Source of the DNA: Clostridia bacterium
Lineage (GTDB): Bacteria; Bacillota; Clostridia; Christensenellales; Aristaeellaceae
NCBI GenBank assembly: GCA_017509255.1
Contig: JAFWQA010000013.1
Span: 1 to 64,000, forward strand
Reading direction: 5' to 3'
DNA: 64,000 bases
The position numbers and the translations under genes are program-made. Every line of letters starts with the position of its first letter. Positions within the stretch are counted from its first letter, which is position 1. Below are positions 1 through 64,000 of this stretch, in pieces. The notes below the pieces were generated by a model. That model made no database searches. It was not told the origin of the DNA and worked only from the letters and a program-made list of their open reading frames with translations.

Positions 1-13
1 CGTTCTTTTTCAC
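1..13 (-). CDS. 5' end of a gene running off the left edge
   Basis: Read on the minus strand, a GTG codon at 13-11 is followed by AAA AAG AAC and lies 9 bases after a good ribosome binding site (AAAGGAG, 29-23). A TATAAT box on the same strand lies at 80-75. The first residues (Met-Lys-Lys-Asn) would suit an exported protein, but only four codons are visible, so no function can be given. The call is that a minus-strand gene starts here. Confidence 0.4.
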
Positions 14-408
14 GGTTTATTGCTCCTTTCTTCCGTACTGCGCCGGGAATGAAAATCACCGGCATGCCTTCCTCATTATACAAGGAAGCCGGGGCATCCT
101 TCGTTTTTGAACCCGCCCCGTGTGGGTCAGCGGACGCTGCTCCTGCCGCGTTTTTCCGGGATCCGATACGGCGAATACAGATTGGATACAGTACCGTCCG
201 GAGCCCTTGTTCCAGACAAAACCGATCTTCAGCTGTTTTCGGATCTTTCAGGCGTTCTTATCCGTTTTATTGACTACGACCAAAGCATTGTAGATGATTT
301 TGTTCTGATTATCAACGCTTCTGTGAAACATTTTTGCGGGATCCGCATTTTTGTTCAACAGAGCTGCTCATCTGAAGTGTACAGATCAGGCTTTTCCCCG
401 GGGGTCAA
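14..408. other. intergenic region without a convincing gene
   Basis: This stretch between the divergent left-edge gene and the TetR gene holds only short open frames without ribosome binding sites and without recognisable protein features. Apart from the minus-strand TATAAT box at 75-80 I see nothing assignable. A decayed gene fragment cannot be excluded. Confidence 0.4.
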
Positions 409-462
409 TTGACAGAAGGAGGGGAAAAGAGATAGAATACAGACGTTAAATGAACACGTTCA
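409..462 (+). promoter_or_regulatory. promoter and palindromic operator of the TetR gene
   Basis: TTGACA at 409-414 and TAGAAT at 433-438 are separated by 18 bases and form a near-consensus vegetative promoter. About 12 bases beyond the -10 box lies TGAACACGTTCA (451-462), an inverted repeat of TGAAC/GTTCA around a 2-base centre. Its position over the transcript start fits an operator for autorepression by the TetR protein encoded next; that link is inferred. Confidence 0.65.
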
Positions 463-487
463 TAAAAAGAACGGAGGCGATCCGGGC

Positions 488-1015
488 ATGCCCAAACTGA
501 TCCCGGAGCTGAGGAAGCAGTTTCTGGAAGCCGCACGGAATCAGGTGCTGGTTCAGGACCGGGATTTTACGGTCCGCCAGATCGCTTCCGACTGCGGTGT
601 TTCCGCGGGAACGCTGTACAATTATTTCCCCTCCAAGGAAGCGCTGATCGGCGCGGTGATGATGGAGGACTGGATGCTGTGCAGGGAGCGTATGGCGCAG
701 GCTTCCGAGGGGAAAGAGGATATTCTGGAAGCTCTGCGGGCGGTGGAAACCGCGCTCTGTTCCTTTACTGACCGTTACCGCTCCGTTTTCTCCCTGTACG
801 GTGAAAGCATCGGGACGACCGTCAGCAGCGTTTTCGAACGCTACGAAATGCTGATCGGCGAGATCAGCCGTGCTGTCACGCCGATCCTGGAACGGTTCGG
901 GAAAACGGAGGATCCGTTCCTGCCGGAGCTGATATCGGAAATGACCGTGACCGCCAGCCGGAAGCCGGACGGGTTTGAAAGGATCACGCCCAGCCTGCGC
1001 AGGCTGCTGAGCTGA
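488..1015 (+). CDS. TetR/AcrR family transcriptional regulator
   Basis: This 175-residue protein begins with a TetR-type DNA-binding domain at about residues 8-55. The helix-turn-helix reads VRQIASDCGVSAGTLYNYF, followed by the typical S-K-E-A-L segment. The rest is a helical ligand-binding/dimerisation domain with no family signature that I recognise. The start is fixed by GGAGG at 473-477. The gene follows a strong promoter carrying a small palindrome, so autoregulation is likely, and the next gene on the same strand begins 61 bases downstream, probably in the same transcript. The protein is slightly short for the family (usual 185-210 residues). The inducer is unknown. Confidence 0.9.
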   Translation: MPKLIPELRKQFLEAARNQVLVQDRDFTVRQIASDCGVSAGTLYNYFPSKEALIGAVMMEDWMLCRERMAQASEGKEDILEALRAVETALCSFTDRYRSVFSLYGESIGTTVSSVFERYEMLIGEISRAVTPILERFGKTEDPFLPELISEMTVTASRKPDGFERITPSLRRLLS

Positions 1016-1076
1016 CCGAGTGTATTCAGAGGCGATGAACCTTTTGAATAAAAAAAAGAAAGAGGAGGTACCATTT

Positions 1077-1562
1077 ATGAAAAAACTGCTGGTGATGATC
1101 CTTGCACTGTGCCTGACGGCAGTGCCGGTATTTGCTGAAACTGCCGTGGATGCCGTTACATCCGCTTCCGTGGCTGACTTCTACGGAGATGCCGGCCTGA
1201 CCGGGGACGACCTGATGAACTCCATCAACGCGTACAACGGATTCTTTGCCATCGCATCCGTCAACGCGGACGGAACCCCCAACGTAGGATTCTATATCTA
1301 CAGCTGCGTCAAGCTGGAAGACAAATACTATCTCCAGCTGGGCCTGGCCCCGAACCAGACGACCGTCAACATCGACAACGGCAGCGCGCTGATGGCAATC
1401 TATGCCGCCGCGCCCACGGGTGAATTCCCGTACGCGACCGCCGGCGCAAGGATGCAGCTGGAGAAGGTAACGGATGAAGCCACGATCAATGCCCTGAAGG
1501 AGATCGCTCCCCAGAAGACAGAAATGTTCTATGAGATCACAGCGGTCCGCTCCCTGGGCTGA
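1077..1562 (+). CDS. secreted PNPOx-like split-barrel protein
   Basis: The 161-residue product starts at ATG 1077, preceded by AGAGGAGG. An in-frame upstream start at about 1020 has no ribosome site and would bury the signal peptide. Residues 1-20 are a clear signal peptide (MKKLLVMILALCLTAVPVFA, signal peptidase I type). The mature part contains NAYNGFFAIASVNADGTPNVGFYIY and later ALMAIYAAAPTGEFPYATAGARM, the strand pattern of the pyridoxamine-5'-phosphate-oxidase-like flavin-binding split barrel. Most members are cytosolic, so the export signal is unusual. Flavin or haem binding is possible but not proven. It probably shares a transcript with the TetR gene just upstream. Confidence 0.7.
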   Translation: MKKLLVMILALCLTAVPVFAETAVDAVTSASVADFYGDAGLTGDDLMNSINAYNGFFAIASVNADGTPNVGFYIYSCVKLEDKYYLQLGLAPNQTTVNIDNGSALMAIYAAAPTGEFPYATAGARMQLEKVTDEATINALKEIAPQKTEMFYEITAVRSLG

Positions 1563-1604
1563 CCGATCCGCATTCCGGCGCCTGCCGTAAGGGCCGGAAA
1601 AAGC

Positions 1605-1634
1605 AAACCGCCCCCGGTGAACCGGGGGCGGTTT
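1605..1634. terminator. strong hairpin between convergent genes
   Basis: A perfect 14-base inverted repeat around GA (AAACCGCCCCCGGT and its complement) separates the PNPOx-like gene and the first radical SAM gene. Reading on the minus strand it is followed by GCTTTTTCC, so it should end the radical SAM transcript. Termination of the plus transcript is less certain because the T tract there is weak. Confidence 0.75.
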
Positions 1635-1683
1635 ATTCAATTCGCTCAAAGATGTCAGGAATCATTGCGCCCGGACAGCAGGA

Positions 1684-2838
1684 TCACGGGGCAGGCTGTG
1701 TCTGCGAACCGTCTTTTCCGTTTTCCGAAAAGGGAACCAGACCTGCCACGGCTGCCCGGCGGGCCAGCTCACAGAAAACCGGATTCGCGTGTCCGTAAGG
1801 CGCGTTCATGGCATGGTGCGCGACGCAGGTATCGCAGAATCCGGAATACGCGCAGCCGGCACACTCGACCGGAGCGGGGAAATCCACGATCTGCTCATGG
1901 ATCTTCCGCCATGCTTCGCGGAAACCGGTCTGCAGCGGCTCAGCCGAGATGCCGCGGAAATCAATACAGGGATGCATGGTGCCGTGCCAGTCCACGGTGT
2001 AGGCGCTGCGCGCGGCACCGCAGGAAATTATGGGCTTTTCGCCGCTGCAGGAGCCGCCCGTGGGAGGAAGATCCGATTCCGCCACGGGCGTGTAAAGGGG
2101 CAGGCCGAGGAGCTCCCGTTTCACCTTTTCCAGATGGATCGTTTTCTCATAATCCGGCCGGTGAGAGGCGCGCCCGGTCTCCGCGCGCGGCGGGACCAGC
2201 ATCCGGTTGAGATTGAACCGGAAGCCGTTCTTATGCAGAAGGCGGAGGATCTCCTCAGCATCCTCCATTTCAGCGCTCGGGGTGACTGCCGCGGTGACCT
2301 TCAGACCGGCATCCCGCAGGGCAAGCATGTGGGAGAAGACGGTATGAAAGACCCGATGCCCGGTGACCTTTTCATAGGCATCCTCACTGCTGCCGTATAA
2401 AGAGATCTGAATATTGACCGGCTGACGGCGCTGGAGAAAGGAAATCATTTCTTCATCCAGGAGGACCCCGTTTGACAGAATGACCGTTTCTGTTCCGCGG
2501 TCCCCCAGAAAGGAATAGAGCTCCTTAAAGCCGGGGTGGGTCAGGCACTCGCCGCCGGTCAGCGTGGCGGTGAGGAGCCCTTCCGCGATCGCCTGGCTCA
2601 TCAGCGACTTCCAGGTGTCCGTGTCCAGAGGCTTTGCCCTGTCCAAATGGACGTAGCACATTTTGCAGTCCAGATTACATAGCGGGGTCAGCTCAAAGGT
2701 GCCGTCTATGGGGATGCCCCGGGCACGGGCTTTTTTGACAAGCGCCTTTCGGAAGGCGTCTGTTTTTGATTCCTGAGAGGTCCCTTCCTCTGCTATGCGC
2801 GAAACAGTATTCAGGAGGCTGCCATCATATTCGCTCAT
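1684..2838 (-). CDS. radical SAM/SPASM peptide maturase (paralog 1)
   Basis: This 384-residue protein has the CxxxCxxC motif (CNLDCKMC, Cys54, Cys58, Cys61) that binds the S-adenosylmethionine [4Fe-4S] cluster, then a TLTGGECLTHP strand typical of the radical SAM barrel. The C-terminal third is a cysteine-rich SPASM domain (CSGEK, CGAAR, HPCIDF, ECAGCAYSGFCDTC, FCELA) expected to hold auxiliary Fe-S clusters. Such proteins usually modify ribosomal peptides. It is closely similar along its whole length to the protein encoded at 5849-6976, including the N-terminal SLL-TVSR segment. The gene lies 62 bases behind a PNPOx-like gene on the same strand. No separate precursor gene was found beside it, so it may act on the peptide encoded at 5634-5792 or on a peptide elsewhere. 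Confidence 0.88.
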   Translation of the reverse strand: MSEYDGSLLNTVSRIAEEGTSQESKTDAFRKALVKKARARGIPIDGTFELTPLCNLDCKMCYVHLDRAKPLDTDTWKSLMSQAIAEGLLTATLTGGECLTHPGFKELYSFLGDRGTETVILSNGVLLDEEMISFLQRRQPVNIQISLYGSSEDAYEKVTGHRVFHTVFSHMLALRDAGLKVTAAVTPSAEMEDAEEILRLLHKNGFRFNLNRMLVPPRAETGRASHRPDYEKTIHLEKVKRELLGLPLYTPVAESDLPPTGGSCSGEKPIISCGAARSAYTVDWHGTMHPCIDFRGISAEPLQTGFREAWRKIHEQIVDFPAPVECAGCAYSGFCDTCVAHHAMNAPYGHANPVFCELARRAAVAGLVPFSENGKDGSQTQPAP

Positions 2839-2900
2839 TCAAATACCAAGCCCTTTCATTTTCAGATCCGGTCTGCGGGCGGGACGGGCGATGACCCGAA

Positions 2901-3296
2901 TCAGAAGGTGATCGTTTCGGGCGCGGCGGTGAAGGAGCAGAAGGTGGCAGTGGCATTCTTCAGATACAGCACGGCGATCTTACCGTCATCGGGGCTGTAC
3001 ATGCCCTTCAGGGCGGGGTTGGCTTCCAGCATGGCAACGCGGGATTCCCGGCGGACGTCCTCATGGGCTTCCGCTGCCAGGCGGATCCACTCGCCGCCAA
3101 CCATGCCGCTGATCTCGACCTTCGGGTTTTTCATGATCTGCTTATAGACGTCCTTCTGATTGCTGGTGATCAGACAGAGCCTGCCGTCAATGGCGCAGAC
3201 GGCGCCGAAGGGGCGGACGCGGGGCTGACCGTTTTCATCCACGGTGGCCAGATAGAAGGTGCCGGCTTTTTTCAGAAACTCCAATGCTTTTTCCAT
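2901..3296 (-). CDS. cytosolic pyridoxamine 5'-phosphate oxidase family protein
   Basis: The 131-residue protein is a compact PNPOx-like split barrel. It has FYLATVDENGQPRVRPF near the N terminus, then GRLCLITSNQKDVYKQI and NPKVEISGM, the usual order in the small flavin-binding subfamily of anaerobes. No signal peptide is present. The start at 3296 has AAAGGA nearby. It lies upstream of the first radical SAM gene on the same strand, so co-transcription is likely, and it is divergent from the MscS gene. A role in flavin-dependent reduction or detoxification is possible; the substrate cannot be read from the sequence. Confidence 0.85.
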   Translation of the reverse strand: MEKALEFLKKAGTFYLATVDENGQPRVRPFGAVCAIDGRLCLITSNQKDVYKQIMKNPKVEISGMVGGEWIRLAAEAHEDVRRESRVAMLEANPALKGMYSPDDGKIAVLYLKNATATFCSFTAAPETITF

Positions 3297-3322
3297 ATCA
3301 AACGATCCTTTCTGTTCTTTGC

Positions 3323-3351
3323 TTGATTCTGCCTGAGGATATCTTTATAAT
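3323..3351 (+). promoter_or_regulatory. promoter of the MscS gene
   Basis: TTGATT (3323-3328) and TATAAT (3346-3351) are separated by 17 bases and point at the MscS gene, whose start codon is about 85 bases further on. Confidence 0.6.
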
Positions 3352-3435
3352 ATACGGGAGAAAAGAAAAAAACAAGCATGGGATACCGAAACCGGATCGG
3401 GCGGCTGCCGGATGACCGGGAGGAAAGGAAGAAAA

Positions 3436-4266
3436 ATGCCGGATTTGAATGTGACACCGGATCAGGAGACTGTGGAGCAGTATATCGATATCATCCGACA
3501 GGTGGACTGGCTGACCGCGGCGAAGAGCGTCGCGCTGCTGATCGTCGGCCTGTTCATGGTGCGGCTGATCGTGCGGCTGCTGGACAAGGGGATCAGGAAA
3601 ACCAAGATCCCGGACTCCCTGCATTCCATGATCAAGACGGGGGTCCGCATCATTCTGGATCTGGTGGTCATCCTGTCCGTGCTGTCCATGCTGGGCATTC
3701 CCGTGACATCCTTTGTGACACTGATCGGCCTGGCCGGCCTGGCTTTGTCCCTGGCCATTCAGGGCGTGCTGAACAATCTGGCCGGCGGCCTGATCATACT
3801 GGGAAGCAAGCCCTTCAAGGTCGGCGATTTTGTGGAGGCGGACGGGGTGATCGGCACGGTGCGGGATATCCGCATGATGAACACCCAGCTGGAATCCATT
3901 GACGGAAAGGGCATCTATATTCCGAACAGCAGACTGTATACCGCGAGGATCATCAACTACAACCAGACGGGGACGCGCCGGGTGGACATCAGCCTGTCCG
4001 CCGCCTATACGAACAGCCCGGAGGAAGTGAGGAAGGCTGCCTTCAGCGCGGCAAAGAGCACGCCGAAGGTGCTGCAGGATCCGGAACCGAAGCTGATCAC
4101 CGAGGAATACGGGGAGAGCGCCATTCACTATACACTGTGGGTCTGGTGCAAGGCCTTCGACTATCTGGAGGTCAAGCATGCCGTGACGGAGCGGCTGTAC
4201 ACGGCATTTCAGGAAAACGGCGTGGAGATGACCTATCCGCATCTGAACGTGCATATGAAGGAGTGA
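3436..4266 (+). CDS. MscS-family mechanosensitive ion channel
   Basis: The 276-residue membrane protein has three hydrophobic helices in its first 120 residues. The third, pore-lining helix has the small-residue pattern GLAGLALSLAIQGVLNNLAGG, followed by the beta-domain start KPFKVGDFVEADGVIGTVRDI and the IPNS segment that mark MscS channels. A cytosolic alpha/beta vestibule follows. It releases solutes on membrane stretch during hypo-osmotic shock. ATG 3436 is chosen because GGAGGAAAGGAAG lies just before it; an earlier ATG at 3412 lies upstream of that site. The gene sits between the two halves of the radical SAM cassette but has its own promoter and need not belong to it. Confidence 0.93.
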   Translation: MPDLNVTPDQETVEQYIDIIRQVDWLTAAKSVALLIVGLFMVRLIVRLLDKGIRKTKIPDSLHSMIKTGVRIILDLVVILSVLSMLGIPVTSFVTLIGLAGLALSLAIQGVLNNLAGGLIILGSKPFKVGDFVEADGVIGTVRDIRMMNTQLESIDGKGIYIPNSRLYTARIINYNQTGTRRVDISLSAAYTNSPEEVRKAAFSAAKSTPKVLQDPEPKLITEEYGESAIHYTLWVWCKAFDYLEVKHAVTERLYTAFQENGVEMTYPHLNVHMKE

Positions 4267-4325
4267 AGCGCGCGGGAGCAGCCGGGGGCGCCGGGCGGGA
4301 GGAATTGTTTTTTCCGATTTTTTTA

Positions 4326-4354
4326 TTGCACGATGATTTGTTTTCTTTTATAAT
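4326..4354 (+). promoter_or_regulatory. promoter of the HPr-kinase-like/PqqD gene
   Basis: TTGCAC (4326-4331), a 17-base spacer and a perfect TATAAT (4349-4354) lie 55 bases before the start codon. The region from 4310 is markedly AT-rich compared with its surroundings. Confidence 0.7.
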
Positions 4355-4408
4355 TTACAAAAGATACTGTGTTCAGAATTGAATCGTGTCATAGAATGAA
4401 AGGAATTC

Positions 4409-5542
4409 ATGATGATCGAGGTCGCCGGATTCAGATATCAGGTTGAAGGACAGCTGCCCTCGTCCTTCGACGCCTTTCGCGTGCCCGATGCCGGAGAGGC
4501 GGACGGGGAGATCCGGATCATTGAGAAGGCTTTTGAGGATCTGGACAGCGTGACAGGGAGGGGCACCCATGAGGAACTGGTGGTGGGCCGGCTGAAGGAC
4601 GGCTGCTGGTTCTATATGCTGACCAGGTACCCGGAGGCGGCACAGATGACTGCCACCCCGGATTACAGGAAGTTGTGCCTGTACCTGCCGCCGGAGCAAA
4701 GCGGTAAAGCCCAGTGGATCAATACCGTGCTGCTGCTCCGGACCGCCATTGAATGCAAATTCGGGGAGAAGGGCATCCTCTCCCTGCATTCCGCGTGCAT
4801 ACAGAAGGACGGGGAAGCCGTCGCGTTTACCGGACGCTCCGGCATGGGCAAGTCCACCCGGGCAAGAGCCTGGCATGAAGCCCTGGGAGCGGAATGGATC
4901 AGCGGGGACAGGCCTGCGGTGGATATATCCGGGGACAGCCCGGCCATATGCGGAGTGCCGTGGGACGGAAAAGAGCAGCTGTTTGTGAACGCGCGGTATC
5001 CGCTGAAGGCGATCCTGGAGGTGCGCAGGGGAAGGGAAACCTGCGTGCGGAGGATGACTCCCGCCCAGGCAAGAAAGCTGCTGATGCAGCAGACCCTGAT
5101 GCCCATGTGGGACAACGACGCCGCCTTCCGCGCGTGGGGCGTGGTCAACCGGCTGAGCAAAAGGGCAAGAATTTACCGGGTATTCTGCGGTCCGGACGGG
5201 CAGGCGGCCAGAGAGGTGTACGCTATCCTGTACCGGTATCCTGAAAAAATAATGAAAGCGGGGAAGGACATGAGGATCAGAGACGGATTTGTACTGCGGC
5301 AGGTAATGGGTGAGCCTGTTGTGATGCCGACAGGAGACAATATCGGGAAATTTGAGGGCGCTGCCGTCCTCAACGAGGTATCGGAATTTATCTTTAACAA
5401 GCTGCGGAATCCGATCTGCAGGGAGGATCTGCTGCGCGCGATCCTGGAAGAGTACGACGTGGACGAGGAAAAAGCCGGCAAAGACCTGGACGCTTTCCTG
5501 AAAAAGCTGAAGGATCTGGACATCCTGGAAAGCGAAGAATAA
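4409..5542 (+). CDS. HPr-kinase-like P-loop protein fused to a PqqD-type domain
   Basis: This 377-residue protein combines two modules. Residues about 110-275 resemble the HPr kinase/phosphorylase catalytic fold: LHSACI (126-131), a Walker A loop GRSGMGKST (142-150) and a downstream SGDRPAV segment. Residues about 285-377 resemble PqqD, with a strand-rich start (LRQVMGEPVVMP) followed by helices ending KKLKDLDIL. PqqD-type domains bind leader peptides of RiPP precursors, and HPrK-like kinases occur in some lasso-peptide and related clusters, where they phosphorylate the peptide. The gene converges on the precursor candidate at 5634-5792 and lies between two SPASM proteins. I infer that it binds and possibly phosphorylates the peptide. 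Two ATG codons (4409, 4412) are possible; AAAGGA lies at 4399-4404. Confidence 0.8.
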   Translation: MMIEVAGFRYQVEGQLPSSFDAFRVPDAGEADGEIRIIEKAFEDLDSVTGRGTHEELVVGRLKDGCWFYMLTRYPEAAQMTATPDYRKLCLYLPPEQSGKAQWINTVLLLRTAIECKFGEKGILSLHSACIQKDGEAVAFTGRSGMGKSTRARAWHEALGAEWISGDRPAVDISGDSPAICGVPWDGKEQLFVNARYPLKAILEVRRGRETCVRRMTPAQARKLLMQQTLMPMWDNDAAFRAWGVVNRLSKRARIYRVFCGPDGQAAREVYAILYRYPEKIMKAGKDMRIRDGFVLRQVMGEPVVMPTGDNIGKFEGAAVLNEVSEFIFNKLRNPICREDLLRAILEEYDVDEEKAGKDLDAFLKKLKDLDILESEE

Positions 5543-5585
5543 TATACCCTGACGGACATTTCCGAAAAGGGCGGATAAAGCAAAA

Positions 5586-5615
5586 CCCCGGATGCTTATG
5601 AACAAGCATCCGGGG
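5586..5615. terminator. bidirectional terminator between kinase and precursor genes
   Basis: CCCCGGATGCTT and its exact complement form a 12-base stem around ATGAAC. The plus side is followed by ATTTTGTCTGTTT and the minus side by TTTTGCTTT, so it can end both convergent transcripts. Confidence 0.85.
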
Positions 5616-5633
5616 ATTTTGTCTGTTTCAATG

Positions 5634-5792
5634 TCAGCCGTTCACGGGGACGGGATTGTCGCTCTTGCAGTCGCCGCCGGAAACAACCACCCATTTGGTG
5701 CCCAGCTCAGGATTGCTGTACGCAACCACCTGATCCTGATAGTTGAAGGAAACGACCTCCACCTCAGGGGTTTCATAAGTACGCTTTGCCAT
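5634..5792 (-). CDS. candidate RiPP precursor peptide, 52 residues
   Basis: ATG 5792 is chosen because AAAGGAGG precedes it by about 10 bases; a start at 5816 would overlap that site. The peptide opens MAKRTYETPEVEVVSF, a Tyr-x-x-Pro-x-Val-Glu-Val pattern that I associate with leader peptides of small radical-SAM-linked peptides in Firmicutes. It continues with a polar/hydrophobic middle and a Val-Val-Val-Ser-Gly-Gly segment (residues 35-40). A double-glycine cut would release a 12-residue core DCKSDNPVPVNG with one Cys, one Ser and two Pro. The gene lies 56 bases behind the second radical SAM gene on the same strand and converges on the PqqD-fused kinase gene. Being a precursor is an inference from size, motif and place. 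No protease or exporter gene is adjacent. Confidence 0.65.
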   Translation of the reverse strand: MAKRTYETPEVEVVSFNYQDQVVAYSNPELGTKWVVVSGGDCKSDNPVPVNG

Positions 5793-5848
5793 AATAAGAG
5801 ATCCTCCTTTCTCCATGGATAAAAGTTAAACGCCGAAGCGCCAACCGC

Positions 5849-6976
5849 TTAAGGATTTTTGCCCAAATCGACCAGACCGGCTTTGGCGGCCTGACGGGCA
5901 AATTCACAGACGTCCGGATGAGCGTGTCCTGCCGGGGCGCCCATGAGGATGTGCCGGGCGACACATTTGTCGCAGAACCGGGCATAAGCACAGCCTGCAC
6001 ACTCGATCAACCCCGGGTGACTGACGATCCCGGATGACATTTCCTTCCACGCGGCATGGAAACCGGTTTTCAGCGGCTCCGTGACGATGCCGGGAAAGTC
6101 CGCGCAGGGATTCATCTGCCCGTGCCAGTTCAGCAGGAACTGGCTTCGGGCCGCGCCGCAGCTGATCAGGGGCTGTGTTCCGGTGCAGGGGCCGCCCGTG
6201 GGGGGAAGATCCTCTTCCCGGATGGGGGGATACATCGGCAGGCCGGCGATCTCCCGTTTCAGCTTCTCCAGACGGATCATCCGATCCATGCCGATCGGAT
6301 CTGCCGTGCGGCCTGTTTCAGACCGGGGCGGGGAAAGCGTGCGGTTCAGGCGGATGAAAAAGCCGTTTTCATGCAGAAGGCGCATGATGCTTTCCGCATC
6401 CTCCATATCCGCGCTGGGAGTGACTGCCGCCGAGACGCGCAGCCCCGCATCCCGCAGAGCCAGCATATGGGAGAAGACCGTGTGGAAAACCCGGTGGCCG
6501 GTGACCTTCTCATAGGCGTCATCGCTGCTGCCGTAAAGGGAGATCTGGATCTCATACGGCTTACGGCGAAGGAAGAAGGCGATCATGTCCTCATCCACGA
6601 GGACCCCGTTCGTACAGACGACGGATTTTATACCGCGGTCCGCAAGGAAGGAATAAATCTCCTTAAACCCGGGATGAGTCAGGCATTCACCGCCCGTGAG
6701 CGTCGCCCAGAGGAGACCTTCTTCAATGGCCTGGTCCATCAGGGCTATCCAGGTCCCGGTATCCAGGGGTTTTGCCTTTGCCAGATGGACGTAACACATT
6801 TTGCAGTCCAGGTTGCAAAGCGGCGTCAGCTCAAAAATGCCGCTGACCGGGATCCCTTTGGCTCTCGCCTTTTTGCGGATCAGGTCGTGAAAGGCGTTTT
6901 CCACTTTGCCGGGGGAAGCGCCTTCGCCGGACAGGCGGGAAACAGTACTCAGAAGACTGTTTTCTTCCTGACTCAT
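5849..6976 (-). CDS. radical SAM/SPASM peptide maturase (paralog 2)
   Basis: The 375-residue protein carries the CNLDCKMC cluster motif (Cys45, Cys49, Cys52 from the chosen start), the WATLTGGECLTHP strand, and SPASM cysteines near the C terminus (CTGTQ, CGAAR, NPCADF, ECAGCAYARFCDKC, VCEFA). ATG 6976 follows GGAGGG and gives an N terminus matching paralog 1; an upstream start at 7003 lacks a site. It is the first gene of a short operon with the precursor candidate and has an inverted-repeat-rich leader. Family knowledge suggests a cross-link, thioether or epimerisation on the peptide; the reaction type is not predictable from the sequence alone. Confidence 0.9.
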   Translation of the reverse strand: MSQEENSLLSTVSRLSGEGASPGKVENAFHDLIRKKARAKGIPVSGIFELTPLCNLDCKMCYVHLAKAKPLDTGTWIALMDQAIEEGLLWATLTGGECLTHPGFKEIYSFLADRGIKSVVCTNGVLVDEDMIAFFLRRKPYEIQISLYGSSDDAYEKVTGHRVFHTVFSHMLALRDAGLRVSAAVTPSADMEDAESIMRLLHENGFFIRLNRTLSPPRSETGRTADPIGMDRMIRLEKLKREIAGLPMYPPIREEDLPPTGGPCTGTQPLISCGAARSQFLLNWHGQMNPCADFPGIVTEPLKTGFHAAWKEMSSGIVSHPGLIECAGCAYARFCDKCVARHILMGAPAGHAHPDVCEFARQAAKAGLVDLGKNP

Positions 6977-7028
6977 GTCACCCTCCGAACACCGTTTCTG
7001 CACGGGTCAGTGCTGTGGGCAAACCACA

Positions 7029-7084
7029 CGTCAGAATAAAAATCTGACGGTATTCTTGTAACACAATGTAATAGTGTTCGTCAA
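7029..7084 (-). promoter_or_regulatory. promoter region with two inverted repeats before the radical SAM-precursor operon
   Basis: On the minus strand TTGACG (7084-7079) is followed after about 18 bases by TACAAG, a weak -10 candidate. Between them lies AACAC-N9-GTGTT (7060-7078). Further into the leader CGTCAGA and TCTGACG form an exact 7-base repeat around 7 bases (7029-7049). The first may be an operator, the second an operator or a leader hairpin. No regulator gene is adjacent, so the factor is unknown. Confidence 0.4.
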
Positions 7085-7187
7085 GTAGTTGTACGGTCCT
7101 CCGGAAAGGTTTTTTCACGGAAAGAGAAAAATAACGAAAAGAAGATATGTTTTTACAATTCTATGGAACGTGTGTTCCGATCGCCCG

Positions 7188-7856
7188 TCAGGCGCGGATC
7201 CGGTCCCCGCGGATCAGTTCCCGGACGATCTGGGCAATATCCCGGTGGTGAACGGCGCGGGGCTCAAAGTGCTGCAGGTTATAGACCAGCTGCATGATGA
7301 AGCCGGAGCCGACGGTGCTGATCAGCGTTCCGATGCCGACGGGGCCGCCGAGCAGCCATCCCGCCAGCAGGACGATCGCCCAGAGGAGGATCTCCACCAG
7401 GCCGATGGGCAGTTTCGGGACGCGCTTGCCCAGACCGACGAGCAGGGAATCCCGGGGGCCGCAGCACTGCGCCGCGAGCATATAGATCCGCATGCCGAGC
7501 GCCATGAAAACAAAGCCGGCGAGCATGATCGGGATGCCGAGCCAGAGGCTGGTATTGAGCGGCAGGGGATCGAGATCGTTGAAAAGCTGGACGAAATTGC
7601 CGGTCAGAAGCGCGTCAATGACGGTGCCGAAGCCGATGCGCTCCTTCAGGAGCAGGTCAATGATGAGAATGATGACCGCCATGAGCGTCATGGACAGGCC
7701 GTAATTCAGGGGCGTGTGTTTCGCGATACCCATGCCCAGACAGTCCCATGGGGCAAGGCCGATATTGGCGAAGATCGTAAGATGGACGCCGAAAGCAAAA
7801 ATCAGAAGCCCCAGAACGATCCGGAGCCATTCTGTCACAATTCTTTTCCGAAGCAT
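7188..7856 (-). CDS. YczE/YitT-type integral membrane protein
   Basis: The 222-residue protein has five or six hydrophobic helices and the pattern of the YczE/YyaS/YitT group: an early ANIGLAPWDCLGMGIAKHT segment, a central conserved CCGPRDSLLVGL, and GGPVGIGTL before the last helix. Members are multi-pass membrane proteins of unclear molecular function; B. subtilis YczE affects lipopeptide production indirectly. The gene stands alone, 180-210 bases from the radical SAM operon on the same strand, and I see no firm link to it. The last 25 residues are charged and cytosolic. Confidence 0.82.
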   Translation of the reverse strand: MLRKRIVTEWLRIVLGLLIFAFGVHLTIFANIGLAPWDCLGMGIAKHTPLNYGLSMTLMAVIILIIDLLLKERIGFGTVIDALLTGNFVQLFNDLDPLPLNTSLWLGIPIMLAGFVFMALGMRIYMLAAQCCGPRDSLLVGLGKRVPKLPIGLVEILLWAIVLLAGWLLGGPVGIGTLISTVGSGFIMQLVYNLQHFEPRAVHHRDIAQIVRELIRGDRIRA

Positions 7857-7923
7857 TACCGTATTTCCTTATATTAAACTCCGCAGAGCATTGCTTTGCG
7901 GAGAAAATTGTATCACAGGAGAA

Positions 7924-8010
7924 GATAAGCCGGCCGTTCTTTGTATGTTTTTACTGACGGTTCAGGCGGATCTCGCGGCGCCCGAGAGCGGCGTCGTATT
8001 CCAGCTGTTT
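7924..8010. repeat. direct repeat copy 1, remnant of thioesterase 3' end
   Basis: About 87 bases match 9636-9720 with roughly four substitutions and one single-base indel. On the minus strand it still encodes the C-terminal residues of the thioesterase (EYDAALGRREIRLNRQ then TAA at 7953-7951; the intact gene has K for the E). It has no gene upstream of it and is therefore a broken 3' fragment. The TAA of the secreted-protein gene (8011-8009) lies at its inner edge. Confidence 0.85.
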
Positions 8011-9520
8011 ATTCCCCGAAGACGAGGACAATAGGATCGGTGCGGAGCATTGATCCAAAGCTGATCGCCTGCACCGCGACCGTGTGGATCTCTTCCACAT
8101 TCTGAAGGCCAAAGTCTTCCGGCGAAATCGCCAGATAATAGAGAGGAATGTCAGGCTCTGACCAAACAAGGGAAGAAGGATCTCCCTCATAAGGTTTCCC
8201 GTTGACTTCCAGGTTCTCCAGGGCCATGACGGGAATATCTCCTTCGATGCCGGTTACCCCGATACTCAGTACAACAGCATCATCATCGACTTCATACATT
8301 GGAAGATAAACCCAGTAAGGATCCTCGAAATGCTCCCCGTATAAACCCAGGGAGTCTCCATCCAGATCAATTGCAAAGGTTCCTTCTTTCACCGCGGGCA
8401 GCCGAATCCCCGCGTCATCCTCAACAGGATGCGCGAAAACAATATCTTCAAATGATTCCTCTTCAGGAATCCCTTCATCTTCCGATACCGCAGACTCCTG
8501 CTTCTCCGCCACGCCGATGCCGTCAAAAACCAGCGTAAACGGTTCGCTCTGCAGAAGCCCGTCGATCCCGCCGCCGGCCGCGCCAAGCGTAAAGGAGATG
8601 GTTTCCACAGGCACGGGCAGTTTGCCATCCGGCATCCTGACCGGTATTTCGAAACCGTTCCAACCGAAATTTTCGGCCGGTTTCCCGTTCACCGACATGT
8701 CTATCGTGAATAAGGAAAGACTGTCTTTATCCAGTTCCGTAGTCACCGACAGGCCGATTGAGCCTTCATCCGGTCCGAGTGTGACGGAAACCACCCGGAC
8801 TGTCAGCTGTTCATTGCTCATCAGTGAGGCTGTGTCATATACGGGGAACTCCGCGCCGGATCCATCCGGAACCGGAAGATGGATCTCTCCCTTCGCGGCA
8901 TCCGTCAGATAATCGCCGAGCAGATGTATCGGAAATACAACCGCCAGACTCCGGCGGGTATCCTCCCTGCCATATTCCTGCGCGATCAAACTGATCCGGA
9001 CGGTCAGATCTTTCAGATCGGGATTGGAAAAAATATAGGGATCCTCACCGGATGAACCGGCAGGGAAGCTGCTGAAGGCGCTGTCATTCCGCAAAACCAT
9101 CTCTTCGCCGCCGACAGTGACAGCGACGCGCGTCATCACTTCAAGGCCGGTACCGTGATCGTTTGTAAAGCGCAGCATCATGGAATTATTGCCGTTCCCA
9201 TCGGTGTACAGACCGGTCAACCAGACTGTCATATCCAACAGACTCATGACCAGATTATCGGCAACAATTGTCTGATTGGCATAGATCTCTGCCGTTTTGC
9301 CGGTTTGCTCTTCCCCGATATCAGCAAAAAGGTTTATCTCCGGGACGGATCCGCTCTGCTGCTGTGCCGGCGCCTGAGACGGATCTTCCTGTCCGGCATC
9401 CGGATCGTACCATCCGGATGCTTCTCCGACGACATCAGCAGAAGCGCCTGATTCCGTTCCCGCAAGCGCTGCCACGCAAAGCAGCAGACAAAGAGTAAGC
9501 GAGATCATCCGTTTAAACAT
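8009..9520 (-). CDS. secreted protein of unknown function, 503 residues
   Basis: ATG 9520 follows AAGGGG at about 8 bases; a GTG at 9529 overlaps less well. Residues 1-28 form a signal peptide (MFKRMISLTLCLLLC, cleavage probably after ASA). The mature protein is acidic, has no cysteine-rich or catalytic motif that I recognise, and seems built from several similar beta-sandwich-like units (phrases such as MLRFTNDHGTGLEV, VNGKPAENFGW and VNGKPYEGDP recur in style). That suggests a repetitive extracellular scaffold or ligand-binding protein. The gene has its own promoter and sits alone between two copies of a thioesterase gene end, so it may be recently acquired or relocated cargo. Function unknown. 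Confidence 0.75.
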   Translation of the reverse strand: MFKRMISLTLCLLLCVAALAGTESGASADVVGEASGWYDPDAGQEDPSQAPAQQQSGSVPEINLFADIGEEQTGKTAEIYANQTIVADNLVMSLLDMTVWLTGLYTDGNGNNSMMLRFTNDHGTGLEVMTRVAVTVGGEEMVLRNDSAFSSFPAGSSGEDPYIFSNPDLKDLTVRISLIAQEYGREDTRRSLAVVFPIHLLGDYLTDAAKGEIHLPVPDGSGAEFPVYDTASLMSNEQLTVRVVSVTLGPDEGSIGLSVTTELDKDSLSLFTIDMSVNGKPAENFGWNGFEIPVRMPDGKLPVPVETISFTLGAAGGGIDGLLQSEPFTLVFDGIGVAEKQESAVSEDEGIPEEESFEDIVFAHPVEDDAGIRLPAVKEGTFAIDLDGDSLGLYGEHFEDPYWVYLPMYEVDDDAVVLSIGVTGIEGDIPVMALENLEVNGKPYEGDPSSLVWSEPDIPLYYLAISPEDFGLQNVEEIHTVAVQAISFGSMLRTDPIVLVFGE

Positions 9521-9606
9521 CCACAACACCCCTTCTTGCTTCGATATGGTCCATGTGTATTTTTCACTGCATTCTGAAGTTCTGCATGATGTTCAGATGA
9601 GTGTTT

Positions 9607-9634
9607 ATTGTATCCGAAAAAAGCGGCGTGTCCA
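9607..9634 (-). promoter_or_regulatory. promoter of the 503-residue secreted protein
   Basis: On the minus strand TGGACA (9634-9629), 16 bases and TACAAT (9612-9607) precede the gene by about 90 bases. It overlaps an imperfect AGCGGC/GCCGCT hairpin with a TTTTTT tail that should terminate the thioesterase transcript. Confidence 0.5.
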
Positions 9635-9635
9635 C

Positions 9636-9720
9636 GATAAACGGGCCGCTCTTTGTATGTTTTACTGACGGTTCAGGCGGATCTTGCGGCGCCCGAGAGC
9701 GGCGTCGTATTCCAGCTGTT
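9636..9720. repeat. direct repeat copy 2, intact thioesterase 3' end
   Basis: This copy contains the authentic last codons and stop (TAA 9664-9662) of the thioesterase gene plus about 26 bases of downstream sequence. It matches 7924-8010 across coding and noncoding parts, so the repeat is a DNA duplication and not a shared protein motif. Confidence 0.85.
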
Positions 9721-10108
9721 CATCCTCCGAGTCCGGCGTGAAGGGAGGGACAGCCGTGGGACGGTCACTGTCATCCAGCGCGACAAAGACCAGATAGGCC
9801 TTGTTGATCAGCCGGCGGGTGCCGTCCAGACGCTCCACATAGCTGTCCACACGGACCTCCAGGGAGGTATGGCCCGCCCAGGTGACGCGCGCCTCCTGGA
9901 CCACCGTGTCGTTGAGGTAGGCCGGGGCAATGAAGTTCAGGTTGTCAATGCAGACGGTGGTGACCGCCGTGCCGGCATAGCGGCGGGCGGCGACGGCGCC
10001 GATGATGTCGATCCAGGACATGATCTGGCCGCCGAAAAGACGGGGGACTTTATATCCGTTGCAATGCTGCGGAAGAACGATCTGAACGCCGGAAGTAACG
10101 GGCTGCAT
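9662..10108 (-). CDS. acyl-CoA thioesterase, hotdog fold
   Basis: The 148-residue product fits one hotdog domain of the acyl-CoA thioesterase (YciA/BACH) family: VPRLFGGQIMSWIDIIGAVAARR is the conserved substrate-site helix region, followed by TVCIDNLNFIAPAYLNDTV. It hydrolyses acyl-CoA thioesters in the cytosol; the preferred chain length is not readable. ATG 10108 is preceded by AAGGAGG; the reading frame runs further upstream but without a second site. The 3' 60 bases are duplicated at 7951-8010. Confidence 0.88.
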   Translation of the reverse strand: MQPVTSGVQIVLPQHCNGYKVPRLFGGQIMSWIDIIGAVAARRYAGTAVTTVCIDNLNFIAPAYLNDTVVQEARVTWAGHTSLEVRVDSYVERLDGTRRLINKAYLVFVALDDSDRPTAVPPFTPDSEDEQLEYDAALGRRKIRLNRQ

Positions 10109-10182
10109 GGGCTGACCTCCTTCGTGACGGTGATTCCGGCGCCTATTGTAGCATGAACCGGGGAAAATGAAAAGCACGGGAA

Positions 10183-10211
10183 TTGATGATCCGCTCCGAT
10201 TCTGATATAAT
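10183..10211 (+). promoter_or_regulatory. promoter of the NAGPA-type gene
   Basis: TTGATG (10183-10188), 17 bases and TATAAT (10206-10211) precede the start codon by 73 bases. Confidence 0.65.
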
Positions 10212-10283
10212 AACAAACCCCGGGCAGGACCCGGAGCAAAGCATGACGCGCCGCACGGAAAACGGCAACGGAGAAGCAAAGGA

Positions 10284-11510
10284 ATGGTAAAAAGGTTACT
10301 GAAAAGGTACGGCCCGCTGATATTGGCGCTGGTACTGACGCTGACGGTGTTCGCCGCGGGCGGGGAGGCGGAGGCGCTGACCCGGACCCTGCGCAAGGGA
10401 GACAGCGGGGATCTTGTGCTGGAGATCAAGAACAGGCTGTACGACCTGGGATACTATACAAAGAGCCGGAAATTCGGCAAGCAGTTCAACGAACAGATGG
10501 AGGAGCTGATCATCAGCTTCCAGGAAAGAAACGGGCTGGAGCAGACCGGCGAGATCGATCAGGCGACATATGACACGCTGTATTCGGAAACAGCGGTCAA
10601 AATGCCGCGGCCGACGCTGGCTCCCCTGGCGACCCCGGGCCCGGCGCCGGAGCCGGACTGGCCGGAGCGCGACGCGGACGGATATCTGGACGGGGACGGG
10701 GAATACTTTTACGAAAACGATGAGGAAGGCCTGTGGATCTATCTGGGAAAGAACCTGCAGATCCGTATCCGGCGCTGCCGGGACGAGAGGAAGGAGCTGA
10801 GCTGGTTCGAGACGGACATCCGGACCCGGAACGGGGAAGCCTTCCGGACGGTGGCGACAAACCCGGACAAGCCCGGGAAGCAATACCGGTATCCGTTTGA
10901 CATCGCGGCGGACGAGCATTTTGTGCTCGGCTTCTCGGACGATTTTTACGCCGAGCGGATGAAAAAGAAGAGCGCGGACCGGCCGGGCATCATCATCCGA
11001 AGCGGAGCGATCTACAGCGATCTGACCAACAGCAAGACCGGACACCACCTGCCGAACCTGGACATGATGGCCCAGTATCCGGACGGGAGCCTGAATGTGT
11101 ACCTGTGCAACGAGCTGACCGCGGAGGAGCTGCTGGAAAAGGGCGCGGTGAACGTGTTCAGCTTCGGGCCGTATCTGGTGAGGAACGGTGAGATCAACCC
11201 GCTGGTGTATGACTATTACCGGAGCATTGAACCGCGGCACGCGCTGGGCATGATCGAACCGGGGCATTACCTGCTGCTGTCGGTGGAGGGAAGGACGCGG
11301 AGCAGCAAGGGAACGATGCTGCAGCGGGTGGCGGAGATGATGCGGGAGCACGGCGTGCGGGAGGCGCTGAACCTGGACGGGGGCAACACGATGGCGCTGA
11401 TCTTCCGGGGGAGGATGCTGAACAAGCTGGCGACCTACAAAAACAAGGAATTCGTGCGCACGGTGACCTCTCTGATCGGGATCGGATACACGGACAATAT
11501 CGAAGAGTGA
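10284..11510 (+). CDS. secreted NAGPA-type phosphodiester glycosidase with peptidoglycan-binding domain
   Basis: The 408-residue protein has a signal peptide (residues 1-34), a PG_binding_1 domain at about 37-105 (LRKGDSGDLVLEIKNRLYDLGYY ... FQERNGL) and a short proline-rich linker. A DUF2233/NAGPA catalytic domain follows, with hallmark strand ALNLDGGNTMALIF near residue 365 and SFGPYLVRNGEI. Homologs cleave phosphodiester-linked sugars; in bacteria several act on surface or cell-wall polymers. The segment DGYLDGDGEYFYENDEEGLW closely resembles one in the fusion protein encoded at 56767-58626, so the two are paralogs. The gene has its own promoter and a terminator, so it is a single-gene unit. 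Confidence 0.85.
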   Translation: MVKRLLKRYGPLILALVLTLTVFAAGGEAEALTRTLRKGDSGDLVLEIKNRLYDLGYYTKSRKFGKQFNEQMEELIISFQERNGLEQTGEIDQATYDTLYSETAVKMPRPTLAPLATPGPAPEPDWPERDADGYLDGDGEYFYENDEEGLWIYLGKNLQIRIRRCRDERKELSWFETDIRTRNGEAFRTVATNPDKPGKQYRYPFDIAADEHFVLGFSDDFYAERMKKKSADRPGIIIRSGAIYSDLTNSKTGHHLPNLDMMAQYPDGSLNVYLCNELTAEELLEKGAVNVFSFGPYLVRNGEINPLVYDYYRSIEPRHALGMIEPGHYLLLSVEGRTRSSKGTMLQRVAEMMREHGVREALNLDGGNTMALIFRGRMLNKLATYKNKEFVRTVTSLIGIGYTDNIEE

Positions 11511-11517
11511 ATGAAGC

Positions 11518-11540
11518 GAGCGGCGGGAGACCCGCCGCTC
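11518..11540 (+). terminator. terminator after the NAGPA-type gene
   Basis: GAGCGGCGGG and its exact complement form a 10-base stem around AGA, followed by a short TTT. The weak T tail makes efficiency uncertain. Confidence 0.6.
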
Positions 11541-11563
11541 TTTCCGATCCGGAAAGAAATGAG

Positions 11564-11593
11564 TGGAACAGGAGCCGGGCGATATGCTATACT
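11564..11593 (+). promoter_or_regulatory. promoter of the pyrophosphatase gene
   Basis: TGGAAC (11564-11569), 18 bases and TATACT (11588-11593) with an upstream TGC (extended -10) precede the gene. Confidence 0.5.
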
Positions 11594-11626
11594 GAAAAAT
11601 GACGATGACACAAAGGGGTGAGAGAG

Positions 11627-13243
11627 ATGAATATCACCTATGTATGCGGACATAAAAACCCGGACACGGACGCCATCGTGTCCGCCATTTCCTATGCGGC
11701 GCTGTGCAACGCGTTGGGGGACAACGGATATGTGGCGGTGAGGCTGGGCCCGCCCAACGATGAGACCGCCAAGCTGCTGGAACGTTTCGGATTTGAAGCG
11801 CCGCCACTGATCTCCACCGTGCGCACGCAGGTGCGCGATCTGGATTTTGACGAGCCGCCGCTGCTGGGGCGGAAGGTATCCGTGAGCCATGCCTGGGAGA
11901 TCCTGCAGCAGGATCCCGGGCTGAGCGTGCTGCCGGTGACGGAGGAGGACGGATCCATCTACGGCGTGGTGACCGCCGGGGGTATCGCCGAGGAAGATAT
12001 GCGATCCGTGCAGGAGCCTGTGCTGAAGGAGATCCCGCTGTTCAACGCGCTGAACGCCCTGGAGGGCCACGTGATGAACGGGAACGCGGAGGACTTTGAC
12101 ACGGTGAGCGGGGAGATGTTCATCGCGCTGCCCTGCGCGGGCGGCTGCCTGAAGAACATGGAGGCGGGAGCCGTGGTCTTCTGCGGGGAGCAGGATGACG
12201 TGATCCGGGAGGCGCTGGAGAAAAAGGCCGGCTGCGTGATCCTGTGCCAGAGCGGCGAGGCCGGCAAATACCGCGGGATCGAGAGCGAGACCTGCGTGAT
12301 CGCGACCCCGCTGGACGTGTGGCGCGCGGCGAGAGCGCTGTATCAGGCCATTCCCGTGGAGCGGATCGCCAGGAGGGACAACCTGGTGTGCTTCCGGCTG
12401 GAGGATTATCTGGACGACGTGCGCGAGACCGTGCTGCAGAGCCGGTACCGCAGCTATCCCGTGCTGGACCGGAAAAACCATGTGGTGGGCACGCTGAGCC
12501 GGTACCACCTGATCCAGCCGAAGAGAAAGCGTATCGTGCTGGTGGACCATAACGAAACGAGCCAGAGCGTGCCGGGCCTGGAGCAGGCGGAGCTGGTGGG
12601 GATCATCGATCATCACCGGCTGGGGGACGTGACGACGGGCTACCCCGTATTCATGCGGAATGAGCCGGTGGGCTCGAGCACGACCATCGTGGCGACGATG
12701 TACCAGGAGCACGGGCTGATCCCGGGCGTGAAGCTGGCCGGGCTGATGGCGGCCGCCATTGTGAGCGACACCGTGATGTTCAAGAGCCCGACGACGACGC
12801 AGCGGGACAGGCAGATGGCGGAACGGCTGGCGCGCCTGGCTGACATCGACCTGGAGGAGCTGGGGAAGGACGTTTTCTCCTCCAACGTGGCGGAGAAGGC
12901 GGCGGACGTGCTGCTGAAGACGGATTTCAAGGAATTCCATATCGCGGATCACGCGCTGGGCATCAGCCAGATCACGACCATGGATACAGCCGGCCTGATC
13001 GCCCGGGAGGACGAATTCCTGGCCGAGATGAAGAAGATGAAGGAAAAGAAGGGCTACGACATGAGCCTGCTGATGATCACCGACGTGCTGCGGGAGGGGA
13101 CCGAGCTGGTCTTCCTGGGCGACCGGGACATCATCCGCCAGGCCTTCAACCTGAACGAGATCCCGGGGAACCACGTTTTCCTGAAGGGCGTGGTATCCCG
13201 GAAAAAGCAGATGGTGCCCGCGCTGGCGCTGCTGTGGGGCTGA
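11627..13243 (+). CDS. manganese-dependent inorganic pyrophosphatase with CBS-DRTGG insert
   Basis: The 538-residue enzyme is a family II (DHH) pyrophosphatase. The first metal motif CGHKNPDTDAIVSA is at residues 7-20, VDHNE and GIIDHHRLGD come later, and the DHHA2 part closes the protein. About 240 residues between the first and second DHH motifs form CBS-DRTGG-CBS, the regulatory insert known to bind adenine nucleotides (AMP inhibits, diadenosine polyphosphates activate in characterised clostridial forms). It hydrolyses pyrophosphate to phosphate. The start is set by AAAGGGG seven bases before ATG 11627; a GTG at 11618 overlaps the site. The GH51 gene follows after 24 bases and is probably co-transcribed. 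Confidence 0.93.
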   Translation: MNITYVCGHKNPDTDAIVSAISYAALCNALGDNGYVAVRLGPPNDETAKLLERFGFEAPPLISTVRTQVRDLDFDEPPLLGRKVSVSHAWEILQQDPGLSVLPVTEEDGSIYGVVTAGGIAEEDMRSVQEPVLKEIPLFNALNALEGHVMNGNAEDFDTVSGEMFIALPCAGGCLKNMEAGAVVFCGEQDDVIREALEKKAGCVILCQSGEAGKYRGIESETCVIATPLDVWRAARALYQAIPVERIARRDNLVCFRLEDYLDDVRETVLQSRYRSYPVLDRKNHVVGTLSRYHLIQPKRKRIVLVDHNETSQSVPGLEQAELVGIIDHHRLGDVTTGYPVFMRNEPVGSSTTIVATMYQEHGLIPGVKLAGLMAAAIVSDTVMFKSPTTTQRDRQMAERLARLADIDLEELGKDVFSSNVAEKAADVLLKTDFKEFHIADHALGISQITTMDTAGLIAREDEFLAEMKKMKEKKGYDMSLLMITDVLREGTELVFLGDRDIIRQAFNLNEIPGNHVFLKGVVSRKKQMVPALALLWG

Positions 13244-13267
13244 GAGAGAAACAGGAGGAAACGGACC

Positions 13268-14875
13268 GTGAAAAAGGCAAAGATCACCCTGCATCCCTCC
13301 TACCGGGTCGGAGAGATCTCCCCGCGCCTGTTTGGCGCGTTTCTGGAGCCGATCGGTTCCATGGTGAACGGATCCATGTACAACCCGAAGCATCCGGACG
13401 CGGACAAAAACGGGCTGCGGCAGGACTTTATCCGCGGCCTGAAGGAGGCCGGACTGCCGGCCGTGCGCCTGCCGGGAGGGAACTTCGTTTCCGGATGGAG
13501 CTGGAAGGATTCCATCGGCCCGAAGGAGCAGCGGAAGGTGCGCCCGGACCCCGCGTGGTTCCAGTACATCGACAACCGGGTGGGCCACGACGAGTATCTG
13601 CAGTGGGCGGAAATGACCGGCGCGGAAGCCATGTACACGGTGAACCTGGCGACCGGAACGCTGAACGACGCGGCGGACGTTGTGGAATACACGAACTTCA
13701 AGGGCGGGACCTACTGGTCCGACCTGCGGGCGAAGAACGGGCATCCGGCGCCCTATAACGTGAAGACCTGGTATCTGGGAAACGAGATGGACGGGCCGTG
13801 GCAGGTGGGCTCCCGGGAAAAAGACCCGACCGGCTACGGGGTGCTGGCCCACGAAGCCTCCAAGCTGATGAAATTCATCGACCCGCGGATCGAAACGGCC
13901 GTGTGCGTTTCCTCCTCCCCGTTCCTGAGCCACTATCCCGAATGGGACAGAAAGGTGCTGGAGGAATGCTACGAGAGCGTGGACTACATCTCCATGCACC
14001 ACTACCATTCCGCGCCCATCGGGAACGTGCGCGGGCTGCTGGCCGGATACAAGGCCTATGAGGACTACATCCGCACGGAGATCGGCCTGTGCGATTACGT
14101 GAAGACCAGGCTGCGGCTGAAGAGGGAGATGAAGATCTCCTTTGACGAATACGGCGCGATGATGCGTCCCGCCGGGCAGCCGCATTACGGGATGAACGGG
14201 AGAATGCCGGAGCAGACCTTCTACCGCTTTGACCCGGAAAGGGAATATGTGCGGCATGACCCGGATGACTGGAGCCGGCGGAAGCGCCCGCAGGTGATGA
14301 GTGAAATGGCGCATGTGCTGGGCACGATGGGCGTGCTGCTGACGCTGACGCGGCACGCGGACCGGGTCCGGATCGGCTGCGCGACCGGCGGTATCAACGA
14401 CCTGTGCGCCACGAGCCGGGAGCATGTGTGGAAGGGCGCAGCCTATTATCCGTTCACCCAGATGATCCGATACGCCTCCGGCGGCATTTCACTGCTGCCC
14501 GTGACGGAGTGCGAAACCTATGACGTGGAAGGCTACGTGATCGACGACATGAACCAGTACGGCGGCTTCGAGGGAGTGGACACCGTGCAGAGCGCCGCGG
14601 CGCTGAACGCGGAGGAAAACGAACTGACCGTGTTCGCGATCAACGCGGACGAGGAGGACGCGCAGGAGCTGACGCTGGACCTGCGCGCGTTCGAGGGCTG
14701 GCGTTTCGCGGGACACACCGTTATGCACGCGGAGCATCCGGAGGACCGGAACACCTATGAGCAGCCGGACGTGATCCTGCCGAAGGAAAACCGGGAGGCC
14801 GCGTTTGAGAAGGGGATCTGCACCGCTGTGCTGCCGCCCCTGTCCTGGAACATGTTCCGGCTGACAAAGGACTGA
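13268..14875 (+). CDS. alpha-L-arabinofuranosidase, GH51
   Basis: The 535-residue protein has the GH51 layout: an (alpha/beta)8 barrel with RLPGGNFVSGWSW early, acid/base Glu173 in LGNEMDGPWQ, and nucleophile Glu294 in SFDEYG, then a beta-sandwich C terminus. No signal peptide is present, so it acts on imported arabinose-containing oligosaccharides, as is common in Clostridia. The start is GTG with AGGAGG nine bases upstream. The nucleophile is followed by Tyr-Gly where many GH51 members have Trp, which may reflect a subgroup. Pectin arabinan side chains are a natural partner of the RG-I locus further downstream. Confidence 0.92.
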   Translation: MKKAKITLHPSYRVGEISPRLFGAFLEPIGSMVNGSMYNPKHPDADKNGLRQDFIRGLKEAGLPAVRLPGGNFVSGWSWKDSIGPKEQRKVRPDPAWFQYIDNRVGHDEYLQWAEMTGAEAMYTVNLATGTLNDAADVVEYTNFKGGTYWSDLRAKNGHPAPYNVKTWYLGNEMDGPWQVGSREKDPTGYGVLAHEASKLMKFIDPRIETAVCVSSSPFLSHYPEWDRKVLEECYESVDYISMHHYHSAPIGNVRGLLAGYKAYEDYIRTEIGLCDYVKTRLRLKREMKISFDEYGAMMRPAGQPHYGMNGRMPEQTFYRFDPEREYVRHDPDDWSRRKRPQVMSEMAHVLGTMGVLLTLTRHADRVRIGCATGGINDLCATSREHVWKGAAYYPFTQMIRYASGGISLLPVTECETYDVEGYVIDDMNQYGGFEGVDTVQSAAALNAEENELTVFAINADEEDAQELTLDLRAFEGWRFAGHTVMHAEHPEDRNTYEQPDVILPKENREAAFEKGICTAVLPPLSWNMFRLTKD

Positions 14876-14912
14876 TAAGGGAACGGACATACGGCCGGGA
14901 CAAAAAATGAAA

Positions 14913-14937
14913 GCAGGGCGCAGGCCCTGCTTTTTTT
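14913..14937. terminator. bidirectional terminator between GH51 and the reductase
   Basis: GCAGGGC and GCCCTGC form a 7-base stem around GCAG, followed by seven T on the plus strand; the minus side has TTTCATTTTTTG. Confidence 0.85.
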
Positions 14938-14951
14938 GAAATAAGGAAGGA

Positions 14952-15668
14952 TCAGACGATAAACCCGCCGCTGACGCCCAGCACCTGGCCGGTAACGAAG
15001 GAAGCGCCTTCGGACGCCAGATAGAGTACGGCGGAGGCGACCTCCTCCGGAGAGGCGATGCGGCCCAGGGGCGTATCCGCGGCCAGGGAGGACAACGTTT
15101 CCGATGAAAGGGTGCCGTTCATCTCCGTATCGACGACCCCGGGAGAGACGCAGTTGACCGTGATGCCGGAGGGACCGAGCTCTTTGGCCAGCGCTTTGGT
15201 GAGCGCGATGACGCCGCCCTTGGCGGCGCTGTAGGCCGATTCGCAGCTGGCGCCGACCTCCCCCCACATGGACGCGACCGTAATAATGCGGCCGGACTGC
15301 TGCGAGATCATATACGGCGCGGCGGCCCGGCAGGCGCGGAAGGTGCCGCAGAGATCCGTGTCAATGACGCGGAGGAGATCCTCCTCCGACGTATCCTGCA
15401 GGAGGGAAAAGTGAGCCACGCCGGCGCTGACGGCCAGGACGTCCAGCCCTCCCAGCAGGCGGACGGCCTCCTCCACAGCCGCGGTGACGCTCTCCGACGA
15501 ACGGACGTCGCAGGCAACGGCCTGCGCGCCGCATTCCGCCGCCAGCAGCCTTGCCCGCTCAGACGCGTTCAGATAGGTGAAGACGACCCGGTTTCCCGCG
15601 GAGGCGAACGCCCGAACGCAGGCCGCGCCGATCCCGCGGGAACCGCCGACGATCAATACCCTGCCCAT
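14952..15668 (-). CDS. FabG-like short-chain dehydrogenase/reductase
   Basis: The 238-residue protein has the classical SDR marks: the nucleotide-binding GGSRGIG at residues 8-14, VSAGV in place of NAG, catalytic Ser in VASMWGE, and YSAAK. The C-terminal ending GFIV and the PGVVDTEM segment are as in 3-oxoacyl-ACP reductases. It likely reduces a 3-oxoacyl thioester or another ketone with NADPH; since it stands alone and not in a fatty-acid operon, the substrate is open. The start at 15668 follows GGAGGG; the frame continues upstream without a ribosome site. Confidence 0.9.
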   Translation of the reverse strand: MGRVLIVGGSRGIGAACVRAFASAGNRVVFTYLNASERARLLAAECGAQAVACDVRSSESVTAAVEEAVRLLGGLDVLAVSAGVAHFSLLQDTSEEDLLRVIDTDLCGTFRACRAAAPYMISQQSGRIITVASMWGEVGASCESAYSAAKGGVIALTKALAKELGPSGITVNCVSPGVVDTEMNGTLSSETLSSLAADTPLGRIASPEEVASAVLYLASEGASFVTGQVLGVSGGFIV

Positions 15669-15732
15669 ATGACCCTCCGAAACGAACCGCCCATCCGGCC
15701 GCGCAGGGCGGCGGGGGCGGCGAATATCCTTA

Positions 15733-15764
15733 CTATAATTATATGATTTTCGGAAACTTGTCAA
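15733..15764 (-). promoter_or_regulatory. promoter of the reductase gene
   Basis: On the minus strand a perfect TTGACA (15764-15759) is followed by an AT-rich block containing TATAAT at 15 bases and TAATTA at 17 bases, so the exact -10 is ambiguous. Confidence 0.5.
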
Positions 15765-15900
15765 CCCGGACGGGGAGCGGAAAGCAAACCGAAGGGAAGA
15801 CAAAAGGCCCCCTTTTCTTCCGGAAAAGGCTGTGATAGAATAAAGCGGTCTACCGGGTCGGCCCGGAACGGGAGAAGAGAAACAAAGAAGGGATAGCGGG

Positions 15901-16815
15901 ATGAAAAAGCGTGCGCTGCTGCGGACGGTGCTGGTGATTCTGCTTTGCGCGCTGATGCCTCTGCAGACAACGGCGGAAGCCGTGAAATACGGAAACCTGA
16001 CCGTGGAAGACGACGTGACCTATGTGGACATGGGGAAGATCCGCGTGCTGGACTGGAAAGCCTTCTACGCGTTTCTGGACAGGCTGCCGAACCTGGAAAA
16101 GGTGGATATGTTCGCGACCCGGATCGGCGCGAAGAAGATCGAGGAGCTGGTCAGCCGGTATCCCGACATCGAATTCGGCTGGACCATCGGTATCGCGGAG
16201 CACAGCGTGCGGACGGATCAGACAGCCTTTTCCACACAGCACAGGATGAACACGGAAGACCTGCACGACGCGAGCGATTTTGCGGTGCTGAAGTACTGCA
16301 AAAAGCTGAAGGCGCTGGATTTCGGACATAACAGCGTGATCAGCCTGAAATTCCTGGAGGACCTGCCTGACCTGAAGGTGCTGATCATCGCATGCAATTA
16401 TGTGAAGGACATCACACCCATCGCGAAGCTGGAAAAGCTGGAGTACCTGGAGATATTCTGGAACCGGATCGAGGACCTTTCTCCCCTGACGGGGCTGACC
16501 CGGCTGATGGACCTGAACATCGGCAACAACAGCATCACGGATTTCACTCCCCTGTATCAGATGCCCTGGCTGAAGCGCCTGTGGGTATACAACTCCGACA
16601 GGACCTGGGGGAAGGAGATGCAGGAAAAGGCTCTGCAGCTGCAGGCAGCGATGCCGGACACCCACGTGGATATCGTGTCGACCTCAACGGCCGGCGGATG
16701 GCGGCAGGATCCGCACTACTACGTGGTGAAGGAAATGTTTGAAAAGGGACGGTATATCCCCTTTGAGGATTCCTGGCCGGACGAGGAGGAGCTCCCGGAG
16801 ACGGCAGAGAAATAA
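15901..16815 (+). CDS. secreted leucine-rich-repeat protein
   Basis: The 304-residue protein has a signal peptide (residues 1-26) and at least five leucine-rich repeats between about 125 and 225 (KLKALDFGHNSVISL, DLKVLIIACNYVKDI, KLEYLEIFWNRIEDL, RLMDLNIGNNSITDF), an internalin-like spacing. A C-terminal cap follows with GGWRQDPHYYVV and YIPFE. The same cap and repeat frame occur in the protein encoded at 55605-56753, so the two are paralogs. It probably sits outside the cell and binds protein or glycan. Convergent with the anti-sigma gene, with a shared terminator. Confidence 0.85.
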   Translation: MKKRALLRTVLVILLCALMPLQTTAEAVKYGNLTVEDDVTYVDMGKIRVLDWKAFYAFLDRLPNLEKVDMFATRIGAKKIEELVSRYPDIEFGWTIGIAEHSVRTDQTAFSTQHRMNTEDLHDASDFAVLKYCKKLKALDFGHNSVISLKFLEDLPDLKVLIIACNYVKDITPIAKLEKLEYLEIFWNRIEDLSPLTGLTRLMDLNIGNNSITDFTPLYQMPWLKRLWVYNSDRTWGKEMQEKALQLQAAMPDTHVDIVSTSTAGGWRQDPHYYVVKEMFEKGRYIPFEDSWPDEEELPETAEK

Positions 16816-16830
16816 ACCGGAGAAAAAGAA

Positions 16831-16862
16831 CCGGCAGCTTTCCGAATGCGGAAGGCTGCCGG
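16831..16862. terminator. bidirectional terminator between LRR and anti-sigma genes
   Basis: CCGGCAGCTTTCCG pairs with CGGAAGGCTGCCGG (one G-T pair) around AATG. On the minus strand the stem is followed by TTCTTTTTCTCC, so it best serves the sigma/anti-sigma transcript. Confidence 0.8.
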
Positions 16863-16886
16863 CTTTGTTATGCGGATCCCGAAGGA

Positions 16887-18020
16887 TCACTCGTCCGGGA
16901 TGACGTCCACGCTGACGATCTCGAACTCGGAAGGCAGATCCAGGTGGAAGCACATCCGCGCGGGGAGGTCTTTCCGGCGCAGCAGGATGCCGGAGACGAT
17001 GCGGAAGTCTTTGGAATCGGAGAGAGAGGATGAGGTAGAGCCGTTGACGTCGATGTCAAATTCCGGGTTTTCACCGGATACACCCAGATCCATCAGCGTT
17101 CCGACGCTGTTTTCCGTCGGGAAGACCCGGCAGGAGAACAGCAGGCCCGCGGGTGTCAGGCAATAGCGGATATCCTTCAGGAGGAAGCCGGTCTTCGGGC
17201 TGACGGTATCCTCAGAGCGCGCGGTCAGGCCGGCGGCGCTTTCCAGAGTCAGGGAGAACGGGTATTCCGCTTCCGGAGGGAGATCCATCGCGCCGTCCAG
17301 ATAGTAGCGTACGTGCTTGCCGATCTCCTCATCCGGCCAGGCGTTGAAGCCCAGGACCAGCTTCTGCAGGCTGCCTTCATAGCCCATGCCGGAAAGCAGG
17401 CAGCAGGCTGAAACGGTTCCGTCCGGCTCCAGCCACTCCGCCGAATAGCCGGCGGAGTCGCTTCCGACAGGCCAGGTGCTGCAGGTAAACCAGAGAGGCC
17501 GTTTGCGGGTCTTCCGCAGGTATTCGCCCAGCGTGGAGGCGCCGGCGGTGTCCCGCATGTTTTTAAAGAAAGCGTAGTCCTCCAGCGGCATCAGCTTCCA
17601 TTCCCCGTCCGGGTCATGGTAGGAGAGCGGGAGCGGAAGGAAGGCGGCCCCCGTGGTGATCCGGTAGGAGACAGCGACCGCTTCCCCGCAGGAGAAGGCC
17701 TCCTCCAGCGTGACGCGCGCGTATCCCACATCCGCAATGATCCGGTTGAATTCGGTCGGTGTGACGGAAATGTCTTCCCGCGCGTCCGTCAGGCCGAGCC
17801 ACCGGCGGAGGGAGGAGCTGCTGCCGACGGCGGCTATCGCGCCGACGGTCAGGATCACGAGTGCAATGACAACGGCCAGACCGGCCGATAATTTTTTCTT
17901 CATGGGCTGTTCGCCTCCTTCATCGATCCGGCGGAGGACGGCAAGACGGTCATGCTCCGTCCAGACCACCGATGAAAGCTCGGCATTCAGCCGGGAGCGC
18001 AGATCATTTTTCATCTTCAT
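16887..18020 (-). CDS. membrane anti-sigma-factor-like protein
   Basis: The 377-residue protein has a 43-residue cytosolic N terminus (starts MKMKNDLRSRLNAELSSVVW), one transmembrane helix at about 44-66 (LAVVIALVILTVGAIAAV) and a large external part of roughly 310 residues. This layout and the 17-base overlap with an upstream ECF sigma gene are typical of DUF4179-type anti-sigma factors of Firmicutes. It likely holds the sigma factor inactive until an envelope signal arrives. GGAGGGG precedes ATG 18020. The external domain has no motif that I can name, so the signal is unknown. Confidence 0.8.
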   Translation of the reverse strand: MKMKNDLRSRLNAELSSVVWTEHDRLAVLRRIDEGGEQPMKKKLSAGLAVVIALVILTVGAIAAVGSSSSLRRWLGLTDAREDISVTPTEFNRIIADVGYARVTLEEAFSCGEAVAVSYRITTGAAFLPLPLSYHDPDGEWKLMPLEDYAFFKNMRDTAGASTLGEYLRKTRKRPLWFTCSTWPVGSDSAGYSAEWLEPDGTVSACCLLSGMGYEGSLQKLVLGFNAWPDEEIGKHVRYYLDGAMDLPPEAEYPFSLTLESAAGLTARSEDTVSPKTGFLLKDIRYCLTPAGLLFSCRVFPTENSVGTLMDLGVSGENPEFDIDVNGSTSSSLSDSKDFRIVSGILLRRKDLPARMCFHLDLPSEFEIVSVDVIPDE

Positions 18021-18507
18021 ACCACCCCTCCAACATACAGTGAAGCTGTCTGCCGGCTTTTTTGAGCCGTCTCTTCACCGTGGCATCGGAAATACGCAGG
18101 GCGAGCGCCGTCTCATGCAGGGTCAGCTGCTCATAATAGCGCAGGAGCACGACCGGCCTGAGAGAGTCCGGCAGCGCCGCGACAGCTTCCGAGACCGTGC
18201 GGTCCGGAAAAGGGTCTTCCACGCCCTGTTCCGGCTGCCCGTCCGGAGTCGTGCTTCGATCCATGAACCGGAACCATCCCGATCGCTGATAATCCCGGCA
18301 TGTATTCACCGCGATGCGTATGAGCCACGTTTTTTCACTGCATTCCCCACGAAAGGTATCCCGGGCCTTCCATGCCTTGACGAAAACGTCCTGAACGGCG
18401 TCTTCCGCCAGGCCGTGATCCCGAAGCTGCAGCATGCAGAAGCGTTTGACATCCGTGCCGTACGCATCCATCCATTTCTCCAGACGGTCTGTCGCTTGCG
18501 TGTCCAA
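18004..18507 (-). CDS. ECF-type RNA polymerase sigma factor
   Basis: The 167-residue protein has region 2 (DAVQDVFVKAWKARDTF, then TWLIRIAVNTCRDYQRS) and region 4 (LPDSLRPVVLLRYYEQLTLHETALALRISDATVKRRLKKA), as in small ECF sigma factors. The start codon is TTG at 18507 with AAAGGAGG nine bases ahead; the rare start may limit its amount. It should direct the polymerase to promoters of an envelope-stress or nutrient regulon together with the anti-sigma gene that overlaps its end. Confidence 0.92.
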   Translation of the reverse strand: MDTQATDRLEKWMDAYGTDVKRFCMLQLRDHGLAEDAVQDVFVKAWKARDTFRGECSEKTWLIRIAVNTCRDYQRSGWFRFMDRSTTPDGQPEQGVEDPFPDRTVSEAVAALPDSLRPVVLLRYYEQLTLHETALALRISDATVKRRLKKAGRQLHCMLEGWYEDEK

Positions 18508-18685
18508 TGCCTGATGCCTCCTTTCACTGATAATAGACGAAGGAAACGAAAAAAACGGCTCACCCGCCCCCGGGGTCCCGCCCTTTTTTTTCGGTTTTAT
18601 CCGGCGCGCCTTTCCCCGGCCGCCCGAAAGCCGGGGGGAACGCGGTTATTATAGCGGGAAGGCGGGAAAAGCACAACCGGGGAAT
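18508..18685. other. divergent intergenic region, sigma factor side
   Basis: The stretch between the sigma factor gene and the operator before GH112 holds C/G-rich palindromic text and an eight-T run (18584-18594 region) but no open frame with a ribosome site. I see no clear promoter for the sigma gene here. Confidence 0.4.
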
Positions 18686-18750
18686 TATGGTTGAAACTGC
18701 ACAGGTTCCCGTCAAAAATGAATGGAAAAAAAACGGACGCGGGATAAGAT
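18686..18750 (+). promoter_or_regulatory. GH112 promoter with a conserved activator-site candidate
   Basis: TATGGTTG at 18686-18693, CTGCACAG at 18697-18704 and GTCAAAAATG at 18711-18720 match, in the same order and spacing (one-base shift), a block at 20987-21020 before the first ABC transporter operon. A -35-like TGGAAA (18723-18728) and TAAGAT (18745-18750) follow with 16 bases between. Conservation upstream of two promoters in one locus suggests an activator, most simply the AraC-type protein encoded at 25759-26694. Confidence 0.55.
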
Positions 18751-18800
18751 AAAAACAGGAAGACGAAAAGAGGATACATTCGGCAGAGGAGGCAGAAGAG

Positions 18801-20951
18801 ATGGCTGACTGGAAGCACGGGGGATTTACGCTGCCCGGAGAGGCAGGGTATGAAAAACTGACGCTGCAGCTGGCGGAAAAATGGGGCGCGGACGTGATCC
18901 GGGACAGTGACGGGACAAAGCTGTCCGATGAGATCACGAAGGCCGGCTACCGGATCTATTCCACGGTCTGCATCATCCGGGAGCACAACGAGTTTGCCCT
19001 GGCGCATCCGGAATGCCAGCAGCAGACCTTCCTCTCCACCGATTTTGTGACGGCAGCGGGGGATACGCTGGAGATCCCCCTGCTGGACGGATACTTCACA
19101 GAGCAGTTTGAGATCAACAGCACGCCGGAAGCCATGGGGTACTGGCAGGTCACGGACCGGACCGACGGCACCGCCGTGCCGCGGGAGAAGTGGACCTACA
19201 GGGACGGAAGGGTGCTGATCCGCGGATGCACAAAATGGCACCGGTATTCCGTATCATTCCTGTGCTGGCGGATCTGGGAAGAGATCAACATGTACAACCA
19301 CACGACGAACCACTGGACCAGCGAGCACCTGCGCCAGCTGGACCCGCGGCACCCCGCGGCGTGGGAATACCTGCAGAAATGGCTGGAGGACTGGTGCGAG
19401 GCGAACCCGCAGACCGACGTGGTGCGGCTGACCTCCCTGTTCTACAACTTTGTATGGATCTTCGGAAGCGACGCGAGGAGGCGGACCCGCTTTTCGGACT
19501 GGGCCAGCTACGATTTCACGGTGAGCCCCGCCGCGCTGAAAGCCTTTGAGGCGGAATACGGCTACGCGCTGACGGCGGAGGACTTTATCCACGGAGGGAT
19601 GCTGCAGGCGACCCACCGTCCGCCCACCGCGCACAAAAGGGATTATATGGATTTCATCCAGCGGTTTGTGGCGGAAAAGGCGAAAGCGCTGGTGGAGATC
19701 ATTCACCGGCACGGGAAGCAGGCCTATGTCTTCTATGACGACAGCTGGGTCGGCATGGAGCCGTACGCCCCGTATTTCAGGAACGTCGGGTTTGACGGGC
19801 TGATCAAGTGCGTGTTTTCCGGGTTTGAGTGCCGGCTGTGCGCCGGGGCGGAGGTGCCGGTGCATGAGCTGAGGTTCCATCCGTACCTTTTCCCGGTCGG
19901 GCTGGGCGGGCTGCCGACCTTCTCCGAGGGAGGACACCCGGAAAAAGACGCGGAGGACTACTGGATGCACGTACGCCGGGCGATCGCGCGGCAGCCCGTG
20001 CAGCGGATCGGCCTCGGCGGATACCTGCACCTGACGGAGGGCTTTCCTGAATTCACGGAAGCCATTGAGAGGATGGGGATCGAATTCCGGCGGATCAAAG
20101 AGCTGCATGAGCAGGGCAAACCGGCGGAGCTGCCGGTGAAAGTGGCGGTGCTGCATGTGTGGGGCTCGCTGAGACCGTGGACATTGAGCGGGCATTTCCA
20201 CGAAACGGACCGGAACGACCTGATCCACGTGAATGAGGCGCTCTCCGGCATGCCGCTGCAGGTGAAGTTCATCAGCTTTGACGACGTGCGCCGCGGCGCG
20301 CTGGCGGATACGGACGTGCTGATCAACGCCGGCAGGGCGGGCGACGCCTGGAGCGGCGGAGATGAATGGAAGGCGCCGGAGATCGTGACGGAGATCACGC
20401 GCTTTGTGAACGAGGGCGGAAGCCTGATCGGCATCGGGGAGCCCTCCGCCGTGGAGGGAGCGGATAACCGCTTCGCGCTGTCCCATCTGCTGGGCGTGGA
20501 CCAGGACCGCGGCGCGTATGCCTGCCACGGGGCATGGGAATTTCTGGCGGAAAAGAAGGGCCCCTTCCATACGGACCGGCAAGCGCTGGGCTGCACGGAC
20601 GGGATCCGGGTGATCAACCCGGACACCCGCGTCCTCTTCGCGAAGAAGGAGACGCCGCTGATGACCCTGCTGAAGACCGGCAAGGGAAGGGCGGCCTATC
20701 TGGCCGGATTCCGCTACAGCCCGTCCGCGGCCAGGATGCTGCTGGAGCTGATCGCATGGCTGACGGACACGGACCTGAGCCGGGCGGGAACGACCGACAA
20801 TCCGGAAACGGAAGCGGCCTGGTTCCCGGAGAGCAGGACGCTGGTGGTCATGAACATCTCCGGGGAGAGCGAAAAGACGACCGTGACATGGCCGGGAGGA
20901 TCGGAAAAAATGGTCCTGAAGCCCCGGGAAACGGTCTTCCGAACCGTCTGA
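18801..20951 (+). CDS. GH112 beta-galactoside phosphorylase, probably galactosyl-rhamnose phosphorylase
   Basis: The 716-residue protein matches GH112 over its full length: an N-terminal TIM-barrel part with EHNEFALAHPECQQQTF and RFSDWASYDFTVSPAAL, the FYDDSWVGMEPY segment that should hold the acid residue, GEGGHPEKDAEDYW-like text, then a glutamine-amidotransferase-like domain and a small C-terminal beta domain. Known GH112 enzymes split Gal-beta-1,3-GlcNAc/GalNAc or Gal-beta-1,4-rhamnose with phosphate, giving galactose-1-phosphate. Because the locus encodes the complete rhamnose pathway and RG-I enzymes, I infer the galactosyl-rhamnose type. It is cytosolic (no signal peptide). GAGGAGG precedes ATG 18801. 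Confidence 0.9.
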   Translation: MADWKHGGFTLPGEAGYEKLTLQLAEKWGADVIRDSDGTKLSDEITKAGYRIYSTVCIIREHNEFALAHPECQQQTFLSTDFVTAAGDTLEIPLLDGYFTEQFEINSTPEAMGYWQVTDRTDGTAVPREKWTYRDGRVLIRGCTKWHRYSVSFLCWRIWEEINMYNHTTNHWTSEHLRQLDPRHPAAWEYLQKWLEDWCEANPQTDVVRLTSLFYNFVWIFGSDARRRTRFSDWASYDFTVSPAALKAFEAEYGYALTAEDFIHGGMLQATHRPPTAHKRDYMDFIQRFVAEKAKALVEIIHRHGKQAYVFYDDSWVGMEPYAPYFRNVGFDGLIKCVFSGFECRLCAGAEVPVHELRFHPYLFPVGLGGLPTFSEGGHPEKDAEDYWMHVRRAIARQPVQRIGLGGYLHLTEGFPEFTEAIERMGIEFRRIKELHEQGKPAELPVKVAVLHVWGSLRPWTLSGHFHETDRNDLIHVNEALSGMPLQVKFISFDDVRRGALADTDVLINAGRAGDAWSGGDEWKAPEIVTEITRFVNEGGSLIGIGEPSAVEGADNRFALSHLLGVDQDRGAYACHGAWEFLAEKKGPFHTDRQALGCTDGIRVINPDTRVLFAKKETPLMTLLKTGKGRAAYLAGFRYSPSAARMLLELIAWLTDTDLSRAGTTDNPETEAAWFPESRTLVVMNISGESEKTTVTWPGGSEKMVLKPRETVFRTV

Positions 20952-20986
20952 AATACCTGACCCGGATCCCGGAGGCCAAAAACGTT

Positions 20987-21052
20987 TATGGTCGTTTCTG
21001 CACAGTTTTGGTCGAAAATGGATTGGAATCGGTATGCCCGGATTGGTACAAT
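20987..21052 (+). promoter_or_regulatory. promoter of the first CUT1 operon with direct-repeat activator site
   Basis: TATGGTCG (20987-20994) and TTTGGTCG (21007-21014) are direct repeats 20 bases apart, ending just before TTGGAA (21023-21028). TACAAT (21047-21052) follows 18 bases later. Two direct half-sites two helical turns apart next to the -35 box are the usual arrangement for AraC-family activators. The block is also conserved before GH112. Confidence 0.6.
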
Positions 21053-21119
21053 TTAGACAGAACAACAGAGAGAAAAGCGAAAACAGGCTTGAACGAAAAC
21101 GAAGGGAGGGGAGCGGAAA

Positions 21120-22058
21120 ATGCAGAAAGCAGGCCGGATGCCGCGCAGAAACCTGCTGGGCAGCCATTTCCGGAGCAACTGGCAGCTGTATGTGATGATC
21201 CTGGTCCCCATCGCCTTTGTGATCCTGTTCAAATACGCGGCCTACCCGGGCATGCGCATCGCCTTTATGAACTACAAGCCCGCCAAGGGATACGCGGGCA
21301 GCGAATACGTAGGCTTTCAGACCTTTGAGAAGATCTTCCGGGACAAGGACTTCATCCGGGCGCTGAAGAATTCACTGATCTTCAACTTTGCCGATCTGCT
21401 GGTCGGCTTCCCGGTGCCGGTGATCCTGGCGCTGATGCTGAACGAGCTCCGCTTTCCCCGGTACAAGAAGCTTTCCCAGACGGTGCTGTATCTGCCGCAC
21501 TTCCTGTCCTGGGTCATCATTGCCAGCGTAGCGCTGAACCTGTTCAAGCCGGAAACGGGCCTGGTGAACATCCTGCTGAAGAACACCGGGGCGATCGACA
21601 AGGGGATCCCGTTCCTGACTGAAAAATGGCACTGGTCAGTGACCTATCTGCTGATCGGCGTATGGCAGAACATGGGGTGGGGCTCCATCATCTATCTGGC
21701 GGCCATCACGGGCATCAGCCCGGACCTGTACGAGGCGGCCACCATCGACGGGGCCGGACGCTTCCGCAAGATCTGGAACGTGACGCTGCCCTGCATCCGC
21801 GGGACCATGGTGACACTGCTGATCATGAACCTGGGCCGCGTGATGGGATCCAACTTTGAACGGCTGGAATCCTTCGGGAACGTACAGGTGAAGGAGGTCC
21901 AGTATCAGCTGGCGATCTACATCTACGAAAAGGGCCTGGCGGGCGGCAACTTCAGCCGGGCGACGGCTGTCGGACTGTTCCAGTCCCTGACGGGGCTGCT
22001 GCTGGTGCTGGCATCCGACCGGGTGTCCAAGGCGCTGGGCGAGGACGGACTGCTGTAA
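21120..22058 (+). CDS. CUT1 ABC transporter permease, LplB type (system 1)
   Basis: The 312-residue protein has six transmembrane helices and the permease EAA loop (EAATIDGAGRFRKIWNVTLPCI) that contacts the ATPase. The N terminus KYAAYPGMRIAFMNYKPAKGY is typical of LplB-type permeases of complex-sugar importers. It pairs with the next permease and the binding protein; no ATPase gene lies in the locus, so a shared MsmX-like ATPase encoded elsewhere is expected. GGGAGG lies upstream of ATG 21120. Confidence 0.93.
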   Translation: MQKAGRMPRRNLLGSHFRSNWQLYVMILVPIAFVILFKYAAYPGMRIAFMNYKPAKGYAGSEYVGFQTFEKIFRDKDFIRALKNSLIFNFADLLVGFPVPVILALMLNELRFPRYKKLSQTVLYLPHFLSWVIIASVALNLFKPETGLVNILLKNTGAIDKGIPFLTEKWHWSVTYLLIGVWQNMGWGSIIYLAAITGISPDLYEAATIDGAGRFRKIWNVTLPCIRGTMVTLLIMNLGRVMGSNFERLESFGNVQVKEVQYQLAIYIYEKGLAGGNFSRATAVGLFQSLTGLLLVLASDRVSKALGEDGLL

Positions 22059-22108
22059 AGGAAGACGGAACGATATACCCATATCATGAAAGGAAAGGAG
22101 AGCGCAAA

Positions 22109-23017
22109 ATGACGGACGCGGCGAAGGAAAAGAAGATATCCCCGTTCCACGGCGTACGCCGGGTGCGGATCAGCGATTTTGTGATCGCGCTGATCATCCT
22201 GCTGCTCTCCCTGACCTGTGTGATCCCGTTCGTCCACATTGCCGCGAAGAGCGTATCCTCCAACACGGCGGTGATGTCCAAGCAGGTGTATCTGCTGCCG
22301 AAGGGGATCAACATTGACGCATATACCTCCATCTTCCGCGACGGACAGCTGACCCACTCCATGATCTACACCATCTGGATGACCCTGCTGTTCACCGCGA
22401 TCGGCATGGTGATCACGATCCTGGCAGCGTATCCGCTGGCCCGGAGAGAGCTGAAGGGGCGGGCCGTGTTCGCCTTCATCCTGATGTTCACGATGTACTT
22501 CAGCGCCGGCCTGATCCCGGAATACCTGCTGTACAAGGATCTGAGGCTGCTGAATACCATGTGGGTGCTGGTGCTGCCGCTGTCCTTCTCGCCGTACAAC
22601 ATGCTGATCATGCGGTCGTTCTTCCGGGCCACGATCCCGGACACGCTGTATGAGGCCGCGGCGCTGGACGGCGCGGGACATTTCCGCGTGCTGACCCAGA
22701 TCGTGCTGCCGCTGAGCAAGCCGATCCTGGCGACGCTTTCCCTTTTCTACGCGGTCGGCCGCTGGAACGCATACGCCGACGCCAAATACTACATTACGAC
22801 CAAAGCGCTGCAGCCGCTGCAGTATCTGCTGAGCAACATGGTGCTCAACAGCGGGCAGGACGCGGTGAGCCTTTCCGAGGCAGCCGCGGTGGAAACGACC
22901 CCGGAGGTGCTGCAGGCCGCGGTGGTCATGTTTGCCACCATCCCGATCATGCTGGTCTATCCCTTTGTGCAGAAATACTTTGTGCAGGGCACCATGATCG
23001 GCGCGGTCAAGGGTTAA
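22109..23017 (+). CDS. CUT1 ABC transporter permease, YtcP type (system 1)
   Basis: The 302-residue protein is the second permease of the importer: six helices, the FSAGLIPEYLLYKDLRLLNT segment, and the EAA loop EAAALDGAGHFRVLTQIVLPLS. It ends with VQKYFVQGTMIGAVKG, the common C terminus of this subfamily. ATG 22109 follows AAAGGAAAGGAG. It lies 50 bases behind the first permease. Confidence 0.93.
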   Translation: MTDAAKEKKISPFHGVRRVRISDFVIALIILLLSLTCVIPFVHIAAKSVSSNTAVMSKQVYLLPKGINIDAYTSIFRDGQLTHSMIYTIWMTLLFTAIGMVITILAAYPLARRELKGRAVFAFILMFTMYFSAGLIPEYLLYKDLRLLNTMWVLVLPLSFSPYNMLIMRSFFRATIPDTLYEAAALDGAGHFRVLTQIVLPLSKPILATLSLFYAVGRWNAYADAKYYITTKALQPLQYLLSNMVLNSGQDAVSLSEAAAVETTPEVLQAAVVMFATIPIMLVYPFVQKYFVQGTMIGAVKG

Positions 23018-23024
23018 ACAACGG

Positions 23025-23047
23025 TTCAAAAGGCGCGATGCCTTGAA
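23025..23047 (+). other. intergenic hairpin before the binding-protein gene (system 1)
   Basis: TTCAAAAGGC and GCCTTGAA can pair around GCGAT with one bulge. It stands between the permease stop and the binding-protein ribosome site and lacks a T tract, so it may protect the downstream mRNA part and not terminate it. Confidence 0.45.
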
Positions 23048-23069
23048 TAGACAGAAGGAGGAGTAAACC

Positions 23070-24704
23070 ATGAAGAAAATCGTATCCCTGTTACTGGCAC
23101 TGAGCCTGATCCTCGGGCTCGGAATGCTGAACGCCGTCGCTGACGAAGCGGCCGGCATGGAAGCCTGGCAGCCCTTTGCCGAGCGCGTGAAGATCACCGT
23201 GCCGGTATACGACCGGTCCAAAGCGGGTTATCCCGCCGTGGACGACAACTACTGGACCAAGTGGATCCAGAGCGAGTTCGGCGACAAGTACAACATTGAC
23301 GTGCAGTATGTCGCGATCCCCCGCGGAGACGTAATGTTCAAGTACTCCACGCTGATCAGCGCGGACGAAACCCCCACCATCCTGATGGAGTACGACTATC
23401 CCAAGGTCGCGCAGTGGGCCAATGACGGCGCCATGCAGGTGATCGACCTGAACGAGTTTGCCAAGGTGGCTCCGACCTTCTACGGCAAGATGGTTGAAAA
23501 CAACCAGCTGGGCTACACCGACATCAACGGAAAGACCTACTTTGTGCTGACCGAGCGCCCCTACTACAACACGACCTACACCTACGCGACCTTCGTGCGT
23601 ATGGACTGGCTGCGCAAGGTGGGCTACGACCATGTGCCCGCGAGCTACGAAGAGCAGAAGGATGCCATCAACAAGATCATCGCCGCCGGCCTGACCGACC
23701 AGGCTCCGATCGGACTGGGCATCCCGACCAGCGCGTACATCACCAACTTCGCCTATCGCGATATCCCGGTGGATGAGGCTGAATGGGCCATGCATTCCTC
23801 CCTGGGCACCCCCGGCTTCACCTGGTATCCGACGGAAAGAATGCTCAAGCGTCTGAATGACGAATATCACATGGGCTGGTATTCAACCGAGTTCGATCTG
23901 GAAAAGGACAGCCGCGGCGCGTCCACCGACCAGACCCAGACCGACTTCATCAACGGCAAGACCTATCAGTACGGCGGCTACATGGCTACCAACGTTGCCT
24001 GGCTGAGCGCCTTCTATGAAAACAATCCCGACGCCGAACTGGCCATCGCCAGCAGCTACAGTGTGGAAGAGCCCGGCGTGGCTTCCGCCCAGATCCGCGC
24101 GGACAACCCCTTCGGCATGATCGTCGGCTTCTCCAACCTGGCGACTCCGGACCAGCTGAAGGCTGCCTGGATGCTGATGGAGTGGATGATCCAGGATGAG
24201 AACCTGTTCACGCTGGAGAACGGCGTGGAGGGCGTGACCTACAACCTGGATGAGAACGGCCTGCCGGTGATGGTCGCTGACTATGCCGGTGAAATGATGC
24301 TGAACCACAACAACAACATCGACATGGCCTGCCTGGTGCACGCCTCCAAGAAGGTCGGCACGATCGAGCAGACCATCAAGCAGATCACCCCCGTGGGCCT
24401 GCCGCAGGACTTCTACGATGCGCTGGTGCAGAACTACTACCAGCTGAAGGAGATCGCGGATGCCGGACACGCCTATTCCGACCCGATCTTCGCAGTCGCC
24501 ATCGACAGCGAAAGCGAATACAGCGCAACGCTGCTGAGCCTGTATCAGGAATACTACGCAAAGCTGATCAAGTGCGCTCCGGAAGAGTTTGACGCGCTGT
24601 ACGCGGAATACTGCAAGAACTTCCTGGAAGCCGGCTATCAGGAGATCATCGACGAGCGGCTCGCCGCCTATGAAGCGGGCAACTGCACGAAGCTCCCCAA
24701 ATAA
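23070..24704 (+). CDS. extracellular sugar-binding protein (system 1), no lipobox
   Basis: The 544-residue protein begins with a signal peptide (MKKIVSLLLALSLILGLGML, cleavage near AVADEA). A family-1-like solute-binding fold follows (YWTKWIQSEFGDKYNIDVQYV, TPTILMEYDYPKVAQWANDGAMQVIDL) similar in style to LipO/YtcQ proteins that pair with LplB/YtcP permeases. There is no cysteine at the cleavage site, so it cannot be a standard lipoprotein and must be held at the cell surface some other way or be released. AGGAGG precedes ATG 23070. Confidence 0.9.
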   Translation: MKKIVSLLLALSLILGLGMLNAVADEAAGMEAWQPFAERVKITVPVYDRSKAGYPAVDDNYWTKWIQSEFGDKYNIDVQYVAIPRGDVMFKYSTLISADETPTILMEYDYPKVAQWANDGAMQVIDLNEFAKVAPTFYGKMVENNQLGYTDINGKTYFVLTERPYYNTTYTYATFVRMDWLRKVGYDHVPASYEEQKDAINKIIAAGLTDQAPIGLGIPTSAYITNFAYRDIPVDEAEWAMHSSLGTPGFTWYPTERMLKRLNDEYHMGWYSTEFDLEKDSRGASTDQTQTDFINGKTYQYGGYMATNVAWLSAFYENNPDAELAIASSYSVEEPGVASAQIRADNPFGMIVGFSNLATPDQLKAAWMLMEWMIQDENLFTLENGVEGVTYNLDENGLPVMVADYAGEMMLNHNNNIDMACLVHASKKVGTIEQTIKQITPVGLPQDFYDALVQNYYQLKEIADAGHAYSDPIFAVAIDSESEYSATLLSLYQEYYAKLIKCAPEEFDALYAEYCKNFLEAGYQEIIDERLAAYEAGNCTKLPK

Positions 24705-24734
24705 TACAGCGGGCAAGAATCTTCCTCATAAATC

Positions 24735-24764
24735 GGCAGGCGGAGGTCATGGACTCCGCCTGCC
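24735..24764 (+). terminator. hairpin after binding protein 1 (partial terminator)
   Basis: GGCAGGCGGAG and CTCCGCCTGCC form an 11-base stem around an 8-base loop, followed by ACCTTTTA. The short T tract suggests partial termination, lowering expression of the aldo/keto reductase relative to the transporter. Confidence 0.65.
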
Positions 24765-24785
24765 ACCTTTTAAGGAGAAAAACGG

Positions 24786-25769
24786 ATGTATACAGCGGAT
24801 GAAAAAAGATATGGAAGGATGCTCTACCGCCGGTGCGGAAACAGCGGGCTGATGCTGCCGATACTGTCCCTGGGCCTGTGGCACAGCTTCGGTAACATCA
24901 CCCCCTTTGAAACGCAGCAGAATATCCTGCGGACCGCCTTTGACTGCGGGATCACGCATTTCGACCTGGCCAACAATTACGGCCCGCCCTACGGAGAGGC
25001 GGAGAGGAACTTCGGGATCCACATGGACCGGGACTGGCGGCCGTACCGGGATGAGCTGATCATATCCACCAAGGCGGGATATGACATGTGGCCCGGCCCC
25101 TACGGCAACTGGGGCAGCCGGAAGTACCTGCTCGCAAGCCTGGACCAGAGCCTGAAGCGGATGCATCTGGATTATGTGGACATCTTTTACCATCACCGCC
25201 CGGACCCGAACACTCCCATCGAGGAAACGATGGGCGCGCTGGACGCGGCGGTCCGCAGCGGCAAGGCGCTGTATGTGGGTCTGTCCAACTACGGCCCGGA
25301 GCAGACCCGGGCGGCCGTGAAGGAGCTGAAAAGGCTGGGGACGCCGTGCCTGATCCATCAGCCGAACTATTCCATGCTGAACCGGACCGTGGAGCAGGGA
25401 CTGACGGATGTGCTGCGGGAGGAACGCGTGGGCTGCATCGCCTTCGCGCCCCTGGCGAACGGGCTGCTGACCGGAAAGTATCTGGACGGGATCCCCGCGG
25501 ATTCCCGGATGGCGAAGGACGGCCGTTACCTGAAGCCGGAAAGCCTGAGCGAGGAGAAGCTGGACAAGATCCGCAAATTAAAAAAGATCGCGGATGACCG
25601 CGGTCAGAAGCTGCACCACCTGGCGCTGCAATGGGTGCTGAGGGATGAGGTGATCACCACCGCCCTGATCGGAGCCAGCAGGCCCGAGCAGGTGGCGGAC
25701 AACGCGCAGATCGCGCAGATGCCGCCCCTGAGCGAGGACGAGCTGAGCGAGATCGAAGCTATTCTTTAA
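24786..25769 (+). CDS. aldo/keto reductase, YghZ/L-glyceraldehyde-3-phosphate reductase type
   Basis: The 327-residue TIM-barrel enzyme has ITHFDLANNYGPPYGEAERNFG (catalytic Asp and Tyr), STKAGYDMWPGPYGNWGSRKYLL (catalytic Lys), DIFYHHRPD (His) and a C-terminal GASRPEQVADN that binds NADPH phosphate. The long YGPPYG-containing loop and the WPGPYG segment are typical of the YghZ group, which reduces L-glyceraldehyde-3-phosphate and methylglyoxal. In this locus L-lactaldehyde made by RhaD is a possible substrate; this is inferred. Its stop overlaps the convergent AraC gene by 11 bases. Confidence 0.9.
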   Translation: MYTADEKRYGRMLYRRCGNSGLMLPILSLGLWHSFGNITPFETQQNILRTAFDCGITHFDLANNYGPPYGEAERNFGIHMDRDWRPYRDELIISTKAGYDMWPGPYGNWGSRKYLLASLDQSLKRMHLDYVDIFYHHRPDPNTPIEETMGALDAAVRSGKALYVGLSNYGPEQTRAAVKELKRLGTPCLIHQPNYSMLNRTVEQGLTDVLREERVGCIAFAPLANGLLTGKYLDGIPADSRMAKDGRYLKPESLSEEKLDKIRKLKKIADDRGQKLHHLALQWVLRDEVITTALIGASRPEQVADNAQIAQMPPLSEDELSEIEAIL

Positions 25770-26694
25770 TATCTTCCGCCTCCGTCCACCCGCTGTAGGT
25801 CAGCAGGGAAGGACGGAGGTTTTCTTTATCCGTTTTCCTCCAGTGGGTGGGCGTGCTGTTCATGAACTGGGCAAAATGCCGGTTGAAGCTGCTGAGGGAA
25901 TTGTAGCCCACCGCCTCGGCGATCTTGATCACGGACTGCTCCGTGGTGCGGAGGAGGACACAGCTGCGCAGGATCCTCGTCTGATGCAGGAAGCTGAGGG
26001 GGGAGGTGCCCGTCTCCTCCCGGAAAAGACGCCGGAAGTGGGTCGGGCTGAGATGGCAGACCCTGGCCAGCTCATCCTGGGGGAAGGAAAGCATATAGTT
26101 TGCCTGGATGTAATCCAGCGCCGGGGAAACGGCGTGGATGTACGGATCGCGCACGGTGTCCGCTCCCTCACGGGAATAGACGCGGAGGATCTGGATCAGC
26201 AGCGCGGCGCAGAGGCCGCGGACACAGGAATGCCAGCCCGGCTCCCGGGCGGTCGCCTCCCGGATGATGGCCTTGACCAGCGGGACGGCCCAGGGGTTCG
26301 GGCCGGGCGGAAGCAGCAGGCGGCAGTCATGCAGGAAGCGGGAGGTGCCGGACAGGCCGGCGTGGTTGTGCAGGGAAGAATCATCCAGCAGGAGTTCCGG
26401 GTCCAGAAAGATGTAGCTCCACAGGCTGGGCTCCTTCGCCGACCAGGTGGTATGCGGCACGTTGCGGGCAATGCAGGTGATATCCCCGGCGTGGAATTCG
26501 ACCCTCTGCCGGTCAAAAACCATGGTGCCGCCGGAGGTATGGCAGATGCCGATCTCCAGGCAGTTATGGATATGCAGATGCTTGCCGGGCACCGGACTGA
26601 TGTGCCATTTGTCACCCGTGAGCACCAAAAGGGGGAAATCCGCCGGCAGGTCATAGTGGCGGTATTCCAGGACGGTCCTTCCGGGGCGCGCCAT
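25759..26694 (-). CDS. AraC-family transcriptional regulator with cupin-like sensor
   Basis: The 311-residue protein has an N-terminal cupin-like half (HIHNCLEIGICHTSGGTMVFDRQRVEFHAGDITCI) and a C-terminal pair of helix-turn-helix motifs (LARVCHLSPTHFRRLFREETGTSPL and IAEAVGYNSLSSFNRHFAQFMNSTP). That is the architecture of sugar-responsive AraC activators such as RhaS/RhaR. It is the third gene of a lacI-rhaM-araC operon. The likely targets are the direct repeats before GH112 and the first importer. Confidence 0.92.
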   Translation of the reverse strand: MARPGRTVLEYRHYDLPADFPLLVLTGDKWHISPVPGKHLHIHNCLEIGICHTSGGTMVFDRQRVEFHAGDITCIARNVPHTTWSAKEPSLWSYIFLDPELLLDDSSLHNHAGLSGTSRFLHDCRLLLPPGPNPWAVPLVKAIIREATAREPGWHSCVRGLCAALLIQILRVYSREGADTVRDPYIHAVSPALDYIQANYMLSFPQDELARVCHLSPTHFRRLFREETGTSPLSFLHQTRILRSCVLLRTTEQSVIKIAEAVGYNSLSSFNRHFAQFMNSTPTHWRKTDKENLRPSLLTYSGWTEAEDIKE

Positions 26695-26709
26695 AGCAGG
26701 GCTCCTTCC

Positions 26710-27027
26710 TTATTCCATGCGGAACATAAGCTGTAGTTTGGGCTGGGCGCCGGTTTCCGGATCCATTTCCAGATCCAGCACATCCTGCATATAATCGTTC
26801 CAGCGGTCGACGACAGGACTCTGCGCCTGTGTTTTCTCAGCAAAAGTGATGCCCTGCTCACACTCATAATAACCGAAAACGTCCCGGCCGTCGCTCCAAA
26901 TGGTGTAGTTCCGGATGCCGGCGGACTTCAGCAGAGCCAGCATCTCCGGCCAGATCTCATCGTGACGGCGCTTGTATTCAGCCTGCATACCCGGTTTGAT
27001 GCGGCCCTTCCACGCAAAACGTTCCAT
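26710..27027 (-). CDS. rhaM: L-rhamnose mutarotase
   Basis: The 105-residue protein matches RhaM/YiiL in length and motifs: Tyr18 and His22 in AEYKRRHDEIWPEM correspond to the active-site pair, with IRNYTIWSDGRDVFGYYEC and VDRWNDYMQDVL further on. It interconverts alpha- and beta-L-rhamnopyranose to feed the isomerase. It is translated from AAAGGAG just upstream, between lacI and the AraC gene. Confidence 0.95.
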   Translation of the reverse strand: MERFAWKGRIKPGMQAEYKRRHDEIWPEMLALLKSAGIRNYTIWSDGRDVFGYYECEQGITFAEKTQAQSPVVDRWNDYMQDVLDLEMDPETGAQPKLQLMFRME

Positions 27028-27047
27028 AAATAGATTTCTCCTTTCCG

Positions 27048-28082
27048 TTATCGGGACTCGGCGCAGCGGCAGCAGGAATCCCGCTCCACAAGCTTCCAGT
27101 CCGCTTTTTCGCGGAGCGCGTCGCCGCTGAGCAGAAGATCCACGGCGCGGGCGCCCAGCTGCTGCTGCTCCAGATCAAAGGTAGTCAGGGAAGGCGTGAG
27201 ATAGGGTGAACAGAAAAGATTGTCGCAGCCGATGACGGAAAGATCCTCCGGCAGGCGGAGGCCGCGCCGGCGGGCTTCCGCCTGGCAGCCCATGGCGACC
27301 ATGTCGTTGAGCGCGATGACGGCGGTGGGCCAGTAGGGACGCTGCAGGCTGTCCAGCATTTCTGAAAGCGCTTTCTCCCCGGCTTCCGCGGTGCCGGCGC
27401 AGTAGGACAAATAGGTGGAAACGCAGGGAAGCCTGGCTTCCTTCAGCCCGGCCAGATAGCCCATATCCCGGCGGAATTCATCATGGTCGTCCTCCATGCC
27501 GCCGATCATGGCAATGCGCTCATGGCCGAGGGAAACGAGATAGGAGACCGCCTCCTTCGCTATGCCGGCCATGTCATAGAAGATGGTCGGATAGGAGAAG
27601 AGGGAGGGGACCGCGCCGATCAGGACGATGGGCATATACTGCCGCAGCTCCCGCAGGTCCGCCAGAAGCTTTTCATTCTGCGCCATGGGAAGGTATTCCA
27701 CATTGATGATGATCCCGTCCAGACGGCGCTCCGCCAGCATCAGGGCGGGGTTGGTGTTCTGCCCGTCCAGGCTTTTCCAGGGGAAAAGATTCATGCTGTA
27801 GCCCATTTTCCTGGCCTGGTCATAAGCGCCGGTGAAGATCATGGCATAGTACGGGTTGAGCAGCTTGGGCAGAACGATGCCGAGGGAGTGGGTCGCCTGG
27901 CCAGCCATGCCGCGGGCAATGGAGCTGGGCCGGTAGTTGCGGCGGGCGATGACAGCCTCGACCTTTTCCTTTGTATGGGGGGAAACCTTTTCCTCTCCCC
28001 GGAGCACGCGGGAAACGGTCGTAATGGAAACGCCCGCCTCGGCGGCGATATCATAAATGGTATTGCTCGAAGCCTTTTTCAT
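27048..28082 (-). CDS. LacI-family transcriptional regulator
   Basis: The 344-residue protein starts with a LacI DNA-binding domain (TIYDIAAEAGVSITTVSRVLRGEEKVSPHT, hinge NYRPSSIARGMAG) and continues with a periplasmic-binding-protein-like sensor (SLGIVLPKLLNPYYAMIFTGAYDQARKMGY). It is divergent from the 13-gene operon. The palindromes GAAAGCGCTTCC (28156) and GAAAGCGCTAAC (28379) in the shared control region are good operator candidates. An RG-I-derived sugar is the likely inducer. Confidence 0.94.
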   Translation of the reverse strand: MKKASSNTIYDIAAEAGVSITTVSRVLRGEEKVSPHTKEKVEAVIARRNYRPSSIARGMAGQATHSLGIVLPKLLNPYYAMIFTGAYDQARKMGYSMNLFPWKSLDGQNTNPALMLAERRLDGIIINVEYLPMAQNEKLLADLRELRQYMPIVLIGAVPSLFSYPTIFYDMAGIAKEAVSYLVSLGHERIAMIGGMEDDHDEFRRDMGYLAGLKEARLPCVSTYLSYCAGTAEAGEKALSEMLDSLQRPYWPTAVIALNDMVAMGCQAEARRRGLRLPEDLSVIGCDNLFCSPYLTPSLTTFDLEQQQLGARAVDLLLSGDALREKADWKLVERDSCCRCAESR

Positions 28083-28155
28083 GGGATCCCTCCGGAAGGT
28101 TTTTCCAAATCACCTGCAGTATATCAAATTCAAACGGCAAATTCAACAGAAAAAT

Positions 28156-28167
28156 GAAAGCGCTTCC
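28156..28167. promoter_or_regulatory. LacI-type operator candidate near lacI
   Basis: GAAAGCGCTTCC is a near-palindrome with the AGCGCT centre of LacI/CcpA sites, 74 bases ahead of the lacI start codon. It shares its first nine bases with the second site at 28379-28390, which allows looping or separate control of the divergent genes. Confidence 0.55.
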
Positions 28168-28348
28168 TATTAACTTCAAACCACGGTGACCGTACAACTG
28201 AAAAACAAAAGATACAGCAGCCGTTTCCAAAGTGTAAAAACAGCAAAAAAGTCCCTACAAATACCGGTAAAATCATTGAAAATAAAAGAAAAAGCGGTTC
28301 GTACAAATTGTAGCAAAAAAGAAATATATTTCCGGGGCCAAAACGGGG
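28168..28348. other. AT-rich divergent control region
   Basis: Between the two operator candidates lies an unusually A-rich stretch with no open frame that has a ribosome site. It separates lacI from the main operon and probably holds the lacI promoter; I cannot place it exactly. Confidence 0.45.
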
Positions 28349-28391
28349 TTGACAGAAAAGATGTGCTTTTTGTATAATGAAAGCGCTAACA
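28349..28391 (+). promoter_or_regulatory. promoter and cre-like operator of the 13-gene operon
   Basis: TTGACA (28349-28354), 18 bases and TATAAT (28373-28378) form a consensus promoter. TGAAAGCGCTAACA (28378-28391) overlaps the transcript start and fits the catabolite-response consensus TGWNANCGNTNWCA at every position. It could bind CcpA, the local LacI-type regulator, or both; either would repress. Confidence 0.75.
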
Positions 28392-28420
28392 TAGACAAAG
28401 AAAAATTTGGAGGAATCGCC

Positions 28421-29464
28421 ATGACTTACCGGCAGCAGGCAGAGATGGTTCTGAGGATGCTGAAGAGCGCGGACGGCAACGATCCGTCCAACGGGCACCT
28501 GACCATGAACAACTGGGAATGGCCGACCGGCGTGGCGCTCTACGGGATATACAAGACCTATCAGCAGAGCGGGGATCAGAAGATCCTGGACTACCTGGTT
28601 TCCTGGTATGACGATATGCTTTCCCGTCCGGAGCAGCCGCACCGGAACGTGAACACGGTCGCCCCCGTGCTGACGCTGACCTGCCTGTACGGCGAGACGA
28701 AGAACAGCGCCTATCTGCCGGTGATCGAGAGCTGGATCGACTGGGTCATGAATGAAATGCCCCGCACGGAATACGGCGGGCTGCAGCACTGCACGGTGTG
28801 GAACAAGCATTATCAGCAGCTGTGGTGCGACACGCTGTTCATGGTATGCCTTTTCCTGGCAAAGGCCGGCGTCGTGCTGGACAGGCCGGAGCTGACCGAC
28901 GAGGCGGAATACCAGTTCCTGATCCACATCCGCTACCTGCAGAACAAGGTGAACGGCCTTTTCTATCACGGCTGGACCTTTGACCGGAGACACAACTTCG
29001 CGGAGGCCTTCTGGGCCCGGGGGAACGCCTGGTTCACCGCGTCCGCGATCGAGCTGTATGACATCACAAAGCGCGAGAACGCCGCCATGAGGATGATCAA
29101 AGCCGCCTGGCAGGACCAAGTGCTGGCCCTCTGGAAGTATCAGCGCGTGAACGGGCTTTTCACCACGCTGATCGACGTGGAGGAGACCTACTGCGAGACC
29201 AGCGCCACCGCCGCGATCGCCTACGGGATCCTCAAGGGCGTGCGGCTGGGCTGGCTTGAGAAGGATCCGTACTGGGATACCGGCATGCTCTCCGCCAACG
29301 CCGTGCTGGGCCAGATCGACGAGACCGGCGCGGTACAGGGCGTGTCCGGCGGGACCGGTATGGGCCATGACCTGGAGCACTACAAGAAGATCATCGTAAC
29401 CCCCACAGCCTACGGACAGGGACTGACCTTCCTGATGCTGACAGAGCTGATGAGGCTGGAATAA
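28421..29464 (+). CDS. unsaturated rhamnogalacturonyl hydrolase, GH105
   Basis: The 347-residue protein is an (alpha/alpha)6 barrel like B. subtilis YteR/YesR. It shows NWEWPTGVALYGIYKTYQQSG, the catalytic aspartate Asp137 in LWCDTLFMVCLFLAKAG, and HNFAEAFWARGNAWFTASAIELYD. It removes the unsaturated galacturonic acid that rhamnogalacturonan lyases leave on RG-I oligosaccharides. No signal peptide, so cytosolic. The true start is ATG 28421 after GGAGG; the frame is open through the promoter. It is the first gene of the operon. Confidence 0.93.
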   Translation: MTYRQQAEMVLRMLKSADGNDPSNGHLTMNNWEWPTGVALYGIYKTYQQSGDQKILDYLVSWYDDMLSRPEQPHRNVNTVAPVLTLTCLYGETKNSAYLPVIESWIDWVMNEMPRTEYGGLQHCTVWNKHYQQLWCDTLFMVCLFLAKAGVVLDRPELTDEAEYQFLIHIRYLQNKVNGLFYHGWTFDRRHNFAEAFWARGNAWFTASAIELYDITKRENAAMRMIKAAWQDQVLALWKYQRVNGLFTTLIDVEETYCETSATAAIAYGILKGVRLGWLEKDPYWDTGMLSANAVLGQIDETGAVQGVSGGTGMGHDLEHYKKIIVTPTAYGQGLTFLMLTELMRLE

Positions 29465-29499
29465 CCGCAGGCAGGACAAAGGAAAGGGAGTGAGATCCG

Positions 29500-30456
29500 G
29501 TGACAACCAAAGCGGCTGAACGCAGGGCGGTGCATGGCAGCGGAAAGGTGTACTGGAAACGTCTGGGAAGTGAAGTCAGGCGGGACAGGTGGCTGTATCT
29601 GCTGCTGCTGCCCGGACTGATCTACTTTATCGTGTTCAAGTATCTTCCCATGTTTGGCATCGTGATCGCCTTTGAAAATTACGTGCCGTATTCCGGCGTG
29701 CTCGGGAGCCAGTGGGTGGGACTGAAGTGGTTCCAGTACTTCTTCAAGTTCCCGGCGTGGATCAACTACCTGTCCAACACCCTGATCCTGAGCCTGATGA
29801 ACCTGGTATTCTACTTCCCCGCGCCGATCATTCTGGCGCTGCTGCTCAATGAAATGCGGAACGCGCGCATCAAGAAAACGCTGCAGACCATGCTGTATGT
29901 GCCGCACTTCATCTCCATCGTGATCGTGGTGTCCATCACCTTCGTGATGTTCGGCACCTCCGGCATCGTCTACAAGCTGACGGAAAAGCTGCTGGGCCAC
30001 ACGATCCCGTACATGGGCAGCCCCGACACCTTCCGCTGGATGATCATCGGCCAGACGATCTGGAAAGAGACCGGCTGGGGCACGATCATCTTCCTGGCGG
30101 CGCTGACAAATGTGGACACGCAGCTGTATGAGGCTGCCATGGTGGACGGCGCCGGCCGGCTCCGCCGCCTGTGGCACATCACCCTGCCGGCCATCCGCTC
30201 CACGATCGTGCTGATGCTGATCCTGCGGATGGGCAGCATGCTGGATACCGGCTATGACCACCTGATCCTGATGGCCAACCCGCTGAACCGATCGGCCAGC
30301 CAGACCATTGACGTGTTCGTTTATCAGCAGGGCATTCAGCAGGGCCAGTTCAGCTATGCCTCCGCGATCGGCCTGATGAAGGCCGTGATCAGCGTGACGC
30401 TGGTGGTCAGTTCCAACAAGATCGCCCACATGATGGGCGAACAGGGACTGTACTGA
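29500..30456 (+). CDS. CUT1 ABC transporter permease, LplB type (system 2)
   Basis: The 318-residue protein has six helices, KYLPMFGIVIAFENYVPYSG near the start and the EAA loop EAAMVDGAGRLRRLWHITLPAI. The start codon is GTG 29500, nine bases after AAAGGGAG. Together with the next two genes it forms a second importer distinct in sequence from system 1; its place after GH105 suggests RG-I oligosaccharides as cargo. No ATPase gene is present. Confidence 0.93.
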   Translation: MTTKAAERRAVHGSGKVYWKRLGSEVRRDRWLYLLLLPGLIYFIVFKYLPMFGIVIAFENYVPYSGVLGSQWVGLKWFQYFFKFPAWINYLSNTLILSLMNLVFYFPAPIILALLLNEMRNARIKKTLQTMLYVPHFISIVIVVSITFVMFGTSGIVYKLTEKLLGHTIPYMGSPDTFRWMIIGQTIWKETGWGTIIFLAALTNVDTQLYEAAMVDGAGRLRRLWHITLPAIRSTIVLMLILRMGSMLDTGYDHLILMANPLNRSASQTIDVFVYQQGIQQGQFSYASAIGLMKAVISVTLVVSSNKIAHMMGEQGLY

Positions 30457-30472
30457 GAGAGGAGGAGCCGAG

Positions 30473-31429
30473 ATGAAGCAAAAGCTTTCTTTGCCGGTGT
30501 CTCCCAGAAACGGGAGCATCATGAAGGTTTCCTCCGGCCCGGTGGGTCAGAATGCCACCGTGGGCAGCCGGATCTTCGACATGCTGAATTACCTGATCGT
30601 CACGATCGTGGCGCTGACGACCATCTTCCCGTTCATCTATATCATCGGCGCCTCGTTCGCCACCGAGTATGAGATCGCCACCCGGCCGATGTTCATCATT
30701 CCCGAGAACGCGAGCACGGCTGCCTATGAGTTCATTTTCTCCTCGAACAAGATCCTGCGCGGCTTCGGCAACTCCATCTTCATCACGGTCTGCGGTACGG
30801 CCATCAACCTGTTCTGCACCGTGACCATGGCGTACGCCCTGTCCAAGACGCGGCTGCGCGGGCGGAACTTCTTCCTGAACATGGTCATCATTTCCATGTT
30901 CTTCTCCGGCGGCATGATCCCGGGCTACATCGTCGTGGCCAACATCCTGAACCTGAAGAACACCTACTGGAGCGTGCTGCTGCCCGGCGCGATCAGCGCA
31001 TACAACATGATGATCGTGAAGAACTTCTTCCAGGGCATACCGCAGGAGCTGGAGGAATCCGCCTCCATGGACGGGTGCACGGATATGGGCGTCCTCTGGA
31101 AGATCGTGCTGCCCCTCTCGCTGCCGGTGCTGGCGACCTTCGGCCTGTTCTACGCGGTCGGGCACTGGAACGCCTACTTCGGCGCCATGATCTACATGAA
31201 GACCGCCAAGGAAAAGTGGCCGCTGCAGGTGTTGCTGCGTGAGCTGATCATCCTGTCCAGCGGCTCGGCCGGAGACATGAACAACATGGATCCCGAATTC
31301 GTCCAGCCGCCGGAGCAGTCCGTGAAGATGGCGGTCATCGTGGTCTCCACCGTTCCGATCATGCTGGTGTATCCCTTCCTGCAGAAGTACTTCGTCAAGG
31401 GCGTGATGGTAGGCGCCCTGAAGGGATGA
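30473..31429 (+). CDS. CUT1 ABC transporter permease, YtcP type (system 2)
   Basis: The 318-residue protein has six helices, FFSGGMIPGYIVVANILNLKNT and an EAA-like loop EESASMDGCTDMGVLWKIVLPLS, and ends QKYFVKGVMVGALKG. The usual EAA is EES here and the loop carries Cys where Gly-Ala is common, a small departure from system 1. GAGGAGG precedes ATG 30473; the gene is 16 bases behind its partner. Confidence 0.93.
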   Translation: MKQKLSLPVSPRNGSIMKVSSGPVGQNATVGSRIFDMLNYLIVTIVALTTIFPFIYIIGASFATEYEIATRPMFIIPENASTAAYEFIFSSNKILRGFGNSIFITVCGTAINLFCTVTMAYALSKTRLRGRNFFLNMVIISMFFSGGMIPGYIVVANILNLKNTYWSVLLPGAISAYNMMIVKNFFQGIPQELEESASMDGCTDMGVLWKIVLPLSLPVLATFGLFYAVGHWNAYFGAMIYMKTAKEKWPLQVLLRELIILSSGSAGDMNNMDPEFVQPPEQSVKMAVIVVSTVPIMLVYPFLQKYFVKGVMVGALKG

Positions 31430-31451
31430 TCCGGCTGAAAAACACTGTATT

Positions 31452-31471
31452 TTAAGGGCCCTGACCCTTAA
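31452..31471 (+). other. intergenic hairpin before the binding-protein gene (system 2)
   Basis: TTAAGGG and CCCTTAA form an exact 7-base stem around CCCTGA, without a T tract. It is in the same place as the hairpin of system 1 (permease stop to binding-protein ribosome site). Confidence 0.5.
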
Positions 31472-31494
31472 GAATAAATAAGGAGGAATCAATC

Positions 31495-33006
31495 ATGAAG
31501 AAACTCGTTTCCCTGATCCTGGCGCTGCTCCTTGCTCTCGGCATGATGAGCTTTGCCGCCGCGGAAGAACCCTTCGAAATCACCGTAATGGTGCCCGAGT
31601 TCACGTATGACGTGGACTATGTGGAAGAGGGCAACCCCATCCTCGCGAAGATCGAGGAGCTGACCGGCGTGAGGCTGAAGATGCAGTACATGGCCAATGA
31701 AGGCTATGGCGACACCATCAGCACCACGATGACCGAGAACAATCCCCCCATGGTGATGGCCGTGACGGATGCCCGCGCTCCCATCATTGTGGAATCCGCC
31801 CGTGCCGGCGCTTTCTGGGATCTGACCGATTTCGTGGCTGACGCGGAAAACTATCCCTACCTGGCTGCCGGTTCTCCCGCTGTTTACCAGAACATCGCGA
31901 TCGACGGCCGTGTATACGGCATCTTCCGCGGACGCGCCTTCCCGCGCGGCGGCATCTACTATCGCTGCGACATCGCGAAGGAAGTCGGCTTTGACCGTGA
32001 AGTCAAGACCATCGACGACCTGACCGAACTGGCTGAGAAGCTGGCCGGCTACAGCGCCGACACCTACGCCCTGAACATGTGCTCCTACACCGCAGGCACG
32101 ATCAACGTGATCACCGTGCTGATGGGCGCTCCGAACGGCTGGGGCATCAACGAGAACGGAGACATCTATCCCGCTCACCTGTCCCCCGCTTATCTGGAAG
32201 GCCTGAACTGGCTGCGCCACCTGTATGAGATCGGCGGCATCGACCCCGACTTCTCCCAGATCCCGACCACTGAATGGGACAACATCGAGCGCAACAACAA
32301 GGCGTTCATGCGGTTTGACTGCCTGGACAACGCTCACCGCCAGCAGTGGTGGTTCGAAGACAATGCCGGTGTCACCGAGCAGATCTTCCAGAGCGTGGGC
32401 CCGGTCGCCAAGGCGGACGGCTCCATCACCACCTGGCCGCAGAACAACGGCTTCGCCGGTGAGATCCTGATCAACAAGAAGAGTGTTTCCGAAGAAGACC
32501 TGCCCAAGGTCGTGAAGTTCCTCGACTGGTGCAACGGCCCCGAAGGCCAGACCATCCTGAACGCCGGTGTGGAAGGCGTGACCTACGACGTCAACGAAGA
32601 CGGCCTGCGTTATGTGCCCGACGAGAAGGCTGACGAATACGGAAAGAACAGCAAGACCTACTGGCATGACCTCAACCAGCTGGGCATGGGCGTTCCCGGC
32701 AACCTGGAGAACCCCAAGGCTGTGCTGAGCCGCGGCTACACCAAGCTGCGCGACCGCTATGACGAGCTGAACATCGAACTGGCTCCCTACGCGGTGGCCA
32801 ACCCCTGCTTCCCGTTCGTGAGCGAGACCTACCAGGCCTTCGGCACCCAGCTGGATCCCATCATCTCTGACGCGGCTGTGCAGTACATTGCCGGCCTCAT
32901 CAATGAAGAAAAACTCCGCGAAGCCTGGGCTGACTGGGCCGAGCAGGGCGGTGACGCGGTCACGGCTGAGTTCAACGAAGCCTACCATGCTTCCATCGGC
33001 AAATAA
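31495..33006 (+). CDS. extracellular sugar-binding protein (system 2), no lipobox
   Basis: The 503-residue protein has a signal peptide (MKKLVSLILALLLALGMMSFAAA) and a LipO-like solute-binding fold (FTYDVDYVEEGNPILAKIEEL, IDGRVYGIFRGRAFPRGGIYYRCD). As in system 1 there is no cysteine at the cleavage site. AAGGAGG precedes ATG 31495. Its codon use looks more biased than that of neighbours, with many GAC/CTG/AAG and fewer rare codons, which fits high expression. Confidence 0.9.
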   Translation: MKKLVSLILALLLALGMMSFAAAEEPFEITVMVPEFTYDVDYVEEGNPILAKIEELTGVRLKMQYMANEGYGDTISTTMTENNPPMVMAVTDARAPIIVESARAGAFWDLTDFVADAENYPYLAAGSPAVYQNIAIDGRVYGIFRGRAFPRGGIYYRCDIAKEVGFDREVKTIDDLTELAEKLAGYSADTYALNMCSYTAGTINVITVLMGAPNGWGINENGDIYPAHLSPAYLEGLNWLRHLYEIGGIDPDFSQIPTTEWDNIERNNKAFMRFDCLDNAHRQQWWFEDNAGVTEQIFQSVGPVAKADGSITTWPQNNGFAGEILINKKSVSEEDLPKVVKFLDWCNGPEGQTILNAGVEGVTYDVNEDGLRYVPDEKADEYGKNSKTYWHDLNQLGMGVPGNLENPKAVLSRGYTKLRDRYDELNIELAPYAVANPCFPFVSETYQAFGTQLDPIISDAAVQYIAGLINEEKLREAWADWAEQGGDAVTAEFNEAYHASIGK

Positions 33007-33025
33007 GAATATTCCCTGACCAACC

Positions 33026-33067
33026 GGGGCTGCCGTATCTTTTCCAGGGGCGGCAGCCCCCTTTTTT
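33026..33067 (+). terminator. intrinsic terminator inside the operon, after binding protein 2
   Basis: GGGGCTGCCG and its exact complement form a 10-base stem around 15 bases, followed by CTTTTTT. It stands between the binding protein and GH2, so most transcripts may stop here and the nine downstream genes would depend on read-through or a promoter that I did not find. Confidence 0.8.
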
Positions 33068-33079
33068 CACGGAGAAGGC

Positions 33080-36000
33080 ATGACGAACACCTTTTTCTAC
33101 CACCGCGGATGGCGCTTCAGGACGGCAGACGCCTTTCCGATGGACGCGGCCATGCGGAAACTGAAGGATCCTGAGGGCCGGGAGGTTTATGACCCCGGCT
33201 ACGATGACAGCGGGTGGGAGGAGGTCGTCCTCCCGCACACTTTCAACGGGGCGGATCTTTTTTCCGTTCCGATCGAGGACGGAGGAAGCGGGCAGAAACG
33301 AACCGCGGCCTTTTACCGCAACACGCTGGAGATCCCGCCGGAGCAGAGGGGAAAACGGGTGTTTCTTTCCTTCGAGGGAGTACGGCAGACCTGCTATCTG
33401 TACGCGGACGGACACCTGGCCGGATACCGCGAAACGGGCGTGGGTCCCTTCGGTTTTGAGCTGACCCCTTTTCTGCGGGAGGACGGAGTTCACTGTATCA
33501 CCGTAGCCACGGACAATACCTCCACACGGAATATCCCTTTCTGCATCGCGGAAACGCCCAACGCACCGGGTGTGCAGCCCGGGAGCTATCTCCAGAGCCA
33601 GGAGGAAAAGGTACCCGCGGAACGGGAGGGTGTGGGGTTCGAGTGGAACTGCAACGATTTCAATCCCGTTCTCGGCGGGCTGAGCCATCCGGTGCGGATC
33701 CACTTCAAGAACGACGTATACCTGACGCTGCCGCTGTATGCCAATCTGCGTACGAAGGGGATCTACGTCCATGCGGACGGGTTTGACCTTGAACGCGGAG
33801 CCCTGCGGATCCATGTGGAAGCGGAAGTACGGAACATGAGGCCCGTTCCCGCCCGGTGCCGGATCACCGTGCGGGTCATGACCGGGGAAGGCGCTCCCTC
33901 AGCGGAATTCACATCGGAGGAAACGGAGATCCGGAGCATGGCGGAGCTGGACGGCGAACCGCCTGTGCTGACACTGACCCCGCCGGATGCCTACATCCGC
34001 GACGGGGAAGGAGACCACCGGATCCCGGCGGCTGAGGACGCCGTGCTGCCAACGGTGACAGCCTCCCACTGCACGGAGGTGATCCGGGCGTCGGCCCGGC
34101 TGGAGGGGATCGGCTTCTGGACGCCGTCCGATCCCCGGCTGTACCGGGTCTGCGTGACCCTGACCGCTGACGGGAAGGTAACGGACGAGGAGGCCGTCGA
34201 GACCGGATTCCGGCAGACCGCGTATGACAAAGACCGGGGGCTGCTGATCAACGGGAAACCGGTCTTCCTGCGCGGGTACGCACAGCGCGCGGCCAACGAA
34301 TGGGCTCAGAGCGGGATCGTGCCCCAGTGGCTGCATGACGCGGACGCCCGGCTGATCCGGGAGAGCGGGGCGAACCACATCCGCGTGATGCATGTGGCAG
34401 CCTGTCCGGAGGACCTGCGCTCCTATGACCGCTGGGGGATCGTATGCACGCAGCCGGCCGGCGACAAGGAGAAGGAAGCCTTCGGGCGGCAGTGGGATCA
34501 GCGCGTGGAGCTGATGCGCGACGTGATCATCGCCTGCCGCAACCATCCGTCCATTATTTTCTGGGAAGCCGGAAACAACGTGATCTCGGCGGAGCATATG
34601 CGCGAGATGCGGCTGCTGCGGGAGGAGCTCGACCCGCACGGAGGCCGCTTCATGGGCTGCCGGACGATCAATACGGAGGACGCGCTGCTGGAAAGCGAGT
34701 ACGTCGGGACGATGCTGAACCGGCATGCCGCCCGCTTCCTGGCGGAGCACGGCCCGGTGACCGAAACGGAGTACAGCCGGGAGGAGGCTCCCCGCCGCGT
34801 ATGGGACGATTATTCCCCGCCGGACTTTGACTACCGGTGCCGGTACCTCGGAAAGGGCGGAAGGAAACAGAAGGGACTGGACTTCTACGACCTGACGTCG
34901 GAGGAGCTGGCGCTGGCGAATGCCCGGGGCTACAGCGAGTTCTTTCACGACCGGATCGGCGGCGCCTCCGGAAAGGATCTGTACAGCGCATGCGCAGCGC
35001 TTTGCTGGACGGATTCCGCCCAGCACGGGCGGCAGAGCTGGAGCGAGAACGGGCGCATGAGCGGGCGCGTGGACGCGATGCGGGTCAAAAAGCAGAGCTT
35101 TGACGTTTTCCGCGTGATGCACAGCGTGGCTCCGAGGGTCAGGATCCTCGGCCACTGGAATTATCCGCCGGAGGACGGGAAAAACTACCGCGCTCCGGAG
35201 AAGCGCTTCAACGGCAGCTGGTGGGAGGAGACCGGGAAGAGCGTGTACCGGGATCCGAAGCACAAAACGGTTTACTGTATCGGAAGCTACGCCGTGGCCG
35301 AAGTGCTCCTGCGGATCAACGGGAAGAACGCCGGAAGCTGCGGCAGGCCGGAAGCCGGATTCGTATTTCCGTTCCCCGATATTGATGTGACGCAGAGCGG
35401 CGTGATCGAGGCCGTGGGCCTGGACGCGGAGGGCTGCCCCGTATGCAGCGACCGGATCGAGACGGCGCTTGCTCCGGCGGCGATCCACCTGACACCCGTG
35501 ACGGCGCCCGGCGGCTGGCGTGCCGATGGCCGGGACCTGGCAGCGGTTGACGTGGAGATCGTTGACGCGGAAGGCCGGGTATGCCCGCTGGACGACAGGC
35601 TGATCCGCTTCCGCACGGAGGGGCCCGCGGTATTCCTCGGCGGATATAACAGCGGACGGTTCAACGGGAACGGAAGAAACGACAGCGTGATCCGCAAGCC
35701 CTTCGTGTATGCCGAGTGCGGTACGAACAGAGTGCTGCTCCGGGCCGCGGAGGAAAGCGGGGAGATCCGGCTGACCGCCCTGGCGGAGGGTCTGCCGGAG
35801 GCAGGTGTGATCCTGCGGACGGTTCCCGCGGACCTGCGAAAGCTGACCGACGCGGAGGAAGCGTCGGTCCGGCCGGAACGCGGGGAGCTGCCCGGCCCGG
35901 AGGAGGATTTCTTTACGCCGCTGCCTTGGGCGGACAGGCTGAAGTACACGCCGGAGAAGGAAAACTACTGCAAGATCCTGGTGAACGGCCAGGAACCGGA

Positions 36001-36337
36001 TTTCCGGGGTGTGCGGGCAGTCAACCGATCCGGCAGCGTGTGGGGAAACATCCTGTGCGTACTGGAGAGGATCCGGCAGGCTGCCCCGGACAAGCTGGAT
36101 TTTACCTGGGAGCCGGACAGCGGTATCATGACCCTGGATTCCATGGGGCATCATTCCGTTATCCGCACCGGAGAGACCCATCTGGTAACGGACGGGAAGG
36201 AAAGCCTGATGGACGGGCAGCCGTACGTGACGCCGGAGGGGATCCCGGTGATGGAGGTCAGCGCGGCCATACAGTGCATCCGGGGCGCGACCGCGCAGCT
36301 GGATGAAAGGATCGGCGCGCTCCGGATCACCGTGTGA
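33080..36337 (+). CDS. GH2-family glycoside hydrolase, probable beta-galactosidase
   Basis: The 1085-residue protein has the GH2 order: sugar-binding sandwich (YDDSGWEEVVLPHTFN, VFLSFEGVRQTCYLYADG), immunoglobulin-like domain, TIM barrel (LLINGKPVFLRGYAQ, NHIRVMH, NHPSIIFWEAGNN) and C-terminal beta domains including a DUF4982-like one. The nucleophile is probably Glu564 in TETEYS. The acid/base site normally reads GNE, but here it is GNN (Asn500), with Glu496 in WEAGNN nearby. No signal peptide; likely removes galactose or another sugar from imported RG-I side chains. The exact specificity is open. Confidence 0.85.
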   Translation: MTNTFFYHRGWRFRTADAFPMDAAMRKLKDPEGREVYDPGYDDSGWEEVVLPHTFNGADLFSVPIEDGGSGQKRTAAFYRNTLEIPPEQRGKRVFLSFEGVRQTCYLYADGHLAGYRETGVGPFGFELTPFLREDGVHCITVATDNTSTRNIPFCIAETPNAPGVQPGSYLQSQEEKVPAEREGVGFEWNCNDFNPVLGGLSHPVRIHFKNDVYLTLPLYANLRTKGIYVHADGFDLERGALRIHVEAEVRNMRPVPARCRITVRVMTGEGAPSAEFTSEETEIRSMAELDGEPPVLTLTPPDAYIRDGEGDHRIPAAEDAVLPTVTASHCTEVIRASARLEGIGFWTPSDPRLYRVCVTLTADGKVTDEEAVETGFRQTAYDKDRGLLINGKPVFLRGYAQRAANEWAQSGIVPQWLHDADARLIRESGANHIRVMHVAACPEDLRSYDRWGIVCTQPAGDKEKEAFGRQWDQRVELMRDVIIACRNHPSIIFWEAGNNVISAEHMREMRLLREELDPHGGRFMGCRTINTEDALLESEYVGTMLNRHAARFLAEHGPVTETEYSREEAPRRVWDDYSPPDFDYRCRYLGKGGRKQKGLDFYDLTSEELALANARGYSEFFHDRIGGASGKDLYSACAALCWTDSAQHGRQSWSENGRMSGRVDAMRVKKQSFDVFRVMHSVAPRVRILGHWNYPPEDGKNYRAPEKRFNGSWWEETGKSVYRDPKHKTVYCIGSYAVAEVLLRINGKNAGSCGRPEAGFVFPFPDIDVTQSGVIEAVGLDAEGCPVCSDRIETALAPAAIHLTPVTAPGGWRADGRDLAAVDVEIVDAEGRVCPLDDRLIRFRTEGPAVFLGGYNSGRFNGNGRNDSVIRKPFVYAECGTNRVLLRAAEESGEIRLTALAEGLPEAGVILRTVPADLRKLTDAEEASVRPERGELPGPEEDFFTPLPWADRLKYTPEKENYCKILVNGQEPDFRGVRAVNRSGSVWGNILCVLERIRQAAPDKLDFTWEPDSGIMTLDSMGHHSVIRTGETHLVTDGKESLMDGQPYVTPEGIPVMEVSAAIQCIRGATAQLDERIGALRITV

Positions 36338-36458
36338 CCGGACGCCGGAAAAACAGATACATTCTCCGGGCAGGGATCCGCGGCGCCGGAAAGACGGCCC
36401 CGCGCCGGTTCCGCCCGGAAGTGCAATAAACGAAAAAACTTCAAGGAGGAGTTTCAGG

Positions 36459-37520
36459 ATGATCGAGTATCAGGACAAGGTAACGGGTTATACAGTCAGG
36501 CGCTATGCCGAGGGACCGGAAAGAAACGCCAAGCTTTATTTTACCTGCGAGAACTTTTCCACGGATGACAAATATTTCTTCTTTATGAAGCAGCAGCTGC
36601 CGGGAAAGGATGACGGCGGATGCTACCGGGCAAATGTGGAAACGGGCGAGCTGACAAGGGTGACGGATTATTCCTATCACGGCTTTGCCACCGACCGGGA
36701 GAAGAACATCGGCTACACCTGCCAGAACGAGACGGAGGTCTATGCCGTGGATCTGGATACCCTGGAGAGGACGAAGATCGGCGACCTGCCGAAGGGCGGG
36801 CAGATCACGGGCCACCTGACAGCGGCTGATACCGGGCGCATCGCCTGCAGCTATCATCTGGCGAACAAGTATTACGGGCTGGTCATTCTGGATCCCGGCA
36901 AGGAAGCCGAGGTCGTGTACCAGAGCGACTACCGGCTGGGGCATGCGCAGATCTGCCCGTCGGACGAGAACCTGATCTTCTACATCCATGAGACCGAGGG
37001 CGACGCCTTCCAGCGGACCTGGATGTTCGACGTGAAGGAGCGCTACGTGCGGCCGTACTATGTGGAGCATCCCTCCGAGTGGATCACGCACGAGGTATGG
37101 TCCTCCGACGGCACGGAGATGGCGCTGATGAAGCTGGATCCCGCCGGATTTGTGGACAGAAGCAAGGGCGAGACCCATACCGGGAACATCATTATCGGCG
37201 ACAAGGATGGCCGGCATTTTGACGTGGCCGCCAGCAGCACACAGCTGCTGCATCCCTGCATCAGCCGCGACCACAAATGGCTGTGCGCGGACCGCATCTC
37301 CTATCTGGGAACGACGATCCAGGAGGGCGTGGTGCTCTTTGAGCGCGCGACCGGAAAATCCAAGCTGATCGCGACCACCGGCAGCTGCAGGACCGGCGCG
37401 GACCACCAGCATCCCTCCTTTAACCGGAAGGGCGATCAGATCCTCTTCTCCAATCCGGATGAGAACGGGAACGCGCAGGTGTGCGTGATCGACCTGAAAC
37501 AGGTCATGAAGGACTGGTAA
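36459..37520 (+). CDS. oligogalacturonate lyase-like protein, PL22
   Basis: The 353-residue protein is a seven-bladed beta-propeller of the PL22 type. Metal-site histidines appear as His211 in WITHEVW and His316/His318 in GADHQHPSF, matching the His-x-His pair of characterised oligogalacturonate lyases. Such enzymes cleave short oligogalacturonides in the cytosol by beta-elimination. The start is ATG 36459 after AAGGAGG; the frame is open further upstream across the gap but without a site. It may act on rhamnogalacturonan-type disaccharides here, given the context. Confidence 0.85.
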   Translation: MIEYQDKVTGYTVRRYAEGPERNAKLYFTCENFSTDDKYFFFMKQQLPGKDDGGCYRANVETGELTRVTDYSYHGFATDREKNIGYTCQNETEVYAVDLDTLERTKIGDLPKGGQITGHLTAADTGRIACSYHLANKYYGLVILDPGKEAEVVYQSDYRLGHAQICPSDENLIFYIHETEGDAFQRTWMFDVKERYVRPYYVEHPSEWITHEVWSSDGTEMALMKLDPAGFVDRSKGETHTGNIIIGDKDGRHFDVAASSTQLLHPCISRDHKWLCADRISYLGTTIQEGVVLFERATGKSKLIATTGSCRTGADHQHPSFNRKGDQILFSNPDENGNAQVCVIDLKQVMKDW

Positions 37521-37521
37521 A

Positions 37522-38202
37522 ATGCCGAAGATCTTTATCATCGGGGACTCTACGGTGGAGGACAATCAGCCGCCTTTCCGCGGCTGGGGCTGGGCGCTGC
37601 GCGCCTTTGTGCGCGAGGGCGTGCAGGTCCGGAATTACGCGCTGAGCGGACGGAGCAGCCGGAGCTTCTGGGAGGAAGGGCTCTTCGGCCCGGTGCGGGA
37701 GCAGATCGCAGCAGGGGACCTGCTGCTGATCCAGTTTGGGCACAATGACGAAAAGGACGACGGGCGGCACACGGACCCGGATACGACGTACAAACAGCAT
37801 CTGTGGATCTACTGCGACTTCGCGCTGAAGCGCGGCGCGCAGCCGGTGCTGTTCACGCCCGTATCCCGCCGGTTTTTCGTGGGCGGGGGCAGTATGCTGT
37901 ATACCCACGGGGAATACCCGGCTGCCGTCCGGGAACTGGCCGCGGAAAAGGGTGTGCCGCTGTGCGACCTGAAAAAGGCCAGCCGGGAGCTGTACCTTGC
38001 CCTGGGTGAGGAGAAAACGGCGGAGCTGTTCGTACGCCTGGCGCCGGGGGAGAACCCGGATTTCCCGAACGGGCATGACGACAAAACGCATTTCAACGCG
38101 TACGGCGCGGAGAGGATCGCGGAGCTGATCGCCGGCGAGCTGAGAAGGCTTCCGGCATGCAGAACATTTTTCCGGCCGGCAGGAGAAAAAGGCAATTTAT
38201 GA
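37522..38202 (+). CDS. SGNH/CE12-like rhamnogalacturonan acetylesterase (first)
   Basis: The 226-residue protein has the SGNH blocks in order: GDST near residue 8 (nucleophile Ser), GRSS, FGHND and a C-terminal DDKTHFN with the Asp-x-x-His pair. The spacing fits CE12, which removes acetyl groups from RG-I galacturonate. No signal peptide, so it acts on imported fragments. It begins one base after the PL22 stop and its TGA overlaps the next start (ATGA), indicating translational coupling. Confidence 0.9.
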   Translation: MPKIFIIGDSTVEDNQPPFRGWGWALRAFVREGVQVRNYALSGRSSRSFWEEGLFGPVREQIAAGDLLLIQFGHNDEKDDGRHTDPDTTYKQHLWIYCDFALKRGAQPVLFTPVSRRFFVGGGSMLYTHGEYPAAVRELAAEKGVPLCDLKKASRELYLALGEEKTAELFVRLAPGENPDFPNGHDDKTHFNAYGAERIAELIAGELRRLPACRTFFRPAGEKGNL

Positions 38203-38843
38203 GAATATTTATCTGCGGCGATTCGACCGCCGCAAGCTATGATCCGAAGGACACTCCGATCGTCGGTTGGGGGCAGCTGCTGGAGCAATATCTGCCCAAC
38301 GCGCAGATCGTCAACGCGGCCTTTCCGGGACGGAGCACCAGGACCTTCCTGGCCGAGGGACGCCTGCAGCGGATCGAGGGGGAAATGAGCCCCGGGGACG
38401 CGGTGCTGATCCAGTTCGGGCACAATGATGAAGGCACGAAGCCGGAGCGGCATACGGAGCCCTGGACGGATTTCACGGAGAACCTGACGGTGTTTATCGA
38501 AACGGCGCGGAAGCACGGCGCGATGCCGGTGCTGATGACGCCGATCTGCATCCGTCTGTGGGAAAACGGAGAGCTGCAGCCCACTCACGGGGAGTACCTG
38601 CTGGCGGTGAAGAAGCTGGCGGAGGAAAAACGGGTGCCGCTGATCGACCTGTATGAGGAAAGCTTCCGCACGGTGCGGAGCCTGGGCGAAGAGGAAAGCC
38701 GGAAGCTTTACCGGCTGAGCGTGCAGGCGCCGGAGGAGCAGCCGGACAACGCGCATACGGTATACGCCGGGGCGGATGCCTACGCGCGCGCCGCGGCAAA
38801 AGCACTGAAAACGATACTGGAAAAGAGGACTGAGCATGAATAA
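38199..38843 (+). CDS. SGNH/CE12-like rhamnogalacturonan acetylesterase (second)
   Basis: The 214-residue protein is a paralog of the preceding esterase: CGDSTAASYDP, GRSTRTF, FGHNDEG and Asp-Asn-Ala-His in the last block. The pair probably covers different acetyl positions (O-2 and O-3). Start ATG 38199 overlaps the upstream stop by four bases; an in-frame start at 38157 lies inside the previous gene and lacks support. Confidence 0.9.
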   Translation: MRIFICGDSTAASYDPKDTPIVGWGQLLEQYLPNAQIVNAAFPGRSTRTFLAEGRLQRIEGEMSPGDAVLIQFGHNDEGTKPERHTEPWTDFTENLTVFIETARKHGAMPVLMTPICIRLWENGELQPTHGEYLLAVKKLAEEKRVPLIDLYEESFRTVRSLGEEESRKLYRLSVQAPEEQPDNAHTVYAGADAYARAAAKALKTILEKRTEHE

Positions 38844-39642
38844 GGTTTACTGCTGCTATCCCGGCGGAAAGCACAAGGCGCTGACCATGAGCTATGACGA
38901 CGGAAGGGGCTTTGACCGGAAGCTGGTGGAGATCTTCAACCGCTACGGCATCCGGGGGACCTTTCACCTGAACAGCGGCTTCCTGGGCGGAAACGACCAT
39001 GTATCGCCGGAGGAGATCCCGGCGCTGTATGCCGGCCATGAGGTGGCCTGCCACACGGTGACGCATCCGACCATCGGGCGCTGCCCGATGCCGGAGGTGC
39101 TGGAGGAGGTGCTGGAGGACCGCAGGGCGCTGGAGGCGCTGACCGGCTATCCGGTGCGGGGCCTGAGCTATCCGAACGGATCGGTGACGGAGGAGATCGA
39201 AAAGGCGCTGCCGCTGTGCGGCATCCGCTATTCCCGGGTCGTGGGCAGCTCGGACGGGTTCGGCCTGCCCGAAAACCCATACCGCTGGAAGGCGACATGC
39301 CACCACAACCATCAGCTGATGGAGCTCGGGGAGCAGTTTCTGGGCCTGTTCAAAAGACAGTACCTCTATCTGATGTACGTCTGGGGACACAGCTACGAGT
39401 TTGACACGAAGAACAACTGGGACCTGATGGAAAATTTCTGCCGGATGATGGGCGGAAAGGACGACATCTGGTACTGCACGAACATTGAGTTCATGGACTG
39501 CATGGACGACTATGCCCGGCTGTGCTTCGCGGCGGACAACAGCTTTGTGTACAACCCGAACGCGCGGGAATGCTGGATCGCGGTCAACGACCGGGATCCG
39601 ATCGCGATCCCCGCGGGCGCGACCGTCCGGCTGGACGCATGA
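38836..39642 (+). CDS. polysaccharide deacetylase family protein
   Basis: The 268-residue protein has the NodB-type motifs: SYDDGRGFD (metal Asp), HTVTHPTIG (metal His pair) and GLSYPNG. It overlaps the preceding esterase by eight bases. Members remove N- or O-acetyl groups or, in some catabolic loci, act on other substituents. Here a third deacetylating activity on RG-I fragments is plausible. It carries no signal peptide. Confidence 0.88.
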   Translation: MNKVYCCYPGGKHKALTMSYDDGRGFDRKLVEIFNRYGIRGTFHLNSGFLGGNDHVSPEEIPALYAGHEVACHTVTHPTIGRCPMPEVLEEVLEDRRALEALTGYPVRGLSYPNGSVTEEIEKALPLCGIRYSRVVGSSDGFGLPENPYRWKATCHHNHQLMELGEQFLGLFKRQYLYLMYVWGHSYEFDTKNNWDLMENFCRMMGGKDDIWYCTNIEFMDCMDDYARLCFAADNSFVYNPNARECWIAVNDRDPIAIPAGATVRLDA

Positions 39643-39693
39643 GCGATAACGGATATCCGATTTTCCGACAGAAAAGATGACAAGGAGGAGACC

Positions 39694-40941
39694 ATGAGTT
39701 ACGCTGAAGCCAAACAGAAGTATGCCGCGCTGGGCATCGATACCGATGCCGCCATCGCAAAGCTGCGCACCGTACCGGTCGCGCTGCACTGCTGGCAGGG
39801 GGACGACGTGCGCGGATTCGACACCGATCCTTCCAAGCCGCTGACGGGCGGCATCCAGACCACCGGCAATTATCCGGGCCGGGCGTCGACCCCGGAGCAG
39901 CTGATGGCTGACATCGATGAGGTGCTGAAGCTGATCCCCGGGAAGGCCAAGATGAACCTGCACGCCAGCTACGCCATTTTCGAGAACGGCGAGTGGGCGG
40001 ACCGTGACAGACTGGAGCCGAAGCATTTCCGCAAATGGGTGGAATACTGCAAGGCACGCGGCCTCGGCTGCGACTTCAACCCCACCTTCTTCTCCCATCC
40101 CAAATGCGACCCGCTGACCCTGTCCTCCACCGACCCGGAAACGAGAAAATTCTGGATCGACCACGGCAAGGCCTGCATCCGCATCAGCCAGTATCTGGCG
40201 GAGGAGCTGGGAGAGCCCTGCGTGATGAACATCTGGACCGGCGACGGCTACAAGGACGTGCCCGCGGACCGGCTGGGACCGCGCGTGCGGTATAAGGAGA
40301 GCATCGACGAGATCCTGACCGAGCCCCGGGATAAGGACAAGGTCTATGTGACCGTGGAGAGCAAGGTGTTCGGCATCGGCGTGGAAAGCTACACCGTCGG
40401 CAGCGCCGAGTGGTGCCTGAAGTACGCTTCCGGCCGGGACGACGTGGTGTGCCTGATGGACTGCGGACATTACCATCCGACCGAGGTCGTGAGCGACAAG
40501 ATCTCCTCCATCCTGACGTATGACGATCATCTGGCGCTGCACATCACCCGGCCCGTACGCTGGGACAGCGACCATGTGGTGCTCTTTGACGACGAGACGA
40601 GGGAGATCTGCCGGGAGATCGTGCGCTGCGGCATCGATAAGGTGTTCATTGCGCTGGACTACTTTGACGCGTCCATCAACCGGATCTCCGCCTGGGTGAA
40701 CGGCTTCCGCAACACGCAGAAAAGCCTGCTCTACGCGCTGCTGCAGAACAACGAGGCGCTGAAGAAGCTGCAGGACGAGGGCAATTTTACCCGCCTGATG
40801 ACCGAACAGGAGCGCATGAAGACCATGCCCTTCGGCGACGTGTGGGACGAATACTGCCGCGTATGCGGGGCGCCGGACGACGGGAGCTGGTTCCTGGAAT
40901 CCGAACGCTATGAAAAAGAAGAATTGAGCAAAAGGAAGTAA
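39694..40941 (+). CDS. rhaA: L-rhamnose isomerase
   Basis: The 415-residue protein fits RhaA in length and text (VALHCWQGDDVRGFD near residue 28, GGIQTTGNYPGRA, NLHASYAI, CDFNPTFFSHPK, DCGHYHPTEVVSDKISSIL). It converts L-rhamnose to L-rhamnulose with Mn2+. AAGGAGG precedes ATG 39694, and the aldolase gene follows after five bases. Confidence 0.97.
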   Translation: MSYAEAKQKYAALGIDTDAAIAKLRTVPVALHCWQGDDVRGFDTDPSKPLTGGIQTTGNYPGRASTPEQLMADIDEVLKLIPGKAKMNLHASYAIFENGEWADRDRLEPKHFRKWVEYCKARGLGCDFNPTFFSHPKCDPLTLSSTDPETRKFWIDHGKACIRISQYLAEELGEPCVMNIWTGDGYKDVPADRLGPRVRYKESIDEILTEPRDKDKVYVTVESKVFGIGVESYTVGSAEWCLKYASGRDDVVCLMDCGHYHPTEVVSDKISSILTYDDHLALHITRPVRWDSDHVVLFDDETREICREIVRCGIDKVFIALDYFDASINRISAWVNGFRNTQKSLLYALLQNNEALKKLQDEGNFTRLMTEQERMKTMPFGDVWDEYCRVCGAPDDGSWFLESERYEKEELSKRK

Positions 40942-40946
40942 GAAAG

Positions 40947-41771
40947 ATGGGAATACTTGATTTTCCGATCGTCAAAAAATTCATCCGCACCTGCGACGAC
41001 GGCTGGAAGCAGGGCTGGCACGAGCGCAACGGCGGCAACCTGACCTACCGCCTGAAGGAAGAGGAGGCAGCCCAGCTGCGCCCCTTCTTTGACATGCAGC
41101 CGCGGCCCTGGGTCCCCATGGGCGTGACCGGCGCGAACCTGGCCGGGGAATTCTTTATTGCCACCGGCAGCGGAAAGTTCTTCCGCAATGTGGACCCGGA
41201 TCCGGAAGACAGCCTGTGCATCGTGGAGATCAACGGCGCCGGCGACAGCTACCGCATCGTATGGGGACTGGTGAACGGCGGACGGCCCACCAGCGAGTTT
41301 CCGACGCATTTCATGAACCATTCCGTGCGCGCGGCCGCCACGGACGGGGCGACCCGGGTGATCTATCACGCGCATACGCCGAACCTGATCGCCATGACCT
41401 ATGTGCTGCCGCTGACGGACAGGGACTTCTCCCGGGCGCTGTGGAAGAGCGCCACGGAATGCCCCGTGGTATTCCCGGGCGGCGTGGGCGTGGTACCGTG
41501 GATGGTGCCGGGCGGGGCGGATATCGCGCTGGCCACCTGCGAAAAGATGAAGACCTTTGAGGCGGCCGTCTGGGCGCAGCACGGGCTGTTTGTGTCCGGG
41601 CCGGACTTTGACATCACCTTCGGGCTGATGCATACCATCGAAAAAGCGGCGCAGATCTGGATCCTGCAGAAATCCACGGGCCTGCCCGAGCTGCAGACGA
41701 TCACGGACGACGGCCTGCGCGCCATCGCGAGGGATTTCGGCGTGACACTGCGCGAAGAGTTCCTGGACTGA
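40947..41771 (+). CDS. rhaD: L-rhamnulose-1-phosphate aldolase
   Basis: The 274-residue class II aldolase has ERNGGNLTYRL near the N terminus, the zinc ligands in YHAHTPNLIAMT and the third histidine in AQHGLFVSG. It splits L-rhamnulose-1-phosphate to dihydroxyacetone phosphate and L-lactaldehyde. It is between rhaA and the TIM-barrel gene, in the order expected for the pathway. Confidence 0.96.
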   Translation: MGILDFPIVKKFIRTCDDGWKQGWHERNGGNLTYRLKEEEAAQLRPFFDMQPRPWVPMGVTGANLAGEFFIATGSGKFFRNVDPDPEDSLCIVEINGAGDSYRIVWGLVNGGRPTSEFPTHFMNHSVRAAATDGATRVIYHAHTPNLIAMTYVLPLTDRDFSRALWKSATECPVVFPGGVGVVPWMVPGGADIALATCEKMKTFEAAVWAQHGLFVSGPDFDITFGLMHTIEKAAQIWILQKSTGLPELQTITDDGLRAIARDFGVTLREEFLD

Positions 41772-41822
41772 GCGAACCCCTGCGGAGCGCGGCGGCAGGA
41801 CATCCGAACGGAGGGGAAGAGA

Positions 41823-42692
41823 ATGGATATCGGGATCCGGCTTCACGACACGGTAAACGGCACGCTGGAGGAAAGGCTGCGCTATGTGCGGGAACAGGGC
41901 TTCAGCTGCGCGCATCTGGCGCTGAGCAAGACGGTGGCGGGCTTTGACATGGATGACGCGCCGGAACGGCTGCGGGACAAAGATTTCGCGAAGGAGGTCC
42001 GCTCCGCTTTCCTGAACACGGGCATGAGATGCGCCGTGCTCGGCTGCTATCTGAACCTGGCGGACGCGAATGAGGAAAGGCGGAAGCGGACACAGGAGAT
42101 CTATTACGCGCACCTGAAATTCGCCAAAGCCATCGGGGCGGAGGTAACGGGCACGGAGACCTACGCGAACCCGGAGCTGCCCTACGCGAAGCAGGCGGCG
42201 GAAAGCGAAGAGGCCTTTGAGCTGTTTCTGGAGAGCCTGCGGCCGGTGGTGCAGCGGGCGGAGGAGGAGGACACGGTGCTGGCGGTGGAGCCGGTATGGG
42301 CCCACGTCATTTCCACGCCGGAAAGAGCGCAGCGCATGCTGGAGGCGATCCCCTCCGATCATCTGCGGATCATCCTGGACGCCGTGAACCTGATCGGACC
42401 GCAAACAGCCGCGCGGGCGGATGAGATCGTTGCCGACGCGATCGCCCGGCTGGGCGACAAGGTCAGCGTACTTCACATGAAGGACTACCGACTGGAGAAC
42501 GGGGCGATGCCGGCCATGGCCTGCGGCCTGGGAAACATGAAATACGAACGCCTGATCCGTTTCGCAAAGGAAAAGGATCTGCCCATGACGCTGGAAAACA
42601 CCGTGCCGGAGAACGCGGAAACAGCCCGGCTGTATCTGGAAGCGGTCGGCAAGAAACTGGACCGGGCGGAAATGAACAGAGACGGAGATTGA
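41823..42692 (+). CDS. sugar phosphate isomerase/epimerase-like TIM-barrel protein
   Basis: The 289-residue protein belongs to the AP-endonuclease-2-like TIM barrel group (IolE/IolI/rhamnose-epimerase style). Metal ligands are visible as Glu in LAVEPVW, Asp in IILDAVN, His in VLHMKDY and Glu in TLENT. It may epimerise or isomerise a keto-sugar from the same pathway; the substrate is unknown. AGGGGAAGAG precedes ATG 41823, and rhaB starts four bases after its stop. Confidence 0.82.
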   Translation: MDIGIRLHDTVNGTLEERLRYVREQGFSCAHLALSKTVAGFDMDDAPERLRDKDFAKEVRSAFLNTGMRCAVLGCYLNLADANEERRKRTQEIYYAHLKFAKAIGAEVTGTETYANPELPYAKQAAESEEAFELFLESLRPVVQRAEEEDTVLAVEPVWAHVISTPERAQRMLEAIPSDHLRIILDAVNLIGPQTAARADEIVADAIARLGDKVSVLHMKDYRLENGAMPAMACGLGNMKYERLIRFAKEKDLPMTLENTVPENAETARLYLEAVGKKLDRAEMNRDGD

Positions 42693-42696
42693 AAAA

Positions 42697-43962
42697 ATGG
42701 CATGTCTGGCGATCGATATCGGCGCGTCCTCCGGAAGGCATATTATCGGCCGGGAGGTCAACGGTGAGCTGAAGACGGAAGAGGTATACCGTTTTCCCAA
42801 CGGGGTGACCGAAAAGGACGGGCACCTGGTATGGGATACGGAAGCACTGCTGGAGCACGTGAAGACGGGCATCGCGAAGGCAAAGGAATGCTGCCCGGAG
42901 CTGGAAAGCCTGTCCGTGGACACCTGGGGCGTGGACTATGTGCTGATGCGCGGGGAGGAGTCCGTGCTGCCCTGTTACGCCTATCGGGACAGCCGCACGG
43001 AGGAATCCGCGGCAAAGCTGCACGAGCGGGTGCCCTTTGAGGAGCTGTACCGCCGTACGGGCATCCAGTATCAGCCGTTCAACACGGTCTATCAGCTGTA
43101 CGCGGACCTGCTGGCCGGCCGGCTGGAGGGCGTGACGGATTTCCTGATGCTGCCCTGCTGGCTGATGTACCGGCTGTGCGGCAAGAAGGTGCACGAGTAT
43201 ACCAACGCCACGACCGGCGGGCTGGTGAGCGCGGCGACCGGCGAATACGACCTGGAGCTGATCCGGAGGATCGGGCTGCCGGAGAAGCTGTTTCCGAAGC
43301 TGAGCAGGCCCGGCGAGATCCTCGGGGAATATGAGGGCATCAAGGTCATGTTCTGCGCGACCCACGACACGGGCAGCGCGGTGGAGGGCATCCCGATGAC
43401 GGAGAACGCGCCGTATATATCCTCCGGCACCTGGTCCCTGCTGGGCGTGAAAACTGAGAAGCCGCTGACGGACGCGGAAAGCCGGAAGGGCAACTGGTCC
43501 AACGAGGGCGGCGTCGGCTACAACCGGTATCAGAAGAACATCATGGGCATGTGGCTGGTGAACCGCCTGCGGGAGGAGCTGTGCCCGGGCAAGCCCTTCG
43601 GCGAGATCACGGCGGAGGCGGAAGCCGACGGGTTTGACGGCCTGGTGGACGCGAACGACCCGGCATTCCTCTCCCCGAAGAGCATGAAGGAGGCTTTTGA
43701 CGCGAAGCTGGCGGTGAAGCCGGAAAACGCGGCAGGCTATTTCCGCTGCGCATACCGCAGCCTGGCGGAAAGCTACAGGACCGCCCTGGAGGAGCTGGAA
43801 AAGAACACCGGCAGGAAATATGAGTCCCTGTACATCGTCGGGGGAGGCGCGAAGAACGCTTTCCTGAACGGTCTGACCGAAAGGGCAACCGGGAAAAAGG
43901 TGATCGCCTTGCCGATCGAAGCGACGGCGCTGGGCAATCTGCGGCAGCAGCTCGGCCGATAA
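42697..43962 (+). CDS. rhaB: rhamnulokinase, shortened at the C terminus
   Basis: The 421-residue FGGY kinase has the N-terminal phosphate loop DIGASSGRHIIG, SVDTWGVDYVLM, SSGTWSLLGV and the C-terminal YIVGGGAKN segment. It phosphorylates L-rhamnulose. Known RhaB proteins are about 470-490 residues and continue well beyond EATALGN; this one ends 9 residues later (LRQQLGR, stop), immediately before the operon terminator. The last helices appear to be missing. Whether the enzyme is still active is uncertain. Confidence 0.92.
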   Translation: MACLAIDIGASSGRHIIGREVNGELKTEEVYRFPNGVTEKDGHLVWDTEALLEHVKTGIAKAKECCPELESLSVDTWGVDYVLMRGEESVLPCYAYRDSRTEESAAKLHERVPFEELYRRTGIQYQPFNTVYQLYADLLAGRLEGVTDFLMLPCWLMYRLCGKKVHEYTNATTGGLVSAATGEYDLELIRRIGLPEKLFPKLSRPGEILGEYEGIKVMFCATHDTGSAVEGIPMTENAPYISSGTWSLLGVKTEKPLTDAESRKGNWSNEGGVGYNRYQKNIMGMWLVNRLREELCPGKPFGEITAEAEADGFDGLVDANDPAFLSPKSMKEAFDAKLAVKPENAAGYFRCAYRSLAESYRTALEELEKNTGRKYESLYIVGGGAKNAFLNGLTERATGKKVIALPIEATALGNLRQQLGR

Positions 43963-43974
43963 AGAAAGAAAAAC

Positions 43975-44007
43975 AGCGGCGCCTTTCCGAAGAGGGAAGG
44001 CGCCGCT
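43975..44007 (+). terminator. terminator of the 13-gene rhamnose/RG-I operon
   Basis: AGCGGCGCCTTTCC pairs with GGGAAGGCGCCGCT (one T-G pair) around a 5-base loop and is followed by GCATTTT. It closes the operon 12 bases after the rhaB stop. Confidence 0.8.
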
Positions 44008-44079
44008 GCATTTTATGAACGGAAGGCTTTATCCGCGGCTTTTTGTCTGTTTGCCGGGGCATGGGTCCGGCAGCGGTTC

Positions 44080-44108
44080 TTGCTTCTCAGCGTGGACATG
44101 TGTACAAT
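44080..44108 (+). promoter_or_regulatory. promoter of the SPL-like radical SAM gene
   Basis: TTGCTT (44080-44085), 17 bases and TACAAT (44103-44108) precede GTG 44130. Confidence 0.55.
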
Positions 44109-44129
44109 CAGGGGAGAGGAGGGAGAAAC

Positions 44130-45008
44130 GTGCATTTCGTCGAAGCCAAAGGGATCCTGAACGGGAATAACGGCATGCAGGGAATGAATATCTATCGCGG
44201 CTGCAGCCACGGCTGCATCTACTGCGACAGCCGGAGCCTGTGCTATCATTTCACGCACCCGTTTGAGGATATCGAGGTCAAGAGGAATGCCCCCGAGCTG
44301 CTGGAAAAAGCCTTGAGATCCAAAAAGAAAAAGTGCATGATCGGCACCGGCTCCATGTCCGATCCCTATATGCACTGCGAGGAGCAGCTGAAGCTGACGA
44401 GAAGCTGCCTGGAGGTCATTCGGAAATACGGCTTCGGCGTGACGGTGCAGACGAAATCGGACAGGATCCTGAGGGATATCGATCTGCTGGACGATATCAA
44501 CCGGAAGGCCAAATGCGTGGTGCAGATGACGCTGACGACCTGGGACGACACCCTTTGCGGCATTGTGGAGCCGAACGTGTGCAGCACAAAAAGGCGGGTC
44601 GAGGTCCTGGAACGCATGCGGGAGCGCGGCATCCCGACCGTTGTATGGCTGACGCCGGTGCTGCCGTTTATCAACGATACGGAGGAAAACATCCGGGAGA
44701 TCCTGGACGCGTGCGTCCGGACGGGAGTCAGAGGCATCATCACCTTCGGCATGGGGATGACGCTGCGGGAGGGCGACCGGGAATACTATTACGCAGCGCT
44801 GGACCGGCATTTTCCGGGACTGAAGGAGAAGTACATCCGGCAGTACGGAAACGCCTATGAGCTGCCCAGCCCCCGGGGAAAGGAGCTGCTGGCGCGCCTG
44901 CGGAAAGCGTGCCGGGAGAACGGCATACTGTACACGCCGGAGGACTGCTTCGCGTACCTCAATGAGCTGCCGGAACGGCAGCGGCAGGTGAGCATGTTTG
45001 ACCCGTGA
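44130..45008 (+). CDS. spore-photolyase-like (SPL/Rv2578c-type) radical SAM protein
   Basis: The 292-residue protein has CSHGCIYCDSRS, the CxxxCxxC cluster motif, in the frame MNIYRGC typical of the SPL/Rv2578c group, followed by MIGTGSMSDPYMHCEE and TKSDRILRDIDLL. Members are often annotated as DNA repair photolyases, but most are uncharacterised. The start GTG 44130 has GGAGGGAG just upstream; an earlier start at 44043 lies before the promoter and is rejected. It is likely co-transcribed with the cyclase gene. Confidence 0.87.
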   Translation: MHFVEAKGILNGNNGMQGMNIYRGCSHGCIYCDSRSLCYHFTHPFEDIEVKRNAPELLEKALRSKKKKCMIGTGSMSDPYMHCEEQLKLTRSCLEVIRKYGFGVTVQTKSDRILRDIDLLDDINRKAKCVVQMTLTTWDDTLCGIVEPNVCSTKRRVEVLERMRERGIPTVVWLTPVLPFINDTEENIREILDACVRTGVRGIITFGMGMTLREGDREYYYAALDRHFPGLKEKYIRQYGNAYELPSPRGKELLARLRKACRENGILYTPEDCFAYLNELPERQRQVSMFDP

Positions 45009-45029
45009 GAGCAGCAAAGGAGAAAAGCG

Positions 45030-45632
45030 ATGAAGATCTATGACATTTCCCAGGAGGTATTCGGCTGCGAGGTTTACCCGGGAGACCCCTCCCCGGAGAA
45101 ATACGCGCTGAAACGGATGAGCGAGGGAGCGATGTATAATCTGACGGCGTTCCGGATGTGCGCGCACAACGGGACACACGTGGACGCGCCGTTTCATTTT
45201 TACCGGGACGGGAAAACCGTCGATCAGACGGAGCTTGAGCGGTATATCGGCCCGGCGTACGTCGCGGAGCAGGAAGGGGACATTACGGCGCAGGACGCCG
45301 CGGCCGTCCTGAAAAAAGCGCGCGCGGCGGACCGCGGGGCGGCGGAAAGGATCCTGGTCAAAGGCAGGGCCGTGCTGACGGCGGACGCGGCCCGGGTCTT
45401 CGCGGAGACCGGGGTCCTGCTGTACGGGAACGAATCCCAGTCCGTGGGCCCGGTGGACGCGCCGGCGGAGGTCCACCGGATCCTGCTCGGGGCGGAGACG
45501 GCGCTGCTGGAGGGCATCCGCCTGGGAGAAGTGCCCGAGGGCGTATATTTCCTGAACGCAGCGCCCGTCAATCTCAGCGGAGCGGACGGCGCGCCGTGCA
45601 GGGCGGTGCTTGTGGACATGGAAAAGAAATGA
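45030..45632 (+). CDS. cyclase family protein (arylformamidase/KynB-like fold)
   Basis: The 200-residue protein contains HNGTHVDAPFHF, the HxGTHxDxPxHF metal motif of the cyclase family, and the opening MKIYDISQEVFGCEVYPGDP. Members include kynurenine formamidase and other Zn- or Mn-dependent hydrolases. No tryptophan pathway gene is nearby, so the substrate is open. It ends 13 bases from the convergent sbcC with no clear terminator. Confidence 0.86.
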   Translation: MKIYDISQEVFGCEVYPGDPSPEKYALKRMSEGAMYNLTAFRMCAHNGTHVDAPFHFYRDGKTVDQTELERYIGPAYVAEQEGDITAQDAAAVLKKARAADRGAAERILVKGRAVLTADAARVFAETGVLLYGNESQSVGPVDAPAEVHRILLGAETALLEGIRLGEVPEGVYFLNAAPVNLSGADGAPCRAVLVDMEKK

Positions 45633-45645
45633 AAACGGAAACCCT

Positions 45646-48327
45646 TTATTCCACGGACAGCGTGCTGCCCGTGGTCATATTTTTGCGGACTTCTATATGC
45701 ACGGGGATCTCGCCCCGCAGGGAGTCAATGTGGGAAATGACGCCGACCATGCCGTGACTCATGCGCACGGTCTGCAGCATCTGCATCGCGTCCCCGATGG
45801 AATCGTCGTCCAGGGAACCGAAGCCCTCATCCACAAAAATGGCCTCGACACGGATGCCGTGAGCCTGGGCTTGCATGACGGTGTTCAGGCCGATGGCCAG
45901 CGCCAGGGAGACGAGGAACTTTTCCCCGCCGGAAAGGGATTTGACGCTGCGCTCGCTGCCGGTCCTGGCATCGAGAACGTTCAGCTCCAGACCCGCCTTT
46001 CGCCGGGAACCGCTGGCAGTATCGGAGCGGCGGAGCTGATACCGGCCGCCGTGTACCTTTTCCAGCAGCTGATTGGCCTGCCGGATCACGGTATCGAGCA
46101 TGGCAGCCAGCACATAGCGGTGCAGGTTGATGCCGCTGCTGTTATCCAGCTGGCGGACGAAATTCGTCCGGCGGGACCAGTCCCGCTCTTCTTTCTGCAG
46201 CTCCGCCAGTTCCTTTTTCAGCGCTGCTTGCAGGGCTTTCAGCTTGTCCGCGAGATCCGTCGTCTGGGTGAGGGCGGTGAGGGAGCTGTCCCGCGCCTGC
46301 TGGGCGGCTTTCAGCTCTTCCGTGAGCGCGTTCATATCCGGCCGGGTCTTGCCGGCGGCTGCTTCCGCCTGCTGCTTCAGCTCCGTTTCCGCGTGGGCCA
46401 GGGCGGCGCGGTACTGCTCCGTTTCCCGGCGAAGCGCCTCCAGCGCGTCGGCGTCCGTCAGGGCGGAGGTGAAGCCTTCTTCCGTTTCAAAGCCGCCGGC
46501 GTTCAGCCGCGCAGCCCACTGTTGCTCCGCGGTTTCCAGAGAAGTCCGGTCCTCTTCCGCCAGCTTCGCGGCGGCGTCCGCCTCTCCCTTTGCCAGATTC
46601 ATGGCCTGCGCGCTTTCATCCAGCGCTTTTTTCAGGGAGATCTCCTTTTCCTCAAAGGCCTCGACGGCTTTTGTAAAGCGGCCGATCTCATGCTCCAGCG
46701 CGGAGGAATCGGCAATCCCTTCGATCAGGTGCTCTTTGTCGGCGCTGAGCAGCTGCTGAATGCTGTCCTGACCGGCCTGCGCTTTTGCCAGGATCTCGCC
46801 GGCGGAGCGGAGGCTGTCCTGCGCCTTCCGATAGTCCTCCGTGGCGGCGGTGTACTTCTTCCGCGCGTTTTCCTGCGCTTTGCGGGCAGCGTCCATCTGC
46901 GCGTCGGAAACATGCTCCGCCGGGACGTCGGCCGGGCGCGGATGAGACGTACTGCCGCACACGGGGCAGGGCTTTCCCTCCATCAGCTCCTGAGCAAGCC
47001 GTCCCGCGGTGCCGGCGACGTAACGGGTCCAGAGAGCCTCTGAAGCCTCGTCCGCTTCCCCGCTTTTTTCCAGCGCGTCCGCCTGGGCTTTCTCCGCCCC
47101 GGAGAAAAGCGCTTCCGCTTTTTCACCGGCGGCCTTCGCCTGCTTCAGGGCTTCCCCGGCCGCAGCGGCAGCCATGACATGTTCAGAATAGGTTTTGTAT
47201 GCGCCGCGCGCATTCTCCAGCTGCAGGACGTATTTTTTGCCGTTCTCGCAGGTCTGCCGCTTTGCGTCATGCTCTTTCCAGTTTTTGTCCGCCAGTGCCT
47301 GCGCGGCCTCCGCGGCCTCTGCCGCCGCGCGGGCCTTTCCCGCGGCAGCCAGGTGAAGGGCGCAGTCGGCCCTCCGGCGGCGCACAGCCTCCCAGGGTGA
47401 ACGGAGATTCTCCGCCAGCAGGGATACGCGCAGATCCTCTTCCTTCTTCCGGAAGCCGTCCCGGCGGTCTTCCAGATCCTTCAGCGCCTGACGGCGCCGG
47501 TCCAGGAGCTCAAAGACCTGTATATCGGCGGAAGCCGCCTGATAGCGTTTGTTTGTTTCCGTATAGACGTCAGCGGCCTTGCGGCTCTCCGTTTCCAGAG
47601 CGGGGATCCCCTGCTCGGTCTCCAGACGCTTCTGCTCCAGCTCCTGCTCATTTCCGCAGCTGTAGACGCTGAGCCGGCCGGCGATCTGATCCTTCTTTTC
47701 CGTGATCTTCCGCGCCTGAACAGACAGCTCCGTCTTCATCCTTTCCACGGCGTTCCGCCAGGAATCGGCCGCGAACAGGGTGGAGAGGATCTTTTCCTTT
47801 TCATTGGAATCCGAGGTGAGAAGCTGCTCAAACCTGCCCTGGGGCAGGATGATGATCTGGCGGAACTGATCGGCATCCAGGCCGATCAGTTTTTTTGCCT
47901 CAGCGGTGACGTTCGAGTCCGTCGGGTTGGACAGAACGGGCTCCCAGGCACTGCCGTTCCACCGGTCAAACCGGGAGGACGCGTCAAAGCCGGCGGCCCG
48001 CGGCCGGGGCTTCAGCGTCCGGCGGAACAGGAAACGTGCCCCGTTCTTTTCCAGTTCCAGCTCCACAAAGGTCTGCGTTTTTTTATCGTTTTCATTCAGG
48101 AAACGGGAACGCATGGATTCAAAGCTGCCCTTGCCCGGGTCGGTGCTGATGCCGCTGGACGAGGTGTTGTAAAGTGCATAGCACATGGCATCCAGCAGAG
48201 TGGTCTTTCCCGCGCCGGTGTCCCCGCTGATCAGGAAAAGACCGTCCCGGCCGACCTCGCGCAGGTCGATCTCCACATGTCCGGGGAAGGCGCCGAAGCC
48301 CTGAAAGGCGATCCGAACCGGTTTCAT
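45646..48327 (-). CDS. sbcC: exonuclease SbcCD, ATPase subunit
   Basis: The 893-residue SMC-like protein has Walker A GDTGAGKTTLLD near residue 35, long coiled-coil arms, a zinc hook CPVCGS at about residue 450, and C-terminal signature SLSGGEKFLVSLALAIGL with Walker B AIFVDEGFGSLD. With SbcD it cuts DNA hairpins, double-strand ends and protein-blocked ends. The start overlaps the sbcD stop by four bases. It is somewhat shorter than E. coli SbcC, as is normal in Firmicutes. Confidence 0.96.
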   Translation of the reverse strand: MKPVRIAFQGFGAFPGHVEIDLREVGRDGLFLISGDTGAGKTTLLDAMCYALYNTSSSGISTDPGKGSFESMRSRFLNENDKKTQTFVELELEKNGARFLFRRTLKPRPRAAGFDASSRFDRWNGSAWEPVLSNPTDSNVTAEAKKLIGLDADQFRQIIILPQGRFEQLLTSDSNEKEKILSTLFAADSWRNAVERMKTELSVQARKITEKKDQIAGRLSVYSCGNEQELEQKRLETEQGIPALETESRKAADVYTETNKRYQAASADIQVFELLDRRRQALKDLEDRRDGFRKKEEDLRVSLLAENLRSPWEAVRRRRADCALHLAAAGKARAAAEAAEAAQALADKNWKEHDAKRQTCENGKKYVLQLENARGAYKTYSEHVMAAAAAGEALKQAKAAGEKAEALFSGAEKAQADALEKSGEADEASEALWTRYVAGTAGRLAQELMEGKPCPVCGSTSHPRPADVPAEHVSDAQMDAARKAQENARKKYTAATEDYRKAQDSLRSAGEILAKAQAGQDSIQQLLSADKEHLIEGIADSSALEHEIGRFTKAVEAFEEKEISLKKALDESAQAMNLAKGEADAAAKLAEEDRTSLETAEQQWAARLNAGGFETEEGFTSALTDADALEALRRETEQYRAALAHAETELKQQAEAAAGKTRPDMNALTEELKAAQQARDSSLTALTQTTDLADKLKALQAALKKELAELQKEERDWSRRTNFVRQLDNSSGINLHRYVLAAMLDTVIRQANQLLEKVHGGRYQLRRSDTASGSRRKAGLELNVLDARTGSERSVKSLSGGEKFLVSLALAIGLNTVMQAQAHGIRVEAIFVDEGFGSLDDDSIGDAMQMLQTVRMSHGMVGVISHIDSLRGEIPVHIEVRKNMTTGSTLSVE

Positions 48328-49478
48328 CTGCTTTCCTCCTTTTCCGCAAGCTCCAGCGCGGCGATAAACTGATCCGCCAGGTCATCCTCCAGCTCCGCGC
48401 CGTAGACGTCCTTCAGGTAGCTGCCGAGGATCTGCCTGGGTGAGAGCGTACGGACGTCCTCGGAGGAGAGCGAGGTGGAGACGCCTTCGCCGAGGGGCTT
48501 CATCCCGTAGAACTCCATCAGGAGAGGGAAGCGCTCCGTCATTTCGTTCAGCAGTTCCATGCCGGCCACCCGGTCGGTCAGCTCCAGCCGGAGGTAGGTG
48601 TTATCCAGATCTGTCCGGGACAGGGCTTCCTCATGGCTGCACTGCAGGGACAGCCGCTCATGAAGCTGAGCAAGCGGCTCGAAGCGGAGACTGTCATCCT
48701 CCGTGTCATAGATCCATACGCCCTTCTGCTGCTTTTCCTCCCGGCCGAAGGAGTATTTGACGGGTGAACCGGCGTAGCAGACCCCGGGGGCCAGCTGCTG
48801 GGGCTTGTGGATGTGGCCCAGCGCGACATAATCAAAGCCCGCGAACAGCTCCGGACGGATCGAGGAGCTGCCGCCAATGACGTGACCGTCCTCCCCGGCG
48901 CTGTTGGCCGCGGTGCGGTCGGATTCGGACAGCTCAGCGCCGGACACGGAAAGATGAGCCATCAGGATGTGCTTTTTGCCCGGATCCCAGCCGGCGCGGA
49001 TGTGATCCAGCACGGCGGAAACGGCCTCTGTCATCGTCCGGATCCCTTCATTTTCCAGAACCGCGGCAGCCTCTCCCGGCTGAAAGAAGGGGAGGGCATA
49101 GACCTCTGTTTTGCCGTCGCCGAGGGCGATCGGTTCCAGAGAGCTGCCCAGCCGGCCCCGGACATAAAGACCCGCTTTTTCCAGCAGCTCGTCACAGGCG
49201 GTCAGCAGGTCGGGACTGTCATGGTTGCCGGCGGTCACCACAAAGGTCTTTCCCAGCCGGCTGCAGATCTCCACAGCCGCCCGGGTATACAGCTTCATGG
49301 CGTCCCCGCCGACCTTGCCGGAGTCATAGATATCCCCGGCGCAGAGCACGGCGTCAATGTTTTCCCGTTCGATGATCCGGCTCAGCTGCTCCAGAAAGAA
49401 AACCTGGTCCCGCTCATAGCTGTCAATGACCGGGGCTTTCTTGCCGAAATGCCAGTCCGACGTGTGAAGGATCCTCAT
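48324..49478 (-). CDS. sbcD: exonuclease SbcCD, nuclease subunit
   Basis: The 384-residue metallophosphoesterase has the Mre11-type motifs: HTSDWHFGK, CAGDIYDSG, TAGNHDS, LMAHLSVSG and LGHIHKPQ, followed by the capping domain. It supplies the Mn-dependent nuclease activity of SbcCD. It is the first gene of the sbcDC operon and is led by a consensus promoter. Confidence 0.96.
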   Translation of the reverse strand: MRILHTSDWHFGKKAPVIDSYERDQVFFLEQLSRIIERENIDAVLCAGDIYDSGKVGGDAMKLYTRAAVEICSRLGKTFVVTAGNHDSPDLLTACDELLEKAGLYVRGRLGSSLEPIALGDGKTEVYALPFFQPGEAAAVLENEGIRTMTEAVSAVLDHIRAGWDPGKKHILMAHLSVSGAELSESDRTAANSAGEDGHVIGGSSSIRPELFAGFDYVALGHIHKPQQLAPGVCYAGSPVKYSFGREEKQQKGVWIYDTEDDSLRFEPLAQLHERLSLQCSHEEALSRTDLDNTYLRLELTDRVAGMELLNEMTERFPLLMEFYGMKPLGEGVSTSLSSEDVRTLSPRQILGSYLKDVYGAELEDDLADQFIAALELAEKEESR

Positions 49479-49562
49479 AAAATACCCGCTTTCTTCTGAC
49501 AGGTGTATCTGTCATATTCGCGATTTTTGAGCCTGCCGCGGCAGGACGGATCTACTGCCCCT

Positions 49563-49592
49563 ATTATACTGAACCCGGAAAGCTCAAGTCAA
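49563..49592 (-). promoter_or_regulatory. promoter of sbcDC
   Basis: On the minus strand TTGACT (49592-49587), 18 bases and TATAAT (49568-49563) precede sbcD by about 85 bases. Confidence 0.7.
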
Positions 49593-49616
49593 TTGCGGAA
49601 CGCGGGCCCGGGAAAA

Positions 49617-49649
49617 CAAAAAACCGGGACCGGTACGGACCGGCCCCGG
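49617..49649 (-). terminator. terminator of the Bce-type operon
   Basis: On the minus strand an 11-base stem (ACCGGTCCCGG with its partner, one G-T pair) around CCGT is followed by TTTTTTGTTTT. It ends the permease transcript 20 bases after its stop codon. Confidence 0.85.
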
Positions 49650-49669
49650 ATGGATCGGGTGCATATATT

Positions 49670-51715
49670 TCAGGCGGCTTTTCCGTCAGAGCTGCTGACA
49701 AGGTCGTAGTAGCTGTGGGCAGTGGCCTTATAGATCAGCGCGTAGAAGACGGAAAAGAGGACAAAGGCGGCGGCGGTGACAATGAGGACAAAGGACAGGC
49801 TGTTGAGATTGAACAGGGTCAGAAGCTTCCAGAGCACCGGGAAGGCAAAGGCCAGATGCAGGCCCGCGAAGAACAGGGGAGCAAAGAAGACGGTCACGAT
49901 CTGGGAGTTGATGGTTTTGCGGATGTCCTTTTTTGTCATACCCACATTGCGCATGACGGTGAAGCGCTTCTGATCCTCATAGCCCTCGGAGACTTGCTTG
50001 TAGTAAATGATCACCGCGGCGGCGAAGATAAACAGAACGGAGAGCACAATGCCCAGGAAGAACAGGCCGCCGTACATGGAGAGGAATTCATCCCGCTCGA
50101 GCGGTTTGCAGCCTGCCGAAAGGGAAAGAGCGACGCCACCGTTACGAAGATAATGGGTCTGAAAGATCATATCCCGCTGACGGACAAACACCTTCCCGGT
50201 CAGTTCCCGATCGGCAGGAGAATCGTAGCTGAAGCTGTGCTTCAGGAGCATGATGGCGGTTCCGTTGCCTATCCGCGCCGAGGCCAGGGGACGGAGCTCT
50301 TCCAGCGACTGGACCACAAGGATCAGCACCGGAGCGATGTTTTCTCCCGCATCCGGAATACTGATGAACCGTTCCGCGCGGCCGGCGATCTTCAGCGTGA
50401 GGCCGCTGACGGAGAGGGTGTCATGCGCATAATCGCAGCGGTAAGGGTAAACCAGCGCTTCCCCGGCAGCCGGATGAGCGTCCGCGCCGGTGACCCGGTT
50501 ATACTCGTCCGCTCCGACAAAGACCAGCTGGCGGATGCGGTTGAAGTCCGCGGCGAAGACGGAGGTGTAATCCGGGTTCAGGCTGCTGCCGTCCAGCTGG
50601 CCGAAAATCTCCGCAAAGGTATAAGCCGTTTGGTTCTGCGGCTCCAGCTGATACTCCGCGGCTACGGCAGCCAGGTCCTCATGCAGGCGGGCGATACCGG
50701 AGCCGTCCAGCGCCGTATCCAGATCCTTCAGCTGAACGGTGAATTGCGTATCCCGGGGATACTGCGAATTGAGGGCGTCCTCCGATCCGAAATAAAGGCT
50801 GGAGGTGGAGGAGATCATGACCAGCACCATGGTCGCCAGGATGCAGACGGAGGCCAGGCCGGCCCCGTTGCGCTTCATGCGGTAGGCCATGTTGGAGACG
50901 GAAACAAAGTGATGCTTCTGATAGTAATACTTTTTATTCTTTTGCAGAAGCCGGCACAGGGCAACCGAACCGGACATGAACAGGAGATAGGTGGCAGCGA
51001 TGACCAGCAGCACGGCAATGAAGAAATAATTGAGCGCGGTGATCGGATTCTGAATAGAAACGGACATCCAGTAGGCCGTGCCCAGCAGGATCGCGCCGGC
51101 CAGCGCAAATACCCAGTTTGCCTTTGGGGGCTTCTCGCCGACGTTCTCGCTTCTGAGCAGCTCCAGCGGATTACTCCGGCAGACCTGGATCAGGGACTTG
51201 ACGGCCAGCAGCGCAAAGATGGCGCCGAAGAGGATCAGGCAGGAAACCGCAGACTGCGCGGAAAAGGTGAAGCGGTAGCTGATCTCCGCCCGGATCATGT
51301 TCAGCAGGCCCAGCTCCGCCAGCTTGGATAAAAGGATACCGAGCACGAGGCCGGCCGCAAGGCTGATGCCGGAGGAGATCAGGGATTCCCACAGGATGAT
51401 CCGGCCGATCCCGCCGCGGCTCATGCCCAGAACGCTGTAGAGGCCGAATTCGCGGTAGCGGCGGCGGACCAGGAAGGAGTTCGTGTAGAACAGGAACAGG
51501 ACGGCAAAGACCGCAATGACCCATTTGCCCAGGGGGAGGATGACAAAAAGCGTGGCTCCGCCCTCTATTTCCTTCAGGAGCGGGGAAACAGACAGGGACT
51601 GCATGATGTACCACATCAGCACTGTGCCCGTGCAGGAAAGCAGATAGGGCAGGTAGAGCTGGCGGTTTTTCCGGATCCCGTCGGCGGCGAGCCGGGGATA
51701 AAAGGCTTTTTTCAT
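49670..51715 (-). CDS. BceB-type ABC transporter permease (FtsX-like)
   Basis: The 681-residue protein has ten predicted helices and a large external domain of about 200 residues between helices 7 and 8, the layout of BceB permeases. The first FtsX block reads LVRRRYREFGLYSVLGMSRGGIGRIILWE, with a second RFTVMRNVGMTKKDIRKTINSQ. It acts with the ATPase encoded upstream in protection against, and sensing of, cell-wall-active peptide antibiotics. The start codon overlaps the upstream stop. Confidence 0.93.
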   Translation of the reverse strand: MKKAFYPRLAADGIRKNRQLYLPYLLSCTGTVLMWYIMQSLSVSPLLKEIEGGATLFVILPLGKWVIAVFAVLFLFYTNSFLVRRRYREFGLYSVLGMSRGGIGRIILWESLISSGISLAAGLVLGILLSKLAELGLLNMIRAEISYRFTFSAQSAVSCLILFGAIFALLAVKSLIQVCRSNPLELLRSENVGEKPPKANWVFALAGAILLGTAYWMSVSIQNPITALNYFFIAVLLVIAATYLLFMSGSVALCRLLQKNKKYYYQKHHFVSVSNMAYRMKRNGAGLASVCILATMVLVMISSTSSLYFGSEDALNSQYPRDTQFTVQLKDLDTALDGSGIARLHEDLAAVAAEYQLEPQNQTAYTFAEIFGQLDGSSLNPDYTSVFAADFNRIRQLVFVGADEYNRVTGADAHPAAGEALVYPYRCDYAHDTLSVSGLTLKIAGRAERFISIPDAGENIAPVLILVVQSLEELRPLASARIGNGTAIMLLKHSFSYDSPADRELTGKVFVRQRDMIFQTHYLRNGGVALSLSAGCKPLERDEFLSMYGGLFFLGIVLSVLFIFAAAVIIYYKQVSEGYEDQKRFTVMRNVGMTKKDIRKTINSQIVTVFFAPLFFAGLHLAFAFPVLWKLLTLFNLNSLSFVLIVTAAAFVLFSVFYALIYKATAHSYYDLVSSSDGKAA

Positions 51716-52476
51716 CAGGCTTCCCCTCCCTGCGCCAGTAAGGTCAGCGTGTCGGAGATCTTCTGATAGAACTGTTCGGCGGTGTTCTCTCCTTTATACA
51801 GCTGATGGAAGACCTCGCCGTCCCGGATGAACAGGACCCGGGAAGCCGTGGAGGCGGCCTTGACGGAGTGGGTGACCATCAGGACCGTCTGGCCGGAGGC
51901 GTTGATCCTGCGGAACAGGCTGAGCAGCTCATCCGAGGACTTGGAATCCAGCGCGCCGGTGGGCTCATCCGCCAGGATGATGCGGGGACCGGTGACCAGG
52001 GCGCGGGCGACCGCCGCGCGCTGCTTCTGGCCGCCGGAGACCTCATAAGGATATTTTTTCAGCAGCTCTGTGATCCCCAGCTTTTCAGCGACGGGGGCCA
52101 GGGCTTCGTTCATTTCCCGATAGCTTTTGCCGGCGAGGACCAGCGGAAGGTAGATGTTGTCCTCCAGGGTAAAGGTGTCCAGCAGATTGAATTCCTGAAA
52201 CACGAAGCCGAGGTGATCCCGGCGGAACTCGGCCAACCGCGTCTCTTTGATGCCGGACAGGTCCTTTCCCTCCAGCAGAACGGTGCCGGAGGTCGGCTTA
52301 TCCAGAGCGGCGAGAATGTTCAGCAGGGTGGTTTTTCCGCTGCCGGATTCTCCCATGATGGCGACATATTCGCCCTCCTCCACGCTGAAGCTGACATTGC
52401 GGAGCGCCTCCACGGCGTTTCCGCCAAAGCGGGTTTTATATACTTTCTTCAGGTTTTTGACTTCCAGTAAACGCAT
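51715..52476 (-). CDS. BceA-type ABC transporter ATPase
   Basis: The 253-residue protein has Walker A GESGSGKTT, Q-loop FVFQEFNLLD, signature SGGQKQR and Walker B IILADEPTGALDS. ATG 52476 is selected for the MRLLEVKNLKKVYKT start after AAAGGAG; the frame runs upstream without support. It is translated together with the permease. Confidence 0.95.
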   Translation of the reverse strand: MRLLEVKNLKKVYKTRFGGNAVEALRNVSFSVEEGEYVAIMGESGSGKTTLLNILAALDKPTSGTVLLEGKDLSGIKETRLAEFRRDHLGFVFQEFNLLDTFTLEDNIYLPLVLAGKSYREMNEALAPVAEKLGITELLKKYPYEVSGGQKQRAAVARALVTGPRIILADEPTGALDSKSSDELLSLFRRINASGQTVLMVTHSVKAASTASRVLFIRDGEVFHQLYKGENTAEQFYQKISDTLTLLAQGGEA

Positions 52477-52509
52477 GGCAATAACCTCTCCTTTCCTTAC
52501 TGCGAGGCT

Positions 52510-52538
52510 ATTATATAAAAGCAGGCAGACCCGTTCCA
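52510..52538 (-). promoter_or_regulatory. promoter candidate of the transporter half
   Basis: On the minus strand TATAAT (52515-52510) lies in an AT-rich block 33 bases before the ATPase start, with a poor -35 (TGGAAC) at 17 bases. A weak -35 would suit activation by the response regulator encoded upstream. Confidence 0.4.
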
Positions 52539-52586
52539 TCGGATCTGCTTACACTTTCCGGCTCAAAACGAACAAAACTGTCACAT

Positions 52587-53576
52587 TTATTCCACGCCGA
52601 GCTTTCGGGCGCCGAAGGTGATGCGGAATACGCTGCCCTCCCCGGGAACGGATTCGGCGGAAAGACCGTGGCCCAGCCGGTCGCAGACGCGCCGGCACAG
52701 GTACAGGCCGATGCCGCTGGCGCGCAGGTCCGCGCGCCCGTTAAAGCCCGTGTAGCCGTTTTCAAAGATCCGGGGAAGGTCCTCCGGCGCGATCCCGATC
52801 CCGGTATCCCGGACGCACAGCGTGTTTTCCCCTTCCATTTCCACCGTGATCCCGCCGGAGAAGGTATACTTGAGCGCGTTGGAAAGAAGCTGCTCCACCA
52901 CAAAGGAAAGCCATTTTTCATCCGTGAGGACCCGGCGGTTCAGCGGCTCGCAGGCGACGGTGAGCTTTTTGTCAATAAATTCCCCGGCGAAGCGCCGGAC
53001 AGCCGGGCGGACGATGCCGTCCAGATCGCATTCGCGGATGACGTAATCGGTGCTGTCGGAATCCAGCCGGAGGAAGGCGAGCACCATTTCCACATACTGT
53101 TCGATCCTGCCCAGGTCCAGCTGCAGCCTGCGCGAAAGGGACGTATCCTCATTCTGCAGGGTGAGGCGCATGGAGGCGATGGGCGTTTTGATCTGATGGG
53201 CCCAGACGGTGTAGTAGCTGATCATGGAATCATACCGCTCGGCGGAGGCATCAGCCAGGCGCCCGCGCTGCTCCGTCAGCAGGCGGATCAGCGCCTGATA
53301 ATCCTCGGAGGGAACGCTTCGCGGCACGGGAAGGGAATCCGCCAGCTCCGCCCCGAGGGACTGAAGGGAAAGAAGCACACGGTGCGTTTTCCGGACGGAA
53401 AGATAATCGGCCAGCAGGGAGCCCAGGCCGAGCAGGACGCCCAGGAGCATCGGATAAACGACCGCCTCCGGGGGCAGATGATACAGCAGGAAGGAGAAGC
53501 AGAGCAGCGCAAAAAGAAGAAGGAAGAACAGAAGCGTCTTCCGGCGGGACCGGAGATACGAAAGAAAGAATTTCAT
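52587..53576 (-). CDS. BceS-type intramembrane-sensing histidine kinase
   Basis: The 329-residue kinase has two closely spaced helices with almost no external loop (residues 14-32 and 38-56), typical of intramembrane sensors. A phospho-acceptor region follows with WAHQIKTPIASMRL (His about 131), then N-box QLLSNALKYT, and G-boxes DTGIGIAPEDL and GIGLYLCR. Such kinases receive their signal from the BceAB transporter. The start overlaps the response regulator stop by four bases. Confidence 0.94.
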   Translation of the reverse strand: MKFFLSYLRSRRKTLLFFLLLFALLCFSFLLYHLPPEAVVYPMLLGVLLGLGSLLADYLSVRKTHRVLLSLQSLGAELADSLPVPRSVPSEDYQALIRLLTEQRGRLADASAERYDSMISYYTVWAHQIKTPIASMRLTLQNEDTSLSRRLQLDLGRIEQYVEMVLAFLRLDSDSTDYVIRECDLDGIVRPAVRRFAGEFIDKKLTVACEPLNRRVLTDEKWLSFVVEQLLSNALKYTFSGGITVEMEGENTLCVRDTGIGIAPEDLPRIFENGYTGFNGRADLRASGIGLYLCRRVCDRLGHGLSAESVPGEGSVFRITFGARKLGVE

Positions 53577-54256
53577 TTATGACCGCCTGCCATATAGCCC
53601 ACGCCGAAACGCGTGGTGATAAAATCCGTCAGCCCGGCGGCATCCAGCTTTTTCCGGAGGCGGCCGATATTGACGGTCAGGGTGTTTTCATCAATAAAGC
53701 TGTCCGTTTCCCAGAGGGCGGCGATCAGCTTTTCCCGGCTGACCACCTTTCCCTTGTTCCGCATCAGGGTGAGGAGGATGCGATATTCGTTTTTGGAAAG
53801 CTCCACGGTCTGATCCCCATAGGAAAGGGAGCAGTCGCCGGTGTTCAGCACGGCGCCGTCACATTCCAGGACCGGGGAGGAGGCGCCGAAATCGTAGGTC
53901 CGGCGCAGAAGGGCCTGGATCTTGGCGATCAGCACACTCTGATCAAAGGGCTTGGCGATGAAATCGTCCGCGCCCATATTCATGGCCATGACGATGTTCA
54001 TATTATCCGAGGCGGAGGAGATGAAAACGATCGGGACGGAAGCCGATTTCCGGATCTCACGGCACCAGTGATAGCCGTTCATGAAGGGAAGCGATATATC
54101 CATCAGCACCAGATGCGGCTGATAATCCGCAAACTCCGCCATTATATTACGGAAATCTGTGACCGTACGGGGAAGCATATCCCAGCCGGACAGGCTTTCC
54201 TCCACGGCCTCCGCGATCCCGCGGTCATCCTCAACGATCAGCACCCTGTAGGTCAT
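53573..54256 (-). CDS. BceR-type OmpR-family response regulator
   Basis: The 227-residue protein has a receiver domain (VLIVEDDRGI, phospho-acceptor Asp in LVLMDISLP, and the KPFD lysine) and a winged-helix DNA-binding domain (LSKNEYRILLTLMRNKGKVVSREKLIAALW, then VNIGRLRKKLDAAG). It should switch on the transporter genes after peptide antibiotic exposure. It is the first gene of the four-gene operon; the start has AAAGGAG nearby. Confidence 0.95.
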   Translation of the reverse strand: MTYRVLIVEDDRGIAEAVEESLSGWDMLPRTVTDFRNIMAEFADYQPHLVLMDISLPFMNGYHWCREIRKSASVPIVFISSASDNMNIVMAMNMGADDFIAKPFDQSVLIAKIQALLRRTYDFGASSPVLECDGAVLNTGDCSLSYGDQTVELSKNEYRILLTLMRNKGKVVSREKLIAALWETDSFIDENTLTVNIGRLRKKLDAAGLTDFITTRFGVGYMAGGHK

Positions 54257-54347
54257 GCATCCAAGCTCCTTTACGGAAATGACTCTTTTTTATTTCGATC
54301 GCGGAAACCGGATATCCTGTTTTCCGGCATACCGCGGGGGACGGGCA

Positions 54348-54378
54348 GAAAAAACCTGAACGGCGGCTGCCGTTCAGG
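54348..54378 (-). terminator. terminator of the NAGPA/PIG-L operon
   Basis: On the minus strand CCTGAACGGC and its exact complement pair around AGCC and are followed by seven T. It lies six bases after the stop of the PIG-L gene. Confidence 0.88.
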
Positions 54379-54384
54379 CGGGGA

Positions 54385-55608
54385 TCATTCGGCGGGAGGA
54401 ATATGCTCAAAGAAGTCGTTCTTTTCCACATCGGGGCCCACCAGCGTGCGGTAAAGCCCGAAAACGGAATTGTCGTATTTCCCGTGATCCAGCACGGCAT
54501 AGCTTTTCTCACTCTGGGATATATGCCAGGTATAGGCTTCCTGCGCCACCTCCAGGGAGGTTTTGCCGCCAAAGCGCTTCAGCGGCTGATTCCAGTCCAG
54601 CACGATCTGGTTTTCCTCATACAGATGGATGTAGATCTTCGGGATATCCCAGACGCCATAGGCTTCCACCTGCTCCGGATAAACGGAGGGATCGGCTGCC
54701 AGTTTGGCGCATTCGCGGCCGAGATAGGAGACCGCCTGATGAATGGGGTGGCCGTATTCCCCCTTCACGTCGTGAAGGACGAGCACGTCCGGCTTGTATT
54801 TGCGGATATACTCCGTATACATTTTTTTCACCCGTGCCTCGCCCCAGATGGAAAGGATCTCCTTCCGGGTCACTTCATACTGATCCTCCAGGCGGCTGTG
54901 GATCGGATGCGTGCGGATGCCGCAGGCCCAGAGACAGTCCAGCAGCTCCAGGCGGCGGAGGGACCAGTTCATGGCGGCGCAGACGACCAGGACGTTTTTC
55001 TGCAGCTCTCCGCCGTAATAGGGCAGGAGGCCGCCGAACCAGAGCACCTCGTCATCCGGATGGCCGACCATGAGCATCAGGTCCACCTTGTCCCCGGGCT
55101 CCTGCCAGAGCTGGATCCCATCCGGGGCCGCACCGGGCGTGAACACTTTCATTTCCCGGATATAGATCTTCTGTGAATTGTCATCGTGATCCACGATCCG
55201 GAATTCCTGCCGGATATCGGGAACGGGGATGTATTCCGCAAAGTATTTGCCGCACCCCTGCGCAACGGTGACCCATTCCCCGTTTTCGTTCTCGATCTGG
55301 ATATCGGCAACCGGCGGGAAATACATCCACTGAATGTAGACGGCGCCCACGGTTTCCCCTTCCGGCGGAACGATGCGGAGAGTACTGAGCTTCTGAACGA
55401 CAGAGCTTTCAAAATAAACCGCGTAGGTGCCGTCCGTCAGGGTACTGCGCTCGCCGGGTATGTCGTTAAACAAGCACTGCATGCTGATATCCCGGGCCAC
55501 GCCGTCCGACGCGTTTTCCGCGGCCTGCGTTTCCGCAAGGACGGGGGAGGAAGCCGGAAAGGAAATGCACAGCAGGGCAGCCAGTAAGGCGGAAACAATT
55601 CTTCTCAT
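54385..55608 (-). CDS. secreted PIG-L family deacetylase with N-terminal discoidin-like domain
   Basis: The 407-residue protein has a signal peptide (1-26), a beta-sandwich-like domain at about 40-160 (TYAVYFESSVVQKLSTLRIVPPEG, IYIREMKVFTPG) and a PIG-L domain with HPDDE at residues 183-187 and GHPIHQAV near 285 as zinc ligands. PIG-L enzymes remove N-acetyl groups from amino sugars. Being exported, it would act on surface glycans or glycolipids. It is the last gene of a four-gene operon and overlaps the LRR gene by four bases (ATGA). Confidence 0.86.
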   Translation of the reverse strand: MRRIVSALLAALLCISFPASSPVLAETQAAENASDGVARDISMQCLFNDIPGERSTLTDGTYAVYFESSVVQKLSTLRIVPPEGETVGAVYIQWMYFPPVADIQIENENGEWVTVAQGCGKYFAEYIPVPDIRQEFRIVDHDDNSQKIYIREMKVFTPGAAPDGIQLWQEPGDKVDLMLMVGHPDDEVLWFGGLLPYYGGELQKNVLVVCAAMNWSLRRLELLDCLWACGIRTHPIHSRLEDQYEVTRKEILSIWGEARVKKMYTEYIRKYKPDVLVLHDVKGEYGHPIHQAVSYLGRECAKLAADPSVYPEQVEAYGVWDIPKIYIHLYEENQIVLDWNQPLKRFGGKTSLEVAQEAYTWHISQSEKSYAVLDHGKYDNSVFGLYRTLVGPDVEKNDFFEHIPPAE

Positions 55609-56753
55609 GGATTCTCCTGTTCTGTCTCAAAGGGTTCATAGATCCCGGTGATGAAGCTTCGGGACATGATGAAATACCGCGGATGCTCCCGCCAGCCGGC
55701 TCCGGTGGACTCGCGTTCCTTTGTTTCGATGCGCAGGTTCGGGAGTGCCTCCTGCAGCCGGTCGATCTCCTCCTGCGGCAGGTTCTTGTTATAGGAGATC
55801 CACAGCCGCTCAAGGTTCACGCAGGAATGGAGGGGGGTCAGATCGGTGATATCGTTGTGGCAAAGGTTCAGATCCAGCAGACGGACCTTGCCGGCCAGCG
55901 CGGAAATGTCCGTAATGTTCTGCATGAACAGCTCCACATATTCCAGATCGTTCAGATCCGCCAGCGGGGAGATGTCCGTGACGGGGACTTTGGAGTCGAT
56001 CACGATCAGGCGGCGCAGTTTCGGGAAGGCAGACAAAAAGGAAAGATCGCTCACGTTGTTATGCCCCACGTCCAGCGCCAGAAGGTCCGGGCAGTAGCGC
56101 ACGACCGGCTCCAGGTCTTTGGCGGTGTAGCGGGGATCCTGCCGGCCTTTGCGGGTGGAGAAGGCGGTCGCCCCGGGGCGGAACGCCATGGGCTCAAAAT
56201 ACTTCCGGTTCTCGCTGTCCCAGCCGTAATTGACGCTGTCGGCATGTACCGTCCAGTCAAAGGCGACGTCCGGGAAATCGGCGATGATCGGCTCCATATC
56301 CTTCAGCAGGATCCGGGATTCCACCACGGAAATGGACTTCAGATACGGCATGCAGGTGAGCAGGCGGCGGAGCTGAAGCGCCTTGAGCTTACGGGACAGG
56401 GGAGCGCCGCGGGAATCCGTGAGGGCATCCAGGTCCAGCTCGGTCAGGAACGAGTCCAGCCGGTGCCCATCGAGATCCAGCATGAAATGAAAGAGAATGT
56501 CCGGGCAGGCTTCCGTCAGGGCGGCGGAGGCTTTCAGCGAGAGCTGAACACCGGAAAGGTCACAGCTTTTCAGCGCCGGATAATTCAGCAGCTCTTTTGC
56601 CAGCGCTTCGGCATTGCTGTCCGACAGCCTTTTCAGAGCGGAAAGATCGGCTGATTCGGCATCGGCAGGGATATCCGGGACTTTGAGAGCAAAGGCCGGA
56701 CAGGCAGCCCAGAGGAGCAATGCCGTCAGGAACCAAGCAAACAGCCTGCGCAA
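55605..56753 (-). CDS. secreted leucine-rich-repeat protein in the NAGPA/PIG-L operon
   Basis: The 382-residue protein starts at TTG 56753, eight bases after AAGGAGG that overlaps the stop region of the upstream gene. Residues 1-22 form a signal peptide (LRRLFAWFLTALLLWAACPAFA). Repeats of leucine-rich type follow (DLLALDVGHNNVSDLSF, LEYVELFMQNITDISALAGK, LLDLNLCHNDITDLTPL) and the C-terminal cap GAGWREHPRYFIM with YEPFE is shared with the protein of 15901-16815. It likely binds a surface partner of the enzymes encoded beside it. Confidence 0.83.
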   Translation of the reverse strand: MRRLFAWFLTALLLWAACPAFALKVPDIPADAESADLSALKRLSDSNAEALAKELLNYPALKSCDLSGVQLSLKASAALTEACPDILFHFMLDLDGHRLDSFLTELDLDALTDSRGAPLSRKLKALQLRRLLTCMPYLKSISVVESRILLKDMEPIIADFPDVAFDWTVHADSVNYGWDSENRKYFEPMAFRPGATAFSTRKGRQDPRYTAKDLEPVVRYCPDLLALDVGHNNVSDLSFLSAFPKLRRLIVIDSKVPVTDISPLADLNDLEYVELFMQNITDISALAGKVRLLDLNLCHNDITDLTPLHSCVNLERLWISYNKNLPQEEIDRLQEALPNLRIETKERESTGAGWREHPRYFIMSRSFITGIYEPFETEQENP

Positions 56754-56766
56754 GGGGATTTCCTCC

Positions 56767-58626
56767 TTACTTTTTCTTTCCGTCCGCCATGTCGGTGTAG
56801 ACCAGATCGCTCTCCCCGATGCCGAAGAGCTCGTGCTGATTCCGCGGGGTGCCGACGGACTGATTGGCATAACCGGTCCGGTTCAGCTTATGTCCCATGA
56901 AGAGCATGACGGAGGTGTTTCCCCCGTCCGTGTTGAAGGCGTCCGTAACGCCGCGGGCATAGAGCAGCTTGGCCAGCGTGCGCAGGTCTATGCCGTGGGA
57001 GTCCGGGGCGGGCAGCTTACCCTCGGCGGTCACGAAGAGGAGCTTTCCGGGCTCGATCATACCGAAGGAGGTGCGGGGCTCATCGACCTCGGCGCTGTTG
57101 CCGTTGTAGATGCGGATCTTTCCGTTCCGGGCCAGATAGGGGCCGAAGGACAGGACGTCGTGCACATCCCCCTGGGCCAGCAACTCGTCCGCGGAGATCT
57201 CGCTGCCGGCATAAACCGAGACGGAGCCGTCATCCCGCAGGGCGGCGCAGTCCTGATTCGGATACTTCTGCTTTCTGGCGGGATCGTAGTTATACAGCAC
57301 CTGACGCTGACGGATGATATTGCCGATGCCTTCCTTGTTGTCCACCCGTTTGGGATAGTAATCCCCGTTGATGGCGAAGACCAGCTTCGAGGTCTGAGCC
57401 AGCGTTTCCGGATAGATCTGCTGGCCCTTAAAGTTTGCGTTGACGTAGATGTGCTGGCCGAAGGACTCCTGATCCGGCTTGAAGGTCACATAGGCCTCAA
57501 ACCAGCGCCGGGACGGCTTTTCCATGATATAGCGGACGATCTCCACCTGCAGGCTCTGGCTCAGGTAAGCCCAGAGGCCGTTATCCGGATCGTCATAGAC
57601 GAATTCCGCTTCCCCCTCCGGCAGATATCCATCCTCCAGACGGGAGGCGGGATAGGGGATCAGGGAAGGATCGCTGTGCTGCGCGGAGGCAAACTCGGCG
57701 GCGCAGGCGGAGCGTACCGCGTCATAGCTCCGCTCCGGCAGAGAGGCCGCCTTCGACAGGGCCTGACCGGCTTCGCAAACCTCCGGGACGACCCAGAGGC
57801 CGGATGCCGCGGCGGATTCAATGTCAAAGGAATAATCGGGCGCCCCGGCCACAGCTTCCCCGGCAAAGGCGGAGGAATAATCGTCCGTGACCAGAAGGAG
57901 CGGCTGGAATGCCCGGATCATGGAGACCAGGGCGGCGGCGCGGTCCGGCTTTTTGGACTTTGTGCGGAACACACCGGGCGCGGTACGCAGGCCCGCGTCC
58001 CACAGACGGCTGTAGGAATCGGCAGGGGCTTCGGCTCCGGAAAGGGAGGCTACTGTGACGGAACAGCCTGTTTCCAGCAGGGAGGAGAGCAGGGCAGTGT
58101 CAACGGTATCCAGCGATTCGGCCGTCAGAAGGATATCCACCTGTTCCTCCTTGCGCCAGAGGGCCAGGGAATCCGGGACTTCTCCGGCGGACAGGCAGCG
58201 GAGCTCCTCCACGCGGCAGGCCGCGGCGGAGAAGAAGGTCAGCTGGATCCGCAGCTTTCCGCTGTGGGAACCGGCGGGAAGGGCAAAGGCCGGCCCCGGA
58301 TCCGAAACGGAGGAGAAGGTTTCCCACTTTTTTTTGCTGCTGAGGGCCTGAAGCTCCGCCAGGACAGGCGCCGCAGAAAGCTTCATGCAGACGGCAGCGC
58401 AGGAAACGTCCTCCGGGAGGACGACGTAAAAGACGCTTTTATCGCCTTTTTTCAGATCAAGCCCTGTTTCCGTATCGGCATCCAGCACAGGCGCCGCATC
58501 CGTCTCCCTGTCATTGCTGTTGTGAAGGGTGAAATCCAGCTCCGCGGCGGTTTCCGCCGGGGCGGAAACCGGGACGAGGGAGAACAGGAGAACAGCGGCC
58601 AGCAGAAGGGAAAGAAACCGATTCAT
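56767..58626 (-). CDS. secreted fusion: discoidin-like, degenerate PIG-L and NAGPA domains
   Basis: The 619-residue protein has a signal peptide (1-25) and a beta-sandwich-like region (45-150). Next comes a segment at about 155-290 that follows the neighbouring PIG-L protein in order (SLALWRKEEQVDILLTAESLDT against IQLWQEPGDKVDLMLMVGHPDDE; AGLRTAPG against CGIRTHPI; QPLLLVTDD against KPDVLVLHD). Its HPDDE is replaced by ESLDT (170-174), so it should be catalytically dead. Residues about 340-619 form a DUF2233/NAGPA domain with AINGDYYPKR and FNTDGGNTSVMLF. ATG 58626 is used after AGAGG. The domain reading of the middle part is my own comparison. Confidence 0.82.
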   Translation of the reverse strand: MNRFLSLLLAAVLLFSLVPVSAPAETAAELDFTLHNSNDRETDAAPVLDADTETGLDLKKGDKSVFYVVLPEDVSCAAVCMKLSAAPVLAELQALSSKKKWETFSSVSDPGPAFALPAGSHSGKLRIQLTFFSAAACRVEELRCLSAGEVPDSLALWRKEEQVDILLTAESLDTVDTALLSSLLETGCSVTVASLSGAEAPADSYSRLWDAGLRTAPGVFRTKSKKPDRAAALVSMIRAFQPLLLVTDDYSSAFAGEAVAGAPDYSFDIESAAASGLWVVPEVCEAGQALSKAASLPERSYDAVRSACAAEFASAQHSDPSLIPYPASRLEDGYLPEGEAEFVYDDPDNGLWAYLSQSLQVEIVRYIMEKPSRRWFEAYVTFKPDQESFGQHIYVNANFKGQQIYPETLAQTSKLVFAINGDYYPKRVDNKEGIGNIIRQRQVLYNYDPARKQKYPNQDCAALRDDGSVSVYAGSEISADELLAQGDVHDVLSFGPYLARNGKIRIYNGNSAEVDEPRTSFGMIEPGKLLFVTAEGKLPAPDSHGIDLRTLAKLLYARGVTDAFNTDGGNTSVMLFMGHKLNRTGYANQSVGTPRNQHELFGIGESDLVYTDMADGKKK

Positions 58627-58659
58627 CAAAAAGGACCTCTTTTCATGACAGCGCGCGTT

Positions 58660-59535
58660 TTACTCACCGGCTGCGAGCGTGGTAAAGCAGATGATATCGC
58701 CGAGATCCCGCAGCTTGGACTTCGGCGCGTTGATTTTATTGCCGCACAGGATGACGGTGGTGGAGCTGCCGCCGTCCAGGTTATATGCCTGCTGAACGGT
58801 GCCGAGCTCCATGAGTACGGAAACGACCTCCGGGATGGTCAGGCCGGGCTGGTTCTGCTCCTTGCCCTCCGTGGCGAAGAACATGTATTCCAGCGGGCCC
58901 AGTTGGCAGAAGACCATGCGCTGCGCGGGGGTCGGATAGCCGCAGGAGGTTTTATCCCGGAAATTGAAACCGGGGTCCTGCGTGCGGTCCTTTCCGTCAA
59001 TGATCAGGCCGGGCCCCCAGCAGAAGGCCTGGACGATCTGACGGGGGAAGTCGTCCACCAGGGCCTGCAGCTCTTTGTTATTGGTGAGGTTGGTGGTCAG
59101 AATGTTCAGATCGCCGTTTTCGTCAATAAAAAGCTCGTCCCGGGAGTAGCCCAGCGCGTTGCGGATCAGCTGGCCGTTCCGGTAAACCAGGCCGCCGTCG
59201 TGCCCCTTGTAAAAATCCCCGTTGATCGCGAGCACCGCGTTGCAGCGGGCGGCAAGCGTAAGCGGGTTTGCCGTGACCTTGTCCCGGGGCCTGCCCGCGA
59301 CAACGGTGCGCATCTGGGCCGGATCGGTCAGGGTGACGTAAATAAAAAAGACGTTTGTCCCGAAACGGACGTCCGGCACGATCCGGACGGACAGGGTGCC
59401 GTCATCATAGCTCAGGCCGTCCTCCGACAGGGCGGAAAGGACAGGCGGATCGGGAAGAGCATCCTCTTCCGCCGCGGCAGGGGGGAGAAAGGGCAGCAAC
59501 GTCAGAAGGCAGAGAAAGAGGAACAGACGTTTCAT
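58660..59535 (-). CDS. secreted NAGPA-type phosphodiester glycosidase
   Basis: The 291-residue protein has a signal peptide (MKRLFLFLCLLTLLPFLPPAAA) and one DUF2233/NAGPA domain with AINGDFYKGHDGG, FCWGPGLIIDGK and the hallmark YNLDGGSSTTVIL. It should hydrolyse a phosphodiester-linked sugar outside the cell. It is the first gene of the four-gene operon, 33 bases ahead of the fusion gene, under a strong promoter. Confidence 0.87.
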   Translation of the reverse strand: MKRLFLFLCLLTLLPFLPPAAAEEDALPDPPVLSALSEDGLSYDDGTLSVRIVPDVRFGTNVFFIYVTLTDPAQMRTVVAGRPRDKVTANPLTLAARCNAVLAINGDFYKGHDGGLVYRNGQLIRNALGYSRDELFIDENGDLNILTTNLTNNKELQALVDDFPRQIVQAFCWGPGLIIDGKDRTQDPGFNFRDKTSCGYPTPAQRMVFCQLGPLEYMFFATEGKEQNQPGLTIPEVVSVLMELGTVQQAYNLDGGSSTTVILCGNKINAPKSKLRDLGDIICFTTLAAGE

Positions 59536-59673
59536 GGACGGAAAGACTCCTTCGGTTCAGGATCATTCTGCAGATGCTTACGGACCGCCGGGGAAAAAGC
59601 ATCCGTGACGGCGGGCCGCAGCATTCCGGTTTTACCGTAAAAACGAAGACGAAAACAGAAAAAACCGCTTCTT

Positions 59674-59702
59674 ATAATATATTCTCCGGTCTTTATTGTC
59701 AA
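59674..59702 (-). promoter_or_regulatory. promoter of the NAGPA/PIG-L operon
   Basis: On the minus strand a perfect TTGACA (59702-59697), 17 bases and TATTAT (59679-59674) give a strong promoter. The leader to ATG 59535 is about 130 bases and has no clear open frame. Confidence 0.75.
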
Positions 59703-59738
59703 CCGAAAGGCCTGCCGGAAGGGCCGGAAAAACAAAGG

Positions 59739-59773
59739 AAAAAAGGCGGAACGGCCTGGGAAAACGTTCCGCC
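59739..59773 (-). terminator. terminator of the TIR/secreted-protein operon
   Basis: On the minus strand GGCGGAACG and its exact complement pair around 11 bases and are followed by TTTTTTCC. It lies 68 bases after the stop codon at 59841. Confidence 0.8.
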
Positions 59774-59840
59774 TTCAGGCAGTTCGGGCAAGCGCTTTTC
59801 GGAGAAGGGAAGGAGATGCCGGCGGGAATGACGCGCTGCG

Positions 59841-61283
59841 TCAGTCAGGATGGGAAAGCACGACCTGCTTGGTGAATTCCACTTCGTTTTCGGGCGTGAT
59901 AAAGGTGAGGATCGCCGCAAGATCCGTCCCGTTGTCCATGAGGTACAGCCTGGTCTCCAGCAGGAAATGCTCATTCATGGGAACGGTCAGGACGCCGTCT
60001 TCCAGGCCCGTAATATCATCCGCGCCGAGTGAAACCGATCCGTCCGAGAGCATATAATACTGCATGGAGCTGAAGCTGAGCGCCAGAACGGAAGCCCGGT
60101 CCCCGTCAATGCTCAGATCAAGAAACAGCGGATGCTCCGAAAAGGGATTGATCGCCTGCCAGGGGCACAGGACACCGTTTTCCAGCATCCAGGTGATGAC
60201 CCACCTTCCGGCAAAATCGGAAACGTCCACCGCGGCATGGAACTCCATTTCCGGCGTTTTTTCCGCGGGGCGGCGCGTGAAGAGGAAAACCGCTTCATTA
60301 TCCCCCAGATTCAGCCGCAGCTGCAGGACATCTCCCAGGATCAGGAGCGTCTGGGTCTCCCCGTCCAGACGGAGAAGGATCTGATCTCCCTCCTGCGTCC
60401 AGGCGCCGGCGATCTCTTCCGTTCCCGGAAGCGCGATCAGGCAGGACTGATCCGCGTTGAGCCGCACGAACCCCGAATCCCCCAGGTCCGCCGGGTTGAT
60501 GACCTGATTGTAGATATTGAACAGGTTCAGATGCCACAGGCCGGAAACGTCCGGCGCCTCTTCCGCGGCAGGTTCCGCGGCAGGTTCCGCGGCGGCGGGC
60601 TCCTCCGCGGGCGCTTCCGCCGGAACCTCGGAGGGTTCGCCGGTGAACTCCGTCAGCGCCACCGCCTCCAGGAAGGAGCTTTCCCTGTCCTCACGGGTAT
60701 CTCCTGCGGGATAGAGGATCTCCAGACCCAGCTGCCATCCGTTCCGGACCGTGACGCAGTACAGCGACCGGGTGCTGTCCCCGCTGACATCCGCCCAGGA
60801 ACGGAACCAGGTCAGGCTGTCCGTCTGCAGAACGTTATGGTTCCGCGGGATATACCCGGCGGCATTCAGGGTCTGATTCAGCTGATTGGCAAACTGCTCC
60901 AGCTCCGCGTCGTTATACTCATCCAGATCCAGCGCGTCCGTGGGCTTCAGGGTCGCCGAGACCGTGATCCATATCCCTTCAGCCATGGCCTCCCGGTCGA
61001 TGCCGAGCATCAGGTAGTTTCCGAAGTCCAGCAGGGTCTGCGCGTCCTCCGGAGTAGCGCCCTGAGCAGTCAGCACCGGGTCCAGCTCCGTCATGTCCCG
61101 GGTGATGACCGCATACCCGGAAGGGACAAACAGGGTCACTCCCTGCCGCGGAAGTTCGACCTTCGTCATGCCCGCTTCCGCTGTTTGGGCTGAGGCGGCG
61201 CAGATGAGGACGGACAGCAGCAGGGACAGGAGCAGCAGGGCGGGGAGATGTTTCCCGGCCTGCCCGAACGCCTTCTTGTTCAT
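59841..61283 (-). CDS. secreted two-domain protein with Ala/Glu/Pro linker
   Basis: The 480-residue protein has a signal peptide (about 1-33). A first domain of roughly 180 residues (TLFVPSGYAVITRDM, WQLGLEILYPAGD) resembles small secreted stress or lipid-binding folds but matches no family that I can name. An Ala/Glu/Pro-rich linker at about 215-245 is encoded by short tandem repeats at 60560-60610. A second beta-rich domain (VSGLWHLNLFNIYNQVINP, VSDFAGRWVITWMLENGVL) repeats a Gly-x-Trp motif twice, like a lipocalin-type barrel. It is 17 bases behind the TIR gene and surely co-transcribed. Confidence 0.78.
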   Translation of the reverse strand: MNKKAFGQAGKHLPALLLLSLLLSVLICAASAQTAEAGMTKVELPRQGVTLFVPSGYAVITRDMTELDPVLTAQGATPEDAQTLLDFGNYLMLGIDREAMAEGIWITVSATLKPTDALDLDEYNDAELEQFANQLNQTLNAAGYIPRNHNVLQTDSLTWFRSWADVSGDSTRSLYCVTVRNGWQLGLEILYPAGDTREDRESSFLEAVALTEFTGEPSEVPAEAPAEEPAAAEPAAEPAAEEAPDVSGLWHLNLFNIYNQVINPADLGDSGFVRLNADQSCLIALPGTEEIAGAWTQEGDQILLRLDGETQTLLILGDVLQLRLNLGDNEAVFLFTRRPAEKTPEMEFHAAVDVSDFAGRWVITWMLENGVLCPWQAINPFSEHPLFLDLSIDGDRASVLALSFSSMQYYMLSDGSVSLGADDITGLEDGVLTVPMNEHFLLETRLYLMDNGTDLAAILTFITPENEVEFTKQVVLSHPD

Positions 61284-61300
61284 GCAGTCTCCTCCTTTTT

Positions 61301-63889
61301 TTACGGTTCGTAGTTTACGGCATACCGGTGCAGTTCATCCGGATCGGAAAAGGTCCTGGCAATTGCGGCGCTGCCGTCACGGTACAGAATGACGGCGTTT
61401 CCCGTTTCCTCATCAAAGCCCCAGTCCTTCACGCGGGACGTGGCGTGCAGATTATACAGATGCAGGCCGCTGGAAAGGGAATAGACGTAGAACGTGGTCA
61501 TATTGTAATCCGCTGTCATGAACATGGTCCCGTCCCGGTTCATCCTGACCCCGTAGAGCGCGCGCTTGCGCACCATGTCCGTGTGTGACTGCTCCATAAG
61601 CCCGGTTTCCAGGTTATAGACCGCCAGATATCCGCTGATCCCCGCAATGACCATCAGCGGCCCGTCCTGCTGGAAGGCGACGCCGGCAACCTGCGGGACC
61701 GTCACCGCCCCGCCGGAAACGGGCACCGTGTCGTTAAAATCATACAGACGGAGCACCGGCTCATTCCCGCGCTCCAGATCGTAGACAGAGACATAATCTC
61801 CGATATTGGTGAGGACAATATAGCGGTGATCCGGGCTGATATACTGTTTGGGAGCATAGACGCCGACCTGATCTTTTCCGTAGGGATCATACAGGCCGGA
61901 CAGCAGGGCCTGCGAGTCATCCGTCCAGTCCGGGATCCGAACCAGCGTTCCGTCATACTGCGCCGCCACATACTGGCTGCCGCTGCCGGGCATGACCTCC
62001 GTATAGTAATTTGTCTGCAGGGGGACCATGGCCGTGCTTCCGTCCGAATTCTGATAGGCGGTATAGTCCTCCTTTGTCCGGACCAGGAGCAGCGTTCCGG
62101 AAGGATTCGATGCCATCAGGGTACCCGGGACCTCGGCATACAGGCTGCCGTTTTCCGCATGATAGATCCCCGCCTCCCCCAAGAGCCATTTTCCGTCGGG
62201 GGAAACGCCGAGGACCCGGCCCGGCACCGTATACAGGACATCCCCGGTCTCAGCGGACCGGACGGTTCCCTCGTCGATAATGCAGTTCCCGTACCAGAGC
62301 GGCTGAATGTCAATGCCGACACTGCTGTCCGCATCGGAGGCCTGCCACAGGATCTTTTCTGTGGCCGGATCGATGACAAGCGCCGTGTCATGCATGTGCA
62401 CGTAGACCAGCGAGCTGTCCGGGGACAGGGCTGCGCCGTTGCCGACCTTTGTTCCCGCATGGCAGGTGTGCGCGGACGCCCCCCGATCCCCGTCCGGCAG
62501 GGTCATGACCGAGATCTCGGTGCTCATCACATTGTTGATAAGCGCCAGGATCCGGCTTTGGTCCTCCGACAGGCGAAGGTAGGCGAACTGGCCGACGGGC
62601 AGATCAAGAAGCTTTTCCGGCGCCTGATCCGCCGCGTAGTCCCACTGCCACAGGCCGCTCTGATTCACGACATATACGCCGGTGTTTCCGGGCGTAAAGC
62701 AGACCAGCTGAGGGAAATAGATTGCCCGGGCGTCCTTCGGCGCGTTCCCCGTTTCCGGATCGATGGGCCCTTCCAGGGTCCGGATCCTTTCCCCGGTGGC
62801 CGCGTCGATGACGCATACGGTGTGGCTGAAGCTGGAGACAACAGCCAGAAGCCGGCTGTCCTTACTCCAGCGGACATCCGTGATAAAATTGCCGAAGGGA
62901 TTGGAGATCCACAGCTGCTGACCTGTGGCCGTATCGCAGCAGACGAGCTGGGCATAGGAAACGACCGCGGAAATGAGCTTTCCGTCCGGGGAGAAGGCGG
63001 CCAGGTCCGCGACCCGGTTCCCGGCGCCCGGGATGGCGACCTGTGTCCTGACGGTAAAATCCCCCTCAAAGCAGGCGGCTGCCAGCGCGTCCCGGACCTG
63101 ATCCATATGGTATTCATTGATCTGCCCGGACACGTCCCAGGCATCCAGCGCAAGCTGCCGTGCTTCGTTTTTCCTGTTCACGGACGTATAGTAAACGGAT
63201 TTTTCCGCGAGCAGATCGCACTCATTCTGCGCCGCTGCAACGCGCTGCGCGTCAATGCGCCTGTTCTGGACCAGCGCGTAAGCCAGGAAGCTGCCCAGCG
63301 CCAGGACGGCTGCCGCCGCTACGATGAGCCCGCGGGTCACCGCGCGCCGGCGCTGGCGCTGATAAAGGCCGTCATAGCTGGTATCCAGCATCGGGGCCAG
63401 CAGCCGAAGCTTTTCCTTTTTGAGCTTTTTGAGGCTTTCGGCAACGGTCGCGCCCCTGACATCCGCCGCCAGCGGCTCCATCGCGACCTTTTCCCCGGCG
63501 GCATTGACCCCGAAGCTCAGGATCTCCGGAAAGCTGTCGGCGGGTTCGCCTTCCACCAGGACCGTAAGCACCCGGTCCCGGCCTTTTTTTTCGATAAAGT
63601 ATTCCAGCTCGCGCATGCACCAGAGGCTTTTCAGATATCTGGGAGAGCAGACGGCGATCAGCCATTCGCTGTTGTCCAGCGCTGTCTCGATATCCTTGCC
63701 CAGGTCAGGCGAAAGAGGCAGTTCCTCCTGATCCCGGAATACCCGGCCGGGATGCCTGCTTCCGTTTTTACCGCGCAGTCCTCCGGGAATCGTATAGGTT
63801 TCAATGAGCCTGTGGAGCCGTTTGGCGATATCCGCATCCGGGCTTTGATGCCGGTAGCTGATAAAAGCCTTGAAATCCCGCTTTTCCAT
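61301..63889 (-). CDS. TIR domain-transmembrane-beta-propeller protein
   Basis: The 862-residue protein has an N-terminal TIR/SEFIR-like domain (FKAFISYRHQSPDADIAKRL at residues 6-25, SLWCMRELEYF at 88-98 with the candidate NADase glutamate Glu94). A basic stretch, one transmembrane helix at 186-207 and a large external beta-propeller with WD40/quinoprotein-like repeats follow (VADLAAFSPDGKLISAVVSYAQLVCCDTATG, FITDVRWSKDSRLLAVVSS, IRTLEG). ATG 63889 follows AAAGGA; a TTG at 63910 is possible. The topology places TIR inside and the sensor outside. Whether it is a defence, signalling or cell-death protein is unknown. Confidence 0.85.
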   Translation of the reverse strand: MEKRDFKAFISYRHQSPDADIAKRLHRLIETYTIPGGLRGKNGSRHPGRVFRDQEELPLSPDLGKDIETALDNSEWLIAVCSPRYLKSLWCMRELEYFIEKKGRDRVLTVLVEGEPADSFPEILSFGVNAAGEKVAMEPLAADVRGATVAESLKKLKKEKLRLLAPMLDTSYDGLYQRQRRRAVTRGLIVAAAAVLALGSFLAYALVQNRRIDAQRVAAAQNECDLLAEKSVYYTSVNRKNEARQLALDAWDVSGQINEYHMDQVRDALAAACFEGDFTVRTQVAIPGAGNRVADLAAFSPDGKLISAVVSYAQLVCCDTATGQQLWISNPFGNFITDVRWSKDSRLLAVVSSFSHTVCVIDAATGERIRTLEGPIDPETGNAPKDARAIYFPQLVCFTPGNTGVYVVNQSGLWQWDYAADQAPEKLLDLPVGQFAYLRLSEDQSRILALINNVMSTEISVMTLPDGDRGASAHTCHAGTKVGNGAALSPDSSLVYVHMHDTALVIDPATEKILWQASDADSSVGIDIQPLWYGNCIIDEGTVRSAETGDVLYTVPGRVLGVSPDGKWLLGEAGIYHAENGSLYAEVPGTLMASNPSGTLLLVRTKEDYTAYQNSDGSTAMVPLQTNYYTEVMPGSGSQYVAAQYDGTLVRIPDWTDDSQALLSGLYDPYGKDQVGVYAPKQYISPDHRYIVLTNIGDYVSVYDLERGNEPVLRLYDFNDTVPVSGGAVTVPQVAGVAFQQDGPLMVIAGISGYLAVYNLETGLMEQSHTDMVRKRALYGVRMNRDGTMFMTADYNMTTFYVYSLSSGLHLYNLHATSRVKDWGFDEETGNAVILYRDGSAAIARTFSDPDELHRYAVNYEP

Positions 63890-64000
63890 CTTATCATTCC
63901 TTTTTTTCAACGAACGCTCTATATTTTTACTTTATCACAGAAAGATTTCCGAGGCAACAATCCGCCTGTTCAAACTTCGTGAAAAATGTCCCTGCAGAGG
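63890..64000. other. control region upstream of the TIR gene
   Basis: No gene is seen. On the minus strand a TTGCCT / 17 bases / TAAAGT pair around 63925-63955 could be a weak promoter for the TIR gene. Confidence 0.3.

Follow-up and report, generated by a model that had tools for sequence, protein, structure and literature searches.

A candidate RiPP cassette combining an HPrK-like kinase/PqqD fusion with radical SAM/SPASM maturases in a Clostridia bacterium

Genes and layout of the cassette

The window analysed here is a 64,000-nucleotide stretch, positions 1 to 64,000 of the forward strand of contig JAFWQA010000013.1 (GCA_017509255.1), and contains the following genes and terminators.

1604..1635, minus strand: intrinsic terminator 3' of maturase 1 (14-pair stem plus T tail; consensus scan)
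1684..2838, minus strand: radical SAM/SPASM maturase 1 (384 aa; Pfam Radical_SAM, E 6e-17)
4409..5542, plus strand: HPrK-like kinase with a C-terminal PqqD (RiPP recognition) domain (377 aa; Pfam PqqD, E 1.8e-10)
5586..5615, minus strand: intrinsic terminator 3' of the precursor gene (13-pair stem plus T tail; consensus scan)
5634..5792, minus strand: precursor peptide gene (52 aa; leave-one-out leader profile, E 7.8e-13)
5849..6976, minus strand: radical SAM/SPASM maturase 2 (375 aa; Pfam Radical_SAM, E 5e-14)

The original prediction for this DNA had named two SPASM proteins, a P-loop/PqqD fusion and a 52-residue peptide, and all four are found where it placed them. It had further put the peptide in an operon with one maturase: the precursor gene does lie downstream of maturase 2 (ORF 5849-7003, ATG start at 6976), on the same strand and directly adjoining it, but the fusion gene occupies the strand opposite to both SPASM genes and is convergent with the precursor gene. 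This arrangement differs from that of the 31 other loci holding both genes, in which a SPASM gene shares the strand of the fusion. An MscS gene and a PNPOx-like gene stand between maturase 1 and the rest of the cassette. A neighbourhood profile scan found no SipW-like signal peptidase (SpI), exporter or NTP transferase near the window cassette. The contig begins only 1.7 kb from the end of this cassette; genes beyond that point are unseen, and the missing ones could lie there. In the same genome, another contig (C11), which has one SipW-like signal peptidase match, carries a second cluster that includes an SpI/exporter set along with a separate kinase, PqqD and radical enzyme; no convincing YxxP precursor peptide was found in the C11 cluster.

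The precursor consists of a leader region, YETPEVEVVSFNYQDQVVA, followed by the core, YSNPELGTKWVVVSGGDCKSDNPVPVNG, with a putative border between the two, and its ORF is preceded by a GGAGG ribosome site. Candidate peptides from other loci were chosen by a YxxP pattern or by a profile that had the window peptide as its seed, and their shared Tyr and Pro are therefore given by selection. As a check on this selection, a leader profile was built from 59 other peptides without the window peptide; run against the window as 1483 six-frame segments, it matches only the window precursor (E 7.8e-13), which argues that the precursor is not a chance ORF. A profile search of its genome at E values up to 10 likewise gives this peptide as the sole match, and no second precursor for maturase 1 was found among the six-frame segments of the window. 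For the residue counts, 8 of the 68 candidates were removed beforehand (in our judgement, three resembling chance ORFs, two of a fixed-core type and three divergent), and one more peptide could not be parsed for Cys. Core sequences vary across relatives. A Ser within the first three core residues is present in 59 of 60 peptides, compared with 28% expected from core composition, a count that depends on a leader/core border set by our own pattern. Every parsed core contains Cys (59/59); at least two are present in 55 of the 59, and the commonest type has two Cys with 7-19 residues between them (33/59). The window core, which lacks the first of the two usual Cys, holds a single Cys, as do 3 other cores.

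The two maturases are 66% identical and form sisters in the tree with a support of 100/100. The SPASM domain of maturase 1 matches Pfam under the cut-off (E 0.045) and no Pfam match to this domain is reported for maturase 2. In an alignment of 48 sequences, C54/C58/C61, C273, C291, C326, C329, C338 and C357 are invariant and C335 is kept in at least 90%, so that the CxxxCxxC motif and the auxiliary cysteines characteristic of SPASM-type radical SAM maturases are retained. Among solved structures, the SPASM family profile is closest to SkfB (E 7.6e-29), a thioether-forming enzyme, followed by 5v1q (SuiB); among the matches listed, the window enzymes reach no curated maturase cut-off.

In the fusion protein, the C-terminal PqqD domain (about residues 288-377) scores above the Pfam cut-off (E 1.8e-10), and the HPrK-type P-loop region matches NCBIfam HprK_rel_B (E 1e-6) and ScmC (E 1e-4), both under cut-off. 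The fusion family profile hits lasso B1 proteins (TbiB1, E 3.8e-5), with weak hits to HPr kinases as well (E 0.06-0.11). Sequence alignments show that Gly takes the place of the first Asp in the HPrK "ADDR" motif in all 32 aligned fusions, with the same Gly in 21 of 24 split-kinase rows. Residues of the P-loop, GDRP and PWDGKE motifs are invariant or nearly so in the 32 fusions, an invariance that is partly selected because the collection scan for fusion loci used GKSTRA and GVPWDGK patterns.

Recurrence of the cassette and co-variation of its parts

The cassette recurs across genomes. A fused kinase-PqqD ORF is present in 33 of 40 fetched loci, and within 6 kb of it lie a SPASM enzyme in 31 of the 33, a leader-homologous peptide in 30, an SpI in 27, an MsbA-like ABC exporter in 24 and an NTP transferase in 9, with gene labels resting on our own profiles and score limits. 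Of 54 SpI sequences, 53 retain a Ser, 53 a His and 54 an Asp, placed much as in the LppS triad, and capsular polysaccharide genes occur among the cassette neighbours. The 33 loci are partly dependent, L077 and L080 being near twins and L065 and L069 coming from one isolate; loci L033-L052 largely duplicate others and were left out of the counts. The original prediction had staked itself on fusion and SPASM genes co-occurring elsewhere and on the small ORF being conserved beside its flanking genes; the first expectation is borne out by the 31 of 33 fusion loci, the second by the 30 of 33 loci together with the leader profile.

We compared pairwise distances among cores, leaders, SPASM enzymes and fusions after removing one near-identical SPASM of 43, with shared ancestry left uncorrected in all coefficients. 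Core and SPASM distances correlate with each other (r 0.35, p 0.0002, 42 pairs), and continue to do so once the effect of the fusion is removed (r 0.30, p 0.0002, 35 pairs). The nearest SPASM and the nearest core coincide in 11 of 42 rows. Core and fusion distances do not correlate after correction for SPASM (r -0.06, p 0.86). Core type thus follows the SPASM enzyme rather than the fusion. Leader distances likewise correlate with SPASM distances when corrected for the fusion (r 0.42, p 0.0002). If the fusion binds the leader, leaders should co-vary with it; no such co-variation is seen once SPASM distance is removed (r 0.07, p 0.19).

Relation to described peptide systems

The closest resemblance is to the linear polyphosphorylated peptides (LPPs; Popov et al. 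2026, PMC13381572). In that paper, LPP clusters comprise a signal peptidase, an HprK kinase, a PqqD domain and an exporter; the HprK-like kinase LppK phosphorylates core Ser3 of a peptide with a YxxP leader, LppS, together with the RRE, cleaves the leader, and the precursor motif is YxxPxVLxHQxIxFETxxS. The present cassettes share the YxxP leader, a PqqD-type RRE and an HprK-like kinase (by homology, under curated cut-offs), and the relatives add a SipW-like leader peptidase, an MsbA-like exporter, in 9 of 33 loci an NTP transferase, and capsular polysaccharide neighbours. Of the LPP motif, YxxPxV is kept and the HQxIxFET part is not, with Ser at a similar distance. However, the RRE is discrete in LPP and fused as the kinase C terminus here (33/40 loci), a radical SAM/SPASM enzyme is a constant neighbour, every parsed core contains Cys, and the window cassette, at its contig end, has no local SipW-like peptidase, MsbA-like exporter or NTP transferase. 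The words "radical" and "SPASM" are absent from PMC13381572, in which "Clostridia" also goes unmentioned. Reading the PqqD domain as a leader binder and the HPrK domain as a peptide kinase is consistent with this published system.

RRE-type leader binding and an HprK-like kinase are also features of paeninodin-type lasso peptides, as described in the same paper (PMC13381572), whereas the cassette motif has Tyr rather than Trp. The B2 protease model PF13471 scores 21.3 bits against a cut-off of 26, with the match lying on a different contig of this genome, which is 74% complete, and no lasso cyclase is found among the 25 commonest of 87 families in the 92 neighbours scanned, those on the strand of the fusion, of 162 ORFs. 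With no B2 protease over cut-off and no lasso enzyme among the commonest neighbour families, a lasso peptide reading was set aside; because most loci also hold an ABC exporter and a protein resembling signal peptidases, we regard the cassette as an LPP-like system with an additional radical enzyme and not as a lasso-type one. In the accessible parts of three surveys, a 2014 survey of anaerobes places HPr kinase in lasso clusters, a Bacteroidales survey has histidine kinase only, and a rumen lasso survey mentions lasso clusters containing HPr kinase and PqqD, with the word "radical" absent.

SynChlorMet is a predicted cassette with two SPASM enzymes, a PqqD-like protein and an HPrK-related protein, parts that the window shows too, and is a partial precedent. 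Membership was rejected since ScmC, ScmD, ScmE and ScmF all fall far under their curated cut-offs (NCBIfam TIGR04248-TIGR04251), ScmC reaching 21.6 of 125 bits and ScmE 57.4 of 400 bits in the window, and ScmD 22 of 100 bits in a relative. The word SynChlorMet is absent from the open-access literature searched, and in the accessible parts of this literature no description of a SPASM/HPrK-PqqD system was found; the original remark that the combination was not recognised as described therefore stands for that literature but has to be tempered by SynChlorMet. Sactipeptide and ranthipeptide systems (SkfB, AlbA, PapB) resemble the cassette in having a radical SAM/SPASM enzyme beside a Cys-containing precursor, but differ in that PqqD is here on the kinase, not on the maturase, and in that no curated maturase cut-off is reached among the matches listed. 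ThnB is a known case of a modifying enzyme that carries a fused PqqD domain. No PHROG was found for the fusion or the peptide and two generic radical SAM PHROGs were found for maturase 2; viperin models hit each of the two maturases (best 3e-10 and 7e-12), and none hits the fusion. A phage or defence origin was rejected, the viperin matches being read as generic radical SAM similarity.

Proposed pathway and its alternatives

Taken together, we favour reading the window cassette as a RiPP cassette from a radical-SAM branch of LPP-like peptides in which kinase and leader binder are fused, with a probability of about 0.58. The genes, how often they recur, the homology of the leaders and the way cores follow SPASM are observed; leader binding, the catalytic steps and the meeting of both changes on one molecule we infer as follows. 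The PqqD domain of the fusion would bind the 52-residue precursor through its YxxPxV leader, and the attached HPrK-like domain would phosphorylate a Ser at the core start, in the window core presumably the S of its "YS". A SPASM enzyme would make a second core change, most likely a thioether at Cys (in the window core its only one), before a SipW-like peptidase would free the product and an MsbA-like ABC exporter would export it; for the window copy, both would have to be supplied from other parts of the genome. Several observations weigh against this reading: the window copy lacks a local peptidase and exporter, although it sits close to a contig end; its fusion is on the strand opposite to its SPASM genes; its core holds a single Cys; an HPrK motif Asp is replaced; leaders follow SPASM and not the fusion; and 4 of 12 SPASM-bearing genomes of the genus lack a kinase match. 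The original interpretation of a radical-modified and phosphorylated peptide is thereby supported in part, by the co-occurrence and by the conservation of the peptide, but it had missed the signal-peptidase-like protein and the ABC exporter.

An alternative is that the peptide undergoes radical modification while phosphorylation occurs never or only sometimes, with the fusion mainly a leader carrier or serving other precursors and its kinase half idle or optional. Across 45 genomes of the window's genus, SPASM is found in 12 and the fusion in 5, all among those 12; a kinase match is missing from 4 of the 12, and 3 of these 4 lack a PqqD match too, so that SPASM may act without either. One of them (G195) has two SPASM/peptide pairs with no kinase or PqqD match, two (G608 and G616) have SPASM and neither, and the fourth (G614) has a PqqD match only; however, G616 is 60% complete and the SPASM gene of G608 lies within 0.5 kb of a contig start. 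A further genome, G091, has one fusion and SPASM genes at three separate loci, two of them without a kinase or PqqD nearby. The Gly at the first HPrK motif Asp and the lack of leader/fusion co-variation after SPASM removal point the same way. Against this stand the near-invariant P-loop, GDRP and PWDGKE residues (partly by selection), the near-universal Ser at the core start and the role of HprK as the phosphorylating enzyme of the LPP system (PMC13381572), and we consider this alternative unlikely.

Compatible with the remainder of the favoured reading is that SPASM makes some other carbon-based change (a side-chain cross-link, epimerisation or oxidation) and that the cysteines are disulfide-paired after export, which we regard as possible, if rather doubtful. 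That the window enzymes reach no curated maturase cut-off among the matches listed, that 5v1q (SuiB) is the second-best solved relative, and that two-Cys cores spaced by 7-19 residues dominate, as a disulfide loop would allow, all suit this option. However, an intra-core disulfide cannot be the rule, since the window core and 3 others hold a single Cys, and the best solved match, SkfB, forms thioethers. That the window copy is a rearranged, functionless remnant seems improbable: its genes lie on both strands, SpI and exporter are missing from the window, the core lacks the first of the two usual Cys, and one SPASM is without its own peptide, but all four ORFs are intact, the cluster cysteines are kept, the ribosome site and terminators are in place, and the missing genes could lie past the contig end.

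More broadly, and held only tentatively, the favoured reading may extend to an undescribed but widespread family of RiPPs from Clostridia of gut and rumen. Here a single peptide would receive phosphate on its first core Ser from a leader-binding kinase and a cross-link at Cys from a core-specific SPASM, followed by cutting by a signal-peptidase homologue and export, the fusion acting as a hub for several interchangeable SPASM/core modules per genome. If true, radical C-H chemistry and phosphorylation would be joined in one RiPP pathway, the newly described LPP logic would reach gut and rumen Clostridia, and one leader-binding kinase would serve swappable maturase/core pairs in a modular system.

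A plasmid search returned 3 records (Butyrivibrio, Prevotella and Phocaeicola among them), none covering 80% of the query; the Butyrivibrio plasmid bears a split kinase/PqqD/S24-S26-peptidase cluster with no radical SAM gene listed, and the Prevotella record carries no annotation. Among the cassette carriers, Blautia sp. MSJ-9 (locus L088) appears to be a cultured isolate.

Window locus and precursor peptide family

The window opens contig C46 of a genome of 2.5 Mb (74% complete), with the cassette genes arranged as follows:

1684–2838, minus strand: maturase 1, radical SAM/SPASM protein, 1.7 kb from the contig start
2901–3296, minus strand: PNPOx-like gene, between the MscS gene and maturase 1
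3412–4266, plus strand: MscS channel gene, beyond the fusion
4409–5542, plus strand: fusion of an HPrK-like kinase with a C-terminal PqqD domain, 377 residues, convergent with the precursor gene
5634–5792, minus strand: precursor gene, 52 codons, with a GGAGG site, and followed by a strong terminator
5849–6976 (longer frame from 7003), minus strand: maturase 2, radical SAM/SPASM protein

A second PNPOx-like gene (1074–1562, plus strand; weak match, E 0.05; signal-like N terminus by eye) places such genes on both sides of maturase 1, and the MscS gene stands between both of them and the fusion.

The precursor gene follows maturase 2 on the minus strand after 56 bases, which bears out the original prediction that a peptide gene is paired with one maturase. 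A leader profile built from 59 other peptides, with the window peptide left out, was compared with 1483 six-frame window segments of at least 20 residues, and its sole match up to E 10 is the precursor ORF (E 7.8e-13), also the single match within the 74% complete genome. The window precursor is real.

Among 68 peptide candidates, whose selection relied in part on the YxxP anchor, the leader consensus anchored on this motif reads K-K-x-Y-E-x-P-x-(A/V)-E-K-(L/V/I)-x-F-D-Y-x-x-x-V-V-A-S, with F at +10 in 56/68, Y at +12 in 51/68, A at +18 in 53/68 and S at +19 in 42/68; past it the sequence varies freely, as would be expected at a leader/core border. In the 60 peptides retained for Ser and Cys counts, Ser occurs within core residues 1–3 in 59 (28% expected from core composition; the remaining one is unparsed), and Cys is present in 59/59 parsed cores, two or more in 55 of them, while leaders are nearly Cys-free. 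The single-Cys cores are those of the window, L034_6045, L066_8227 and L094_8204. The window core starts with YSNPEL (5703–5720), a second YxxPxL motif of the type bound by RiPP recognition elements (RREs), which may reflect either chance or a second docking site.

Recurrence of the cassette and comparison with LPP clusters

A scan of the named genome collection yielded 40 loci, 33 of them with a fused ORF. Within 6 kb of the fusion lie a SPASM enzyme in 31/33 loci and a leader-homologous peptide in 30/33 (two or more in 12), so that both the predicted co-occurrence and the conservation of the small ORF beside its flanking genes hold elsewhere; a SipW-like peptidase is found in 27/33, an MsbA-like ABC exporter in 24/33 and an NTP transferase in 9/33. 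The two SPASM-less loci are L067, on a 7.8-kb contig with flanks of 3.8 and 2.9 kb, and L069, in which 184 bases lie between the fusion start and the end of the contig; the third locus without a counted peptide (L091) is on a 5.3-kb contig. A frequent gene order is peptidase, SPASM enzyme, peptide(s), fusion, exporter, and others also occur. Two cassette peptidases weakly match signal peptidase I models (6e-11 and 6e-4, each under the cut-off), a third is unmatched, and the one in a named Butyrivibrio plasmid cluster is annotated S24/S26; in 54 sequences, repeats included, Ser and His are each kept in 53 and Asp in 54.

Most related loci are titled Clostridia or Lachnospiraceae. A match of some kind to the fusion protein occurs in 71/200 family genomes, most of the matches listed spanning one half only. 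In a class sample of 391 genomes, 23 match at 1e-30, the window's own included; seven span both parts, and the six other than the window's own look like adjacent separate genes, because their alignments cross stop codons. The fusion is thus a common protein of the window's family and also of some Lachnospiraceae; outside them, this sample showed no fused form. In the window's genus, the 5/45 genomes with a fusion all fall inside the 12/45 with a SPASM enzyme (chance about 7 in 10,000 by our own arithmetic). Of the other SPASM genomes, three carry a kinase and a PqqD, unfused, next to the SPASM enzyme (G597, G600, G610), one has a PqqD match only (G614), and three have neither match (G195, G608, G616), G195 being 89% complete with two SPASM/peptide pairs. 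Since some of these genomes have no kinase match, the radical step may proceed without the kinase.

Judged from these sequences, the cassette is a real, recurrent RiPP cassette. The main idea of the original prediction holds in outline, and a frame modeled on linear polyphosphorylated peptides (LPPs) fits it better than a lasso-like one. A May 2026 paper on LPPs of Bacillota (PMC13381572) describes a SipW-like peptidase, a discrete RRE, an HprK-like kinase, an NTP transferase and an MsbA-like exporter, precursors with YxxP leaders, phosphorylation of core Ser3 by the kinase, RRE-assisted leader cleavage by the peptidase, and capsular genes nearby. Here, parts of the same types are found around SPASM enzymes, and capsular genes likewise occur (CpsB/CapC 6, Wzz 4 and bacterial sugar transferase 5 in 92 scanned neighbours). 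In contrast to LPP clusters as described there, the kinase and RRE are fused rather than discrete, and a SPASM enzyme is a constant partner; the words "radical", "SPASM" and "Clostridia" are absent from that paper. Relative to the open-access literature searched, these two features are new. The first core Ser is predicted to be phosphorylated and the core Cys to be changed by the SPASM enzyme.

No peptidase or exporter was found within the window, which starts at the contig end; any that lie beyond it would escape notice. A second cluster on another contig of the genome (L052, G000:C11:126000-138175, at 4541–10356) encodes NTP_transf_5, an MsbA-like exporter, a signal-peptidase-like protein, HPrK and PqqD as separate proteins, and a radical SAM protein of 471 aa that belongs to another type; no clear YxxP precursor was found in it. 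That its peptidase and exporter serve the window cassette is our guess.

L072:18933 and L095:11539 are distant SPASM-like proteins, each found with split PqqD and HPrK at a locus where a fused cassette adjoins them; the fused and split arrangements can therefore stand side by side. A full cassette also occurs in L068, from an assembly titled Coriobacteriia, and its SPASM enzyme groups (99/94) with that of L065, a Clostridia assembly with a similar sample name, reflecting either cross-phylum transfer or faulty binning.

The fusion and the SPASM maturases

Pfam confirms the PqqD-like C terminus of the predicted P-loop protein (PqqD, E 1.8e-10); the P-loop region of this protein matches HprK_rel_B (E 1e-6) and ScmC (E 1e-4), each under its cut-off. 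With a profile of 14 fusion relatives, the C-terminal part matches the lasso RRE proteins TbiB1 (3.8e-5) and TfuB1 (4.7e-5), and the P-loop part weakly matches HPr kinases (0.06–0.11). GDRP of the fusion aligns with the HPrK ADDR motif. Across 32 fusions, GDRP and PWDGKE do not vary and the P-loop hardly does, a conservation that is partly selection because 31 of them were fetched by a collection scan with the patterns GKSTRAxAW and GVPWDGK. The first Asp of the HPrK Asp pair is important in HPr kinase; it is Gly in 32/32 fusions, and likewise in 21/24 split-kinase rows of related loci, some of which repeat one locus. Kinase activity of the fusion is therefore not certain.

The two maturases are indeed paralogs, sharing 66% identity, and are sisters in the tree with full support, the product of a duplication confined to the window's lineage; the two rows are sisters in 0/11 other two-row loci. 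In a 48-row alignment, the cysteines of the radical SAM site are invariant, as are six of the SPASM region, where a seventh is present in at least 90%. Among solved structures, SkfB comes closest to the family profile (7.6e-29), followed by 5v1q (2.3e-16) and PqqE (6.7e-14); among the curated maturase models listed, the window enzymes reach no cut-off.

Co-variation of enzymes and peptide parts

Distances were compared for 42 SPASM/peptide neighbours, 35 of them with a fusion, and none of the following values is corrected for shared ancestry: core and SPASM distances are correlated (r 0.35, p 0.0002, 42 pairs), also when fusion distance is taken out (r 0.30, p 0.0002, 35 pairs); core and fusion distances alone are only weakly so (r 0.09, p 0.047, 35 pairs), a correlation that vanishes once SPASM distance is removed (r -0.06, p 0.86); leader distances correlate with SPASM with the fusion removed (r 0.42, p 0.0002), as against r 0.07 (p 0.19) with the fusion when SPASM is removed. 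Because core distances track the SPASM enzyme and not the fusion, they suggest that the former would act on the core and the latter on something common. As the leader also tracks the SPASM enzyme more than the fusion, either the fusion would not be the sole leader reader, or the YxxP dock may be too conserved for co-variation. Core types follow SPASM branches: CTW(Y/L)SG cores accompany L063, L094 and L070, and L064, with a CTYDDG core, lies in the same branch.

A near-identical core, NGDVGxGRGRGGGCDGVPYHRNxRxFSSGRNSGC, follows different leaders in L108:7216 (minus), L110:6653 (plus) and L116:7282 (minus), all adjoining SPASM enzymes; L108 and L116 also have a free-standing PqqD, with nothing labelled as a kinase. 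Swapped leaders on a fixed core are unusual in a variable RiPP family.
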